NCBI GenBank assembly: GCA_025602915.1
Contig: JAHLJZ010000020.1
Coordinates: 124,001 to 188,000 of the forward strand
Length of the DNA: 64,000 nucleotides
DNA from: Paraphysoderma sedebokerense
Taxonomy: Eukaryota; Blastocladiomycota; Physodermatomycetes; Physodermatales; Physodermataceae
Direction of reading: 5' to 3'
Below, in pieces: positions 1 to 64,000 of this stretch. Position 1 is the first letter of the stretch; the number at the start of each line of letters is the position of its first letter. Made by a program: the position numbers and the translations under genes. The notes under the pieces are model-generated. The model was not told where the DNA came from. It made no database searches and worked only from the letters and a program-made list of their open reading frames with translations.

Positions 1-1944
1 TAATCGGCGATTAGATAGAGTCTCTGTCGTTTCCGGAATAACGAATGGATCGGCCGGATTTTTCGACCCAGCGGTCGAGGATGACGGAATCTGAGACGGC
101 GAAAAAGATGGAATGGTAGGTATTTTGGAACGCGATTCCGGTTCAGAGTCAGAATCGATAATAATAATTTCATTCTGATGAAGCTTCAAGTCAGGCGACC
201 TAATCACTGGCTTCACAGTGTTTCCGATAATCATGATTTCGGAATCCCGTTCTGGTTCGTTCTCTCGATCTTGAACTCCATTAGATCTGCTGTGGATTTC
301 ATTGGAAGGACGTGAAAGATTTTTCGAAGACCGATCTTCGCTGCTGTGCGAATAATTACTGTTATTTAAAGCATTTATGTTATCTAAATTGATATCATCG
401 TAATCGATTGTGTCATCGTCGAAGTCAAAAGTATCATCGTAAACGGGAGGAGCTGGAATTCTGCTTTGTGCGGTTTCGGAGCCTGAATTTCTTTGATATT
501 GAAGCTGGTCCGAATGGGGGTTGGTATTTGGGTGCGCCGGATTCGATGATCGTGTAGGAAAGGGGGCATTAGAAAAAGGGTCAAGGCTGGCATTCCGCCT
601 TACATCAGCAACTGGATCGAAGAGGGGGCCCGCAACTCGAGCAGAATTATGTGCTTTTTCCATGAAAGTAGAGGTTTTACGCAATCCATCAAAAGTAGAT
701 TGACCATTCTGATTTGAGATCGATTCTTGAATTTGAATATCTGGGACATCGAAATCTATTATGTCATCATCTGGAAACTCCTCAAATCCGAATTGGGGAT
801 CCACAGCTGTTTTCTGCTCTTCATTGATTTCTTCCATTAGCAGTCGATCGAAGTCGTCCATCTCGTCAAACTCTTGAGAGATGTTTGAATTCACACCAAG
901 ATTCCCAGCTTGATGGCGAGTTGCTTCTGTGGTATGGTTAACGTTGCGGTCTTGATTAAACGATGTCGGTTGGATAGGTCGGGATGGGGGGTGAGATCGG
1001 GGTTGCGTGTTTGTGGAGACGGTAATTGGAGGGGCCAATTGTTGCTGTTGATTTTGAATGGTGCCCGACCTAAGTTTGGTTCTATCATTTGTCATACTAT
1101 ATAATATCTCAGTTAGTTTGGAATGGCAAAAATGAGCGAGAGCAAGTGAGTACCGAGGGTTAGAGTAAAGTAGGCATGAAAGTAAGAAGGGAAAACAACG
1201 AACTTTAGTTGAATCCGCAATTCATTAATTAACAATTCCTCGACTTCCATATTCAATTCATCAACCTGACCGCCTAGAATCGCGATTGAGTTTCGCTCCA
1301 AAAATACTACACCGCGAGATATGGATGCATTCTTGAGAAGGATCTACAGATTAAGGCCAATAGTTAAAATAAAGTAATTGTAACCTACCGCTTCATCTGA
1401 TTGAAATGCTTGATCTCGGAGATTGATATTTGATAAAGCGTACCTTCACCCCTCTAGGCATTAGTAGATTCAACTCGGGGATTGGTTTATATTCCATTCC
1501 CCAAATATCGTGAAATCCATCTGTCAATTTCAATTTTAACATTCCCCTACTTATTTTCTTCTTATCTCCTCTTTGATCCTGATATTGCCTCCCCGTCGAA
1601 TTTAAATCTCCATTCGCATTGCCGGCTGGCCCGTTCTTCAAATTTTCTAATTCGTCCAAGAGGCCAAATGAGGATTGACCCACATCATACACTTGCTCAA
1701 CTTGCACGATAACCCACCCAGTTCTTGCATTTTTGACTTCCAAATCCCATATTTGATTTTTAAGAGCTTCTATTCCGATTTCTCGCAGATTCGAATGCAG
1801 GAATTGAGTCCAGATTTGATCTTGAAGTTGGGAGGGTGATAGATGGGGGCTAGTGGAGAGGAGAAAATCACGACATTGTGTTACCCAGTCGGGATGAATA
1901 GAGGTGTGCTTTGAAGAGAGAAAATGATGGAGGGCTGTTGTCAT
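1..1944 (-). CDS. RMI1: RecQ-mediated genome instability protein 1 (RMI1), 3' end beyond window
   Basis: RMI1 is the OB-fold partner of the RecQ helicase-topoisomerase III (dissolvasome) complex in the nucleus. Exons on the minus strand: 1944-1444, 1343-1204 and 1096 to the window edge, at least 579 residues. The N-terminal helical (DUF1767) part runs to about residue 65. It is followed by an OB-fold with family landmarks: an LTDG motif, an IP-x-L-x-LLMPRGVK strand, and ISRGVVFLERNSIAILGGQVDEL after the first intron. The rest is long, acidic and Ser/Asn-rich, with a run of four Ile followed by DSDSE that looks like a SUMO-interacting motif. I chose the ATG at 1944 because the frame upstream starts only at GTG. 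Intron 2 uses the unusual donor GTTCGT. The family call is seen directly; the SUMO motif is inference. Confidence 0.85.
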
Positions 1945-2664
1945 GAATTCAGTCACTGATGCTGAGGACAGTGTGCAATTTACGGAACAAACGAAGGAAC
2001 GGGCATTCCACGTCGAGAGTCGAAGAGCGATCCGGGAACGACAGGACCTTTATGGATGGGGTCAATTTCAAATCTCAGATATCTCTAATACCTAGACACA
2101 TATATATATATGATGAAACTGTGATTTCTGACGTTGATTACTTATTATCCATTGATACTGCTCCCAAGATCCCGCCAAAAATCGATGATGGCCAGATTCT
2201 TTTTGGAAACGTCCATTATGATGAGCCGAATTGTAGTTATAAGAAATATTCATTTATCAGTCTTTTGATATCGCAGATAAATTCTTTTCACAATGTTCAC
2301 ACTGACATATGGCTGGTCTGATAGCGAGTGAACGGGATCTACTTGCATCCACAGCGAGTGAGTCACTAACGACGTGCAGAGACAACAGAAAAAAGTAGAT
2401 ATATAAACTCAGTAGCACAATTCAATCCGATATCTACATTATACCACCGACAATCTGCCGGTAACAGATACGGAATATAATTTATGCTATAAAAGGTGAG
2501 TGCGGAGATGGCCAATTTTATCAGATGAAAACAAAGAAAACAAAAACCAAAATTTTCACGCCAAAAGGGAATCTGGCTTCGTTCCTCTTTCTCGTCGTTC
2601 CCTCTCATCATCACAATCTTCCATTCTCACTCCGTCCATCTCTCATCTCTCATCCAGCGCAAAC
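1945..2664. promoter_or_regulatory. Divergent promoter region between RMI1 and SHMT
   Basis: 720 bases separate the two start codons, which face away from each other. A TATAAAAG sequence at 2488-2495 lies 170 bases before the SHMT start and is the best TATA-box candidate. CT-rich sequence at about 2575-2660 fits an SHMT leader. A 120-codon open frame at 1959-2321 starts without ATG and resembles no known protein, so I do not annotate it. Confidence 0.45.
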
Positions 2665-5144
2665 ATGGTTAACAATCCAACTAAGCCAGTCGACTCCTGG
2701 GTACGTCTTGTTGTCCGCTCCCCTTCCCCCTTACTGTCGTTCGCGGCTGACTAAAATCTTGTCTTCACTAACACTTCTTAACAACCTTACATAGAATGCC
2801 TGTCTCAATGTCCCTCTCGAAGTCGAAGACAAGGAAATGTTCGACCTCATCGAAATGGAAAAGTACAGACAGTATTCCTGCTTGGAATTGATTGCCTCGG
2901 AGGTATATATGTGCATTCCTTCCACGCACAGGGGTTTCGTTTGTTTTTGTGTTTTGTTTTGATCGTTTTACTTGTGGTTACTTGTGTTCTTGCGGTAATG
3001 TTCATAATTGCTCATCGCAGTTATCACGGACTTGCCGTGCTAATGGTGATATGATGTGTTTATACTCTCTAAGAACGTTTCTTCAGTGTCGACACTGAAC
3101 TATCTTTGGAGGCCCCGTTGATTCTTACCAAATCAACTGACTTTGCATCTCTTTCCTCGTTGCAGAACTTCACCTCCGAAGCGGTCATGGAAGCCAATGG
3201 TTCGGCTTTGACCAACAAATATTCTGAAGGTAGCTTCTCGCCCTCAACTTTTGTCACCTTTCACGTACAAGTTTGGTATCTCATCAGCAAGGTATTCTAT
3301 TTAACATCCAGGTCTTCCCGGCGCCAGATACTATGGCGGTAATGAGTACATTGATCAGATTGAAGACTTATGTCGTAAACGGGCTTTGGCCGCTTTCAAT
3401 TTGAACCCTGAAGAATGGGGAGTCAATGTTCAACCTTACTCCGGTACGTTTTACTTTGTGTTGTTGTCAATCCTGATTTTGTGCTTGACTATCGAAATTA
3501 AATGTCTTCATCTTTGAAAACTCTTATGAACAGGTTCTACTGCGAATTTCGCCGCCTTTACTGGGATCCTTGCCCCTCACGATAGAATTATGGGATTGGA
3601 TTTGCCTTCCGGCGGACAGTACGTCATCCTCTATTGTCTGCAACTCCCACTTCCTGTTTCTAACGGATCGCATTATTTTATCTCAAACTCAGTTTAACGC
3701 ACGGTTACCAAACCGCAAAGAAAAAAATTTCTTCTTCCTCTATCTATTTCGAATCGATGCCCTATCAAGTCGATCACGTAAGTTTTCAGGAGTCGTCGCC
3801 TTCTGGCTTGCCTTCTTAGAAGATCGATGCCTAATTTTGAAAATGCTGACATGCCGTCTTAGAAAACTGGATACATCGATTATGATCGTCTCGAAGAAAA
3901 CGCTATGTTGTTCCGTCCCAAATTGGTCATCTGTGGTGCCAGTGCCTACCCCAGAGACTGGGATTATGCTCGTCTAAGAAAGGTACGGAATCCGTTTGAA
4001 ATATCAAGGTGTTGAAATAAATCATTGACATTAATCTGTCGTAGATTGCCGATCAGCATTTTGCCTACTTGATGGCTGACATTGCTCACATTTCCGGTTT
4101 GGTCGCCACCAAGGTATGTTCTCCATGCTTATTCGTTCTTTCATCAGCGATATTGAGTCTTTGCATTCTGGAATCCATGGATATAGGAACAAAACAATCC
4201 CTTTGAATATTGCGATATCGTCACTACCACTACTCATAAGACTCTTCGTGGTCCTCGTGCTGGTATCATTTTCTTCCGCAGAGCCCCGAAAGGTGAAAAG
4301 AATTCCGATTTAGAAGCTAAAATCAATGCTGCCGTTTTCCCTTCTTGTCAGGTTTGTATATCTTATTTCGTATTTTGGTACTCTGTTTGGATTTTATCTC
4401 ACTATCGCTTTAACAGGGAGGACCTCATAATAACACCATCGCCGGCATAGCCGTTGCCCTGAAACAAGTTGCCAGCCCCGAATTCAAGACGTACGCACAA
4501 CAAGTGAAGAAGAACGCAAGAGCACTCGCTGATGCTTTATCGAAGTTTGGATATAAGATTGTCACTGAAGGCACCGATAACCATTTGGTATTGTGGGATT
4601 TGAGACCCAACAAACTGACTGGAAGTAAAATTGAGAAAATATGTGACTTAGCCAAGTTCGTACATTTTTCTACCATGTTCTTTCCATATAGGATATTCGG
4701 TTAATAACACCTTTCTTTCGCGTTGGATAGTATCACCCTCAATAAGAACGCCGTCCACGGTGATGTCTCCGCCTTATCGCCTGGCGGTGTCCGACTTGGA
4801 GCAGCAGCTTTAACCTCTCGATCATTCAAGGAATCGGACTTTGTCAAAATTGCAGAATTCTTGCACCGAGCTGTACAGATTGCTATCACTGTCCAAGAAA
4901 ATACCGGTAAGATGATGAAAGATTTCTTGATTGGATTGGAAGGAAACAAGGAGATCGAGGTATGTATTCAAATCTACTTTGTTCCTATTATCTCCGCGTG
5001 CATTCATGGTAAACATATTTCATTTGTCCTTTCGTTCTCACATTTGCTCTCTTCTAGGCTCTCAAAAAAGATGTCGAAATTTTCGCTCGATCTTTCCCTA
5101 TGCCCGGTTTCGATCCGACCAAAATTAAAGTCAAGGGCCATTAA
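2665..5144 (+). CDS. SHM2: Serine hydroxymethyltransferase, cytosolic type
   Basis: A PLP enzyme that converts serine and tetrahydrofolate to glycine and 5,10-methylene-THF, the main entry to one-carbon metabolism. Twelve exons: 2665-2700, 2795-2902, 3166-3229, 3312-3443, 3534-3618, 3693-3777, 3863-3982, 4045-4113, 4187-4351, 4417-4655, 4731-4959, 5058-5144, giving 472 residues, normal for the family. Landmarks in order: [11 protein letters not shown], the VNVQPYSGS substrate loop, SGGHLTHGYQT, and [15 protein letters not shown], where the Lys near residue 251 should carry PLP. The protein begins [12 protein letters not shown] with no mitochondrial leader, so I infer a cytosolic form. Intron 10 uses GTTCGT. 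A likely poly(A) signal AATAAA lies near 5281. Confidence 0.97.
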
Positions 5145-5419
5145 TTTTGTTACTTCTTGGCTTTTCTTCAGATGATGTCATGCGTTTATCTATATAATTT
5201 TTCAGCTGAAAATGAGAGCATTTGAAACGACTATTCATATTAAACATTACATATAATCATGAGGGATCGAACGTATGAACAATAAATGAATCATTGACGA
5301 AGATAGTTTAATCTTGGCTAAAACTTTTAACGACAAATAGTTCGTTTATGAATCCATCAAGCTAATGGACAAAAGAATAATACAAGGTTGATTTTATCTA
5401 GACAATTGAATGACCACAA

Positions 5420-7027
5420 TCACTCTGAACTTTTATCCTTTTTCTTTTTTCTTTGCTTGAGACTGTCGACGAAACCTTTTTTCGGCTCATCCTTCAAAAA
5501 TTCGGAACTTGAACCCTCGTTCTCCAAGACTTCCTTTTTATCGTTCTTATCTTTCTTTTCATCTTTGCCCTTCACAACTTTCGCTGTACTTTGACCTACA
5601 GTCTTGTTCAATGTAGAAAAGTAACCTCCAAAATACTTTTCCAAAACTCTTCCCTCCAAGCATATAATCACGAAAACCGCACAAATAGCTTTAGCACTAT
5701 CATGATCCCAAACACCACCTACATCAATTCCATAAACTTTATAAATTCCATTGGAAACAATAGATTCTGTCAACCCCAAATACACCAAACTAGTTACAAA
5801 CGCGACCCAAAAATCCAACGACGCTTTAAAATTCTTCGGATTGGTAATTACCATAGGAGTTCCAAGTGTCCATTGCTGCTTTGTTACATTGAATATAGAA
5901 TCTACAAGACCACCACCACAACCAGAGAGTGTACCCGTGATGACACATGCAACCATAGAATTGGCTAAAGGTGCGTCAGAGTTGAGTCGAATGGTGTCAA
6001 TACCGAATGATGTGATGGCCATGGTACGAGCGATGGAATCACCCAATGTAAAAAGAAGCTCGGAAAAGAGAGGTACGGTTCTTGTGATTTTGAAAAAACG
6101 GTTTCTGGTGTTGAAAAAGAGAACGTAGATGAGGGTGTAGGTTGGAATGAGAGAGTTGGAGGCAATCCATGAGGGGTGGATACCAAGGAGAATAGCTGAG
6201 TTTTGATGGAATGGTGAATGGTGAGTTGTGATACGATGTATGGGGTAGTGAAAGAGAATGAATAGAAGGTTGGGAAATGATAAAAACCTGCTAATGTCGT
6301 TCCGCCAAAACTCAAGACCATTACCGCAACTGATTATTTCCGAATTATTTACAGCATTTCATTAATCATACATTCACAACACAGGATGTATTCGTATACA
6401 GTTTGATATATCAGAGAAGTCAAGATATTGGAGAAAGGTTATGTTAGCTTATACCATCGTTCTTGAATGAACGGCATTCTCAGAAAGATCCAACGTCCGG
6501 TCTGACAATTGGCGTGACTTGAACAGTCGCCATTGGAAAGAAAAACAACAAACGGAGGAAGGCAATATCAGAGGCAAGGACCAATCGATATGTCTGATAC
6601 GATATGTTACGGAGGAAAGAGTAAAGCAAATACATACACCACATTTGTGTCCACGACCCTTGCACATTTTTACATTTCAAATCATAACATACTCTATATG
6701 TTGATATGTATGTCAGTAATATAGCATTTTGGATGACATTGGCTCAAACATGAATGTTGCGTATCGTTCCAATAGTTACGTCGCATTGAAACAACACAAA
6801 AAAACAAAAACAAATGCGCAACGTTCGATCCATCGTCTTCCTTCAGCGAGTTAATCGAGAGCAAATGCCGAGGCAAGCAATACGAACCTAGATGCATGGC
6901 AGACGGCTAAAAATGAGACAAAAATTGATATAGGGAGAGGGCAAAATAGAGATGGACCAAGAGTGAGGTTCCAACCCCAAGTACGTGTGGACAAGATGGT
7001 GGTGATGAGAGAGGACCAGAGGGACAT
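5420..7027 (-). CDS. TRIC-family (TMEM38-like) cation channel
   Basis: Multi-pass ER/SR potassium channel family that balances charge during calcium release. Exons: 7027-6888, 6593 to about 6550, 6329-6288, 6195-5420, giving about 333 residues. The core has the family pattern: LSFGGTTLAG, a hydrophobic segment ending in a PTYTLIY stretch, then GDSIARTMAI, LANSMVACVITGTLSGCGGGL, an NPKNFKASLDFWVAF helix and a final EGR/EKY segment. The C-terminus is strongly Lys-rich with a KKKKDKSSE end, typical of TRIC proteins. The two most 5' exons are inferred from frame and hydrophobicity. The exon-2 donor may be at 6550 (GTTGTT) or 6547 (GTTTTT). Intron 1 uses GTTCGT. The gene is divergent from ZMYND12 across 229 bases. 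Confidence 0.75.
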
Positions 7028-7256
7028 TGCGGAGTACGGTGTCAGACAAAGGTGCAATAGGCAGAGTATTCAAACGCTGAGAATATCGATAGTATTAAGA
7101 CTTGTATCTTTGATGTCGATTACTGAATGAATGTGCCTTGAGTTGCGTTCTCCAGTCTCCGGTCTGACTGTGTGTATGCGTTCCAGCGCAAGCTGAACTC
7201 GGAAGAGCAGAGATTTGCAGACATCCATTTTACACTCATATTCATATGCGTAGAAA

Positions 7257-9173
7257 ATGCCGACTTCGCATCATTCTTTATCCTCTAATCGCTCTCGTCA
7301 ATCTGCATCCCTGTCTTCCGGTATGCAACAAAAGTTGACTCCACATCTACCACCGGAACCTCAACCGCACCATGCACCTGCTTCGACGAAAATTATCCCT
7401 CTCGCGCACCCAAAGCAAGTCAAATTATGTTGTGAATTGTGTGGTGAGGTATGAAAACGCAGATTCTTTGACTTCGATTGCATACAAGTATAGTATAACA
7501 GTGCGGAGATGACGCTCTAGCTGCAGCAGAGTCGCGTCATTTCTAATGTTACTGTGCGATTGATTCAAAGAGAGAGGGGGCAATATCAAATTAGCCACCT
7601 AGAGTGTTGATACAAGATCATTTTATTATTCGATTTTGTACCTAATATTGAATCCGATTTACATAATCCCATCAATCTCTACCGTCAATATTAACACCCT
7701 TTCCCTTTGCCAGCCTGCTCATCTATCTTGCGCAACATGTAAATTGACATTCTACTGCAACAAAGCCCATCAGTTGAAAGATTATCAATCTATTCATCCA
7801 AAAATATGCCATCTATTGATTCCTCTGAGAAGAGTCCCAGACGTTTTGGGATCAAAGGATGAACGAAAAATGAGAGAGTTGGAGAATAAAGAAATCAAGG
7901 TTCGTTCCAATTGATTTTGACGTCTTTTTTGGAGGAAATTAAGAGCTCGTGGAATTCGTACATATCATTGTAATTAAGTATTCATACGTTTAACTTTTCT
8001 ATTCCAAGATGCAACTACTTGATCTGACAAAAACGGAAGCGCACAAAAAATTGATATCTGGCGAATTCGATTTAGCTATTCCGGCTGCAATGCAAGCTTT
8101 AAAAGTATCAATGGATTTGTACGGATCGGATTCAATTGAGTTGGTTAATATATATCTCTTTTTGGGAGAAGCTTGTATTGGTATACAATATTTTTGTTAT
8201 AAACGCAGTTCTAATCATTGCGACAACATTCATACGAGGATATAAGCCATTAACGTAGCTATTTGTACATTCATTCTGACAACAGGACTTAAGAATTATA
8301 ATCAAGCTGAAGAGTATCTATCGCTCGCGAAATGGGGTCTACTTAAATCAAGGGCATCAGTTGAAATGAAGGGCCTCGACAGAAGGGAGAGCAATGCCGA
8401 TCTGACTGCCGGAATGGACGAATTGCTACTGAGCCACGATAATGTTGTTACCACGACGACCGCAAAACTTTATAGGAATTTTGGATTACTGTATGAGTCC
8501 AAAGGGGCCTTGGATTTGGCGTTGGAGTATTTCGCAAAAGATGTCTATCTGAGCAGTTCTTATTTTGGCGACAATTGTGTCACCATAACAGGTAGGTATC
8601 TGGTATTTCTTTCAGTGTCGAATGCCGGAAGCACATTAATGGCCGAACTCATTGCGGAAATAGGAAGTTACTTTCAGCTTTCGAATGTATTTCTAAAGCA
8701 AAATCGAAGGCGACAAGTTCTTTCAGTTTATAACAAAATAATATCCATTTGGATCGAATATCTAGATCAATCACAAAAGGGAAAGCACGTAATTCCACTA
8801 GGTTATCGTTTCTTTTTTTTTTGTATATTTCGCATTATATTCTTACATTTATTTCACCTGCTTGGTCTATCTGCGGTTACGATGCAAACATATAGACGAA
8901 GCACAGCAAGCAGAAGCTCTACAAATATTGGTTGCTATTGAGTCTTATTTGAGAAATTTGTTCAAGAGCAGTACTGAGGGTGGCGAACTTCATCCGTATC
9001 AGGTGACACTGACGAGCACCGAGTTCGCGTTGGCCAGGTTTAATTACTACGTGCTCAAGGATAAAACAAAGGCGAAGGACATCGTATTGAGAGTTATCCA
9101 AGAGAACGAGGGTAACCCAGACAAGGCAGAAGATTTAAGTAAGATGAAAGAATGGACGGCTAGTGTCGGATGA
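7257..9173 (+). CDS. ZMYND12: ZMYND12-like MYND zinc finger and TPR protein (axonemal)
   Basis: Exons 7257-7448, 7714-7899, 8009-8180, 8286-8591, 8664-8801 and 8896-9173 give 423 residues. A MYND finger (CCELCGE, then C-x2-C, YCNKAHQ, HPKICHLLIPLR) is followed by TPR-like helices that track human ZMYND12 along its length: AIPAAMQALK, LYGSDSIELV, QAEEYLSLAKW, FAKDVYLSSSYFG, GSYFQLSNVF, SIWIEYL and DEAQQAEALQIL. Family knowledge: ZMYND12 works with TTC29 in sperm and protist axonemes. It is normally found in species with motile flagella, so this gene argues for a zoospore stage. Intron 2 uses GTTCGT. Intron 4 (8592-8663) is 72 nt with no in-frame stop, so retention would be silent. The intron 5 donor (8802) was chosen on phase. 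Confidence 0.88.
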
Positions 9174-10309
9174 AGTGTTCCTGGGGTCTGACGTGGAAGG
9201 TGGGAGAGGGCAGGGAGAAGATGACGAATGAAAGAGACTACACATCAATATTAGTTATCCATGGGATGTGGCATGTATTACTCGCTAGATACAGTCAGCG
9301 GGGAGAGATGTAACTAAAAATAAAACGGGGACGATGAGGGCGGGTTGCGGGTGTAATTGAACGGAGGCAGGGAACTCGAGATTCCTCTTTTCATCTATTC
9401 CATCCGCTCGCTCGCAAAAACACACTCTCTGTCTTCTGTGGTGTATCCTCGCTCCTCGCATTCCACAAGAAACACTCCCTCCGTCCGCCCAAGTCATCTC
9501 CCCTCTGCGCTCACCCATCTCTCGTTGCTCGCCCTTCAAAACACGCCACCACCCCGTTTTCCGCAGGTAGGCACTCCAAATTCTTCCCGTCCGAGTTTGG
9601 TTCATCTTCGGTTTCTTTCTTTCTACCACTCCCGCCCCTCTGCAAGGAACATTTTAGTTTGCTGAACTGGTAAGTCATCTCCGCTTTCCTTCTGCACTTG
9701 CCATTTTTACTTCACATCCCAATGCGTCTGTCGAGTTACGTGAAGGAACAAATAAAAACAGAGCACTGTGTCTCGCTCATGTTTACATATTTTCGGAAAA
9801 GCTAGAATATGCATATTATTTTATTTTATGCTGTTATATCTTAATTGCCTTACCTTTCAGTCGGGCTGACTACATTGGTAGTTGTGAGAAACCCCTTCTT
9901 TTTTCTGTTGCTCGTTTTGTTTGGTGTTTGAGACAAGCGCCGAGAAGGATGGAAATGTTAAAATGTAGTATATTATTAGGAAACTAACCATAACCTCTTC
10001 TTTTCTCTCTTTCTTCCTCTAATATTCATACGCTTGTATTATCGTTGAAACGTAACTCTGTCGTTATTCGTCTCTCTCAATTGCCGCTTCCGTGTTACGC
10101 TATTTTCCTACTATTCCCCTCACCACAGCTTGTGTTTTTCTTCCAACGCAACTTTCTCTTTCGGTTGAAATAAAAAACTAAACGCCCATACGTGAGCTAA
10201 TCCATAATTATCTTACCTCCTACATTTCCCTGTTGCTGCGACTCTGCTACAAAGACTCAATCTAGCAACTCTCGAGGATATCAAGGAACCTATATAAACA
10301 AGTAATATA
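9174..10309 (+). promoter_or_regulatory. RHO1 upstream region with a probable 5' UTR intron
   Basis: 1.1 kb between ZMYND12 and RHO1. The stretch 9360-9660 is strongly pyrimidine-rich on the plus strand, like a promoter/leader. A consensus donor GTAAGT at 9670 pairs well with an acceptor TTTCAG ending at 9860, suggesting a 5' UTR intron. No conserved coding frame is seen. Another possible acceptor lies near 10128. Confidence 0.4.
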
Positions 10310-11587
10310 ATGGCAGAAATTCGAAGGAAATTAGTTATTGTCGGTGATGGTGCTTGTGGGAAAACCTGTTTGTTAATTGTGTTTTCGAAAGGAACGTTCC
10401 CTGATGTAAGTCCATTATTCCCTTCTTTTCCCGGTGCTAGAAGCAAGCAAAAATATTAAAATACATGCGACTGAAAGATGTCTGAAATTGTGATGTAAGA
10501 ACATAAACTAACTTCTGTCTTTCATTGTTGCTTTATTCACAACTGGGACATGACCATCCTCTTCGTTCACTTTCTCATATAAAATATCCTAAAATAACAC
10601 GACATTCACCCTACTTAACCCCCTAATTTGGATTTATTTTCGTTCGCTTTCAATACTACTTCTACATAACAGAAATACGTTCCCACTGTGTTCGAAAATT
10701 ACGTCGCTGATGTAACTGTCGATGGCAAACACGTGGAATTGGCATTATGGGATACAGCCGGACAAGAAGATTATGATCGTTTACGTCCATTAAGTTACCC
10801 TGATTCGCATGTTATCTTGATTTGTTTCTCAGTCGATTCTCCGGATTCTTTGGATAACGTGCAAGAAAAGGTACGCGAAGGGGGCATGCCTTCGATTTAA
10901 TTTTCATGTTATTCACTGAGTCATTTGACCTTTCACATTTACAACTGTATACATTGTACTGACATGCTCTTCCTTTACTATTCTTTGTTTGGATTCCTCA
11001 TCTTTCATTCTCAATTTCAATCAAAATTGAATTGCGCAGTGGATTTCGGAAGTGCTTCATTTCTGTGCTGGATTACCTATCCTTCTTGTTGCCTGCAAAA
11101 AAGATTTGAGGAATGACCCCAAGAAAATAGAAGAACTCAGGAAATTAAATCAGAAACCGGTTACTCCGGAAGAGGTATGACTTTCTTCTTTCGCATTCCT
11201 TCTTCCTTGATTTGGATGATTCTGCTAAACGAGGGAGAATTGATTAAAGAAAAGTACAACACTGACCAATTTGTCTTTTATTGCCCTCATCAAATGTCGA
11301 CCCACAATATTGCTTTTAATTCCGCTCACGAACTCCGCTGCGAACTTGAACCTTGAATGAAACGCACCAACCTCGTTACACATCGATTTGATCATTCAAC
11401 TTGTCTTGTATGTTGTGCCGGGATTTAACATTTACAGGGTATGGCCGTTGCTCAAAAAATTGGAGCTTACAAATATCTGGAATGTTCAGCAAAGGCAAAT
11501 GAGGGCGTGAAGGAGGTCTTTGAATATGCAACTCGCGCTGCCTTATTAGCAAAAACGAAGAAGAAGAAAGCTTGTTTGATCTTGTAA
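10310..11587 (+). CDS. RHO1: Rho1/RhoA-type GTPase
   Basis: Small GTPase controlling cell-wall glucan synthase and actin in fungi; acts at the plasma membrane. Exons 10310-10405, 10673-10870, 11040-11174 and 11438-11587 give 192 residues. Seen directly: P-loop GDGACGKT at 12-19, switch [10 protein letters not shown] with Thr37, [18 protein letters not shown] switch II, the Rho insert region, an [11 protein letters not shown]5 loop, and a polybasic tail ending CLIL, a CaaX box predicted to be geranylgeranylated. FSKGTFPD and WISEV mark Rho rather than Cdc42 or Rac. All introns are standard GT-AG. Confidence 0.97.
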
Positions 11588-13348
11588 GATTTTGGTGCCT
11601 GATGAATTGTAGAGTGAAAGAATGAAAGACAGCGGCTCTCTTCTTTCTCTTTTGTTTTTGCTTTTAAGTTTAGCTTGTATATCGCTCTTTTTATTTTGCC
11701 CTTTTGTGTCGAGTTGTCCATGATAATTTTACTCCCATCATTTTTATGATTTAATTTGTTCCGTTATATTGTATACATTTAAGCATTTCTATTCTGTGGT
11801 TATGGAAACAAGTATAGCCGAAAAATCAGCAGGAGGAACCTCAAGACATTTTATGTAGTTATCATTTGCTGGGATTCATTGATGGCAATGCAGCACCTCT
11901 GTTTAGGAATCGGGAGGACGGCTTAGAGTTTATGTATTTGGGGGACCAAGTAGGATGACTCGACATTCGATGGACTGAATGGCGGATGTTGCTCTGATGC
12001 TTTGGCTTGGATAATATACATATTTTTATAACTTTAGTTCTTTGTTGTTTGTTAATCATGATTTGTTCTATATTGTTATAGCTGGATTTGTTTTTTTTGG
12101 AAAATGAAGGAATGCCGAAACAAAATACCAAATACGACTTTTCTTCTGTTATCAATTTTGGATCATGCGAAATTCTCTAGAACATTGAACAGCACTTATG
12201 CTTTGCCATTGTTCCGCCTGTCTATGCATAGATAAGACATTTGTACCCCCACTTTTAGCCACGAATTATTGATATGCCGACATAATAAGCTATGTATGCA
12301 TCCTATTCGTAATAATTAGGGCAGACTAGTGGCAGACTTCATTGTGTCGCAAACTCTTGCCTGCGTTCGACAGCGACATTTGCAAGCCCGTTGGGCTACT
12401 CTCCACTGGCGCAAATGCGACATTTGTGGCGAATCAGCTTCCATTTCTTTCCTGGCAGTAGTGACATTTTCACTCTTCCTTGAACGTCATATTTCTTTCG
12501 CACACTTTCATTCAGTTTACCAGTAATTTCTTTCTAAAGAAAAGTTGATATCTCAATATTTCAGGCTACTTTTGCGATCGCATACATTGACAGCTGGCAT
12601 ACTCACCGAGTAACCGTAGCATTAGAATATTACGCCATCTATATTCCGCCATCCATTTCGGCTGTCTGAGGCTAACACTTTTCGGAACAATTTATAAGCC
12701 AGTTTCTCTTAAACATAAAAAAGAAGAGAGGTGACAAACAAAGTTCAAGAACGTAAGCATAAACTGACACGTAGTGTAGTTCAAACCCCGCGTTTCCTTA
12801 AAGTTCCACTTTTGAGTCTTTAATTATCGCTGTTCAAGAATACATTTCTGACAGTTCCTTCATTTGCTCCTCTCGGCTTTCTTGCATTTATCTTATTATT
12901 TTTCAGATAGTGAGGCTTTTTTATTTTGCAAATATTCAAATTGAACTGTCGAAAGGATTTCTCATCCCTCTGCTGTCTAACTCGTTTGCATTCTTTTTCA
13001 AACAACAAATACATATTACATATTAATAAGGTAAGAATTAAGCCTGTGGTTGTAATTAGTTTAATTTTACGCTTCTCCTTTCCTTTTTTCTTTATCCCCT
13101 TTTTTCGGAGATTGTCAACGAGTACCTGTCGAATTGTCTGTGTGACATTTGTTTAGAAAACATTTGATATCTCAATCATCTCTTTGTGGCAAAGAACTTT
13201 CTAATTTCAGATAAAAATTTACTGTTTTATTTAAACTGCGATTAACATAAAGCTTTTGTTATGTTTATTTTATTCTTCTTTTGTTGTTTAGGTTCTTTCT
13301 CCCTTCATCCCTCGATAGCACCATCACCGCTCTGAACTGATACGGTAA
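11588..13348. other. 1.8 kb intergenic region between RHO1 and the SDR gene
   Basis: AT-rich RHO1 3' flank, then sequence with no supportable gene. A decamer GCGACATTTG occurs twice, near 12373 and 12417, beside related inverted copies. Near the right end a good donor GTAAGA at 13031 and acceptors ending at 13210 or 13291 suggest a 5' UTR intron of the SDR gene. The short open frames here show no protein-like composition. Confidence 0.4.
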
Positions 13349-15335
13349 ATGCCGCGAAACGCATCACCTGGTAGAACTAATAGGGTATACAAAAAGGTCG
13401 GACTCCAGTCGTCGAGTGTGGATGAGGGAAATGAGGTGTTGAGTGGGCTATTAAATGGTCGAGACATCGCAAAGTCGGGATTCATGGGTGGTGCTGACCA
13501 TTTGGCACAACTACGCGAATCAGAGTACGAAACTAAAGAAAGCCAGATACGTGAAAATGGATATGGTAGCGATAATAGTGAAAACTATTTGGTAATCGGC
13601 GGAGAGGGATTCCTTGGACGACATATAGTTGAAGCGTTGTTGCTTCATTCATCCCCGTCTTCCCAAACACCTCAATATTCGCTTTCCTCGTCCTTTGCTC
13701 AATTGAAAAGATATGGTTCAAAGATCAACGGCGATATTACTGAGAATAAGGGAGCAGTCTCGAAGTGCGATCAACCTCAGATTCATATTCTCGATTTACC
13801 TCCAACCTCCCGGTATCCTCCTCATCCGAATCTTCATTACCACTCCATCTCATTGCTATCTGATTTCACACCTCTACTAACTCAATACAATATCAAATAT
13901 GTATTTCATACGGCATCACCTCCTCATGGGTTAACCCGCGACAAATACTATTCTGTCAATGTCGTGGGAACTAAGAATGTTATTGAATGTTGTCGAAAAG
14001 CCGGTGTCAAAAAATTAGTATATACAAGTTCTACGGCAGTACTATTCGAAGGAAAAGATTTGAAGTTTGTGGAAGAATGCGATGACGACGCTGAGAATAT
14101 GTTGAACAGAAAATTCTTTGATGCATACACTGAAACTAAGGTTAGACTCAGTTCTTTGTGATTGCCATTTCACTTGATCCTTCTTTTCGGTTTCAAACTG
14201 TCATCCTTGCAAAATCTAACTTTGCTCAACTATGTTTTTTCGAAATCTTCTTATACAATGATAGGCACTGGCTGAAAACATTGTTCTCTCTTCCAACAAT
14301 ATGCTAACTGAGAATTCCACTTCTGCCACACCCCTACTGACTTGCGCGATTCGTCCTGCTGCGATATTTGGACCGAGGGATAACCAATTAATACCTGGAT
14401 TTGTAGATACGGTTAAAGACGGACATATAAGATTCAGAATCGGTGCAAATACTAATTTATTTGATTTTACTTTCGTCGATAACATTGTTTATGCACATCT
14501 CTTAGCGATGGAGAAGATGGGATGTCAAAAAGGAATTGACGGTGAGGTAAATATCATGATTTTTATTCCTTCATAATACATCAATGTTATTAGGTTATTT
14601 GATACGATAACTAACCGGATGGTCTTTCGCTTCCCCTTGATTTGTCCACCGAAAAAGGCATTTAACATCACAAACGACCAACCTGTACCATTTTGGTCAT
14701 TTCAGGCTCATTTTGTGCGTCGCCTGCTCCCACCGTCACACCCAGTACAGTCCTACATCCATCAATTCTGCATTCCTTACTCTGTCGCGCTATTCTTTGC
14801 TATCATCGTTGATTTCATTGTCAAGATTTTATCCCCAATTGTGACGATTCACCCGGCATTCACAAGCTTCAGGGTTGGATTCGTATGTAAATGGCAAACC
14901 TATGATATCTCGAAGGCAAAAAAACAGTTGGGATATAGCGCCGTAGTGACTATAGAAGAAGGTATTGAAAGAACTGTAGAGTGGGTTAGAACGGTGGACA
15001 AATGGAAAACTATATGGCAACTGAAAACTGACTCTGACCGTCGTAACCTACTCCATGGCCACATCAAGGCAAATGAAGGTAAAGATGGACATGAAAGGCG
15101 TGATGATGTCAGTCATCCAGAACAAGTGATCAAAACTGGAGTCGCATCGGTGGGAAAAGGACCTTTATTGAAACCAACTATCAGAATCACGGGTGACAAT
15201 ATGCCGGTCAGAAGAAAGCGCGCTAATAAGCATATGGTAAAAGATAGCAAAGATGTGGATAAGGATTTGGATTTCAATTTAAATTGGAAAGGAAAAGGTC
15301 AGAATAGAAAAATCAAGATGGATGCGGAAAATTGA
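13349..15335 (+). CDS. 3-beta-HSD/ERG26-like sterol dehydrogenase (extended SDR) with long tails
   Basis: Exons 13349-14140, 14265-14546 and 14658-15335 give 583 residues. The Rossmann motif GGEGFLG is at 84-90; Lys264 in YTETK is the Y-x3-K active-site pair; AIRPAAIFGPRDNQLIPG, FTFVDN and a C-terminal YDISKAKKQLGY match the NAD-dependent sterol-4-alpha-carboxylate 3-dehydrogenase/3-beta-HSD family. Likely role: C4 decarboxylation in sterol synthesis at the ER; a hydrophobic segment near residues 400-425 fits a membrane anchor. Odd features: about 75 extra residues before the Rossmann fold, and about 100 basic residues at the end with an RRKRANK cluster, which ERG26 proteins lack. It could be a related 3-beta-HSD-like enzyme with another substrate. 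Confidence 0.8.
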
Positions 15336-15628
15336 GACGTGGTTTCAGGTCATGTTCAATTTTAATTGTGGGGCACCTTCGTAGTTATTCCTTCCGTCTA
15401 CGCGTTTTTGATACTATCACTTTTCTCTTTGGTTGTTATGACTCCTGATAGCTTCAAGTATTGTAAGCAGTAGGATCTACAGTTTTATTGTTTTCTTTGT
15501 AATTCTGTCATGTAATGTATTTGGGAAGTAGTTTATGTATCCCATAGTGAATTGATAACGGGACATCATTGCCCTCTCCTTCTGTATGCTTATATGAAGT
15601 CATCAAATGACACAGTGAAGAACGCTGC

Positions 15629-17365
15629 CTATGCGAACATCCTTTGATACATTTTCTTTTCGCCCTCCTGTCTCTTTTTCAACTTTGATTTGACAACCGC
15701 TAATTCCCTCTTGACCATTGCGTCCTCTGGTACCATTTCGCTGGCTTTGGTCAAATCTGTTTCGGCGTTATCAAAGTCGTGGAGAGCTGAGTACGCAAGT
15801 CCACGGCGATATAATGCTTTCGACAAATCTTTATTTGGTGGTTTGAGTGAAATAACGGTAGAGCAGTCGGAAACAACGGACGAAAAGTTTGAGACTTTAA
15901 GGTTGCACTGGCATTTGTTTAGAAGGGAAGATATTTTGAGGGAAATCAATGTAGTGGAGGAAGAGCTATCATCCGATAGAGAGTTGATGTAATTGATCGC
16001 CTACTCGGTTTGCATAGAGCGACGAAAGCAGGAATTTTAGAGATTGCGAATGAGAAACGGATCACAGAAAGAAAACGGATGTAGCAAATTTACCTTTTGA
16101 TACTGCGCGACTGCTTTAGCAAACTCTGATTTTTTGTAGAGTTCATTACCCGAATCTTTCGAGGACTATGTGACTGTCAATAGAATTGTACTTATCTACA
16201 AAAAGGAAGCATGATGGCTTACCTGCGCAATCTTTAATACAGTGTCTTCTGATTTAAATGGATGCTCAGGATGATCCTCTACAATAAATAAAAGCAGGAT
16301 TGATCCCTTAGATAACTCTATGAAAGAGCGGAGAAGTTCTTAGATAACAAACCAGGGTAGTCTGGTACTGCATCTTCGCCCCATTCAGTTGGTACACCAT
16401 CGTCCTGACCGTCAGCAAACTCGCCACAATCGGTGATGACAACATCTTGCACTGGTTTGTCGTTTGATGTCGGAATATGTTCAATTGCACGTACTAGGTT
16501 CTTGCCTAAAGAGGGAGTCAAGTTGGTATGCTGAGAAGAGAGTTCCAAAAGAAACATTACGCCGAAGGCGCCAGAAAGGATGAAGAATACTGTGAAAGAT
16601 TGCGAAGAGGCGTCAGTACGAACCCTTAATGACTTTTCCGAAAATGACGTGTTTATTATCTAAATGCGGCGTTGGGACTGTTGTAATGAAGAACTATATG
16701 TGAAAATGGCCCTTCGGTTAGATCACTGATTACTCAAGGATAAGAACGAAATTGACATTGCACCTGCGATCCGTTCGTGTTGGGTCCTACAGGAAGATTC
16801 AATTAGTTAAACAGTAATCAATCTACTCGATTTTACATGATTTACCTGCGTTAGCCATCGACAAAAGAAACGGTTGATCATGCTTGTAAAGGAATCTAAA
16901 TTGTGAAGGCGGGACGTCAATTCGACAGATCTTTTTAATGTCGAGATTGTGACTACTGGTGTGCGAAACATAAAACATACGCTTCGTCTTCAAATTTTTC
17001 TCCATAAATACTCTCCCCTCCTGTACCATTAAATGCAGTGAAATCGCCACCCTGATTTTAGTGGAAGTAATGGAACGTGATGGAAAAAAAGCGTAATTCA
17101 GTCTTTCTTACATTTTACTGTTACGATTTCGGATATTTGAAAGAAAATCACTAACCTGGAGCATAAAATCTTTAATAACTCTATGAAAAATTGCTCCTTT
17201 GTAATGCAATGGTTTCCCCATTTTGCCGACGCCCTTTTCTCCCGTACATAAGGCCCGAAAGTTCTCGGCGGTTTTAGGGACGTCGCTGAAGAGTTCGAAT
17301 ACGATACGGCCAGCTGGCTTTCCGTTAATAGAGATATCAAAGTATGTTCTCTTGTTTGTCACCAT
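15629..17365 (-). CDS. CPR6: Cyclophilin-40 (peptidyl-prolyl isomerase with TPR domain)
   Basis: Hsp90 co-chaperone. Nine exons: 17365-17156, 17051-16981, 16895-16846, 16786-16764, 16693-16624, 16505-16353, 16278-16223, 16165-16094, 16000-15629, giving 358 residues. The cyclophilin domain has [63 protein letters not shown] and HVIFGKV, so active-site residues are present. The C-terminal TPR keeps carboxylate-clamp positions (K-x-x-G-N, KALYRRG), supporting EEVD-tail binding. Exon 4 is only 23 nt. Intron 5 uses GTTCGT. It shares an approximately 490-620 base upstream region with CysRS. Confidence 0.95.
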
Positions 17366-17856
17366 TGTGCTCAATTCCTCAGCAGAGTAATCGTTGTGGT
17401 TGTTAATGATCTGACAGCCGAAAAGGAGAGCGCCAGAGATTGGCACCGAGAGCGTCCCATGTCACGCTGTCCCGTTCCTCTTTGGTCGCAATTATAATTG
17501 ATTGATTGAAATAGTATATTTATTCCAAAATACACTTTATGCATAACTGAGAGATTTTCCGATATTATTGAATTATCATTTATCATCTCATTCAGCGGTT
17601 CAGCTGTCCTTCGAATATGGCCAACGTCCATTAGTTAATGAATAACCTGCCTTCAGCAAACTTTTTGTTCCTTCCCAGTAATGAATAATATAGCATGTTT
17701 ATGTATGATTATGGCTAGAGATGAAGTAGAATACACCTGAGCCGAGGAGAGAATAATTAAATTCTAATTTCCGAGGCAACGCGAAGTGGCTTTCTCTTTG
17801 TACGGTTATCACATCAACAAAAAAAATATTTTCTCCTCTTTGCATCTAAAGTGTGT
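17366..17856. promoter_or_regulatory. Divergent promoter between CYP40 and CysRS
   Basis: About 490 bases between the CYP40 start and the upstream CysRS start at 17857. AT-rich, with no clear TATA box or conserved frame. It must serve both genes and, if the CysRS isoforms use different transcription starts, at least two CysRS starts. Confidence 0.4.
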
Positions 17857-20800
17857 ATGCTCATTCTGCAAGCAACCCTGCGTAGATTGTCATTGCCTCT
17901 GTCTGTATTCACAACTACAACTCCTCATCGAGCGCCGCACTTTAAACGAGTTATTTCCTCATCTTCCCTTTCCCGCCACTTTAAAATGTCTGATAAAGTA
18001 AAGCAGCCGGACTGGCACAAACCCGTACAGAAAATGCAAGTTCCAAAACTACATATTCTGAACTCATTGACAAAGAAAAAGGTAACAGGCTCTAGCTTAC
18101 AGTCAAAATGAAAACTGCGAAAGAAAAAGATTATTGACCTGTTTCTTGGACGGACTTCGCTACTAATATTGTGTATTCTCGTTACAGGAAGAGTTTATTC
18201 CAGTTAACGGAAATCAAGTAACTTGGTACAATTGCGGTCCTACTGTGTACGACGCTTCCCACATTGGGCATGCTCGAACATACCTCACAATCGACATTAT
18301 GCGTCGAATTTTTGAAGATTATTTTGGATACGATGTACTACTGATCACAAACGTAACTGATATTGACGATAAAATCATCCTACGAGCTAGACAAAGTTAT
18401 TTATTCGAAAAAGCCAAAAAGGGAACGGATAAGCTGCACCAATGTGTAATCGACATGATGGAGTCTGCTTGGAAGGAATATGTGGAAGAATATTTTGGTA
18501 GAGAGGTGTCAGTGTTTGAGCAATGGAGCGAATATGTTGCCACAAATAAGGATCGAAGCACTGGCGATATGGAGAAAGACGCAAAGTTTAAAATGAGATT
18601 GAATCTTGCTGTGAGTTGTCTTCAGATTTAAAATATTTTTTTTTTTTAATTACCTAACGCCGACCATTGCATCTTCGTAGTCATCTGCCCATGCCGCTAT
18701 CATAACTGCTCTTCAATCACTCGCAGCCAATGATACATCCAAAGAAACAGCTGACCGTGTTCTAAATGGTTGTAAAGATGTTTTGAGTCATCATCTTGAC
18801 AAGCGCGAAGGTGCAACTGTCACAGATCCACTCGTATTCCGTGATCTTGCAGCGCATTGGGAAAATGAATTCTTTAAAGATATGGATGCCTTGAATGTCA
18901 AGCGGCCAGATATTTTGACCAGAGTGAGCGAATATGTACCTGAAATTGTCGATTTTATTCAAAAAATTATGGACAACGGCTTTGCGTATGCTTCACTGTT
19001 TAGTCCTTCCTAAATCTACCAAATCGATTTTACTCACTCGTCATTTACTATCCAGATACGAATCTCAAGGCTCCGTCTACTTTGACACGGTGAAGTTTAA
19101 CTCCAATCCCAAGCATCATTATGCCAAGCTAGAGCCTTGGTCTGCTTCCAACCTCTCCTTGATCGCTGACGCCGAAGGCGCACTTTCCCAATCCAGTACA
19201 TCCACAGCCAAGAAATCTCCATCTGATTTTGCATTGTGGAAAAAGTCAAAACCGGGTGAACCTATTTGGCCCAGTCCTTGGAGCGAAGGTCGGCCTGGTT
19301 GGCATATCGAATGTTCCGCCATGGCGTGTGATATTGCCGGAGATAAGTTGGATATACACTCCGGTGGTATCGATTTGGCGTTTCCCCACCACGATAATGA
19401 AATCGCGCAATCCGAGGTAGGATTGTTTAATTCCTTTAGCATCCCTTGCTCTTCTGTAATACTGTTGATAAATCTAGGCACATTACGGTTGTGACCAATG
19501 GGTCAATTATTTCGTCCACCCTGGTCATCTGCACATTGAAGGGCAAAAAATGTCGAAATCTCTCAAAAATTTCACATCCATACAGGAAGCGTTACAAAAA
19601 TATTCGCCAAATCAAATTCGCATCTTGTTCTTGATGCATCCATGGGAGAATACTTTGGACTTCAAAGCGTCAAGTTTACAAGCTGCCTTGGGTGCAGAGA
19701 CGAATATCCAGGTTTGCAGGAAATATTATCCTTAACTACAAGAGGAATCATGACAATTGACGTTTTCGGCTTCGTAGAACTTTTTGATCAACGTCAAGGC
19801 TCTGATACAGGAGGAAAAAACAAACCCGGCGCAATTCACTGGTTCTCATTCGTTCCGCAAGAATGAAAAAGAATTATTAGATTCGTATGTAATCATTTTT
19901 CTCACTTCTTACATAAATTCTTCTCGATATCTTACTGACTTTCTCCTTTCTCTCTTCATCTTTTTTTTATGTGCAATAATTAGTCTTCTCCAAATACAAA
20001 GCAAAGTTCATTCCGCCCTCTGCGATAACATCAATACCTCCGTCGCAATGTCACTTCTCTTAGAACTGATCAACAAATCAAATGTATATCTCAAGATAAC
20101 CCGTGAAGCTAGTCAACATCCGAACACTATGATCTTATCTAAGGTTGCAAAATATATTACCAAAATGACGAAATGTTTCGGCTTAACCGAATCCGGACCT
20201 GAAATGGGTTATGGAATGAGCCAACAAGGGAAGGGTGGAAGTGTATGTTGTTGGCGTCTTTTCAAATTGAATAATATTTGTAGTTTATCCTAACTTCGCT
20301 TCTATTGTTTTTTTCTTTCATTAGTCCGAGGACATGTTGATGCCGTATCTGAGAGTGTTATCGACATTCAGAGATAATGTGAGAGCCTATTCCCGTGAAA
20401 AGAAAGGTACTTGCATTTATTTCCCTCTACCCACCTGCTTTTGTTCTGACATTATTACCTAGCCCATTCCGAGTTCTTGGCTCTCTGCGACTCTCTCCGT
20501 GATAATGATCTTATTGAGCTTGGTGTTTCCCTCGACGATCGCGACGATGGAACTGCCCTCGTCAAACTCGCTGACCCCGCTCTCCTCCGCAAAATTAGAG
20601 ATGAGAAAAAGTCACAGCAAGCCGCTAAATTAGCAGCCAAACAAGCTTCCCTGCGTAAGAATGAACTGAAGAAACTTGAAAAATTGCATAAGGGTCGGCT
20701 GAGCCCCAAGGAGTATTTTATGAAGCAGGTCGACGAGTACAGTAAATGGGATGAGAATGGACTGCCTACTCATGATAAGGGGGGTGAAGAATTGAGTAAG

Positions 20801-20950
20801 GGAAAGAGTAAAAAGGTTCAAAAAGAGTGGGGTGTCCTGATGAAATTGTGGGAAGACTACCAGAAAGAGCTTAAAGAGCAAGGCGGAAAGATCGATTGGA
20901 GTTTGCTGAAGGAAGAATGGGAGAAAGAAGGGAAAAAATGGGAGGTGTAG
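17857..20950 (+). CDS. CRS1: Cysteinyl-tRNA synthetase, probably dual cytosolic/mitochondrial
   Basis: Class I synthetase charging tRNA-Cys. Exons: 17857 (or 17986)-18081, 18188-18610, 18681-18985, 19056-19416, 19478-19711, 19778-19884, 20002-20242, 20325-20406, 20463-20950. From the ATG at 17986 the protein has 778 residues; from the in-frame ATG at 17857 it has 821. Seen: [17 protein letters not shown] with zinc Cys48 and HIGH at 57-60; [23 protein letters not shown] at 419-423. The 43-residue upstream extension is rich in Arg/Ser/Thr/Leu and lacks acidic residues, like a mitochondrial presequence. The C-terminus has a long charged extension ([17 protein letters not shown], then about 80 residues). 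Dual targeting by two starts is inference. Confidence 0.95.
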
Positions 20951-22298
20951 AATATTACATCCAGTATCCTGGAACTAGTCTAAACAATTTTGTTAATTAT
21001 CCTAAAGAAATCGTCTTCATCTGAACCGAAAAATATGAAAATGTAGGGTATATTAAATCAGTATACAACTACTTGTACGATAATGTTAGTGGAACATAAA
21101 TACTACATAAGGCTATTCTAACGAAAAGAAGGTCTGAACTTGATAGACATTGTATCAAGTAAGATCAAAATCTCGCTATGTGGGATGGGTATATTTCGAT
21201 TCCCCAAAGCAACACTCGAAGCAGTTCCGTGACACATGTCAGATAACACATTCATCTATCCGAGAAAGAACAGATGACTCCAACCAACTTTGTAATTACT
21301 CCGTCTCCGCTCTTTCTGGTATCGTTAGTGAATCATAATCACTACAACCTTCTGGAGCAAGTTGACAATTTCTATCCGTAAATCCGCCAATATCCCGACA
21401 TTTATTTTAAGATCATCGTAGACGACAGATTGAGTTCCGGGAGTTTGTGACGATCGATGACAGTTTTCTAGAGGCCGTTCAATTAGATTATATCTTATGT
21501 TATAACCAATTTTTAAACTGCCAAATGGTTCTTTAATGAGAATAAACTATTGTCGGAGGAGCGAGGCCGGAGGGAGGTGTTCACTATCAAATATATTCTG
21601 GCGTGCTTCGTCGCCACGGCCCCCAAATTAAGCATGGACAGGTCATAATATTCCATAGAGATCTGCAATTGTGAGGGAATGATCATAATATTACACTTGA
21701 AGACCCTTAATAGTATGTTGTCAACTAAGTCGCCACTTACTCCAAACATAATCGTAAGTTATAAATTAACCTCGCCACGCAAGCTTTGTCTGCATCATAA
21801 ACTTGTATTGAGAATCAATTACGCATTCTGACGTAATAGCAATTTTTGATTGTCATCAACACATTGATCAGAGTCTTGATCTTGCATGCGCCGAAATAAA
21901 TATGTATGCTACCTTTCTGGAATTTTAGAGTCTAAACAATACTCACGCCTCCACGCTAAGGTGATACATATTTTGCTTCTTCGACTTATCTTACTGAAAC
22001 ATTTGATTTCGGCGACCGAAAAAGTGAATTGAATTTGAAACTTTGGAGTGTTGAGGATCGTTCATTACATTAAATACCTCGATATTTCCATCTCTTCAGT
22101 CAACAAACAACGACCGATATAAGCGACAATTTATATTACCAACTGCGACGATTTGAGTTTACCAAAGTTTCAACGATTACTCAAGTTTAATTTGCAGTAA
22201 CCTTCGCTCGTCACAGCTTCAAATTAGGGTACACCGCACCGCGAGAAGAACCAACTCATTTTATTACCCTCTTATCTCCTTATCTAACATTATCACTC
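20951..22298 (+). promoter_or_regulatory. 1.35 kb region upstream of the first WOPR gene
   Basis: AT-rich sequence with no supportable gene. Open frames here are short and lack protein-like composition. Because CysRS ends at its left edge on the same strand, most of it is probably the promoter and leader of the WOPR gene. Confidence 0.4.
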
Positions 22299-23694
22299 AT
22301 GCCGCAATCGGCTCATTCTGAGAAAATCAACTCTCCATACTTTACTGCTAAACCCGGTACTCCAACTCGCTCTCCGGCCTACACTCCGTCCCCGATACAG
22401 GCTCCCGATGAACCGCACTATCCTTCCCCGCTGGGTACCCCACAATTGCAATTATTCCCTCAAATTTCAAGGACTTACAGGCCGTCTTCACCTTTGCCAT
22501 ACTCTCCGTTAGCTCGGCCCAGTTCACGTCGCACGATTTACCCACCTCGTATCTCAACCACTCCACCCACTCAACGCCAGCTGGATGTCACCGGAAGCGT
22601 AATCGAACATTATGAAAGTTACTATGGATCCGTCACCACGTTCCGGGATGCAATTCTGATCATAGAGGCCGCACGCACCGGTAAGACAAATCGTATAAGA
22701 AGTCGAAGGGATATTCCTAAAGAGTTTTTGAGGAGCGGCAGTGTGCTTGTTTGGAACGAATCGGAATGCGATATTAGACGATGGACGGTTAGTATTTCTA
22801 TACTCTTCGCGTCAATAGCACATATAGAAGTCTAAACCTCATTCTCGTATCCTCGTCTATTTTTCAGGATGGAAAATGTATGTTTTGATTATCTGTTGGT
22901 TAGCCGTTTACATAGGGACTGAACTGTTACTCGATTGTATTAGCTTGGTCGGCTTCCCGAGTGTCAGGCCAATTTCTGTGTTACAAAGAAATATACCGGC
23001 CGAATTCAGCAAACGATCATATATTTCAACCACCACCGCCGGGTGCTAAACCGGGGAAAATTCTTCCGAACGGGTTCTGTAAAAAGACTATCACGGTTCT
23101 TGCGTCGTTCAGTGGAGTAAAGTATGAAAAATGGACACTGTGCTGTTATTATCGCTCGCAAGATGTCGGACCCAATGGATTTTTAAAGCCACCGCAGGAG
23201 TGGGCGAAGAGGATCGGAATCACTGAAATTCCGAGAAATCTCTATCCTAAGGTCTGTTTGCTTTAATAAGTTATAGTCTTGTCCGAAGTCGTTGCTCATC
23301 TCTTCGCGTTTAGTGGGACGAATATGTTGAGAAAGAAGCAAGGAAAAATGGAAATTCCGCCAAAATGGAATCCCTGTCAACTTCGTTTGGTGATCCATCG
23401 GAGTCGAGCGGGCACAGTTTCTCCGATGATATTCCGCAAGATGCAGAACAGTGTTCGGCCCGCAATTGCAACATGGATTGCGATGTGACCGAATCGCAGT
23501 CAAATTCTTCCTCCGCGAACTCTCCAATGACTTCTTCGTTTGCCATTTCTCCGGTAGGAGTCACCAGTCCTGTTTCCTCGAGTTTCATTAGGTTGCCTCC
23601 TATATCTGAGATGTGCGCTTTCCAACATTCACGATTCGGAGAAGATGAAAGACAAATTCAGCTGCTCAATCACCACTCTCGTTGGTTTGTTTGA
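22299..23694 (+). CDS. Gti1/Pac2-family WOPR transcription regulator, copy 1
   Basis: Fungus-specific DNA-binding family that includes Wor1, Ryp1, Sge1 and Pac2, which control morphology and virulence programmes. Exons 22299-22787, 22868-22877 (10 nt), 22944-23251 and 23314-23694 give 395 residues. After a Pro/Ser-rich N-terminus, the WOPRa half has YESYYGSVTTFRDAILIIEA, RRDIPKEFLRSGSVLVW and RRWTDG; then SWSASRVSGQFLCYKE; the WOPRb half has NGFCKKTITV, WTLCCYYR and ITEIPRNLYPKW. A Ser-rich tail follows. Its start MPQSA and the tiny second exon are shared with the gene at 28689. Targets cannot be predicted from sequence. Confidence 0.93.
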
Positions 23695-24142
23695 AACAAT
23701 GCGATAATTTCTGCTTTGATTAAGCAACTGTGAGAGGTTTTTAAGAAGAGTTTCCCTTCACGATGATTGCCACCAAATTATGAAAATTCTATTTGTAATA
23801 TACCGCCCGTAAATGTATTCCTTCTTATTGATTTCACGAAGTGACTAGCTAAGCTATTTAATGCAATGTACGATAATGAAATGTAAAGTGTCAGATAATG
23901 AACACGGAGCTCTTCGACTGATTTTGTGAAATGCATCACCGAAACCATTGTTGTCGCCCTTCGTGCTGCTTAATCAAGTAGGTGAGCGCTTGCCTAGCGT
24001 CATTGATTGAATGAGTAGTAATTTGAAGATTTATTACATTTGAACAAAGTATGGAGTGTTATCGGTTAAATAAAGCTATTTTTCATTTCATCATCCTATC
24101 ACAGAACTACCTGTAATCTACAGATGTCTATATAAGCATATT
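23695..24142. other. Convergent 3' intergenic region
   Basis: About 450 bases between two genes that end towards each other. AT-rich, with several AATAAA/ATAAA-like signals; no gene or repeat seen. Confidence 0.5.
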
Positions 24143-25646
24143 TTATCCCATATTTTCTGAGGTAACAGCCAAAATCAATGGAAGCTCGCTAGTACTTTTG
24201 AACTTAATAACTTGATTCGAATCGTCGAAACTAGTTTGTTCAATATCTCCATTGATATTAGGGCCGAACGGGATAGAGAAGGGACCAAACTTGATTTCTC
24301 CTCCGCTACCAATTTTAATGTTATGCGTGAACTCATTGTACATGGCTTTGTCAAGTCTTACTGAAACTGCTGGTTGATAACCTAGTACGACATTGGTGAT
24401 GAGGTTGTTGAGTGTTCCATCGTTACCAAAGAAAGGTGGATTGACATCCTTTACGTGTTGGCGGAATCGGTTGATGACAACAGGGTCATACCAGGTGCCT
24501 ATTAAGAATTTTAATAATAAATCGATGGATTAGCTAAGGAGAGTAAGATTGCTAATGCAATTACGACATACCAGGACGGACTTGGAAAGAGCCGAGGTGA
24601 GATAAAGTTACGTTCATGGCGAAGCTCGTAACAACTTTATTCTTCATGGCTGTCTTGCTTCCACTCTTGAACTGAATGGAAATGAACGGTGCCCACTCCA
24701 TGGGGGTGGTAAGGTCGAAACCCCAGCCGAAATCTCTGGAATTAGACTTCTTGGAATTACCAGCAATTTGAAATTTGACTTGTTTCTTCGGTCCTTTTAA
24801 CCATTCACTGTAAGCTTTTTCGAACCCAAACAAGTAGTAAGTTGGAGAGAATGTTTGAATGGTTTGTCCATCGTCTGTTGTGGCGGTATCAATCGGCATG
24901 TTATACCCCGTCGGTTTGAAATCTTCTTTGGCCAACCTGACCTTATTCAAAGTCTTTTGGATTAATCCAGCGCCAATACCGTTGGTTCGAGTCTCGATAC
25001 GTTGAATGTCAATTTCTACACTATCAAGCTGCTGTTTGATGGCTCTGTATTCTTGGTATTTTGAGGAGGCCCAGCCTTCGAAGGGCTGGGACGTCTGAGA
25101 ACGTACCCAGGCTTTGTGAGCATTGTTACGCACTTCGGAAAGACGAGCAGCTAACTCGGATTGCCGGCTGTGAAGATTTTCCAACCTGACTGACTGATCA
25201 GCACTGTAATTGCCCAACTTTCGGGTTGATAATTCCTCAAGGTATAATTCATAGTTTGTTGAAAACGAATTGGCCGCATTCGTTTTGTAGAAAAGGTAGT
25301 CTGGAACGGCATCTGCTATCGTAAATAATTGTCGGTTGCGGATCTGAGGCGACGGATTCGATAGGTCAACGTAACTGCCAAGACCTGCTGGGTGGAAGGC
25401 TCTTTTAGATTTCGACTTTGGGTCTTGAGAGGGTACAGTGGATGAAACTAGTTCAAGCTGTCTCTTCCATTGATCCCATAATTCGTCGTTTGGATCAGTG
25501 GCAGGAGAAGTACCGGCCGGCTGAGGATGAGCGGTGTTGGAATTCTGGCCAGGTCGAGGTCTTTTGTTGAGTCCCGTTGTTGCAGTCCAGAGGGACGCTT
25601 CGGAGAAGTATAAAAGACAAGCGAGGACAACGAAGATGTGCTGCAT
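24143..25646 (-). CDS. Secreted protein of unknown function
   Basis: I do not recognise the family. Exons 25646-24572 and 24498-24143 give 476 residues. An N-terminal signal peptide (MQHIFVVLACLLYFSEA, cleavage probably near residue 18) is followed by a Pro/Thr/Ser-rich stretch. Then come a helical, coiled-coil-like segment at about 130-225 with many Arg, Glu and Gln residues, and a C-terminal half rich in Val, Thr, Gly and aromatic residues that looks mainly beta. No transmembrane helix is seen after the signal. The architecture (signal, helical hairpin, beta-rich end) recalls large uncharacterised fungal secreted families. It lies between the two WOPR genes on the opposite strand. Confidence 0.75.
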
Positions 25647-28600
25647 CGTCGGAAAAAGATAATCTGCCGGTGGTTTGTGAAATTATACTCTAAACTAGCC
25701 TTTTAATCTATGTGCTTCAAGTGGGTATTCTTTTCGATGTTACCGAGGTCGGTTAATCACAACAGTCACAAATACTTTTGGACACTCGGAAGTATTAAAA
25801 GGAATCACTCAATATGGAAACTAGCGAGGGAGGCTGTTGCTAGTGGGCAAAAAGAATCACAGACAAGCGTTGGGGACCACAACAGACCCCCTCATGGTTT
25901 TATTCAGATGAGCATCACTCCCCATATCGGCGAGTCTCCCCTTGTCTGATATCAAACGAAGAGCGTTTCAACACGGATCCGCGCAGCGCATTGGATTGTC
26001 CCCTTTGGTCCGCCGCGTTTCGCTCTGCCCCAGCATTGCTTATCCGCCCTCCGCTAACACACCACAATACCGCTCTCATTCTTGAAACCTGTATCGAAAC
26101 AAGTGTGACCGGTGGTTAGATATTCATTGTCTGGACAGAATCAACAACGATGCATGATGTGATGCTTGCGCAGTGACGTATTACATAGTTTAATACAGTT
26201 TTAATCAAAGCAATAAATTTTATATTGGCTTTACTGGGCATGTTAATCAAATACGTATAATAATCCTTGCAAATATACGCAGTTCCTTTGGTAATAGCAG
26301 TTATAATTGGCTGTACTATACTTCGACTCTTAATTTTAGTTTGGTTATCGAAGGTCGCTCGCGCCATATTACGATCAAGGTATTAGGGACAAATTCACGT
26401 CCCCCTCGACCCCTACTTAAATGTCCTGCTTAACACTATAATGAAAATCTCTTCATTATACTTGACTGTTAAATTTCGGCTGATAACCCAAGATAACTCG
26501 GAGAGTGGCAATCCAGTTTTAGGAGCCTATTACCACAAGGAAAGGCGGCATAAATTAAGCAACACTCATTGATAACTTTGGTTCAAATCGATTGCATAAT
26601 CAAGCAAAGTCAAGCCGGAAACTAAATAATGAATAAATCAATATTTCAGCTTACATGTCGTGTCAAATTCCGATAATAAACACAGAGGAGTGTGAGAAGC
26701 CCGTACATTCCGGTAGCAGCGTTTTCCTCCTCACTGGCTCTATTTCCTCCCATTTCGTTCAGCCTACATGATAATTATACCGAATACAATTTGTATTTAT
26801 TTTAAAAAGATTGACGCAGCGTATGCTATAAATCCGTCGTCCGTCAGAATAGCGACTGAGTAACTTTGCTAAAGTGGTGGCAAAATCCACATATATAGGA
26901 CTGAGCCTGGCAGTTTGAAGTCGCTTGCTAGCCGCGACTTCTGTTTATTTATTGAAGAGATGCTTCGAAGGAAAATGAATGTTCTAACTGTTGCACCCAT
27001 TGCACCCATTGCTCCTATAATTCGTTATCAGATTCTCGTCTTCTACTATTGATTAAACTTCGGGTAAATCGCGACCGGATTTGCAGACTATTTTGCCATT
27101 GAAGCGGAAGAATTGAGGAGGAGAGAAAATCAGGCTAAAACGACGACAATTCGCATTTTGTTGAAAATTGTCTGATACTTCGAAAGTGATGTCAACGTAG
27201 ATATATAGAATTCAGGATTTCTTGAAGATCTATAATGAGAATGATACTCAATTGCTTTCTACAGTGTTAGTACGTGGGGGAGGCTTTCTTTTAATGCGAT
27301 CTGTCTGATGTGAGAATAGGCAAGCTGGAATCAATTCAATAACCACCCTTAATTGTATTTACTTAAACAAGACTGCGGTTCTTCGCCGTTGCCAATGCAC
27401 AAAGAGATCAGCGAGAGTTGTGGAATGATGCTGGAAGATGGCCAGTTCGGACCAGTCCTGCAGCGGGTCACTCCTGCTCCTGCGGAACTATGACGCGATC
27501 GCGCACCTACTTACGGAGAATTAAAGCAGAGACGCACCGCAAGAAGTAAGATGCGTAAATAATGGCGTATTATTGTGTTAGAAAGCGACAATTCTTCTCT
27601 CTTTGACGTACTTGCTGCTGAATTGCAAACGCTCCTGAAAATGCAGCAGGACTTGGAAATGTGGAACTGACAATGTCGCAGATAAGGCGACTTTTGTATT
27701 AATTTGGGAGACTCTAACGTGCTGGATGAATCGACCCACATAGATACTATCACAGTTGATGCATATTATGTAGTTATATAACAGATTTATTATCTTATCC
27801 ACAAACTTGCTGTACATGGCCTCCCTAGCCGTCGCAATGAATGATGCTAGAAACGACTAAGAACGGAGCGAGCAGGGGGAGAGTAGAATGAGAACTACAT
27901 AGAATCTGCGGCTTCAGTAGAAATATATTGATGTCAATTGCTCCAGACTCCAGAGTATTCTTTGATTTTATTCTTTATTCCTTAATTTGATCGGAGATAT
28001 TATCAGAGATCTGCTCAATTCTAATCGGGTGTGAAAATCCTGTACCAGATGACGACCGGATGCATGTGCCTGATTGTGGTACAATTACGTCATTTGATGA
28101 AACTGCTGTTAAGATAATTGCAGAAAAATCCGCCTCTGTGATAAATTTCCCCATTCATCTCTGTGCGGATCAAAAGTCCCTATTTGCGGGGTATTCGGAG
28201 ATCCAAGTTCCATCGGAGGTGTCGCCACATCCACGCAGCCGATGACAGACCGGGCCTTTCGCTGATGAAAGAGAAGATAGGTGCTACGAAAGGCGGAACC
28301 ATGAAAGAACCAAAAATCCGACCGCCATTTCTCAGCGTTGTTTCTCTTTTTATGGTTTCCCCCCTTAAAGATTCCCAAAACTCCTTGCAACAAATTGGAA
28401 TTACTTTCTCTCGCCATAATTCTTGGTAGCCAGCATTATAAAGGAAATTAATTTGCTGGTGTTCTCGACTTTAATTTGGCGGCTTTTTTGATATCTGCAT
28501 GTTCGGCTAGCATTCTACTCTAGCCTTAAAAAATTTCTGCCAAAGCTTCTATTTCTTGTATATACCGGCAGAGTCTCTTCTCAATTCGACAAACTTTCTC

Positions 28601-28688
28601 CTCAAATTTTTCTTCACGTAAACCGTGGTTCTGTGTCACCATTCAGTTGGTTCAAAATTGACCCATCGTATCTCATTGAGAATATTGG
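25647..28688. promoter_or_regulatory. 3 kb gene-free region upstream of the second WOPR gene
   Basis: The longest stretch without a supportable gene. It contains the promoter of the secreted-protein gene at its left end and presumably a long promoter for the WOPR gene. A short tandem repeat of TTGCACCCA lies near 26991-27010 (with a partial third unit). GC content is mixed, with a richer patch at 25970-26060. No transposon ends, tRNA or long conserved frame could be found. Confidence 0.45.
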
Positions 28689-30322
28689 ATGCCTCAGTCC
28701 GCCAAAACTTCTGCACCAACTGACAACACTCGGTTCCCTAATACATCCTCTGTCAAGACGCCAGTGTATTCATCGGGTCCAGCTTTACCCATTCAGTCTT
28801 ACTCTTCAACAATTACGCATTCAACCAATTCCTCATTTGACGTCACCACTTCCAGTCATGATTTTGCTATCACTAATATTTCCACTTCAAGTGCTCCAGA
28901 GACCCATGGCTATCCTAGCTCACAAATATTACCAGAAACGCACCCTTACTCGAATACTATCGCGGAGCAATATGAAAGCTTTTTCGGTTGTATCAACGAC
29001 TTTTACGATGCCATCGTGGTTGTGGAAGCTGCAAGAATCGGTAAAACGAGACGAATTGAACGACGGCAGGATATTCCTAAAAATATATTGAGGAGTGGAT
29101 CTGTTTTCGTGTATAGTGAATCGGAGAGTAGAATTCTGAGGTGGACTGTATGTATCCTACTATAATACGTCTCTTAATTTGCTTTCGCGGGTTTTAGTTG
29201 TTTAATCGATTTGTCACACGATATCTAACATATATTAATCTCATCCTTCCCCTTTATGTAACAGGATGGACGATGTAAGTTTTTCCAACTACTTCTTCGT
29301 TTGCTTCATACGACATTTCGGACCGCCCAAAGACGATATCTTCTAATTATGCTAACTTTTTGCCAGCCTGGACCCCATCTCGAGTTTCTGGCAACTTTCT
29401 CGTGTACAAAGAAACATATCGCCGTGATCCTACCACTCAACGTTTTTCAGGGGCTCCAGAGGTGGACGCGTTTTCGCTCGTGATACCCAACGGTCTAGTG
29501 AAGAAGACAGCAACTGTCTATACATCTTCGCATGAGAAGTGGGTCTTATGTTGCTATTATCGTGAACGAGATATATTCAATGCAGACAATCCCAATGGGC
29601 ATTTGCTTTCGCCTTCTGTCAGTTGGGCTAAAAAATTGGATATTAATGTACCTAGGACGTTGTATCCTAAATTTGATGAGTTTATGGACAAAGAAGCTAG
29701 GAAATCTTTCATGGCTACAAGAGCCAGACAGTTGACTGAAATGACTAGCGCAAGCAAAATGGGACAAAGGTTAATGGATACGGAAGGAGGATATGCCCCG
29801 CGGCATGAAGATTGCGAGCAAGATTGTGACGAAAAAACCAGTCAGGATCAAGAAGATGCCGCTTCAATCATTTCTCATCGTTCCAGACATTCTACACATT
29901 CTTCTACAGCTGGAGGGACTCATAGCATTCCGTTGTCATCTGATCTTTCTGTCGTCGATGTGAATCATGGAACTTTTTCTCCGACATCTCCAACTGCATC
30001 CTTTGCCTCGTCTACAATCAACTTTCCGCCTGTCGCAATGGCGGCTTCTTCCGCACATCCTCACTTACGGTTAGATCTACATTCAAGTATGAATTCTTTA
30101 GGACACCAAACTCTCCCAAATTCGACACATCACGTAAATCATGCTCCTTCATTTGGTGCTCATGTCCAATCTCCTTCGCAATTACCACCTCTGTTCGGAC
30201 TTAATCACCATGATAGCCTGCATAATCATCCGGGACGACATTACCGAGACCGCCATCTTCATGACCGGAAAGATATTAACATGTTAGATGAGCAATCGAA
30301 AGCATTCTTCAATAGGCGATAG
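28689..30322 (+). CDS. Gti1/Pac2-family WOPR transcription regulator, copy 2
   Basis: Paralogue of the gene at 22299. Exons 28689-29147, 29265-29274 (10 nt) and 29367-30322 give 474 residues. WOPRa: YESFFGCINDFYDAIVVVEA, RRQDIPKNILRSGSVFVYSE, LRWTDG; then WTPSRVSGNFLVYKETYRR; WOPRb: PNGLVKKTATV, KWVLCCYYRERD, VPRTLYPKF. The Ser/Thr-rich N-terminus starts MPQSA as in copy 1. The tail is His/Ser-rich. Compared with copy 1, the intron after the LYPK motif is absent while the 10-nt exon is kept, so the two genes share an ancestor but have drifted in structure. Confidence 0.95.
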
Positions 30323-30662
30323 GGATATCATGAAAGTTTCATGTTTAAAGCGAGTGTGCGGTGGGTGTTGTAGTTGATCAGTGGCAATGACATGACCTGA
30401 TGAAAGCAATCTATAGGTTCAAGAACCATCAGAATTTCATGTGTCGGCGGTTGGTTGCAAGTAGAATAGAGTTGCGCAAATTGCCTTAAACTATTGAATT
30501 TGTAGATAGTGTTCTGCATATTTGCGGGAAGTTAATGAATTTATTGAATGCTTGAGATTATTCTCTGCAACCTTCGCATATACATTATAACGCTTGTCAC
30601 AATCATAGAGTAATCATGACAATTCCACTCATTGTGAACAAGAGACTAACATTGAAGAAATC

Positions 30663-32301
30663 TTATGTGACATCCTCAGTAGCGATTTGATGTGGCAACG
30701 GAAGTCGAAAAGCTTTTGCATCGATTAGCGTTTGGGTTAAAAGCATCGTGATTTCGTCTACATCAACGCTTTCCTCTATTGTAGGGTTTCCATTATCCTT
30801 TGACACTTGTAGCCGAAGTAACAGTTGGTCGAATTCATCTTCACTGCTGTCTTCAATCGTATTTGAGACGGGATTTGTTATATCAGTGCTTTCAAAACTT
30901 TCATCCGCCGGATTTACACGACCACCCTTCCCTTTCTCGGTCACATCCTGTGGTATCGTATTCCTTATCTCCTTTACACGACTTTTCAATCCCATGTGCC
31001 ATCCGTTCGCTCTGAACTGCATATCGGATATCAAATCTCCCCATCGCAACTGAGCTCGGCAAAGAGGACATGAGCCTGATATTGGCAATAACGTGAACTG
31101 TGATACAGAAGGTTCGGCCTTATCGTCTTTCGATATCTCTGCTTTCAGGAACCAATGAGAGAGACATTGAATATGGGATATCATGCGGCATTGATGCCGA
31201 TTACAGCCGAGCCAAGTCTTGGGGTCCTTATGTAAAGTTCAATCGAATTGAGTGATCATTCAAGAAATGCACGAAAGTATCCTCTCTACTATACCTCAAT
31301 ATTAACAACATCCATGCAAATAATACAATCAGTGGAAGACGCCGCAAAGCGTTCCAATTTCTCAATTCGATCTTGCAGGATCCATTCTAAGGGGCATGTC
31401 GTTATAGCGATTAAGACTGATGAATATCGGCGGGCCGAACACGTACCGTCCGCATCTCTATCGCCAAAATCGTATGGTAGCTCTTCCAGTGGCCCATGAC
31501 TGGTCACCACATGAGCAGGCAAAAGTTTCAGCTTTTTAAAGTTATTGGCGACATCGCTGTTAACAAAGTGTAACTTTAGCGGCCAGCGAGAGTATTCGTT
31601 CAAATGAAACATTTCGTTTAAAACATTCAGTTTCGTCTGAAGCTTGATAGCTTTGGTATTTGATGAAGAAAAGAAAATGCCGCATGATTTAAAGTGGCGA
31701 GATAAATGCCTTCACAACCAGTCATTATCTCTCGGCATAAGCCAGATTTGAGTCAGAAGCGAACTTACGGGTCTGTGAAGTGTATGCATCAGTACTGATT
31801 GTGGAAGAGTTTAAATTGGACTGGACAACTAACTTTGCCAGGCCCACTCAAACTACAAAGCGTTTATCGATTGATAGTCAAATTTGGTTTGCGTAGATGT
31901 TTCGAATCATCATAATGACGTACCTGTAATGCAGCCAACTTAATTCAAAGGTTAGCTCGGTATTATCAGCATAAGATATTAATAAATACTCACTTTATTC
32001 GGAAAACCATGGACAATTAACACCATTTCCCTTAAAAATGTACGCAGTCAATGCATTCGAGTTACACGTCACGAAAGCCTACAACCATTCCATATGCGTT
32101 AAGGCATGAAATTGTAAAACATACGAACCACGGCCTTCTCTTCCCCGTCTTCTTTGCACCACCAACTATATCTCCATTATGTTGCCTCAGTCGTCTCACT
32201 GGATTAACCGTTGAACCAACGTAACTGTGGTTCTTGAACCTCGAATTAAGGGAACTTAGTAGATAACAACCGAAAAATGGGCTGGACAGATCGCTTGCCA
32301 T
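30663..32301 (-). CDS. SLX1: SLX1 structure-specific endonuclease subunit
   Basis: Catalytic subunit of the SLX1-SLX4 nuclease, which cuts branched DNA including Holliday junctions. Exons: 32301-32129, 32030-31994, 31938-31924 (15 nt), 31852-31834 (19 nt), 31772-31769 (4 nt), 31709-31447, 31386-31295, 31226-30663; 388 residues. The GIY-YIG domain has [28 protein letters not shown], then [32 protein letters not shown] across the small exons. The C-terminal zinc domain has CIIC, GC-x4-C, H-x2-C and CPLC, as in SLX1 RING-like modules. The 4-nt exon supplies the Asn-Pro of the conserved WQNP motif and has a CAG acceptor and GTAAGT donor. Intron 1 uses GTTCGT. An acidic tail follows the zinc domain. 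Confidence 0.93.
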
Positions 32302-32501
32302 ATGCCTCAGTCAGTCTCTTTTGGTGCGTATCGATTTAAAGCAGAGTGAAGGATTGTTCCCTGCCAGAGGGGAGAAGGAAGAGTGGAATGAATGCCGCGG
32401 AGTTGGGTAATTTGGCCATGGCGCAGATGCACGTGATTGCAAACAAAAGCAGACACCGTGTATGAAGGACTCGATTAAACTTCCAACAATACAGCGCAAA
32501 G
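32302..32501. promoter_or_regulatory. Divergent promoter of SLX1 and RPC5 with a CACGTG box
   Basis: 200 bases between divergent starts. A palindromic CACGTG E-box at 32430-32435 lies 67 bases before the RPC5 start. The same hexamer occurs upstream of three other genes in the window. Confidence 0.4.
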
Positions 32502-34817
32502 ATGACCGGTTCTCTGGGAATCGATGATTCACCTTATAAAGATGAGGATTACTTCAGTGAAGGAGATGAAATTGTGAAAGAAATACCCGTGTACTTCTCC
32601 GAACAATTAGCACAGCACTTATATCTCTTCCAACACCCAATTCGAACGAGGGCGTACACTCCGGAAACGGCTCCAATAGCGGCCAGAATTAAGCCGAAAG
32701 CACAAATGATTGAACTTGACTTGCCTATGAATAAGAATTCCGCAACCTATGACGAAGAAAAGGGGAGGGATCTTGGATTGGCGTTTAGTGACAAGAAGGT
32801 TAAGACCGTGTATGACCTGAGCAATTCAGCCGATGATGACGAGGCTTCCGAAGTTCCGTCGATAGAGAAACAAACGCTATCTTCAACGATGATTCCAGCA
32901 AAGGCGAAATATATGGTTGGGATTATTAAAGATGGTTCGATCTCTCTTTTTAACGGGAACCTCTGATTGCAAATTCTGACGTATTTTGATAAAAGATGAG
33001 CTTCATTTGACGGAAATAAATTCCACGATACAATTTCGACCATCACTATCATATTTGGATATAATAGACGATAAAGTCAAAGCCGCTAATAAAAGAGTGG
33101 TGGAGGAGGAAAAGAAATCTCGTGGGGAAGAAGCGAAAGGCAGGGGCGTTCAAATGTCTCTGGGTCGTGTCGAAAGCGCAGATATGGAGCAGGCAAAGAA
33201 GAATAGTATATCTTGGTTACGGAAGCAGGCTCAGGAAGAGGCGTGGCTTAATCTGGAATATTTTGATGAAACGGTAATTGGCGCCGGGACGGTTTCAATC
33301 AATTAATCAATATAGTTTACTAATTTTGAGCATCGCCAGACCGAAGAAGCCAATGTAGTATTTGATCGACTTCTCGCATCACATCGAGACGAACTTAAAT
33401 TCAACGAGACCCCTCGATCGTATTTGGAGAACATCAGTCCGCCCCCAGCGATGAATGCGTAGGTGTTTTTCACCGAAAAATAATTTGAACTCATTCTGAC
33501 TTCTTGACCTGTAGTACCGTTTCGGCCGACGCAATGAATATAAAACCGGGCGTTCATCCACGAGCGGATCTCGCCATCTTAGGCGTGGAGACACAAATTA
33601 AGGCTGTTCTAATGAATGGTAGATCCCTGTCTTCCTTCGCATTTGTGATATGGATGTTGACAACTTGCTTAATCAGCGCATATACTTCCACTGAAGAAGA
33701 TTCAGAGTTTTTTGGACCCTCCTTTATCGGAAGTCGACATACTGAACAAACTGGAGCAATATGCGGTGCTTGTTCACGGAAACTGGGTAGTAAAGTCGGA
33801 ATTGCTATATAAGTACACAGACCGAAAATTGTTTGCTCGGGACTACTTAATATCGCTATTCCAGCAATCAACCGCAAACCCCGCGGAAGTTAGCAGGGCC
33901 GAATTTGTGGCAGCGTCAAAGCTCCTCAATCATGACACCAAACTGCTCTTGGAACAGTTGAGCACACTTGATATGGAGACAAAAATGTGGCGCTTGAAAT
34001 GCAGGGACGATGACAACTTTGTCCAAGAGTATCCGGATGTCGTGTCAAGTCAGCGCAAAATGTTTGAAAAGCCCTTGCATCAGTCCGTATTGTTTCAGTA
34101 GCGTAAGTGAATAGGCATGTCAATTAACATTCTCTTATTCCTCGTAGCGCGAAAGAAGGTCTTGGCCTTATTCCTATGTCGAAAGAGTTGACTCGAATTA
34201 TAAATCGGGCAAAAAAAGCGCAACCTGGCAGCATTGAGGATCCAATACTTGTGAAATCCGAACCCAGTGTGAAACGTGAAAGGAAGGATTCAAAAACAGG
34301 TAAACAGAAGACGGTTATACATCGCATTCAAGATGTAATTGTATCATCGCTGAGAAAAGAAGGTGTAATGAAGAAAGAACAGTTAATAGAAGAAATAAAG
34401 CAGAAAGTCATAGGTTCGTATGAATTTTTATTTCTCATTTAGTCTAATGTTTAAAGTATATAATATACCTGAGCAGACGCGAATGAGGAACAAATCGAAT
34501 CGAAACTAAGTACACATACAGTTATGGTTCAAGATCGCCTCGTACTAAAATCTGTGCCTCCATACGACGATGTACGTTTTGAATTTATTTTTGCCACTGT
34601 ATTTTGTCTGTAAATTGGTTGTGGCTAATCTATTCTTCAGTACCGAAACATTATCCTTAATCTTTTCCGTGCGAAATCAACCATTAAAAAGAACGATGTG
34701 ATTAAAGCATGTAAAGCAGCCATTGGCGACAGTATACCTGTCAAAATGTTTAATCCTATAATGAAAGAATTGTCTAATGAAGTGAAAACCAGTACATATG
34801 TGTTAAAAACGTTGTGA
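32502..34817 (+). CDS. RPC5: RNA polymerase III subunit RPC5 (RPC37/POLR3E)
   Basis: Subunit of the TFIIF-like RPC4-RPC5 heterodimer of Pol III. Exons: 32502-32934, 32996-33273, 33340-33458, 33515-33618, 33677-34091, 34148-34413, 34477-34571, 34641-34817; 628 residues. The N-terminus shows the family core: acidic lead, IVKEIPVYFSEQLAQHLYLFQHP, ARIKPKAQMIELDL. The middle has PPLSEVDILNKLEQYAVLVHGNWVVKS, and the end has winged-helix-like repeats, so this is the long animal-type form, not the short yeast RPC37. The exon 5 end is uncertain: a weak donor at 34092 keeps the frame, whereas the strong GTAAGT at 34105 lies just after an in-frame TAG. Introns 1 and 6 use GTTCGA and GTTCGT. TAH18 starts 107 bases downstream. 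Confidence 0.87.
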
Positions 34818-34924
34818 ATATAATTGATCTCGAGGTCGTGATGTTGATCTCGCGCCTGTAAACAAACTTCACATTCCGCAGAATTGACTAATTTGCATAT
34901 CTAACCTGCTTGCTGAGAATCAGC

Positions 34925-37444
34925 ATGACGATTGAAACAACCGTTACACCTATTCTGAATAGGCTGTCTCTCGCAAACGATGATAACATTGATTCCAATC
35001 GGCCTCGACTTACGATTCTGTACGGATCGCAAACCGGTACCGCTCAAGATGTCGCGGAACGACTAGCAAGAGAATCTAAGAATAGACATTTCAGCGTTAA
35101 ATTAAGCGCAATGGATGATTTCTCATTTGTATGCACAATAATTTACTTAATATTGCACCGCTGGACCAATCCTTATCCTGCAGCCAACTGCGATTACTAA
35201 CATTAACCTCCTCTGTCTTGAAAGAATGATTTAGCCAATGTATCCGTTGTTATCTTTATTTGCTCAACCACGGGCCAAGGAGAAGAGCCTGACAACATGA
35301 AGGTACAGAAGCGAAACATTCGTAGCCGATGAACAGGTATTAAAGATTGTTCATTCCTCAAATAGAAATTCTGGCGATTACTCCTGCGGAAAAATTTGCC
35401 TGGTAACATATTGTCTCACTTGGAATACACAATTTTCGGTTTAGGCGATTCCTCATATGAAAAGTATGCCCATTACCGTCTATGCATATGTTTTGCGGTA
35501 TTGCTATTATTTCTCTTTCTGACATTTCTCTGATATAGATTCAATTTCCCCGCCCGAAAGCTGCATAAGAGGTTGAGCCAGCTCGGCGCCCGCCAATTTT
35601 ATCCTAGGGGAGAAGGTGATGATCAACATTACCTCGGGTAAGTCATATACTTGTATTTCTTTGATCTAATAGATATTGACATAAGTTATTTGGTACCTTA
35701 GAGTTGATGGAACACTAGACCCATGGCTCAAAGGCCTATGGGGACTTCTGCTAAGTCGATTTCCCCTTCAAGAGGGAAGGGAGTCAGTACCAGATGACAT
35801 ATTATATCCTTTTCAGACCATTTGAAGTGTTCAAATCTATTTCTAAATGTCGGAAGACCTTGACTTTTTCGCACCCCATCTCCACGATTCATTTGGACGC
35901 TTTCCAAAGAAGTCTCAAAAACCCCTTCATTCACTCCGTCGAGTCCACCTGTGCCGAAGGGAATGGTCGCAGGCAAACTTATCAGGAATAGCAGAATAAC
36001 AGCACCGAATCATTTTCAAGACACAAGGCATATTGAGATAGAAGTAGACGAAAATTTCAAATACAATGCAGGCGATGTGTTATGTATTCAGCCGCAGAAT
36101 TTGGAAGAGGAGGTTGATGAATTAATCGAGTATTTAGGATGGAAAGAGCATGCATGTACCGTATACGAGTTTACCCAAACCGACCCCGGTTCGTTAAGTC
36201 ATTTATACGCCCTTGCTTATTCGATCTGACCAATAATTTCTCCATTCAGATTACCCGTTACCTTATTATTTGCAGTATCCTACCACTTTGCGTGACATCC
36301 TTCTATATCATCTCGACATAAATGCAAAGCCGCGGCGATATTTCTTTTCACTCCTTTCACATTTCACCGACAACAATCAACATAAATATAAATTAAAGGA
36401 GTTTGCCTCCGCTGAAGGACAGGAGGATCTTTACGAATATTGTTACCGGCCGCGACGTACTACAATTGAGATTTTAAAAGATTTCATTGGGCTCAAAATT
36501 CCAAAAGAATATATCTTTGATTTATTTAAAGACCTGAAGGAGAGGCAATTTTCCATTGCCAGTTCACTCAAGGTATTGATTCACTGCTCTCGTATGGGTG
36601 CCCTTTCAGCCTCTAACGTTGATTTTAGATGCACCCTCGTCGAATACACTTGACTGTAGCAATTGTTAAGTATAAAACGAAGATGTTTACCCCAAGAACA
36701 GGGGTGTGTACGAAATGGCTCGCACAAGTTTCTGGTGTGTCCTTTTGCCCCCGTTTTACATTTATATACATCACTAATAACCAATGAATGGTGGGTAGAG
36801 GAATCCAACCAGCTTGTCCCTATTAAGGTGACTAAAGGTGTTTTTAAGGCACCTCCTCCTCGTGTTCCTCTTATTTGTATTGGTCCCGGAACTGGTATTG
36901 CCCCGATGAAAAGTTTCATTGAGGAGAGAGTAAAAGGCAATGCTTCTGGTGTGTATTCCCATTTCCCTCTAAGTGTTTTCGTAAACTGATATCTAAATGC
37001 TACAAATTATATGTTTGCAGAGACGATATTATTTTTCGGCTGTCGATCATCCTTTAAAGATTATTATTACAAAGAAGATTTAGAAAGCTATGCCGCCAGT
37101 GAAAGATTGCGACTTTTCACGGCCTTTTCAAGAGATCAAGTGGCAAAAATATATGTCCAACATCGCATTAAGGAGCAATCAAAGTTACTATGGCAGATTC
37201 TCAATGAAAAAGGTGGCGTGGTTATGTTAAGCGGGTAAGTTGTCACTGAACTGTAATTCCTTTTAAGTGGCTCACTTATAATTGCCTATTCATTCAAAGG
37301 AATGCGAACAAGATGCCAACAGATGTTAAGGAAGCATTTTTGCATGTATTCGAAAAAGAAGGCGGCATGACGAGAGAACAAGCAGAGTTGTATTTCAAGC
37401 AATTGAAAGTAAGCAAAAGGTGGCAAGAGGAGGTGTGGTTTTAG
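34925..37444 (+). CDS. TAH18: NADPH-dependent diflavin oxidoreductase TAH18/NDOR1
   Basis: Passes electrons from NADPH through FAD and FMN to DRE2/anamorsin in cytosolic Fe-S cluster assembly. Exons: 34925-35128, 35225-35302, 35366-35463, 35539-35637, 35702-35803, 35875-36188, 36250-36572, 36629-36734, 36799-36948, 37021-37234, 37300-37444; 610 residues, close to yeast (623). Flavodoxin: LYGSQTGTAQDVAE, CSTTGQGEEPDNM, GLGDSSYEK; FAD part: RITAPNHFQDTRH, RQFSIASSL, GVCTKWLA; NADPH part: PLICIGPGTGIAPMKSFIEER, FFGCRSS, typical VWF end. Exons 5 and 6 are joined only by a non-GT-AG intron (see 35804-35874), which restores the frame exactly. Intron 6 uses GTTCGT. Confidence 0.95.
35804..35874 (+). 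other. AT-AC intron of the U12 (minor spliceosome) type in TAH18
   Basis: 71-nt intron beginning ATATCCTTTT, a full match to the U12 donor consensus, and ending CAC. CCTTGAC at 35858-35864 matches the U12 branch-site consensus; its A at 35863 is 11 nt from the 3' end, in the normal 10-15 nt range. Removing it joins phase 2 to a single completing base and reads through PDDIFPSPRF into the FAD domain. The frame before the intron runs into a stop a few codons later, and no GT-AG pair gives an open join that keeps the conserved PDD motif. Confidence 0.88.
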
Positions 37445-37789
37445 GTCCAAAATACAAATTCATCATGTGGTCTGATTTGAAATTGATAATTTGAGTGCTT
37501 TAACATGCGAAGTGGATTTATCTTTCACGATATTGAGTTGTGAAATGGCATAAGCAAATCACTTTAAGTCTTCCAAAAGGTACCAGATCTAACAATCCAT
37601 TTACTTCATAAGCTTGGGGCATCGGTTGTCACGATAGTCGAGTTTCGGTCATCGATATGGTTTCTGCAATAATATGTGGCGCCACGTTGGAGTGAATTAA
37701 AGTTTTTCGGCAGTCATGACAATTTATTCAAAACTCTTGGAGATATCAATTTGACTTGCCGGAATCTGCAAAACAAGTTCAATTTTATT
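37445..37789. other. Convergent 3' region between TAH18 and FPG
   Basis: 345 AT-rich bases with no gene-like frame or recognisable repeat. Confidence 0.5.
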
Positions 37790-39163
37790 TCATGTTCGCT
37801 TTCTCAGCTGATAACGACTTTTGTGTACATCTTCAACTTCATTTTTGACTGCGCCAGTTGACCCATCCGTTTTGATTTTCTTTAATCTACTTTTACCTTC
37901 TGTTTTGACTCTTTTCCTTGACAATGGTTCTTCTTTAACTACTGGAGGATCTACAGAGGCAGTGCCGTAACCTGACATTTTTTGGAATTCCGGGACAACT
38001 GCAGAGGTTCGACCGCCAACGGTCAGAAACTCAATTTTGTGGCCATCTCCCGTCATCACTGAACCCTTTCCTTTGCCCCATCGATGATGGAATAACCAAG
38101 ATTTTGGGAATTTGTCTGAATCTGCATTCACATCGACCGCCAAGTCGACAACATAGAGTATTTTCTCGTGTAAGGTGTCAAGCTCTTCTCGTGACAAACT
38201 GTTGCAATATCGTTTTGGGTGAATCCGACTATGGAATAAACATTCGTCGGCAATCCAGTTTCCAATACCTATTGATTCATTTAGTAAAATAAATCTATGA
38301 AATGGCAATACCAATATCGAGAATCTAACCGGCAGAAAAGGTCTGGTCAAGTAATAATGCCTTGATAGGGCACTTCCTTTTTGTCACTAGAGATGCTATT
38401 CATGCAAAGTTCTCAATGAGTACTTGAAATTCCTCACATATATAATACAAGTGCTTACCAAATTCGTCCTTCTTTGGCCAATTCAGTTTTGGATCAAAAC
38501 CGAGTTCACTCAAAGGAGGTATATCACGTATAGACTGATTTTTCGCGAGCCGAACAGTCGTTATCTTTGCGAGCCTCCTAGCATCGCAGAAAGAGAAAAT
38601 CGTTCCATCATCCATCGTTATTGTGAACTTACAAAACCTCGGATTCCAGTCGTCATTCGCATTACTCTTTGACTCCGACTTCACGGTCTGAGAGGATTTC
38701 GATGATCTGTAATGTTCGCTTTCCTGTCCAGGCACCTCTAGCGTTCCGGTCATTCCTGACGATAACATAGAAATATTAAAATCACAGCTTCGCAGAATGG
38801 AATTAAGTTTAAGAATTTTACCGAAATGCATTAGTGCAAATAAATCGCTCTCCAGTATGAAGTAGAACCATTTTCCGTATCTCTGAACATCTAACACTTT
38901 TTGCCCTTTCAAATCCTGGGCGAACTCAAGATGCGAAATTTTAGAGAAAACGATTGTATCCTCTACCTAAGTAGTCCAATAAATCATATGAGGGAAGTTT
39001 CAGGTAAAAATTAGCTAGTGCACAGCAAAACCAATGTCAAGCTGTTAAGATGAGAAGCAGGAGGAGGGGACATTTATACCGTCTGAATGTCTTGGATGAC
39101 TTTTCCTTTCGTCAATCCCAACAATAAGTTTTTGGCCTTTTCTACTTCCGCCAACTCAGGCAT
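37790..39163 (-). CDS. FPG1: Formamidopyrimidine-DNA glycosylase (FPG/MutM type)
   Basis: Base-excision repair glycosylase/AP lyase. Exons 39163-39080, 38966-38822, 38755-38459, 38395-38330 and 38268-37790 give 356 residues. It begins MPELAEVE with catalytic Pro2 and Glu3. MHFGMTGTLEV, FCDARRLAKI, LGFDP, KALLLDQTFSAGIGNWIADE and RIHP are present, the helix-two-turn-helix region. The zinc finger of bacterial FPG is replaced by WLFHHRWGKGKG and the TVGGRTSAVVPEFQ strand, as in plant and fungal FPGs. A Lys/Arg-rich tail looks like a nuclear signal. Position 5 is Ala where most family members have Pro (MPELPEVE), probably tolerated. It ends towards TAH18 across 345 bases. Confidence 0.94.
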
Positions 39164-39314
39164 GTTAAATAAAACACAATTGGAGACGAAAGTGATTTAA
39201 GGGTTGTACAAAGGGATGCTTACGTTTATGGAGGGTTTATGAGTTAAGTTTGACACACAAGAGTTTACATGCTTACAAATATTAGAATTCTACATCGATC
39301 TTACATTTTCCGCG

Positions 39315-42300
39315 TTAAGCAAAAATCTCCTGGCCCCTCAACAACATATCTCTTATTTTCCTCGATAACATCTGAACGAAACTACTTCTTGAACGATACG
39401 AGATCCCGACATTTTCCTTGGTCTATTGAAATAAACAAAAATCTTTAGATTTCTCGGACAGAAAACAATAAACCAGGGGGAAAGGGCCATACCAATTCGA
39501 TTAATCCAACTTTTTTCAGCATCGGTATCACGACTTGCACTGCATCAGACCGGATAGTTTCGACATCTTCTGATCCCGGTTGGAAGAGCTTATTCCAAGC
39601 CGCTGTGGTGTTCGACACTCGTTTCCCTCCGCGAACTTTTGGCGCTTCAAAAGAGTGACTTTCGCGACTTGATGGGTTGTATTTGCCGAGATAGAAATCA
39701 AGGTGTCGAAACAATAATATCAGACCAGCTTCAATAATAACTATGTTGTTGTGTTAGTATAAACAATACATATATTCAAATCGGGTTCAAGAAAGACTTA
39801 CATAAAGAGGAACCCAATTCCCGCGCCAAATCAATTTGAGTCTTCTTGAGCTCTTTCAAAGCAAGCTGCTGACGTTGAATATAAGACAATCCTTCCAACA
39901 CCTCATCACTCCACTGAGAATGGGCCTACAGCAAGAGAATGGATATATGTTCAATAACCGCCTACTCATTGCACGGCGCATTACTGAGTGAGAAGAAAGA
40001 ACAAACCAAAATGTCCCTAATATCCTCAATCGACAAAGTTTCCACATGTTGCAAACGATAAGAAACGTTCTTTTGCTTAGAAAGTAGGTCCGTGACAGCC
40101 TGAATGTTGTCTTTAAGGTACACAACAAGTAACCCCAGTGACGGCGGATTCGATGTGCCGGATATTAAATGGTAGTCGCCATCTTTAGCTGCTGCCAAGC
40201 TCCAAACGAAGACCGGTTGAAAAATGGCGGTATCTATCGAATTTGAACACTGGTCAACATATATACGACGCGGCACGATTGGGGCGAAAATAAACTCACT
40301 GGTTTCACCTGACCCTTCTGTGACTGTCTGACAGTACGATAGCACATTCCTGCAAATTCCGTGGACATAATATTGTGCTTCGGCTTGTAACATTGACACA
40401 GTTGATAACCCGCCTGAAAGCAAGTTAGATACGTCGCAGAATGTATGATGTCAGATGAAGTTGAGAACAAGTCTTACCAGCCGAGATAGTTTCCGCCTGC
40501 AGTTTCTCCGCCTCCGTTGTGGGAGCAAGCGATTTCCACCATGAGTCTCTCACCGAATACTTTGAGAACAGTAAGAGAAGTAAATTATGAAACGATCCAA
40601 TGGAGGTGCCAATATTCTGCGCAAGTTGTCATATCAGAGATTGTTTTGTGCAGGTTGCTATTTCAGATTGAAAATATTTACCATGTCTTTTAGAATAGCC
40701 CGGTTTCCGGACAAGAATGAGAATATTGAGGTGACCAGCTGAAGCTCCGTCAAACCTGATATGGTAACCTTCGGAACTCTATCTTTAAGAATTGTAACTA
40801 AAGTCTCCGAATGAGCGATGACGAAGCTCGAAAGCTAGAGGATGAATACAAAAAGTCAGATATCGTATAACAGTTAGCGGAAAAACGTGACAGCTCGTAC
40901 CCGTTTAGTAGCAGTGGCATTGTCACGACCAGTGGACGACAGTATTCCAACTAGCAACTGCAGCGCAGGTGTTAACAATTGATGGTACCTCTGGGTTGCT
41001 GGCGGTAAAAACCCTTCATAGTCGACTAAAGAAAAGCAACGTCACTACAAGTTAGAATATTTCACGCAGAGAGCAGACATACCTTGCATGGCATTGCCCT
41101 CCAAATCTGGCCTCACATCCAAGAACTCACAATCAGCTAGACATTCAACTACTCCCGCTTCCAACATATTAACAGCCCCGTCGCGACGTTGAGAGATTTG
41201 AACAAACAAAGCTATCATTGCTTCATAAATGTACATATCATTGATAGCTTCAATCTCTGCAAAATGGAGAATAGGTATGTTTAATACGAACCACCAAAAA
41301 GAGAAGCCCGTGGCAGTCAATTTAAATTCACTCACCCGGATCCTCAACAGTCACGGCCTCAATTAAATTCGCATTCATCTTCCTCAGGACACCGATCCAA
41401 TGGTTCAGATAATTCTTTCTCACCATAAACTCTACCACCCAATTCACTTTTTCCGTTTTGATCATCTGACACAATTTATCCAACAGAGTGAAAGATACAG
41501 TCTTCCAAACATCCATTCCGTCGCAAGCGTCTCGACAAATAATTTCTAGTAATTGCTCCCCTCCAACGTTTCGAATGATGGAGACATTTCCGACTTGTAA
41601 TGCGAGTAACTGTGAAGCTTGGGGAACAATGGATACGAATGAATCGGCTTGATTTGCCATTTGAGTTTCTGCGATAGAAGTAACATGCGGTGCTGTAGTC
41701 GAGGGAGAAGTGTATTGAAGGTAATTGTGTAAGAAAGTGTAAAGATTACCACGGAGGATGAGCGACGACGAGGGTTCAATGATAGCATCGATAACGTAAC
41801 GTAAGATAGAATGCAAAGTATCCGGAGCAAGGTTCACATTGTTTGTCCAAGTTTCATCTGGATTGAGAACCTGAGGACCGACTTTATTTGCCGAATCTTC
41901 TCGTAATTTCGTAATGAGGGCAAGAGCCACATGAACCAATTCTTCCTTGACCAAAATGTGAAGACTATCATTCGACAAAGCAGGGACGATGCTTGTCAAG
42001 AGATTAGACATCAAAGGTTCCCGATAATCGTCTCCAACCAATTCAAAACAATTTGCCAATGTGACTCCGACAACCTGACCCCATGCCTGGATGCAGCGAG
42101 TTTGAGCTTGAATAATCTCGATTAACCGATTTTGGCTGATAACGTATTCTAAATACGATATGATTTCGGATTTGATTATTTCTCGTTGCTGGGGGGTGGC
42201 AATAGAACCTTGTCTTTCCAAATTCCGTTGATGTGAAAGTAAAACTTCATACACCGCGCGTACATCATAGATTACACAATGCGTTTCTACTCGGTGCTGA

Positions 42301-45300
42301 CATCCCGAGAGAGATACATGGGAGAAATAAACGGACTTTGGTGGTTGAACGGGAGGAAGAAGAGAGTGAATTTGTAGAAAGTCAGATAATAATTCTTGCA
42401 TTCTCATTAGAGACTGTTCCAACTGCCTTTGAGAACCGAGAGCTTGATTCTGAATCATATCCATTTCATCTAAAATATTCGTGGAGGTTGGAATGGTTAT
42501 GTTGTTTGTACTATAAAGAAGGTCCAACATCCGTTGTACATAACTTCGTTGTCCATTGATAGCTGTGATTCGAAGTTCTACAGCCAACATCCGTAATAAC
42601 CAGTTTCGCTGATGTAAAAAGGAAACCAAATCTGAAAACTCATTGGTGTCTGTGAAAACGTGGCTATGCATTGACTGGAAATGACTGTAAATGAAATCAA
42701 TTCTGGCGTGTCGTAAATATCGTAGGGTGGCAGAAAAAGTATTCCTGTCTGAAGCTAAAATGTACATAAGGTGATAACATTTTTCTGCTACGAGTGGATC
42801 ACCTTGATAAAACGGCACAGCGGCACTATCTTCTTCTTGGTCGTACTTGACACCAGTGTTCAACAATTTTGTGAGAATTTGCAGGCAAGAGAAGTTATCG
42901 GTAGATGCTTCGACTGGAATTTGGATTTGAGACGGAGGTATGCGCATATCGAATCCCAAGAAGAAATGAGCGACCGTGGGCGGGAGCCGGTTTGAACGAA
43001 GATTTCGAAGAAACATATCAACGATAGCAGAACGAACAGAACCGTGTAGGGCATATTGATTCAAATATTTTTCATCCATGTCTAACAATGACGAACCAGC
43101 GTGAAGTAATTTCTGTAACGCGTAATCGTCGGCTCCAGCTTCTCGAAGTGTCATATCTTCTGATATTTCGTCTTGATCCAATTTATCCAAAAATCCATGC
43201 ATAATCTGATTCGAGTACTCTGAAGACTCAAGCAAATGCACAAGACGATTACCTCCTGCGTCCGAATCCTTTCCGAAATACGATGAAAGCGACAAATATG
43301 ATAGAATTTTAACAGAAAGCAATGGGATTTCGGGTTCTCCTATCACACTAATGTATCGAGCAATCTGAATAACGACGTAATTACGGTACAGAAGGAGTTG
43401 ATCTATATGGCTGATATTTGGTGGTATCGAGACTTGAAGAGAGCCATTGGCAAATTCAGCCAAACTGGGCAACAGAAAGTCGATGAATAGATTTTGTAAT
43501 TTCATGATACGGAATAATAATCTTTGTGCCAGCAATACCGATTTTGTAAGAAAAGGATGATCGGATAGATTGACGGGATTATCATTCGTTAACTCTAAAC
43601 CGTAATGAAATATTTTAAGAACGGTCTCCAACATTTTTGAACCGCTCAACATTCTGGTCATAACTTCAAACCCCGGATGTAAGGTCATTGCCTGCAGGTT
43701 GGCACCAGCCTTAACTGAGGGCGGTGTCCCGGGTACGTTGGAAGATCGCCCGTCTGAGCCCATCATCGTTAAAGATCCACTTTCATCAACCACTAATTTT
43801 GACAAATCAAATGTAATTAGACACTTCTCAAATAACTTTAAACATTCGCTAATGATTCTCCATTTTTCTTCGGGGAATAAATATCCTCTGCCGTCGGCTT
43901 TCAGGAAAACACTATCAATCACGAAATCGATATAAGGTTTCACACCTGGAGTGCGATATCCAGAGCCGAGATTGTCAGGAACTGAAGAAGACCGAAGAAA
44001 CTGAAATTCTGGGGACTTCGGAATGTGAATGAGAGAGTTGAGTAAATGAATGAAGCCTAATGTTTCAGGATACGTTTCGTTTCTCGATTCCAATTCTTCC
44101 AAATCTGCTCTGATACTACCTGTGTTCGACATCCCATGCGGTAGTCCAATCGTTCCACTCTGAAGAGGACGCTGCAATGAACCGGATGTTTGCAAATACC
44201 CGTGTTGTGATCGGACAGTGGGGACAATCTGAACTTGCTCCATATAAGACCAGACGGCAAGGGCGATAGACGTGGTATCGTCGGAAGAGGCGAAAGCCGC
44301 AATGGTATCGAGAAGAGCCGCTTTTAATGTAACCGGGACTTGGCATGTAAGGAGGGAGAATAGAGTGTAAAGTGTTTCGAAACTTGGGTTTTCGTAGATA
44401 GCGGCACGAGCGATGGGGGAATGAAAGACGACCTGGCGAAGTAATCGAAGGAGCGAAGTCAAGATTTCTGCTTCCATCGGTTCCATATATTCGTCCGCCA
44501 CACCAACAGTACCTCGTCGTCCCGGTAATTCTTGAAATAAGGCGACATAATGCTTTAAGGAATCAAAAATTGTATTCCATGTCAATGCAGCTGCGCCATG
44601 GAAGCCGCCTGTCACGGGAGATGACGAGAGGTAGTCGAATGCGGATTGAGCGGCCTGAGGTCCGGTAGCAAGCGCGGCAAGCATATTGTAGTATGCCTTT
44701 TTGCAAGACTTGGTTCTGACATCAGCAGCCCACCTCACGAAAAGAAACATTTTGCCGTCTCTTGGATGCCAAAATTGTATGGCTAATTTTGGGCTGTCAT
44801 AGCACAAGACGGCAATTAGATAAAGTAACGTTTCGAAGTCATGTCGGGGAGCCGTTGTTGGCGTATGTGATGGGGGAAAAATCGGAGGGCGAGATAACGA
44901 AGCTTGTTGATGTTGAAAAACGATGAATGCGTCTTCTTCTTTTGATTTTAAGTCGCGAACGATAAGATTCATGCGATTGATGAAGCCAAAGATGATATGG
45001 GATGTTTGATTCAGGATGTAAAATTCCGTCTTGAAATCAATACTTTCTTTAGCGAATTCGGATAAATCTATGATATTAGAGGTCTGATTCTCAGTAACGT
45101 TGCCACCCAATGGGTTGTTGGCGGACGAGGTACTCGATTCGGTGATAGTTTTTGTTGAAGCAAGGACATCCCGACTCTCAGCATTTTGCTTTACTGCGGT
45201 TACCACATGTATCAAATACTTGAAAGCATCTTCGTTGATGGCTTTTCGAGCTAAATTTTCAATAGTAGCTACAGTCACCCCTACGTTTTGAACGGTACTG

Positions 45301-46436
45301 TTTTTCTCTAAAGCCTCACTCAAAAACAAAGACCACTGTAACATTGACACCGCTCGGAGTCCTTGTCCTTTCCAGGATGATTGAAATATTTCCTTTTGAA
45401 ATTTGTCGATAAAAGCATGATCAGAATATATCGAGCCGGTCGAGTCGGCGATACCGAAAGAAAGATGATGATCGGGGGAAGTATCAAGGGAACACAGCAA
45501 CGCATATAGTAAATAAATGGTGGTAGGATCTGTCGATTCTGCTTCCATCACATTCTTTCCTAACCCAAGTAATTCTTCGCCACTCAACTGTAAATGATAC
45601 GATATCCCAATCAATATCAAAGCCAACATTTTTCTTTGCTTCGTCAGAGATTCGATTCGTTCAGTATTAATTTGTTCTCCGATCATGGTGGAGGGATTCG
45701 GGCCGGCAATAGAAGCCGACATGTTTGCAACATTTAAAGCTGGCATACTCTCTTTTAAACTCAAAATATTCTTCTTCAATTTTTCAATCGTATTCACAAT
45801 CTTGGTCACGTAAGTGATATTGCCAACGGCAGATTGCGATTGCGATTTGATCAAAGAATCCATATACTTTGCAAAAAATTCTTTTACTTCATCGTCCGCG
45901 GCTTCAATCATTCCTGTTATGATGCTATCCAAACAGGCTAGCAGGTGTATTCGTTCAGCATGATAGATAGAAACGGCGACCTCGATTGTTTCTCGACCGA
46001 ATCGGGCTTTCAAACTTTTGCCCACATGAATCAAAGCTGCAGCTTTTTCTTCATGAATATCAAGGTAGTCTGATAACATACAAGCCGCTTGACGAAAAGC
46101 AGGGGTAACATTGTATTGCTGTCCGTTTATCGTGACGGCACCTGTAAACAAGAGTTGTTCATAAGTTAATACAAACAAGACGTTCAGGTTGATTTCGATC
46201 AAATCGCCACAATAATAAATAGCACTCATACCACCATCAATCAATGTTTTTCTCTTTTGAGCATCTTTAGGAGCTTCGTCCAATAATGTCAAGAATTCGT
46301 CCCTCCTCAGTTCCAATTCATGCATCATCTGTTTGACCGTCTGCGAGTTTTGATCGAGCTGACATGATTCTAAAATGAGGGTATTGAGAGGTTCGAACAC
46401 CGGATAGTAGAATTCTATATTTGGGGTGGACGACAT
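39315..46436 (-). CDS. NUP192: Nucleoporin NUP192/NUP205, inner ring of the nuclear pore
   Basis: Large alpha-solenoid scaffold nucleoporin. Exon 1 is 46436-41336 (5,101 nt, 1,700 codons); then 41256-41083, 41025-40901, 40834-40682, 40616-40478, 40413-40007, 39925-39802, 39740-39493 and 39422-39315; 2,192 residues, nearer NUP205 (about 2,000) than yeast NUP192 (about 1,680). Recognised by its size, its all-helical composition and an N-terminal region fitting the NUP205 family (QLDQNSQTVKQMMHELELRRDEF, FVLTYEQLLFTGAV). Near the C-terminal end of exon 1 is a stretch beginning ANCFELVGDDYREPLMSNLL. All eight introns lie in the last quarter of the coding sequence, unlike the dense introns of neighbours. 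Confidence 0.88.
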
Positions 46437-46903
46437 TGTGGCAATCGATGACTCTCCACAACACTTCCAATGGGTTTGATTTTGTGATTAAATGAACAGG
46501 GTGTTTGTTTATCTGAAGGAACGCGCGCTCTTGTGTTTTTCAGCCAAACTCAACAAGTGAATCTCGCTAAATGTCGAGTTCTCCGGAAGCATATGGCATA
46601 TGATTTTAACTCAAATATGATGACCGAATTGAGAAGACAGCAAACAATAATGACATTTCCGATGGACATATTGGTTTATTCGCATTACACCCAGATTAAT
46701 ACCGCTATACACACTTGAATTTTTATATTGCAACAATACAAATGAAAGGATTGAAACTGCACTCTATGTACGCTTCTGAAAGCCCATAACTTTATATATT
46801 AAAACTGTTATATGAGAGAGATGTTCCTCCATCCACTAGCTATAACATTAACTTTGAAAACCCGACATTATCAAATCAAACAAACAACCGAGGTACCAAC
46901 ATT
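46437..46903 (-). promoter_or_regulatory. NUP205 upstream region and 3' flank of the perilipin-like gene
   Basis: 467 bases, AT-rich, no gene seen. The half next to 46437 should hold the NUP205 promoter; the other half carries the 3' end of the neighbouring minus-strand gene. Confidence 0.4.
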
Positions 46904-48831
46904 CTAATGAGCAACGCCGTTCGACTTGGAAAAATTTAAACCGAAGGCACCAGCGTATAAATGAAATGTCTGCGATACAAAATTCCAGTGAGGTGACGAC
47001 ACAATCACATCGATGACATCCTTGGAGATCTTTTGAATGGGAGCAGGGATATACTGAGTAACGACTTCGGGATGGGAAACAACGGTGACGATTTCAGACT
47101 GGGCAACCTTGATGGACGACGAGACCTTTGATGACAGAGCAACGTATGTGTTGGCGGCTTGTTCACGAGCTTGAACAAGAGATTCAGTGACTTTGGCTGT
47201 GGGTATTTGGGACTTGACAACTTCGATCGATGAGGTCACTTTTGACGATACAGCGGCGTATGTTTGACCAGCACGGCAAAGGGCGACGGAGCAAGTGGAT
47301 TGCACCTGGGAAACGATGGGTTGTATCTGTGAAACGATAGGTTGAGATTGTGTCTTCAAAGAGCCGAGGATCTCTGATGATTTGTTCTCAGCGGTGTTGA
47401 TGACAGATTCGAGAACCGGGGATTTCGATTTCAATGTGGATAAGGTAGATTGTGCGATCGTCGAAGATGTGGCAAGAATTTTTTGAGATGTTTCTCGGGG
47501 ATGCTGATAAGCGGAAGTGATGAATGAAGGGGCAGCGGCGATGATGGATTCAGTGGTGCTGACAACAGGGTTAAGCATAGGGTATCTTTCTGCGGTGGAA
47601 TGCACAGTTGAGGCAACCTGGGGTAGGGATGGTGAATAACAAATCGACAGGAGTATTTGGCAATCAAGGACAACAAACCTTATCTTTTGTGGCGACAACC
47701 TTTTCTGTGACTAGATGCTTGGTGGAATTGACAGTTTCGTTGACTTTTTCTGTAACATCATGAACTGTGGATTGCACAAGACCTCTGGTGGTTGTGACCT
47801 TTTCAGCTATCATGGATTGAGCAGAGTTGATTTGAGATGTTACAAGTCCTTTGGTGGTGTTTACGGTGCCGGTAATAGCAGTTTTGGTATGGATCACTTT
47901 GTCGGTCACGTCATGCACCTTGGCTGATACGGATTCAGGAACTTGAGCAGCGACCAATTCTTTAGCTTCCACGGCAAGTTCAGTTGCGATATGAACAGCA
48001 TCCTGCATAAGAAACGGTAAGCCCATCGGAAGCAACTCATGATCACAGTTCAAGAGAGTGGGGAAACTTACATCGAGACTATGGATCTCCTTGGTCTTGT
48101 TGTAAACATCCGCTACTCTAGTTTCAACGATTTCTAATTTTTCGCCAACTGCTGGATGAAGATCAACAGCATAGGTTCTGGCTTTTCCATATACTTCAGG
48201 AAGCTTTTCTTTTAAATATTCAACAGGGATGTGACTTTTGATGGAAGAGAAAGAAGCTTCAATGAGGCCAGAGGGAAAAAGGCTGTAGTATGTCGGGGCA
48301 GCAGATTTTGTTGCAGACATAGTAGGGGTAAGTGGAGGAGTCAATGGCTCGGACATATCAGAGACAGAGTTTTCGACTGAGGTTTCTGAAGAAAAATCAA
48401 TATTAAAAGGAGCACAAGGATGGGGTTAGTATCCACCACGTTGGCAATGTTGAACAACGGTGACCAGCACCACGGCAACGTGAATTTTAAAATCCAGCTG
48501 ACGAGATAGAAATCGACGCCACAAGGACGAAAAAATGATTGATGGCCAGAATCGAGCAGGTTCAGTACAGTTTTGGGCCATTCCGCCCCACAACTATTAC
48601 CCCCTTGTTAAGGGATCGCAAGGAGGGTGGGGAGATTCGCCCTAAGAAGGAGCCACAAGGATCCAAAAGGGGGCGACCGATGACCAAAAGTGCACAAACA
48701 ACATCTGCAGGTCGACGGCATCATCATCAAGAAAGATAATCGCAATGGGCAAGAATAAAAAAGATTGAGCAGAGAGAGTACTCACCAGCAGGGACCTTTC
48801 CGTTTTGGGTGTTTTCAGTGTGTTCAACCAT
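46904..48831 (-). CDS. Perilipin-like amphipathic-repeat protein (lipid-droplet candidate)
   Basis: Exons 48831-48786, 48385-48072, 48002-47679 and 47617-46904 give 465 residues. After a Ser/Pro/Thr-rich start, most of the protein consists of imperfect helical repeats rich in Val, Thr, Ser, Ala and Lys, for example HDVTDKV, HDVTEKVNETV and TKHLVTEKVVATKDK, with a regular 11-residue feel and few aromatics. These form amphipathic helices of the type that coat lipid droplets in perilipins. A second repeat block (SSKVTSSIEVVKSQI, SSKVSSSIKVAQSEI) precedes a more hydrophobic aromatic C-terminus. Fungal perilipins such as MPL1 have similar build. The alternative is another apolipoprotein-like or stress (LEA-like) repeat protein. 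Confidence 0.55.
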
Positions 48832-50480
48832 TGGAGGAGGGTTATATGGAAGGAGAATGGGAAGGAATGTAGGTTTAGGACGCAAAGGATGGGGGATTGA
48901 GAGTGGAGAAAGAGAGCGATGGAATGAGAGAATGAGGGAATGAGGAGGGAGTGTGTCTTTTTGCCGTTCTCCTCTCGACAATTGACATCTGCCCCTTTGA
49001 ATTTCAATCTCCATTTTCAGGCGGACTCTGGTGAACCACCGGTGAACGGGTGAACAACCCCGAGCTCGCCCCCTGATTTCTCTGCATTGGCAAATTCACA
49101 CGCCCTCTCGGACATCCGTCGACATCCCTTTATCTGTATTGTGTACGCTCTGCCTGATAACGACAGGCAATCCCATTGTATCCTATCAGTATCCTACATG
49201 GTATCTGTGCCCCCGGTGCCATCGTCATCCAATATCCATCTAAGTCGAATCTTCTTCATCAGCACACCCTTTATTCGTTATATAAAACTGCACATCGACT
49301 GATGTCATAGTTGACTGTTACCAAATGCCATTGCCCCGTATTGTTACGGCTCAAGGTGCCCTTGGCCCCTGAATTTGCCCCAAGTTTAATTCAGTTTATT
49401 TTTTCTTTCGCTCCCGCAGTTTCCATGCAGTACGGGCACTGTGGATTGTGGGGGCTTGGGGCCGCTTGGGCATCCTGATGAAGCACTGCTGGAGCCCTCC
49501 AAATTTTTAATAACGGTTTCAACTTTCAAGGAGCGTCGATCAATCCGCTGAAAGAACAGTGACACTACCAAGCTGCAAGATGGAATTTCCACGAATGCTT
49601 AATTCTTTTCATTTTGCATCTAAATATACATGCAGTCCTGAAAACCATTGATATACTAAATTATGAGACAAAAGCTCTTATCTGAAGCTAAAGAAATCCA
49701 CCCATTATTATCTATGGATTCGGATCTAATTTTACCATGGACCCGTGTCATATCAAGAATCGATAAATACATCGATTGTTGAAAAACTCACTCAGCCCAG
49801 GCTTTATTCGAAACTAACCCAATGATCTGAACCAAAAAAAATATAAAAAAAGATTACGTCAGATGACGTTACAATTTTAACAACACAAACGTGAATTCAA
49901 CGCCTGAAAAATCAAAAAACTAAAAGTTTCAAATCTCTTCCTGTTCCGCCTACCACAAAGTTAACAATCCAACACCCTCAAGACCCGACCTAACTACCGC
50001 CCCCTCTAAACAATCATATTCCGCTCTATTCTCCGATTCATCAGCTAACAACACCTTTTCCGTTTCAAATCTAACAACCGGGCTTAGCTGAGGTACTGAT
50101 CACTGCTGATACTATCCTAAGTTTTTCCGATAAATTTCCCGGGGCAACTTGAACGCCCTCCGTTGTTCATTTTACAACATAACACTATAACAACAACACA
50201 ATCGGTGACACACTGGCATAAGTGTAACCAGCCGCTAAGCAAAACGCTAAGCCCTGGGGCACCGTAAACGCCGAAAAAGGTGAATAATGTTGTTATTGTA
50301 TTTTTTTCTGGCTTTGTGGGAGAATCTGATAGAGTAATGCGTGTACGATGCGAAAGAGTAGATTGGCATATGTTTGTACGACATAGAAGGGATTAAAGTA
50401 TGGTGCTTAGCAATTGGCATGTTCGTTGGTTTTCCCCCTGGCGTCGCCTGGTAATAGAAAAGTCCCGAAAAATGTGTGTT
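48832..50480. other. 1.65 kb region without a supportable gene
   Basis: The first 200 bases are CT-rich on the minus strand and fit the leader/promoter of the perilipin-like gene. The rest is AT-rich with GC-rich islands near 49430-49500 and 50080-50280. I checked for tRNA boxes and snoRNA C/D motifs and found none convincing. Confidence 0.4.
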
Positions 50481-51001
50481 TCATGCTCTTCGGTCCTCGC
50501 TTATCGAAACGGAGGATCCATCCGTTCTAATGGAGAAATGAAAATGTTCCTTCAATCTTTTGGCAACATCATGTAGAATTTGATTATACATATTAACACC
50601 GTCATAACTCCCTAATTTTATCTGACTGACATTGACTAACATCTTGGTAGTATCTTGAATATTATTGGACACAGTGTACACTGTACAGTGCGTGTGTTGT
50701 CTCATATGTGTCGTGTGAGAAAAGAAAAGTGGAGGCCAAAGTAACCGCATAACATAACAAATCCACTCCTTCCTGGGCTACATTGGAAACGTTCTTTCAA
50801 CTGCGACGTTTGCCACTCTAGCCATTGCAGTGGCGCCGAATGAGTAACTAATGCGTCATAAAAATGAACCGAGATTAGTTTAGTTACTGGTGACATTCTC
50901 ATGATCAGTGAATCTAGTACCACTTCCCCATGCAAGACAATAAGTATGCTGCTCTTACCTCGTTTCACCATGTTCCCCACCGAAATACACTCAGTTTTCT
51001 G
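50481..51001 (-). CDS. Possible orphan exons of an unknown gene
   Basis: Two stretches look protein-like but match nothing I know. The first starts after an acceptor ending near 50894 and holds a 60-codon frame (DSLIMRMSPVTKLISV, then YDALVTHSAPLQWLEW); it can be preceded by a short exon ending at a GTAAGA donor near 50961. The second, nearer 50481, encodes VSQIKLGSYDGVNMYNQI, then HDVAKRLKEHFHF, and a stop at 50481. Splice choices between them are not clear, so boundaries are approximate. It could be a small real gene or a chance frame. Confidence 0.3.
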
Positions 51002-51025
51002 AAAATGGGACAAGAGCTTTATCAT

Positions 51026-52021
51026 TTAAACATCTACTTCATTGTCAAAATAATATGTTGTATTCGTCTTTACCTGGTGGGATTATTCGACAGACAACTC
51101 CTGCAAGATTGATTGACATTGAGAGTAACTCGCGTGGGCAGAACTCTGATGCTCAGTTCTTTTGCCACACAGCAAACTTTCCGACAGAACAGCAATTGCC
51201 CTGGCGGTATGTTCCAAGGATTGAACCCACATGTTTTGAACTTCCCGACTCAATTGCCCAATCAATGGAATACCCTACCAGTACCTACCCGAATTCATCC
51301 GTTCACCAAATGGTGAATCAAAGAGTTGACTTTAACAATTTTTAGAGAAGAAGAAATAAATGCAACGGTTATACGATTACATGCAAAACATCTAAATTTT
51401 GAGATTTTTAATAATCATCGGTGCTCCACAAGGGTTTACTGTTATTATTCACACGAGACACTCTAAAGTGACTTAGGTCATGGACCTGCTGAAAGCTACC
51501 GTATTGATTAAGCCTGGATGCAGTTTTCAACTCCCTTCGATCACTAGAAATAGTCATTTTTGCTACCGTTACCCACATCCTTTACGATTCTCTTCGTAAG
51601 TTTCATCACAATAGCACCGCAGTCAAACAACAGTCAATCCCTCCTGTGCCCAGATGCAAAACCGATGTAGCAGTCACGTCAAGTTCAATGGTTGAACAGG
51701 AACGTGGTCCCTCCAAAATGCACAGGTCCACCCAGAATGTTGAATCCGTTTCAGTCATCCTACTGCATTCGGAGGCGTACCAAAGTAAACGACTTGTCAA
51801 AAAACAACAATGAAACAAGAATGAACATTCTTAGAGCCGATGTCAGATAACGGCGTAATACTCGACTAAACATGCCTACTGTTCATTTGGATATTTCACA
51901 ATATAACAAACGAATATGGTGGATTTGTACAATGGTCTTCAAAACATGCGAAGGAAAGTTTTCTTATTGCCAACGGAAGTTAAGTTCGATCGAATAATTA
52001 TACATTAAACTAAAGTAGATT
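51026..52021. other. Region without a supportable gene
   Basis: About 1 kb between the possible orphan exons and the end of the TDBD-like gene. A plus-strand frame at 51055-51345 begins without ATG and shows no known domain. Otherwise only short frames are present. Confidence 0.4.
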
Positions 52022-53168
52022 TCAATAGTACGCAGCTGCGACTTCAACGAGGTAATGATAGAAGTTCTCGTAACCCAATTGTTCCAGAACCTCATCCGTA
52101 AGTCCTTTTGGACGGGAAAGATCATACACTTTCTGATTAAGCACCTTTTCCAACCCATCAGAACCGCCAAACGCAAGAAGTAGGTCTCTATCGTTACGTA
52201 GTTTCCTCAATGTGTCATCTCCCAACCCTTCCTTAATGGTTTTAACTTCCTTACGTGCGACGGACATTTCTACATCACAATACGAAATTAGATTTATCAA
52301 CAACCCACAAACACTTTGGTCCCGTACCTTGGCTTTTTATGTCCTCAACTCCAGATAAAGTTGTGTTTCGAGACTTTGATGTCATGTCTACCAGAGGGGC
52401 TTAACAACTTGTTTTTGGAATTTGTAGTAGCGCATATTTTATGGACTTACCTGTAACATTCGCATCAAGCACCCGTTGACGAAAAATTGACCATGAAAGT
52501 GTCTCCTTGGATTTATGTAATACAATCTACAATAAAGAATTAGACTGAGACTTGAAAGAACAAAATATCATTGCTCGATAGATGCCTACCTGTAAACGAG
52601 GTAAGTCGTTATTCCCTAAGTGTCTAATGAAGGAACTGAAAGAGCCATGCTCGCTCTGACAATACTCGCAGCGGATACCGAGACCCTTGCTTGTAGTTAC
52701 CAATTCTCCACCAGTGTGAGAACTTTTACGTTTGAAGATAACTCTGTCCCCTTCACCCAATGCTTCTCGTTCAATGCAGTACTTGAACGTAACCAGTTTG
52801 CGAGAAATATTGATTCTGCATTACGATAATAAGTATTTTCCTTTCGGTGACAGAATATTTAAATCATACCCGAAAACTTTACGAAGTTCCTCCAGTAACT
52901 GCTGCTCTTGTTCAAGTGGAGGGGGGAAGTCGATGCCTTTAGATACCTTAGCCACTGACACATCGACCAGATTATCTGATACTTTCCCTTTAATTTGGTA
53001 ACCGTCGGATGCTTCCTCTATGACCAATGGGGAAACAGAGGAGACCTCGTCTGCGTCCAATGACGATTCCGAGGACGTCTGATCCAAATATTCGTCTCCT
53101 ATCAAATAAAGAATACCCCAACAGTCAGTACCGGTTTGGTACTGATACTGGGTTGCACTTGTCGTCAT
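52022..53168 (-). CDS. Unknown protein with a TDBD/IDM1-like zinc-binding module
   Basis: Exons 53168-52870, 52815-52590, 52526-52451, 52387-52328 and 52269-52022 give 302 residues. An acidic N-terminus leads to a segment with EGDRVIFKRK, then GLGIRCEYCQSEHGSFSSF, IRHLG, and after an intron IVLHKSKETLSW. The spacing G-I-x-C-x2-C ... S-x-F-x2-H-x-G ... P ... I-x-L ... TL is that of the Tify-domain-binding domain (TDBD, Pfam PF16135), known best beside PHD fingers in plant IDM1-like acetyltransferases; no PHD or acetyltransferase is seen here. The last exon is helical with two Leu-rich stretches. The TDBD reading is pattern-based. Role unknown, perhaps chromatin. Two CACGTG boxes lie just upstream. 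Confidence 0.72.
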
Positions 53169-53211
53169 TATGGAATTCTTAGGCTGCAATGCATGGATGA
53201 ACAATCAAGAC

Positions 53212-53235
53212 CACGTGTTGCGCCATATCCACGTG
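53212..53235. promoter_or_regulatory. Pair of CACGTG E-boxes upstream of the TDBD-like gene
   Basis: CACGTG at 53212-53217 and again at 53230-53235, 18 bases apart, 44-67 bases before the start at 53168. The second reads CACGTGAC, the form preferred by Cbf1/Pho4-type bHLH factors in yeasts. The link to a bHLH factor is inference. Confidence 0.4.
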
Positions 53236-53805
53236 ACAGCAAACAAACATTGAATACCCCCCAGTCTATTACATTAGTCTCGATGCCAGACTGAAAGCGG
53301 TTTGAGACTGGTTTGAGACCGCACCTCGTCACGCGAGCAAGCTAACTCGGTATTCAAACGACCCAAGACGGTACATCAATTTACAGACGGTCTCAACAAC
53401 GATGTGACATTGGTAGCATGAGTTCTGTAGGCGACAGTCGTCCTTCTTTTACGGCTGCAAGTTCGCGCTGGTAGAGCACATACAACATGTCATAGAAGTG
53501 ACTACCATATTGTTCAGGATGAAATCCAAATTGCGCTTTCCAAGCTTCGTAAGAATTTATGGGCTGCTTACGAGCTATAGGTCTCTAAAGTCTAAACATC
53601 CATAGGAATGGACGTTTGAGAACACATTTGACAAGTATCATGAAATCTCTTATGCCCATGGCGTAGTAATCATTGAGGTTGTGAATGAATGTCTACTTTA
53701 TAGTTCATTTCGTTATCGATACACAAAGTGATTGCTAGTTTTTGAACCTTTGTTGAACGCGCTGAACGCGACACATCCCTAAAAATATTTTGTGGTCAGT
53801 TTCAA
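53236..53805. other. Intergenic region with a small repeat cluster
   Basis: Two direct copies of GGTTTGAGAC at 53299-53308 and 53310-53319 sit inside an inverted frame GCGGT...ACCGC (53297-53321). An inverted copy GGTCTCAA follows at 53389-53396. No gene is recognised. It lies between the TDBD-like gene and the AAA-like fragment. Confidence 0.4.
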
Positions 53806-54195
53806 ATGGCTGAAGAAAACCGTATAACCTTGGTGCGCGACTATGATCCTCCAAAAAACAGAGAAGGTGGCGAGCCGATAGAGGTGAGACTGCAGAATCA
53901 GCAAGCGGATGCGGTGTTGAGGCATATCAGTTCATTGCTGAATACACCTTCTTTAGAATTGGTACACGGGAATGGGTGGGTTGTCAATGCTCAAGGCCAA
54001 CCCATAGAGGCTGACCAAGACATCATGTTTGTGATAGATAAAGTTGTGACTAGAAAGACGGAGGAAGGTAGTATACGTTTGATAAAGTTAAGTTTGTATT
54101 CCAACAAGTTGACAGCTGTAGAGTTGACTACATTTGTAAGTGGCTTGTGTGAAAAGTATGACAATACCATACATCAACATTTAGGAAGTGAGTAG
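53806..54195 (+). pseudogene. AAA-ATPase-like N-terminal fragment, apparently decayed
   Basis: An ATG-initiated frame of 129 codons whose second half (KLSLYSNKLTAVELTTFV, then EKYDN) resembles the region in front of the ATPase domain in an AAA-ATPase family common in giant DNA viruses and also present in some fungi. No Walker A or B motif and no ATPase domain follows, so this is a remnant or a much shortened relative. It looks broken, with at least one break. Whether it came from a virus or from a fungal family member cannot be settled here. It lies in a gene-poor stretch. Confidence 0.35.
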
Positions 54196-55342
54196 TTTCA
54201 CTTTGAGCAAAAGTATCGTCAAGATGAACGGATGGATCCTAGTGGAAATCCGTTTGATCGAGAGTGGATCTCTTGCGGGGGCGCCGGCCAATTGCGGCTT
54301 GAACCGGAAAAATGGTTAACTTTGGTATTCATTAAATTCCATGGAGTTCTATGATCTACCATGTATGATCTAGTGATATATTCCCAAAACGGGAAACAAC
54401 CTCCACTGAGCACTGAGCAGCGCAACATTGCAAATCATGACCACTCGGCGGAGTGAAATGTGAATTGTGAATGCGCTTTGCCAGTGCTTTGCCGTTTCAT
54501 GAACTTATTTGCATGAGACCTGTCAAAAATATGGTAATTCCGGAATTTCGGACCACATGTGAATTTCAGAGCTGAGGCCTGAGAGCACTTCAATACAACT
54601 GCCAAATTGCGAATCATGACGACATGATTGCAAAATTCGCAAAAATAAGCTGAAGTGCTCGACTCGAAAGATTTCGAATTTCTATGAACGAGCGACACAT
54701 GTATGTTGAAATGATTTGAGAAAATGAGACGTAAAATAAAGAACAACATTTTGTATTTTGCTTCAATACTCTTTCTTCCGCTGCACATCAGAGTGCAGAC
54801 GGTGATACATTCCATGTCGTCTAATCCTACCAATGCACTTGTACCCTCCACAACAATATAAACACCCAACCACACCTTTTGTTTTTTCCTATTTCTGATC
54901 TATTTGTCCGATTTCAAGTTTAACGTATGTGACAAGCAAAAAGAAAACCTTTTAAAAATGAATCCAATATAGACATGAGAATGGTCGAATAAAAAGGGAA
55001 GGTTAAGACTACACGATATAAATTGGTATTAATCGCAAACTGGAAAGCACAAGGGAAAGAAGAAAGAAAAGAAGAAAAATCTAAAACGCGGGGAACTGAA
55101 TATATGTACATGAAAGTTGTTTAGGTAACACGGATTGTCACACCTCTCAGTCCAAAGGTACACCTTATTATTAGAACTTATAAAAACAAACCATAAGGGA
55201 ATTAAAACTGCAAATTAAACTGAAGATATAACAAAGCAATGTACTGAAAACTGCAATGAAAGGTGCACGTCAACGTATCCTTAGGCTCGACGCGCCATGA
55301 GCTTTGAATGCCTCATGAAATGGAAACAGCAGACTCTGTACA
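54196..55342. other. Gene-poor region downstream of the AAA-like fragment
   Basis: 1.1 kb with no gene I can support. A 146-codon minus-strand frame at 54435-54875 starts without a convincing ATG and has Cys/Phe/His-rich composition unlike a real protein. The right end is the 3' flank of the PHD gene. Confidence 0.4.
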
Positions 55343-58300
55343 CTAGCAGACTTGAGTCATATCGATTAATCCTATAGAAATGATCATTGTTAACTTCGTC
55401 ACATAGATCATTCGGATGAATATACATAATGGAAGGAACACGTACCCGCCATTTCTTTCTCAAAATCGACATCTTCCGCGCTTTTCTCCTCATGTTTTCC
55501 GTTTAATACTTCGGTGAATTGTTGATCATTTTGAGGAAGAGTTGCAATCTCGGGCTTTTGATCGTTCGCTTGGAATTTCAACTCGTGACATTTGACACTC
55601 GCCTGCATTGGAACGGTGGAAGTAAAAGTAGCATTCAGAAATTGATTTAGAATCGAAGAGTCTGGAAGATCGCTCATTGTTTTAGCCGAATAAGGCATTC
55701 CATCTTGAGGGGCAGGCGACGGAGAGTTTGAAGAAATAGGTGTTGGCAAGAAGACAGAAGAGAAGCAGGTAGGTTTCATTGACATTCTACAAATAGGGAT
55801 TTTGTCAGATAATATATACAAAAACGAATTTGGACCACAAAGAAATACTTACCCGTCGTTAGTGGGAGAAGCATGAGCAAGTTCTAGGTTCATGTTGAAT
55901 CCCATATCCATATCCAACATACTCATGTTGATCAAGTCAAACGCCGATTCGTCGTCGGCGACAGAGGACATTGAGGTGTTCAAATCGGGTAAAGCGATTT
56001 GACTGGTTTGGGAATACTGAGGAGAACTGAATTCATTGGGGGGCACAAACTGAAATGGAGTTTCTCCGAAAACACCTTCGAAGGACCCAGTTATTGGTAA
56101 CTGCAAATCGTTGAATGTATACGAGTGTGAATTCGATAAATTGGAACTGTTTGATGACCCGGTAATTTCGAGGGAACTTGCTAATTCTGAATTGAAAGCA
56201 CCGTTGTTGAACATTGATAGCGAATCAGTCAAGCTGAAAGAGGAACAAGATAAATTGAAAGAATCGTCCTACAAATAAAACCATAATTTAGCTCATGAAT
56301 TTGGGTTAACAGAGACATGTCGTTGACAAACCTCTATCTCGTTTTGATTCCCGGAGCTGGCCAAAACCGCGCAATCGTCCTCCGCAATCCTCTTCACACT
56401 CGACTGTTGACCTTTGACTGCGACACCGAAACTATCTTTCTTCTGGTCCAAGGTATTTTCTTTGCTTTTTGTCAGGGTACTCGATTGCTGGCTTTGTATA
56501 TGTACTTTTCCATTTGCAATATTTGATGATTCTGAACGAGTCTCGTTCTGCGGAATATATCTTCGCAAGTCGGATGACTTCACATCTTTCTCTAAAATGG
56601 TGGCAAGATTACTGGATTTGATAACTAGCTTCAATTTCGGAGTATTGTGTGGGGACGCCGATGAGAAACCCTGAGCAGGGTATTGGAGAACTGAGTTCGA
56701 TTTCGGCGGTGTTGGGGTAGAAGAAATGGTCAAGGATTTAGCTGGAGATGGGGGAGGTACATAATTCCGACTGTTGAAGGAAACGGAAGATGAAGGAACG
56801 GCGGGGATGGAGCTCATACTATTTGCGCGCATCTTTAATCGAACGGGAATAGGAACTTTCGAGCGTTTTCGCTTGCGAGCATCTTGAAGAGATGAAATGA
56901 CACAATCTGAAACAGTGCGAGAGAGCTGAGGCATTTGGCAAACATTTGGATTTACCAAATGCTGTGTTAGCAGATGGGAAGATAAAGTAGATGCGGCAGA
57001 ATTCATGGAAGTCGAGTTCGGTGCAGTAGTTTCATAATCTGCGCCTTTTGACGGGGATCCACAGAATGAGTGGGATTTCGTTAAATGTATCTGAGGTCGC
57101 TGGTATGGTTTCATTTGATTATCGGATTGTGGAGTCGGAAGTAGAGGTGGAGTATCGGAAACAGACGAAGGTCGTTTGCATAAACGTTTACTGAGAGTAA
57201 CAATTTCTTCATCGTCATAATCTTTTTCGTCGAAATCTGCGACCTCAGTCATATCGCTGCTAGTATCATCAAACTCGCCATCGACGGATGGGGTTTTGCT
57301 TGAAGATGCGGCTGACTGGTTCACCAATCCACAGGACAACAGCGTATATTTCCCTGAACAGAACCCACAGTGCCAGAGATCGGGTAGCTCATCTTCTGTT
57401 AATCCAAGACACTCTAAGTGAAGCCATTTGTCGCACATGTCGCACTGAACCATCGGACCATTGGGATTAACCGGACGGCCGTAAGGAGTCAGGTTATCCA
57501 GACAGATGCAACGAATATCATCGTCCTCGTCGCTTCCCAATTTGACATTACGTGATGGAGAACTGAAAGATGGAGAGAGAGGTGAAGACGCCGGAGCGCC
57601 GGTTATGGGGCGGGCGGGAAGGGTCAGCTTTGAGGCGGGTTCGGATGCAAATTGCGAGTAATAGAGTTTCCTCCACTGGTCGCATTGCTGTAAGTGGGAT
57701 ACCACGCCATAATCAAACTTATATCGACGAGTACAGCCCCTGCATTTGTAAGGACGGGCAGTTCCTTCAACCATGGTTATACCAAGTTGGCAGTTCGTAA
57801 TGTGGGGAAGCTTCCTCTGATCGAACGGTCGACAAACGTTCAGTGGGTTCTGGTGAACACAGAAGGGTTATTCTCCGCTTTTTGGGTAATAAATTGTAGA
57901 AAAACGGAATGTAACTGAGAATGGGGTTGCGAGGTCGCTCCCGCAAGAAGTACGGGATCGAAGGCCACAACCTCCATCAACAAGCAGATCAAGCAAGGGA
58001 CGCGCCATCCAATAAAGTTATGAAAAATGACTCGCGAGACACGGTGTGGAGAAAAGCAGACGAACGAAAGAGAAAGAACCATCGCATCACCATACAACGA
58101 TTGGAAATCGACAGAAAGTATAAGAGTGCATCGGTATGAAATATTCGAAATTCTTACCTGAATGGGCCTAAAGTTCTCGAGACCATAGATGAAATTAGGC
58201 GATGCACCACCAAGGAAAATGTTGCTCGAGTTGGGAACTCTTCCTTCTTTGTGAGCATCACCTTTGACCGGATCGCTAGGGCTTGAGCTCGGTTTTCCTT

Positions 58301-58783
58301 TGGCCATTGAAACTGGGATCATTTACATTAAGTTTCATCTCTGTCATTGATTCAAACATAAGTAATTTTAAACAAACCAAAGAGGTTATTGCCATTTCCA
58401 ATTACCACACTAGCTGGCTTAGTCGATGGGGACTTGAATATGATATGGGGGAATTCAGTTTGCTCGAATGATTCCAATGTATTGGCCTTGGCGGATTTGG
58501 ATACGTTTGACCTTATTCTCACCGCCAGACTTTGTTTCTTCGAATCGACCGCCTTGGAGTGAGATCCAGCGGTGGGTTGTTGACATGATTGATGAAAATG
58601 GTACCAGTCGATAGAAGTATAGCCTAGATTCGGGTTGTAAGTGGCAGAGGTTGGCATCGCCGTTTTGAGGGGTTGGGGGTTTCCAGCCGAGTAAATTGGA
58701 GGAGGGAGTTTTGAATGAGTCTTGCGACCCGAGGAATCCTTTGAGCCTTTCTTCCTTCCTCTGTGCGATCGAGTGACCGGCAT
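55343..58783 (-). CDS. PHD-finger chromatin protein with an additional C2H2-like finger
   Basis: Exons 58783-58378, 58312-58158, 57816-56332, 56268-55853, 55786-55446 and 55371-55343 give 943 residues. A basic start (MPVTRSHRGRKKGSK, AT-hook-like) is followed near residue 205 by YKCRGCTRRYKFDYG with HLQQC, a C2HC finger. A PHD finger follows at about 275-325 (CICLD, GPMVQCDMCDKWLHLEC, WHCGFC). A nuclear signal RKRKRSK lies near the middle, then a long Ser/Pro/Asn-rich disordered region and an acidic MDMD-type stretch. Likely a histone-tail reader within a chromatin complex; the specific complex cannot be named. The start at 58783 is preferred over the ATG at 57774 because two upstream exons splice in frame. 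Confidence 0.87.
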
Positions 58784-59463
58784 TGTTTATATTTGTAGGA
58801 ATTGAAGAAATGGACAGAGGATGAACGAGAAGGGACAGGCACAAAGGGAAAACAAGGGCAGCAGGGTAAAAGAGGGGGGAAAGGGGTCTCACAGTCACAG
58901 GGATGGAGGAATAGGCAATTTACAATGATGGATGTGAGCCCAGATGACTAGGGCCTACAATGATGATGCCGTACGGGGTGGAGAAGGCATTTGCATGGGA
59001 AATTTTCAGTGATCGCACAGATTTGACACTCCTTCGCAAACAAAGGGACGAGGGAGTCAACACGGGCGATAACAAGGAACCTGGAACCCTCTTTTTGTGG
59101 GAAACATTCCTGCATATTTGCACTATTATATTCTCTCATTCCCAATATAATTCACAACGCTGCGCAGTGTGCTAAGGCACTTTGATAGCAGAAGCATAGC
59201 GGATCGCCATCCAGTCACGGCTTCATCTGCTTCATCCCTCTTGATAAGACTGAAGATGGAATGATGTTCGATGATGTGCGGTCGTGTTGGGAAAAACGCG
59301 AAACCATTGACACTTCTTCTCCCAACATGATTTTCTATAGTGCTAACTGCTACCAGTATCTTAGATCCCTAAGTCCCTTACTAATACGAAATGACCACCT
59401 GCCTCTAAGAATACACAAAATACAAGCAGCCATACATGCAATCGGATACACAGTCCCATTGTT
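58784..59463. promoter_or_regulatory. PHD-gene promoter and DJ-1 3' flank
   Basis: 680 bases. The 120 bases before 58784 are CT-rich on the minus strand, like a leader. No gene is supportable; the plus-strand frames near 58960 and 59261 lack any family resemblance. Confidence 0.4.
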
Positions 59464-60545
59464 TTACAACTTTAACAACATTGGGCCTTCCACCGTGCGA
59501 CGGGCCTCAGATCCACATAACAAATCCACTAGTCTCAACGCAAATTCAAAGGCTGTGCCAGGCCCTTGACTATTCCATAAAGAAACCGAAAGTAACGCAC
59601 ATTCAGGAATGTGAGAATTAAAAACATGCATGAAATTTAGATTAGGCGAGTGGTCAACTTAAAACTCAAAGGACAATCATCGAGAAATGGCAAACAAAGC
59701 CGCTTGGCCGCAACAGTGCCACAACAGACTTGAAAGATATATATACCTTGTCACCAAGTGGCCATCTACCACAACCCGTTCATCAGAATGATAGACGTAT
59801 CCTTTTAACCTGTCTTTGACGCTGGGATGGCTGGTAATTTTCTTGCCTTTGAACAAATTGGCAGCTTCAAGAGCGATTGGGGCTGCACAAATCGCGCCAA
59901 CGTATTTCGTAGGGTGTTGAGAATACTGTTCCAGCACTTGATGAAGTTTGGTATCCTGATTCCAACATTTAGAGTTTGATATCATTGAGCGTTCGTATAC
60001 ATAAAAGACTGAAATCGTTGTTGAATTACCTTGGCAAAACTTTCGGCCCCGCCCATTCCCCCGGGAAGCACGATTACGTCGAACGCAGTCTATCAACATT
60101 TTCGTCAAACTTTACGCCGAATGTTTTCTCCATGACTCAAAACAAAGAATACCTTATCTTGTATGTCATTGAATCCGACATCCGGTACTAATTTTACTTT
60201 TCGACTGCAAGTAACTGAGTCTGTACGAATTGCCAATTTATAAACTTTCACTCAATCACTAAACACGGTAATCATAACAGTGTACTTACGAGATCCTTTC
60301 AGTCCAGCAACTGTAACATCTACCTGTAATATAGACGATACGTTATATTTGGTCCCTCCGTTTGTAAAATTCTCATACAGAACTTTCTCTCTTCCTTTAA
60401 GAACTTCTGTCTTTGGCTAGACAAGTTGGTTTCTGTCGACAGGGACACTTACATGTGCTCGCCTTAACACATCAATGACGATAACTGCTTCCATTTCTTC
60501 AGACCCATCCGCAACAACGACTAGTGCTTTCTTTCCTGCGGTCAT
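59464..60545 (-). CDS. DJ-1/PfpI-family protein (PARK7-like)
   Basis: Exons 60545-60453, 60323-60290 (34 nt), 60214-60153, 60089-60030, 59955-59747 and 59569-59464 give 187 residues, near the 189 of human DJ-1. Seen: ALVVVADGSEEMEAV with the conserved Glu pair, RRAHVDVTVAGL, CSRKVKLVPD, VIVLPGGMGGAE, GAICAAPIAL with the nucleophilic Cys at position 106 as in human DJ-1, and VTSQGPGTAFEFAL at the C-terminus. Role by family: oxidative-stress/glyoxal-defence protein, cytosolic. The exon 3 start was fixed by phase; a nearer CAG would break the frame. A CACGTG box lies 84 bases upstream (60629-60634). Confidence 0.96.
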
Positions 60546-60628
60546 TTTTGTATACGAGTTGGGGTGTTCCTGGTTCTCGGTTTTGCGAGAGAAACGATCT
60601 CCACGCAGATGGACAGAACTGGGATAAA

Positions 60629-60634
60629 CACGTG
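60629..60634. promoter_or_regulatory. CACGTG E-box upstream of DJ-1
   Basis: Palindromic CACGTG followed by AC, 84 bases before the DJ-1 start codon. Confidence 0.35.
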
Positions 60635-60768
60635 ACAATAGTCAAACTTATTAAACGGGCAGAAGCAGTAATTACATTACACCAATATCCATACAAAGTC
60701 AATAAAAACGAAGAACAATTTACACAGTCTCCTATCAGTCAATAAAATATAGGTACAGAGACATTAAA

Positions 60769-61731
60769 TTATGATATAACTTCAGGATCACAATCCCCTG
60801 CTGTTTCCATTTTCAATCGTCTCTTTTTACCGTGAAACGATTTTGGCGCACTTGATTCAAACTTTGATTTGCACATTTCGTTATTCTTGTAATGGCGAAG
60901 TAATGCATCTTGTCGGGCGTATGAAGCGTCGCACTGACAGCATTGGTAGGGACTGAAAGAGGAAGAGATAGAGAACGGTTAACTGAGGAATACAGAAGAT
61001 ACAATCACACAATATCCATATCAAACATACCGAAATCCTGTATGTATCCGAGAATGACGCACACAATCAGATTTCCTTCTAAACAGTTTTGAACAGTAAG
61101 GGCATTTGAACTTTTTGGTTTCTTTTAGACTCTTCCTATCAGATTCCTCGATTACATGACCCACACAAGATTTTGAATTATCATTGAAATTCAGATCTGA
61201 CTCGTAGGAACTTGAAGGTACTTCATTTATTGAATGAGTGTTCACATTGACGACAGATTGATCAAATGACCTCGCGTCCTCGATTGTGACACCAAAAACA
61301 GCGTTTGGAGAAATGGTGGTATATGAATTGGATTTTGGGGAAGAGGTGACGGATGAAGCAGACGAAACAAAATCTTGGTAGGGGGTGATTGGGGGTGAGG
61401 GAAAATTTAGGTAAGGGGAGGGAAATGATATCGAAGGGTGATAAGCGGAAGGTTGTTCAAAATGTTCAAAATGTTCACAAGTGTCGGTGCAAATGTGTAG
61501 TTGGTTTTGAGAAATGGGAGGGGAGGCTTCGGTGATGGGCGATTGCATTGTAGAGTAGACATAAGGATCCAAATTAAATTGTAGCAGAATGTCTGAGGTG
61601 TCTGACTCCGGATTACTGGAGTGGCGTAGAGAGTTGTGGGTTGGTATGGACGGAAGCATATTGCTTTGGCGATTGGAGGGAAATGCGAGAGGGGGATAGA
61701 GGGCGGCGGGCAGGGACAGCAAATCTTCCAT
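60769..61731 (-). CDS. C2H2 zinc-finger transcription factor
   Basis: Exons 61731 (or further upstream)-61031 and 60952-60769 give 294 residues from the first ATG of the frame. A Ser/Pro-rich regulatory region precedes two fingers: FKCPYCSKLFRRKSDCVRHSRIHTGF, then, after the intron, YQCCQCDASYARQDALLRHY ending in Cys (C2HC). A basic cluster GKKRRLK follows. The finger pair resembles small fungal stress or metabolism regulators. The frame stays open upstream to 61950 but without ATG, and an acceptor-like CAG near 61837 leaves room for an upstream exon, so the true N-terminus is uncertain. Confidence 0.85.
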
Positions 61732-62387
61732 CGTCGGTTGTTGGCGGATAGCAGGGACTATGGCAGGGTCAGAGTGTTCTTCAGACAGATAATTTTCGGG
61801 AATGGATGTGGATGTGGATGTGTTTGTGGATGATTTTCTGGCGGGAAGCGAAGGAGCGAGCTGCCAGTTAAGGAAAGCGAGCGTCACATGACCAACGTGG
61901 CCCTTCACACGGCGAGTGAAACCGTCCCCACGGAGACAAAGGGCAACCAAAACTGTGCCGATTATACCGTCGTCATGGACTCACGGAAAATATGGCCTCC
62001 CCTGACATACTTTCTGGCAAGGAAAATCTGGATGCCTCAAGCAAACAACGCACCCCATTCTTCGCTCTTACCCCGCCTTGACATCAGCATGTGCTGATCT
62101 GAAGCCATTATGGTCAGCGCAGAAAAATGATGTAATGCTCTTGGCCAGCAAGCAGAAAAGCAAGCAAGCATAATTACAGGAGTTAGAGTGTGAACTCGTG
62201 CCCAACGGTCTAGGGGCGTCCCATGACGCATTCAAACTCAAACTCCTTGTATGTTAGCATGTATGAACGGATCAAATTCAGAGTCAATCCAGATACATTT
62301 GTAGTCCCATTTGAATACATTTTTGAGGCGAAGTCTAATGAACAGACCAAAGCAAAATAATTTTTATATTAAACATTCCCAGAGGAT
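61732..62387. other. C2H2-gene upstream region and Ras 3' flank
   Basis: 656 bases. An ATG at 62108 (minus strand) heads a short frame with a GTAAG donor, but its phase does not fit the C2H2 frame. No independent gene is supportable. Confidence 0.4.
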
Positions 62388-63613
62388 TTACATAACGACA
62401 CATTTGCAACGCCTCTCGTCGGCATCTATATAACTGTATCGATTATCTTTCGCCGGCACATTAGGTGAAATAGGAAATTCCGGTTCCTCCGGTTCTGCTA
62501 GCTTTCTCATCAGTCGCACCAAAGTAGCAAATGCACGTTCAATGTTTACACCGAGCTTGGCACTATAAATCGAATTATCGAATCACAATTAAAAGTCAGA
62601 AAATGAAGAGATGGGAAAATGATCCAGATAGTTGAACGAAACCTTGTCTCTAAAAATTCCGCTCCAAATGACGAGGCAAACTGTCGACCTTCGAAATCTG
62701 AAACTTCCCGTAAATCCTTTAGATCGCATTTGTTGCCTATCACAATTATCGGAATCTTAAGTAACAAAATACAAAGCATAATGAGTGTTCAGTGCATAAA
62801 CATCACTTAAGATGCCGACTACAGAGCTCAAATGTCCGGAACCCCAATGCACTCACCTTGTTCTCTTCCTTCGCATTGAATATTTGCTCCTTGAATGAGC
62901 GTAATTCCAGAAACGAGTCCCTCGAAATTATATTATAGACCATTATAAAGCCATCTCCATTTTTTATGAATTTGTCGCCCCAAAGACCGCTAAAATGTTA
63001 AAGCAAAATTAGACGACTTGCATGTTAATTCATTCGTCCCTAATGACCATTATCGTACCGATACTCTTCTTGCCCAGCTGTATCAGTAATTTCTAAAGTG
63101 CAATCTTTTCGGTCGACCACCCATGACTTTATATATGAATCCTCTATTACGTTATAAAGCCGAGGAAGCAGAAGTGGTCAAAATCACATCATAATGGAAT
63201 GAGCCAGGAACTGGCACATGAAACAAAAAATGATTAGTTTCTAACCTATTGTTGGATCATATCTGCGTGAAAAAATTTAGATATATGTCAGTATAAGAGC
63301 CACCATAGCTGTCCTAGACTATCTGAGTAAACACGTACTCTTCCACGAATCTGAAGTGTCGCCATAAAGGTTTGTCGGGGGTGAAATGTAATATGCAAGT
63401 TATTTTAAATATTTACAATGGCTCATGAAGACGAATTTGAACATACTGGTTTCGCATAAACTGTAATGTTATCGCACTCTATTTTATAGATGGAACCATG
63501 TAAGCATTTCGCGATGGGGTAATGATGGATTGAGATGTGGAAGAAGGACAAGACATACTTTTCCGGTACCACCACTCCCCACAACAACAACGGAAAATTT
63601 ATCTCCTGGCATG
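62388..63613 (-). CDS. Ras-family small GTPase
   Basis: Exons 63613-63560, 63478-63447, 63351-63340 (12 nt), 63262-63246 (17 nt), 63143-63059, 62989-62857, 62755-62643 and 62562-62388 give 206 residues. Seen: P-loop GSGGTGKS, effector loop YDPTIEDSYIKSW, switch II DTAGQEEYRGLWG with the catalytic Gln, NKCDLKDLREV and TSAKLGVNIERAF, and a C-terminal CVVM CaaX box predicted to be farnesylated. SYIKSWVVDRKDCTLEITD supports Ras over Rap or Rheb. Insertions in the hypervariable tail (AEPEEPEFPISP) are unusual. It works at the plasma membrane in growth or nutrient signalling. The switch I region is split over two microexons. Confidence 0.95.
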
Positions 63614-64000
63614 CTCTTTATGTGAATATAAGTTAAATAGTATTTGTTAGAATTTGACGTTCATTGGGAGAGCAAAACCTCGACGAATTTCTCCACGCCT
63701 CAATCTGCCGGTGAGTTTCTCGAGTTGTCAAGCACATCGAGGTACGGTACTTTCGCCACAGTGCGACGGTCACGTGGAGTCCTAAACAACTGTCTGTAGT
63801 GTGACGGCAATCGCTGACTACTGAAATCAACTTACGATGGATAAGGTTTGTACAACTTCTGTGCCAACAATTGATAAGGTTTAGTATTAACTCAGCACGC
63901 CAGAAACGACAACTCTCCGACCAATTTGCCACCTTCAGCAAACGACCTAAGGTCAACAAGAAGTCTCCAAAGTATAGGCTGGACAATCAACCCAATGGGC
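63614..64000. promoter_or_regulatory. Upstream region of the Ras gene
   Basis: 387 bases to the window edge. Contains a CACGTG at 63771-63776, 158 bases before the start. A minus-strand frame at 63633-63986 shows no recognisable protein features. Confidence 0.35.

Follow-up and report, generated by a model that had tools for sequence, protein, structure and literature searches.

The DNA analysed here, referred to below as the window, is a stretch of 64,000 nucleotides from Paraphysoderma sedebokerense, which infects algae; it spans positions 124001-188000 of contig C20 (contigs are given as C and a number) in an assembly of 27.29 Mb and 195 contigs that was also scanned as a whole. The window contains a gene for a NADPH-dependent diflavin oxidoreductase of the TAH18/NDOR1 type, the closest relatives of which in protein comparisons are TAH18/NDOR1-type proteins. 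The gene and the elements of its fifth intron are listed here.

34925..37444, plus strand: TAH18/NDOR1-type NADPH-dependent diflavin oxidoreductase gene, 11 exons, 610 aa (splicing by script and by eye; closest relatives)
35804..35874, plus strand: predicted U12-type AT-AC intron 5, 71 nt, phase 2 (sequence letters; linker restored)
35804..35813, plus strand: predicted 5' splice site ATATCCTTTT (sequence letters)
35858..35864, plus strand: predicted branch site CCTTGAC (sequence letters; pairing with the U12 candidate)
35873..35874, plus strand: predicted 3' splice site AC, intron end CGCAC (sequence letters)

Splicing of the window sequence gave ten introns, nine of them GT-AG and the fifth AT-AC, and their removal yields the 610-aa protein; if intron 5 is retained, the reading frame hits a stop eight codons past the junction. 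The donor ATATCCTTTT fits the U12-type form (A/G)TATCCTT, the branch motif is near TCCTTRAC and lies a short distance from the 3' end, and the AT-AC ends together with the restored frame are likewise those of a U12-type intron. In its context, ACCTTGAC, the branch motif is one letter of eight off TCCTTRAC, being preceded by A where T is usual; the distance from the A at 35863 to the last base is 11 nt, with 10 nt following the motif. The calculated duplex between CCTTGAC and the branch-pairing stretch of the U12 candidate described below has an energy of −6.7 kcal/mol. An earlier note on this DNA had proposed a U12-type AT-AC intron of 71 nt with a ATATCCTTTT start, CCTTGAC, a branch distance of 11 nt and a CAC end, within a TAH18 gene with a 610-residue product in an early-diverging fungus. 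The letters are as it described them; the signals, linker alignment and frame accord with the proposed class, the splicing and relatives with the gene and its product, and the taxonomy (Blastocladiomycota, Physodermatales) with the proposed host.

In an alignment with 20 further TAH18 proteins and the public model P0001, the junction peptide, DIFPSPRF, falls in line with the linker of these 20. This linker is variable; a segment alignable at the junction, often D-V-L-P-P-P-x-F/Y, was present in 20 of 20 relatives, and its last position was F or Y in 19 of the 20. Single-intron alternatives of at least 26 nt, with donors at 35712-35899 and acceptors up to 35999, comprised 45 stop-free solutions (27 AT-AC, 10 GC-AG and 8 GT-AG). 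All 18 of the GT-AG and GC-AG solutions delete the PSPRF segment of the linker; from the 27 AT-AC solutions, the four inspected were those starting ATATCC. Intron 5 is very probably real, judging from the sequence, and we put at about 0.94 the probability that TAH18 of P. sedebokerense carries, at 35804-35874, a spliceosomal AT-AC intron of the minor class (U12-type). No paper on NDOR1 and a minor intron was found in a literature search. The donor form (A/G)TATCCTT occurs at two further places in the window, 55275 and 59797; both were set aside, as the scan used gave no TCCTTRAC branch site there, and an Rfam scan of the window at the gathering score returned zero matches.

AT-AC introns of the U2 type exist, and intron 5 might be one of these, excised by the major spliceosome. 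A table in PMC2846911 includes a column for other AT-AC introns. Here, however, the donor and branch site are those of the U12 class and the genome has parts of a minor spliceosome, and we consider removal by the major spliceosome very unlikely. A public protein of P. sedebokerense, BKA69DRAFT_1070073, is identical to our TAH18 product except in the linker stretch and past the point where its model exits the gene. The corresponding segment was reconstructed as follows.

35787..35912, plus strand: segment apparently removed by public model P0001 as two GT-AG introns, 35787-35827 and 35829-35912 (reconstructed from the protein)

If the major spliceosome acts on the stretch as P0001 has it, the deposited protein is the product, and among 210 ways of reaching the public protein with two introns in a limited range, one has GT-AG ends on both (35787-35827 and 35829-35912, separated by a 1-nt exon). 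Yet that arrangement calls for an exon of 1 nt and an intron of 41 nt and shortens the linker by 18 residues, and further on P0001 continues into intron 9, ending within window positions 36949-37020 and losing about 119 C-terminal residues. The public model of a further gene, ELP4, also fails at an AT-AC site, which came from a motif search.

C1:365513-365591 (locus L004, 1501-1579): second clear candidate AT-AC minor intron, in ELP4

Removal of this candidate gives DDVLGGGLP, whereas the public ELP4 model has DDILLNRGGLP, and LGGG(L/I) occurs without an insert in eight of eight aligned ELP4 relatives; the two versions differ only here and in 17 near-C-terminal residues that the public model drops. 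Both of the public models of AT-AC genes that were checked, TAH18 and ELP4, fail at the intron. We judge the double intron at 35787..35912 to be an annotation artefact and regard its excision by the major spliceosome as more improbable still than a U2-type AT-AC intron. Stops in the unspliced frame could also signify a decaying or mis-assembled TAH18 copy in which the segment is no intron at all, but elsewhere the gene shows no damage over its 610 aa and has nine ordinary introns, and of the three alternatives to a minor-class intron this one appears the most remote.

The genome was searched for similar introns with a strict AT-AC pattern, ATATCCTTN{30,60}CCTTRACN{6,22}AC, with the reversed pattern as the control, and with a strict GT-AG minor-type pattern. 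The AT-AC pattern gave 37 rows versus 9 for the reversed control, and the GT-AG pattern 32 versus 0; counted by hand, these rows held 32 AT-AC donors (31 distinct) and 27 GT-AG donors (24 distinct), with ATATCCTTTT opening 25 of the 31 distinct AT-AC candidates. Given the nine control rows, some of the AT-AC rows are due to chance, and because the motif is strict, the actual number of introns may be larger. The motif is in excess genome-wide while single rows may be chance, so it is the gene context that decides for TAH18 intron 5. Fetched loci covered 52 of the 55 distinct candidates and were evaluated with the acceptor held 8-17 nt past the branch motif. The frame was open at the junction in 42 of the 52, with phases 0, 1 and 2 in 7, 25 and 10 candidates, respectively (the longest open frame being taken), which is the same order, 1>2>0, as that given for minor introns in the parts of PMC10639083 considered here. 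Peptides spliced from 40 of these 42 were scanned against Pfam, a domain being counted if it scored above the cut-off and crossed the junction. This was the case in 15 of the 40 peptides: in 6 of 23 AT-AC peptides (ELP4, GBP-like GTPase, BRCT, VPS11, MCM and MIOS) and in 9 of 17 GT-AG peptides (SPT8, ThiF, Nup93, Der1, Cdc24, PI3/PI4 kinase, TMEM107, RabGAP and DUF3402), the Pfam scan giving no qualifying domain across the junction for the other 17 AT-AC peptides. Left uncounted were domains lying next to the junction (L005, L007), one that reached the junction but did not pass it (L055) and those that crossed it with a score below the cut-off (L009, L012, L015, L021, L042, L051 and the second intron of L063). 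At L063, two GT-AG minor-type candidate introns on the minus strand (C38:159520-159606 and C38:159896-159965) lie about 290 nt apart, seemingly in one DUF3402 gene.

The earlier note had predicted that U11, U12, U4atac and U6atac RNAs would be encoded in the genome; Rfam searches yielded candidates for U12, U6atac and U4atac, and U11 was not found.

C3:68179-68340, minus strand: U12 snRNA candidate (Rfam 42.4 bits, E 5.3e-6, gathering 53)
C121:41260-41363 (locus L002, 1501-1604), minus strand: U6atac snRNA candidate (Rfam 39.8 bits, E 2.7e-7, gathering 33)
C14:305922-306044, plus strand: U4atac snRNA candidate (Rfam 32.9 bits, E 0.0076, gathering 53)

The U6atac candidate exceeds its gathering score and has a T run at its end. 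The U12 candidate scores below gathering (42.4 versus 53) and has GUAAGGA intact, and the U12 and U6atac models each matched none of 14 control genomes at E 0.001. The U4atac candidate lies outside the first cut of E 0.001 and below gathering (32.9 versus 53), and at E up to 10 its model matched 11 of the 14 control genomes, none of them over the cut-off. What speaks for this candidate is its predicted fit to U6atac. The two could form 11 consecutive pairs in stem II (one G-U) and seven in stem I (two G-U), and the duplex calculated for the U4atac 5' end with U6atac (22 × 25 nt) has an energy of −32.7 kcal/mol, which was equalled by none of 4000 window 25-mers and none of 5000 shuffles. Longer pieces of the two gave −41.6, equalled by 1 of 2000 shuffles, and pairing with the human U4atac and U6atac partners was weaker, at −27.4 and −28.3.

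For U11, the Rfam model run over the whole genome gave no match at E 0.001 nor, with 39 of 2345 first-look candidates scored, at E up to 10. Of the 14 control genomes, 3 were matched by it at E 10. A U11 pattern, AAAAGGN{65,95}AATTTTTGG, gave nine rows versus two for the control, none of which was accepted as U11: one was rejected as the antisense of an intron donor on C6, and the other eight (two alike, so that seven loci were scanned) gave no U11 with Rfam at E up to 10. Proteins of the U11/U12 di-snRNP had candidates in the same genome.

C58: U11/U12-65K candidate (60%-identical middle segment and a C-terminal RRM match)
C13: U11/U12-25K candidate (top match the U11/U12 25-kDa chain)
C4:59782-60115 and C94:1265-1598: U11/U12-20K candidate (top match ZMAT5)

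A 65K query pieced together by hand had structures of RNA-binding protein 40 (65K) as its top match, and the U11/U12-65K protein named in the earlier note thus has a match in the genome, on C58. A match on C87, 33% identical over the first RRM of the 65K query, was taken as another RRM protein, and human SCNM1 and SNRNP48 (48K), searched in one chimeric query, had no genome match. The 25K and 20K proteins are U11-bound, and with both of them present, a U11 RNA would be expected.

The U6atac candidate departs from the Rfam consensus in the box that would pair with the donor, having AAUCGAGAGA versus AAAGGAGAGA; in the Rfam alignment its positions 10-29 read CAAUCGAGAGAUGGUUAGCA versus GAAAGGAGAGAAGGUUAGCA. 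Its AAUCGA makes four of six pairs with the donor UCCUUU, short of full complementarity, and with AAUCGAGAGA instead of AAAGGAGAGA the two pairs at intron positions 6 and 7 cannot form. The usual U6atac 19-mer had no site in the genome with 0-2 mismatches; with three mismatches it gave 14 rows versus 20 for the reversed control, one of them the C121 locus. The other 13 were considered for a second U6atac, and in none of them did Rfam, at E up to 10, give a U6atac match. L082, one of the U11-pattern loci, matched U6atac with 17.6 bits (E 2.9) but was rejected by eye, having neither GAGAGA nor GGTTAGCA.

The oddity could reflect a fault in the assembly, a contig missing from it, or another copy that has diverged further. 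The fit between the two RNAs argues that the C121 locus is a real partner of U4atac. Tentatively, and with doubt prevailing, one may suppose a working minor spliceosome whose only U6atac lacks two of the six donor pairs while the introns of this fungus retain the standard ATATCCTT or GTATCCTT. Were this so, the donor would be chosen mainly by U11 and proteins and the U6atac helix at catalysis would be shorter, the opposite of what would be expected from the usual helix. The oddity is a natural test of how much pairing between U6atac and donor a minor spliceosome requires. A relaxed donor scan is uninformative about variation at donor positions 6-7, because most loci were fetched with the strict motif.

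The steps of minor-class splicing are established from other organisms. The DNA of P. sedebokerense itself holds the signals, the restored protein, further candidate introns of both subtypes, the U12, U4atac and U6atac candidates and three di-snRNP proteins, and from these we infer splicing of intron 5, its branch adenosine and a U11 RNA in the genome. The U11/U12 di-snRNP would recognise ATATCCTTTT and CCTTGAC jointly, after which U4atac/U6atac and U5 would come in; U6atac would displace U11 at the donor while U12 kept the branch site, and the exons would then be ligated.

At the date of the report that speaks of minor snRNAs found in Chytridiomycota, that name could include relatives of P. 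sedebokerense. The report, PMC2846911 in the parts considered here, also describes introns of the same class outside Dikarya, AT-AC included, in Rhizopus oryzae and Phycomyces blakesleeanus, which belong to other fungal lineages and in which the introns were detected from ESTs. The earlier note had stated that minor spliceosomes are reported from some early-diverging fungi. According to the passages of PMC10639083 drawn on, minor introns are established in early-diverging fungi, among them Rhizophagus, Basidiobolus and Spizellomyces, and lack convincing support in Ascomycota and Basidiomycota. Rhizophagus irregularis and Basidiobolus meristosporus resemble P. sedebokerense as early-diverging fungi with minor introns, and Rhizophagus further in its animal- and plant-like consensus motifs, the phase order 1>2>0, and minor snRNAs and proteins (PMC10639083). 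Their counts of 205 and 249 are from annotated introns, whereas the P. sedebokerense count is from a strict motif, and P. sedebokerense differs from both in being a blastocladiomycete, in that U11 was not found and in the changed donor-pairing box of U6atac. Lichtheimia corymbifera is likewise described (in the relevant part of PMC4133162) as having altered minor snRNAs, one of them not found in the assembly. In that fungus U4atac is missing and U6atac has diverged in its second half, whereas in P. sedebokerense it is the donor-pairing box that is changed and U11 that was not found. Blastoclad and Allomyces are absent from the main text of PMC10639083, the supplements of which may list the group, and the portions of PMC7138796 and PMC3488318 considered report no minor introns in Blastocladiomycota.

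We regard the result as sound and moderately interesting: a known kind of system in a lineage, Blastocladiomycota, for which our searches among open-licence PMC papers brought up no earlier report of minor introns. Blastocladiomycota gain candidate minor introns by the dozens together with minor-spliceosome parts, and a blind spot of annotation for AT-AC introns is exposed. Surveys can miss such introns because it is annotated introns that are classified, as in the survey of PMC10639083 according to its relevant passages, and two of two public models of AT-AC genes mishandle the intron.

The pattern searches also returned identical-looking matches on the same contig (C83 17703/31514, C29 177369/189914, C23 67460/90965, C4 443178/474717 and C47 34402/46642), all such pairs being 12-32 kb apart, a pattern suggestive of large tandem duplications or of haplotypes that the assembly left unmerged; the equal scores of the 20K matches on C4 and C94 are a further sign of duplicated or unmerged sequence. 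In the window, TAH18, with ten introns in 2.5 kb, has as its neighbour a Nup192/205-type nucleoporin of 1702 aa (41328-46436, minus strand) in a single uninterrupted frame.
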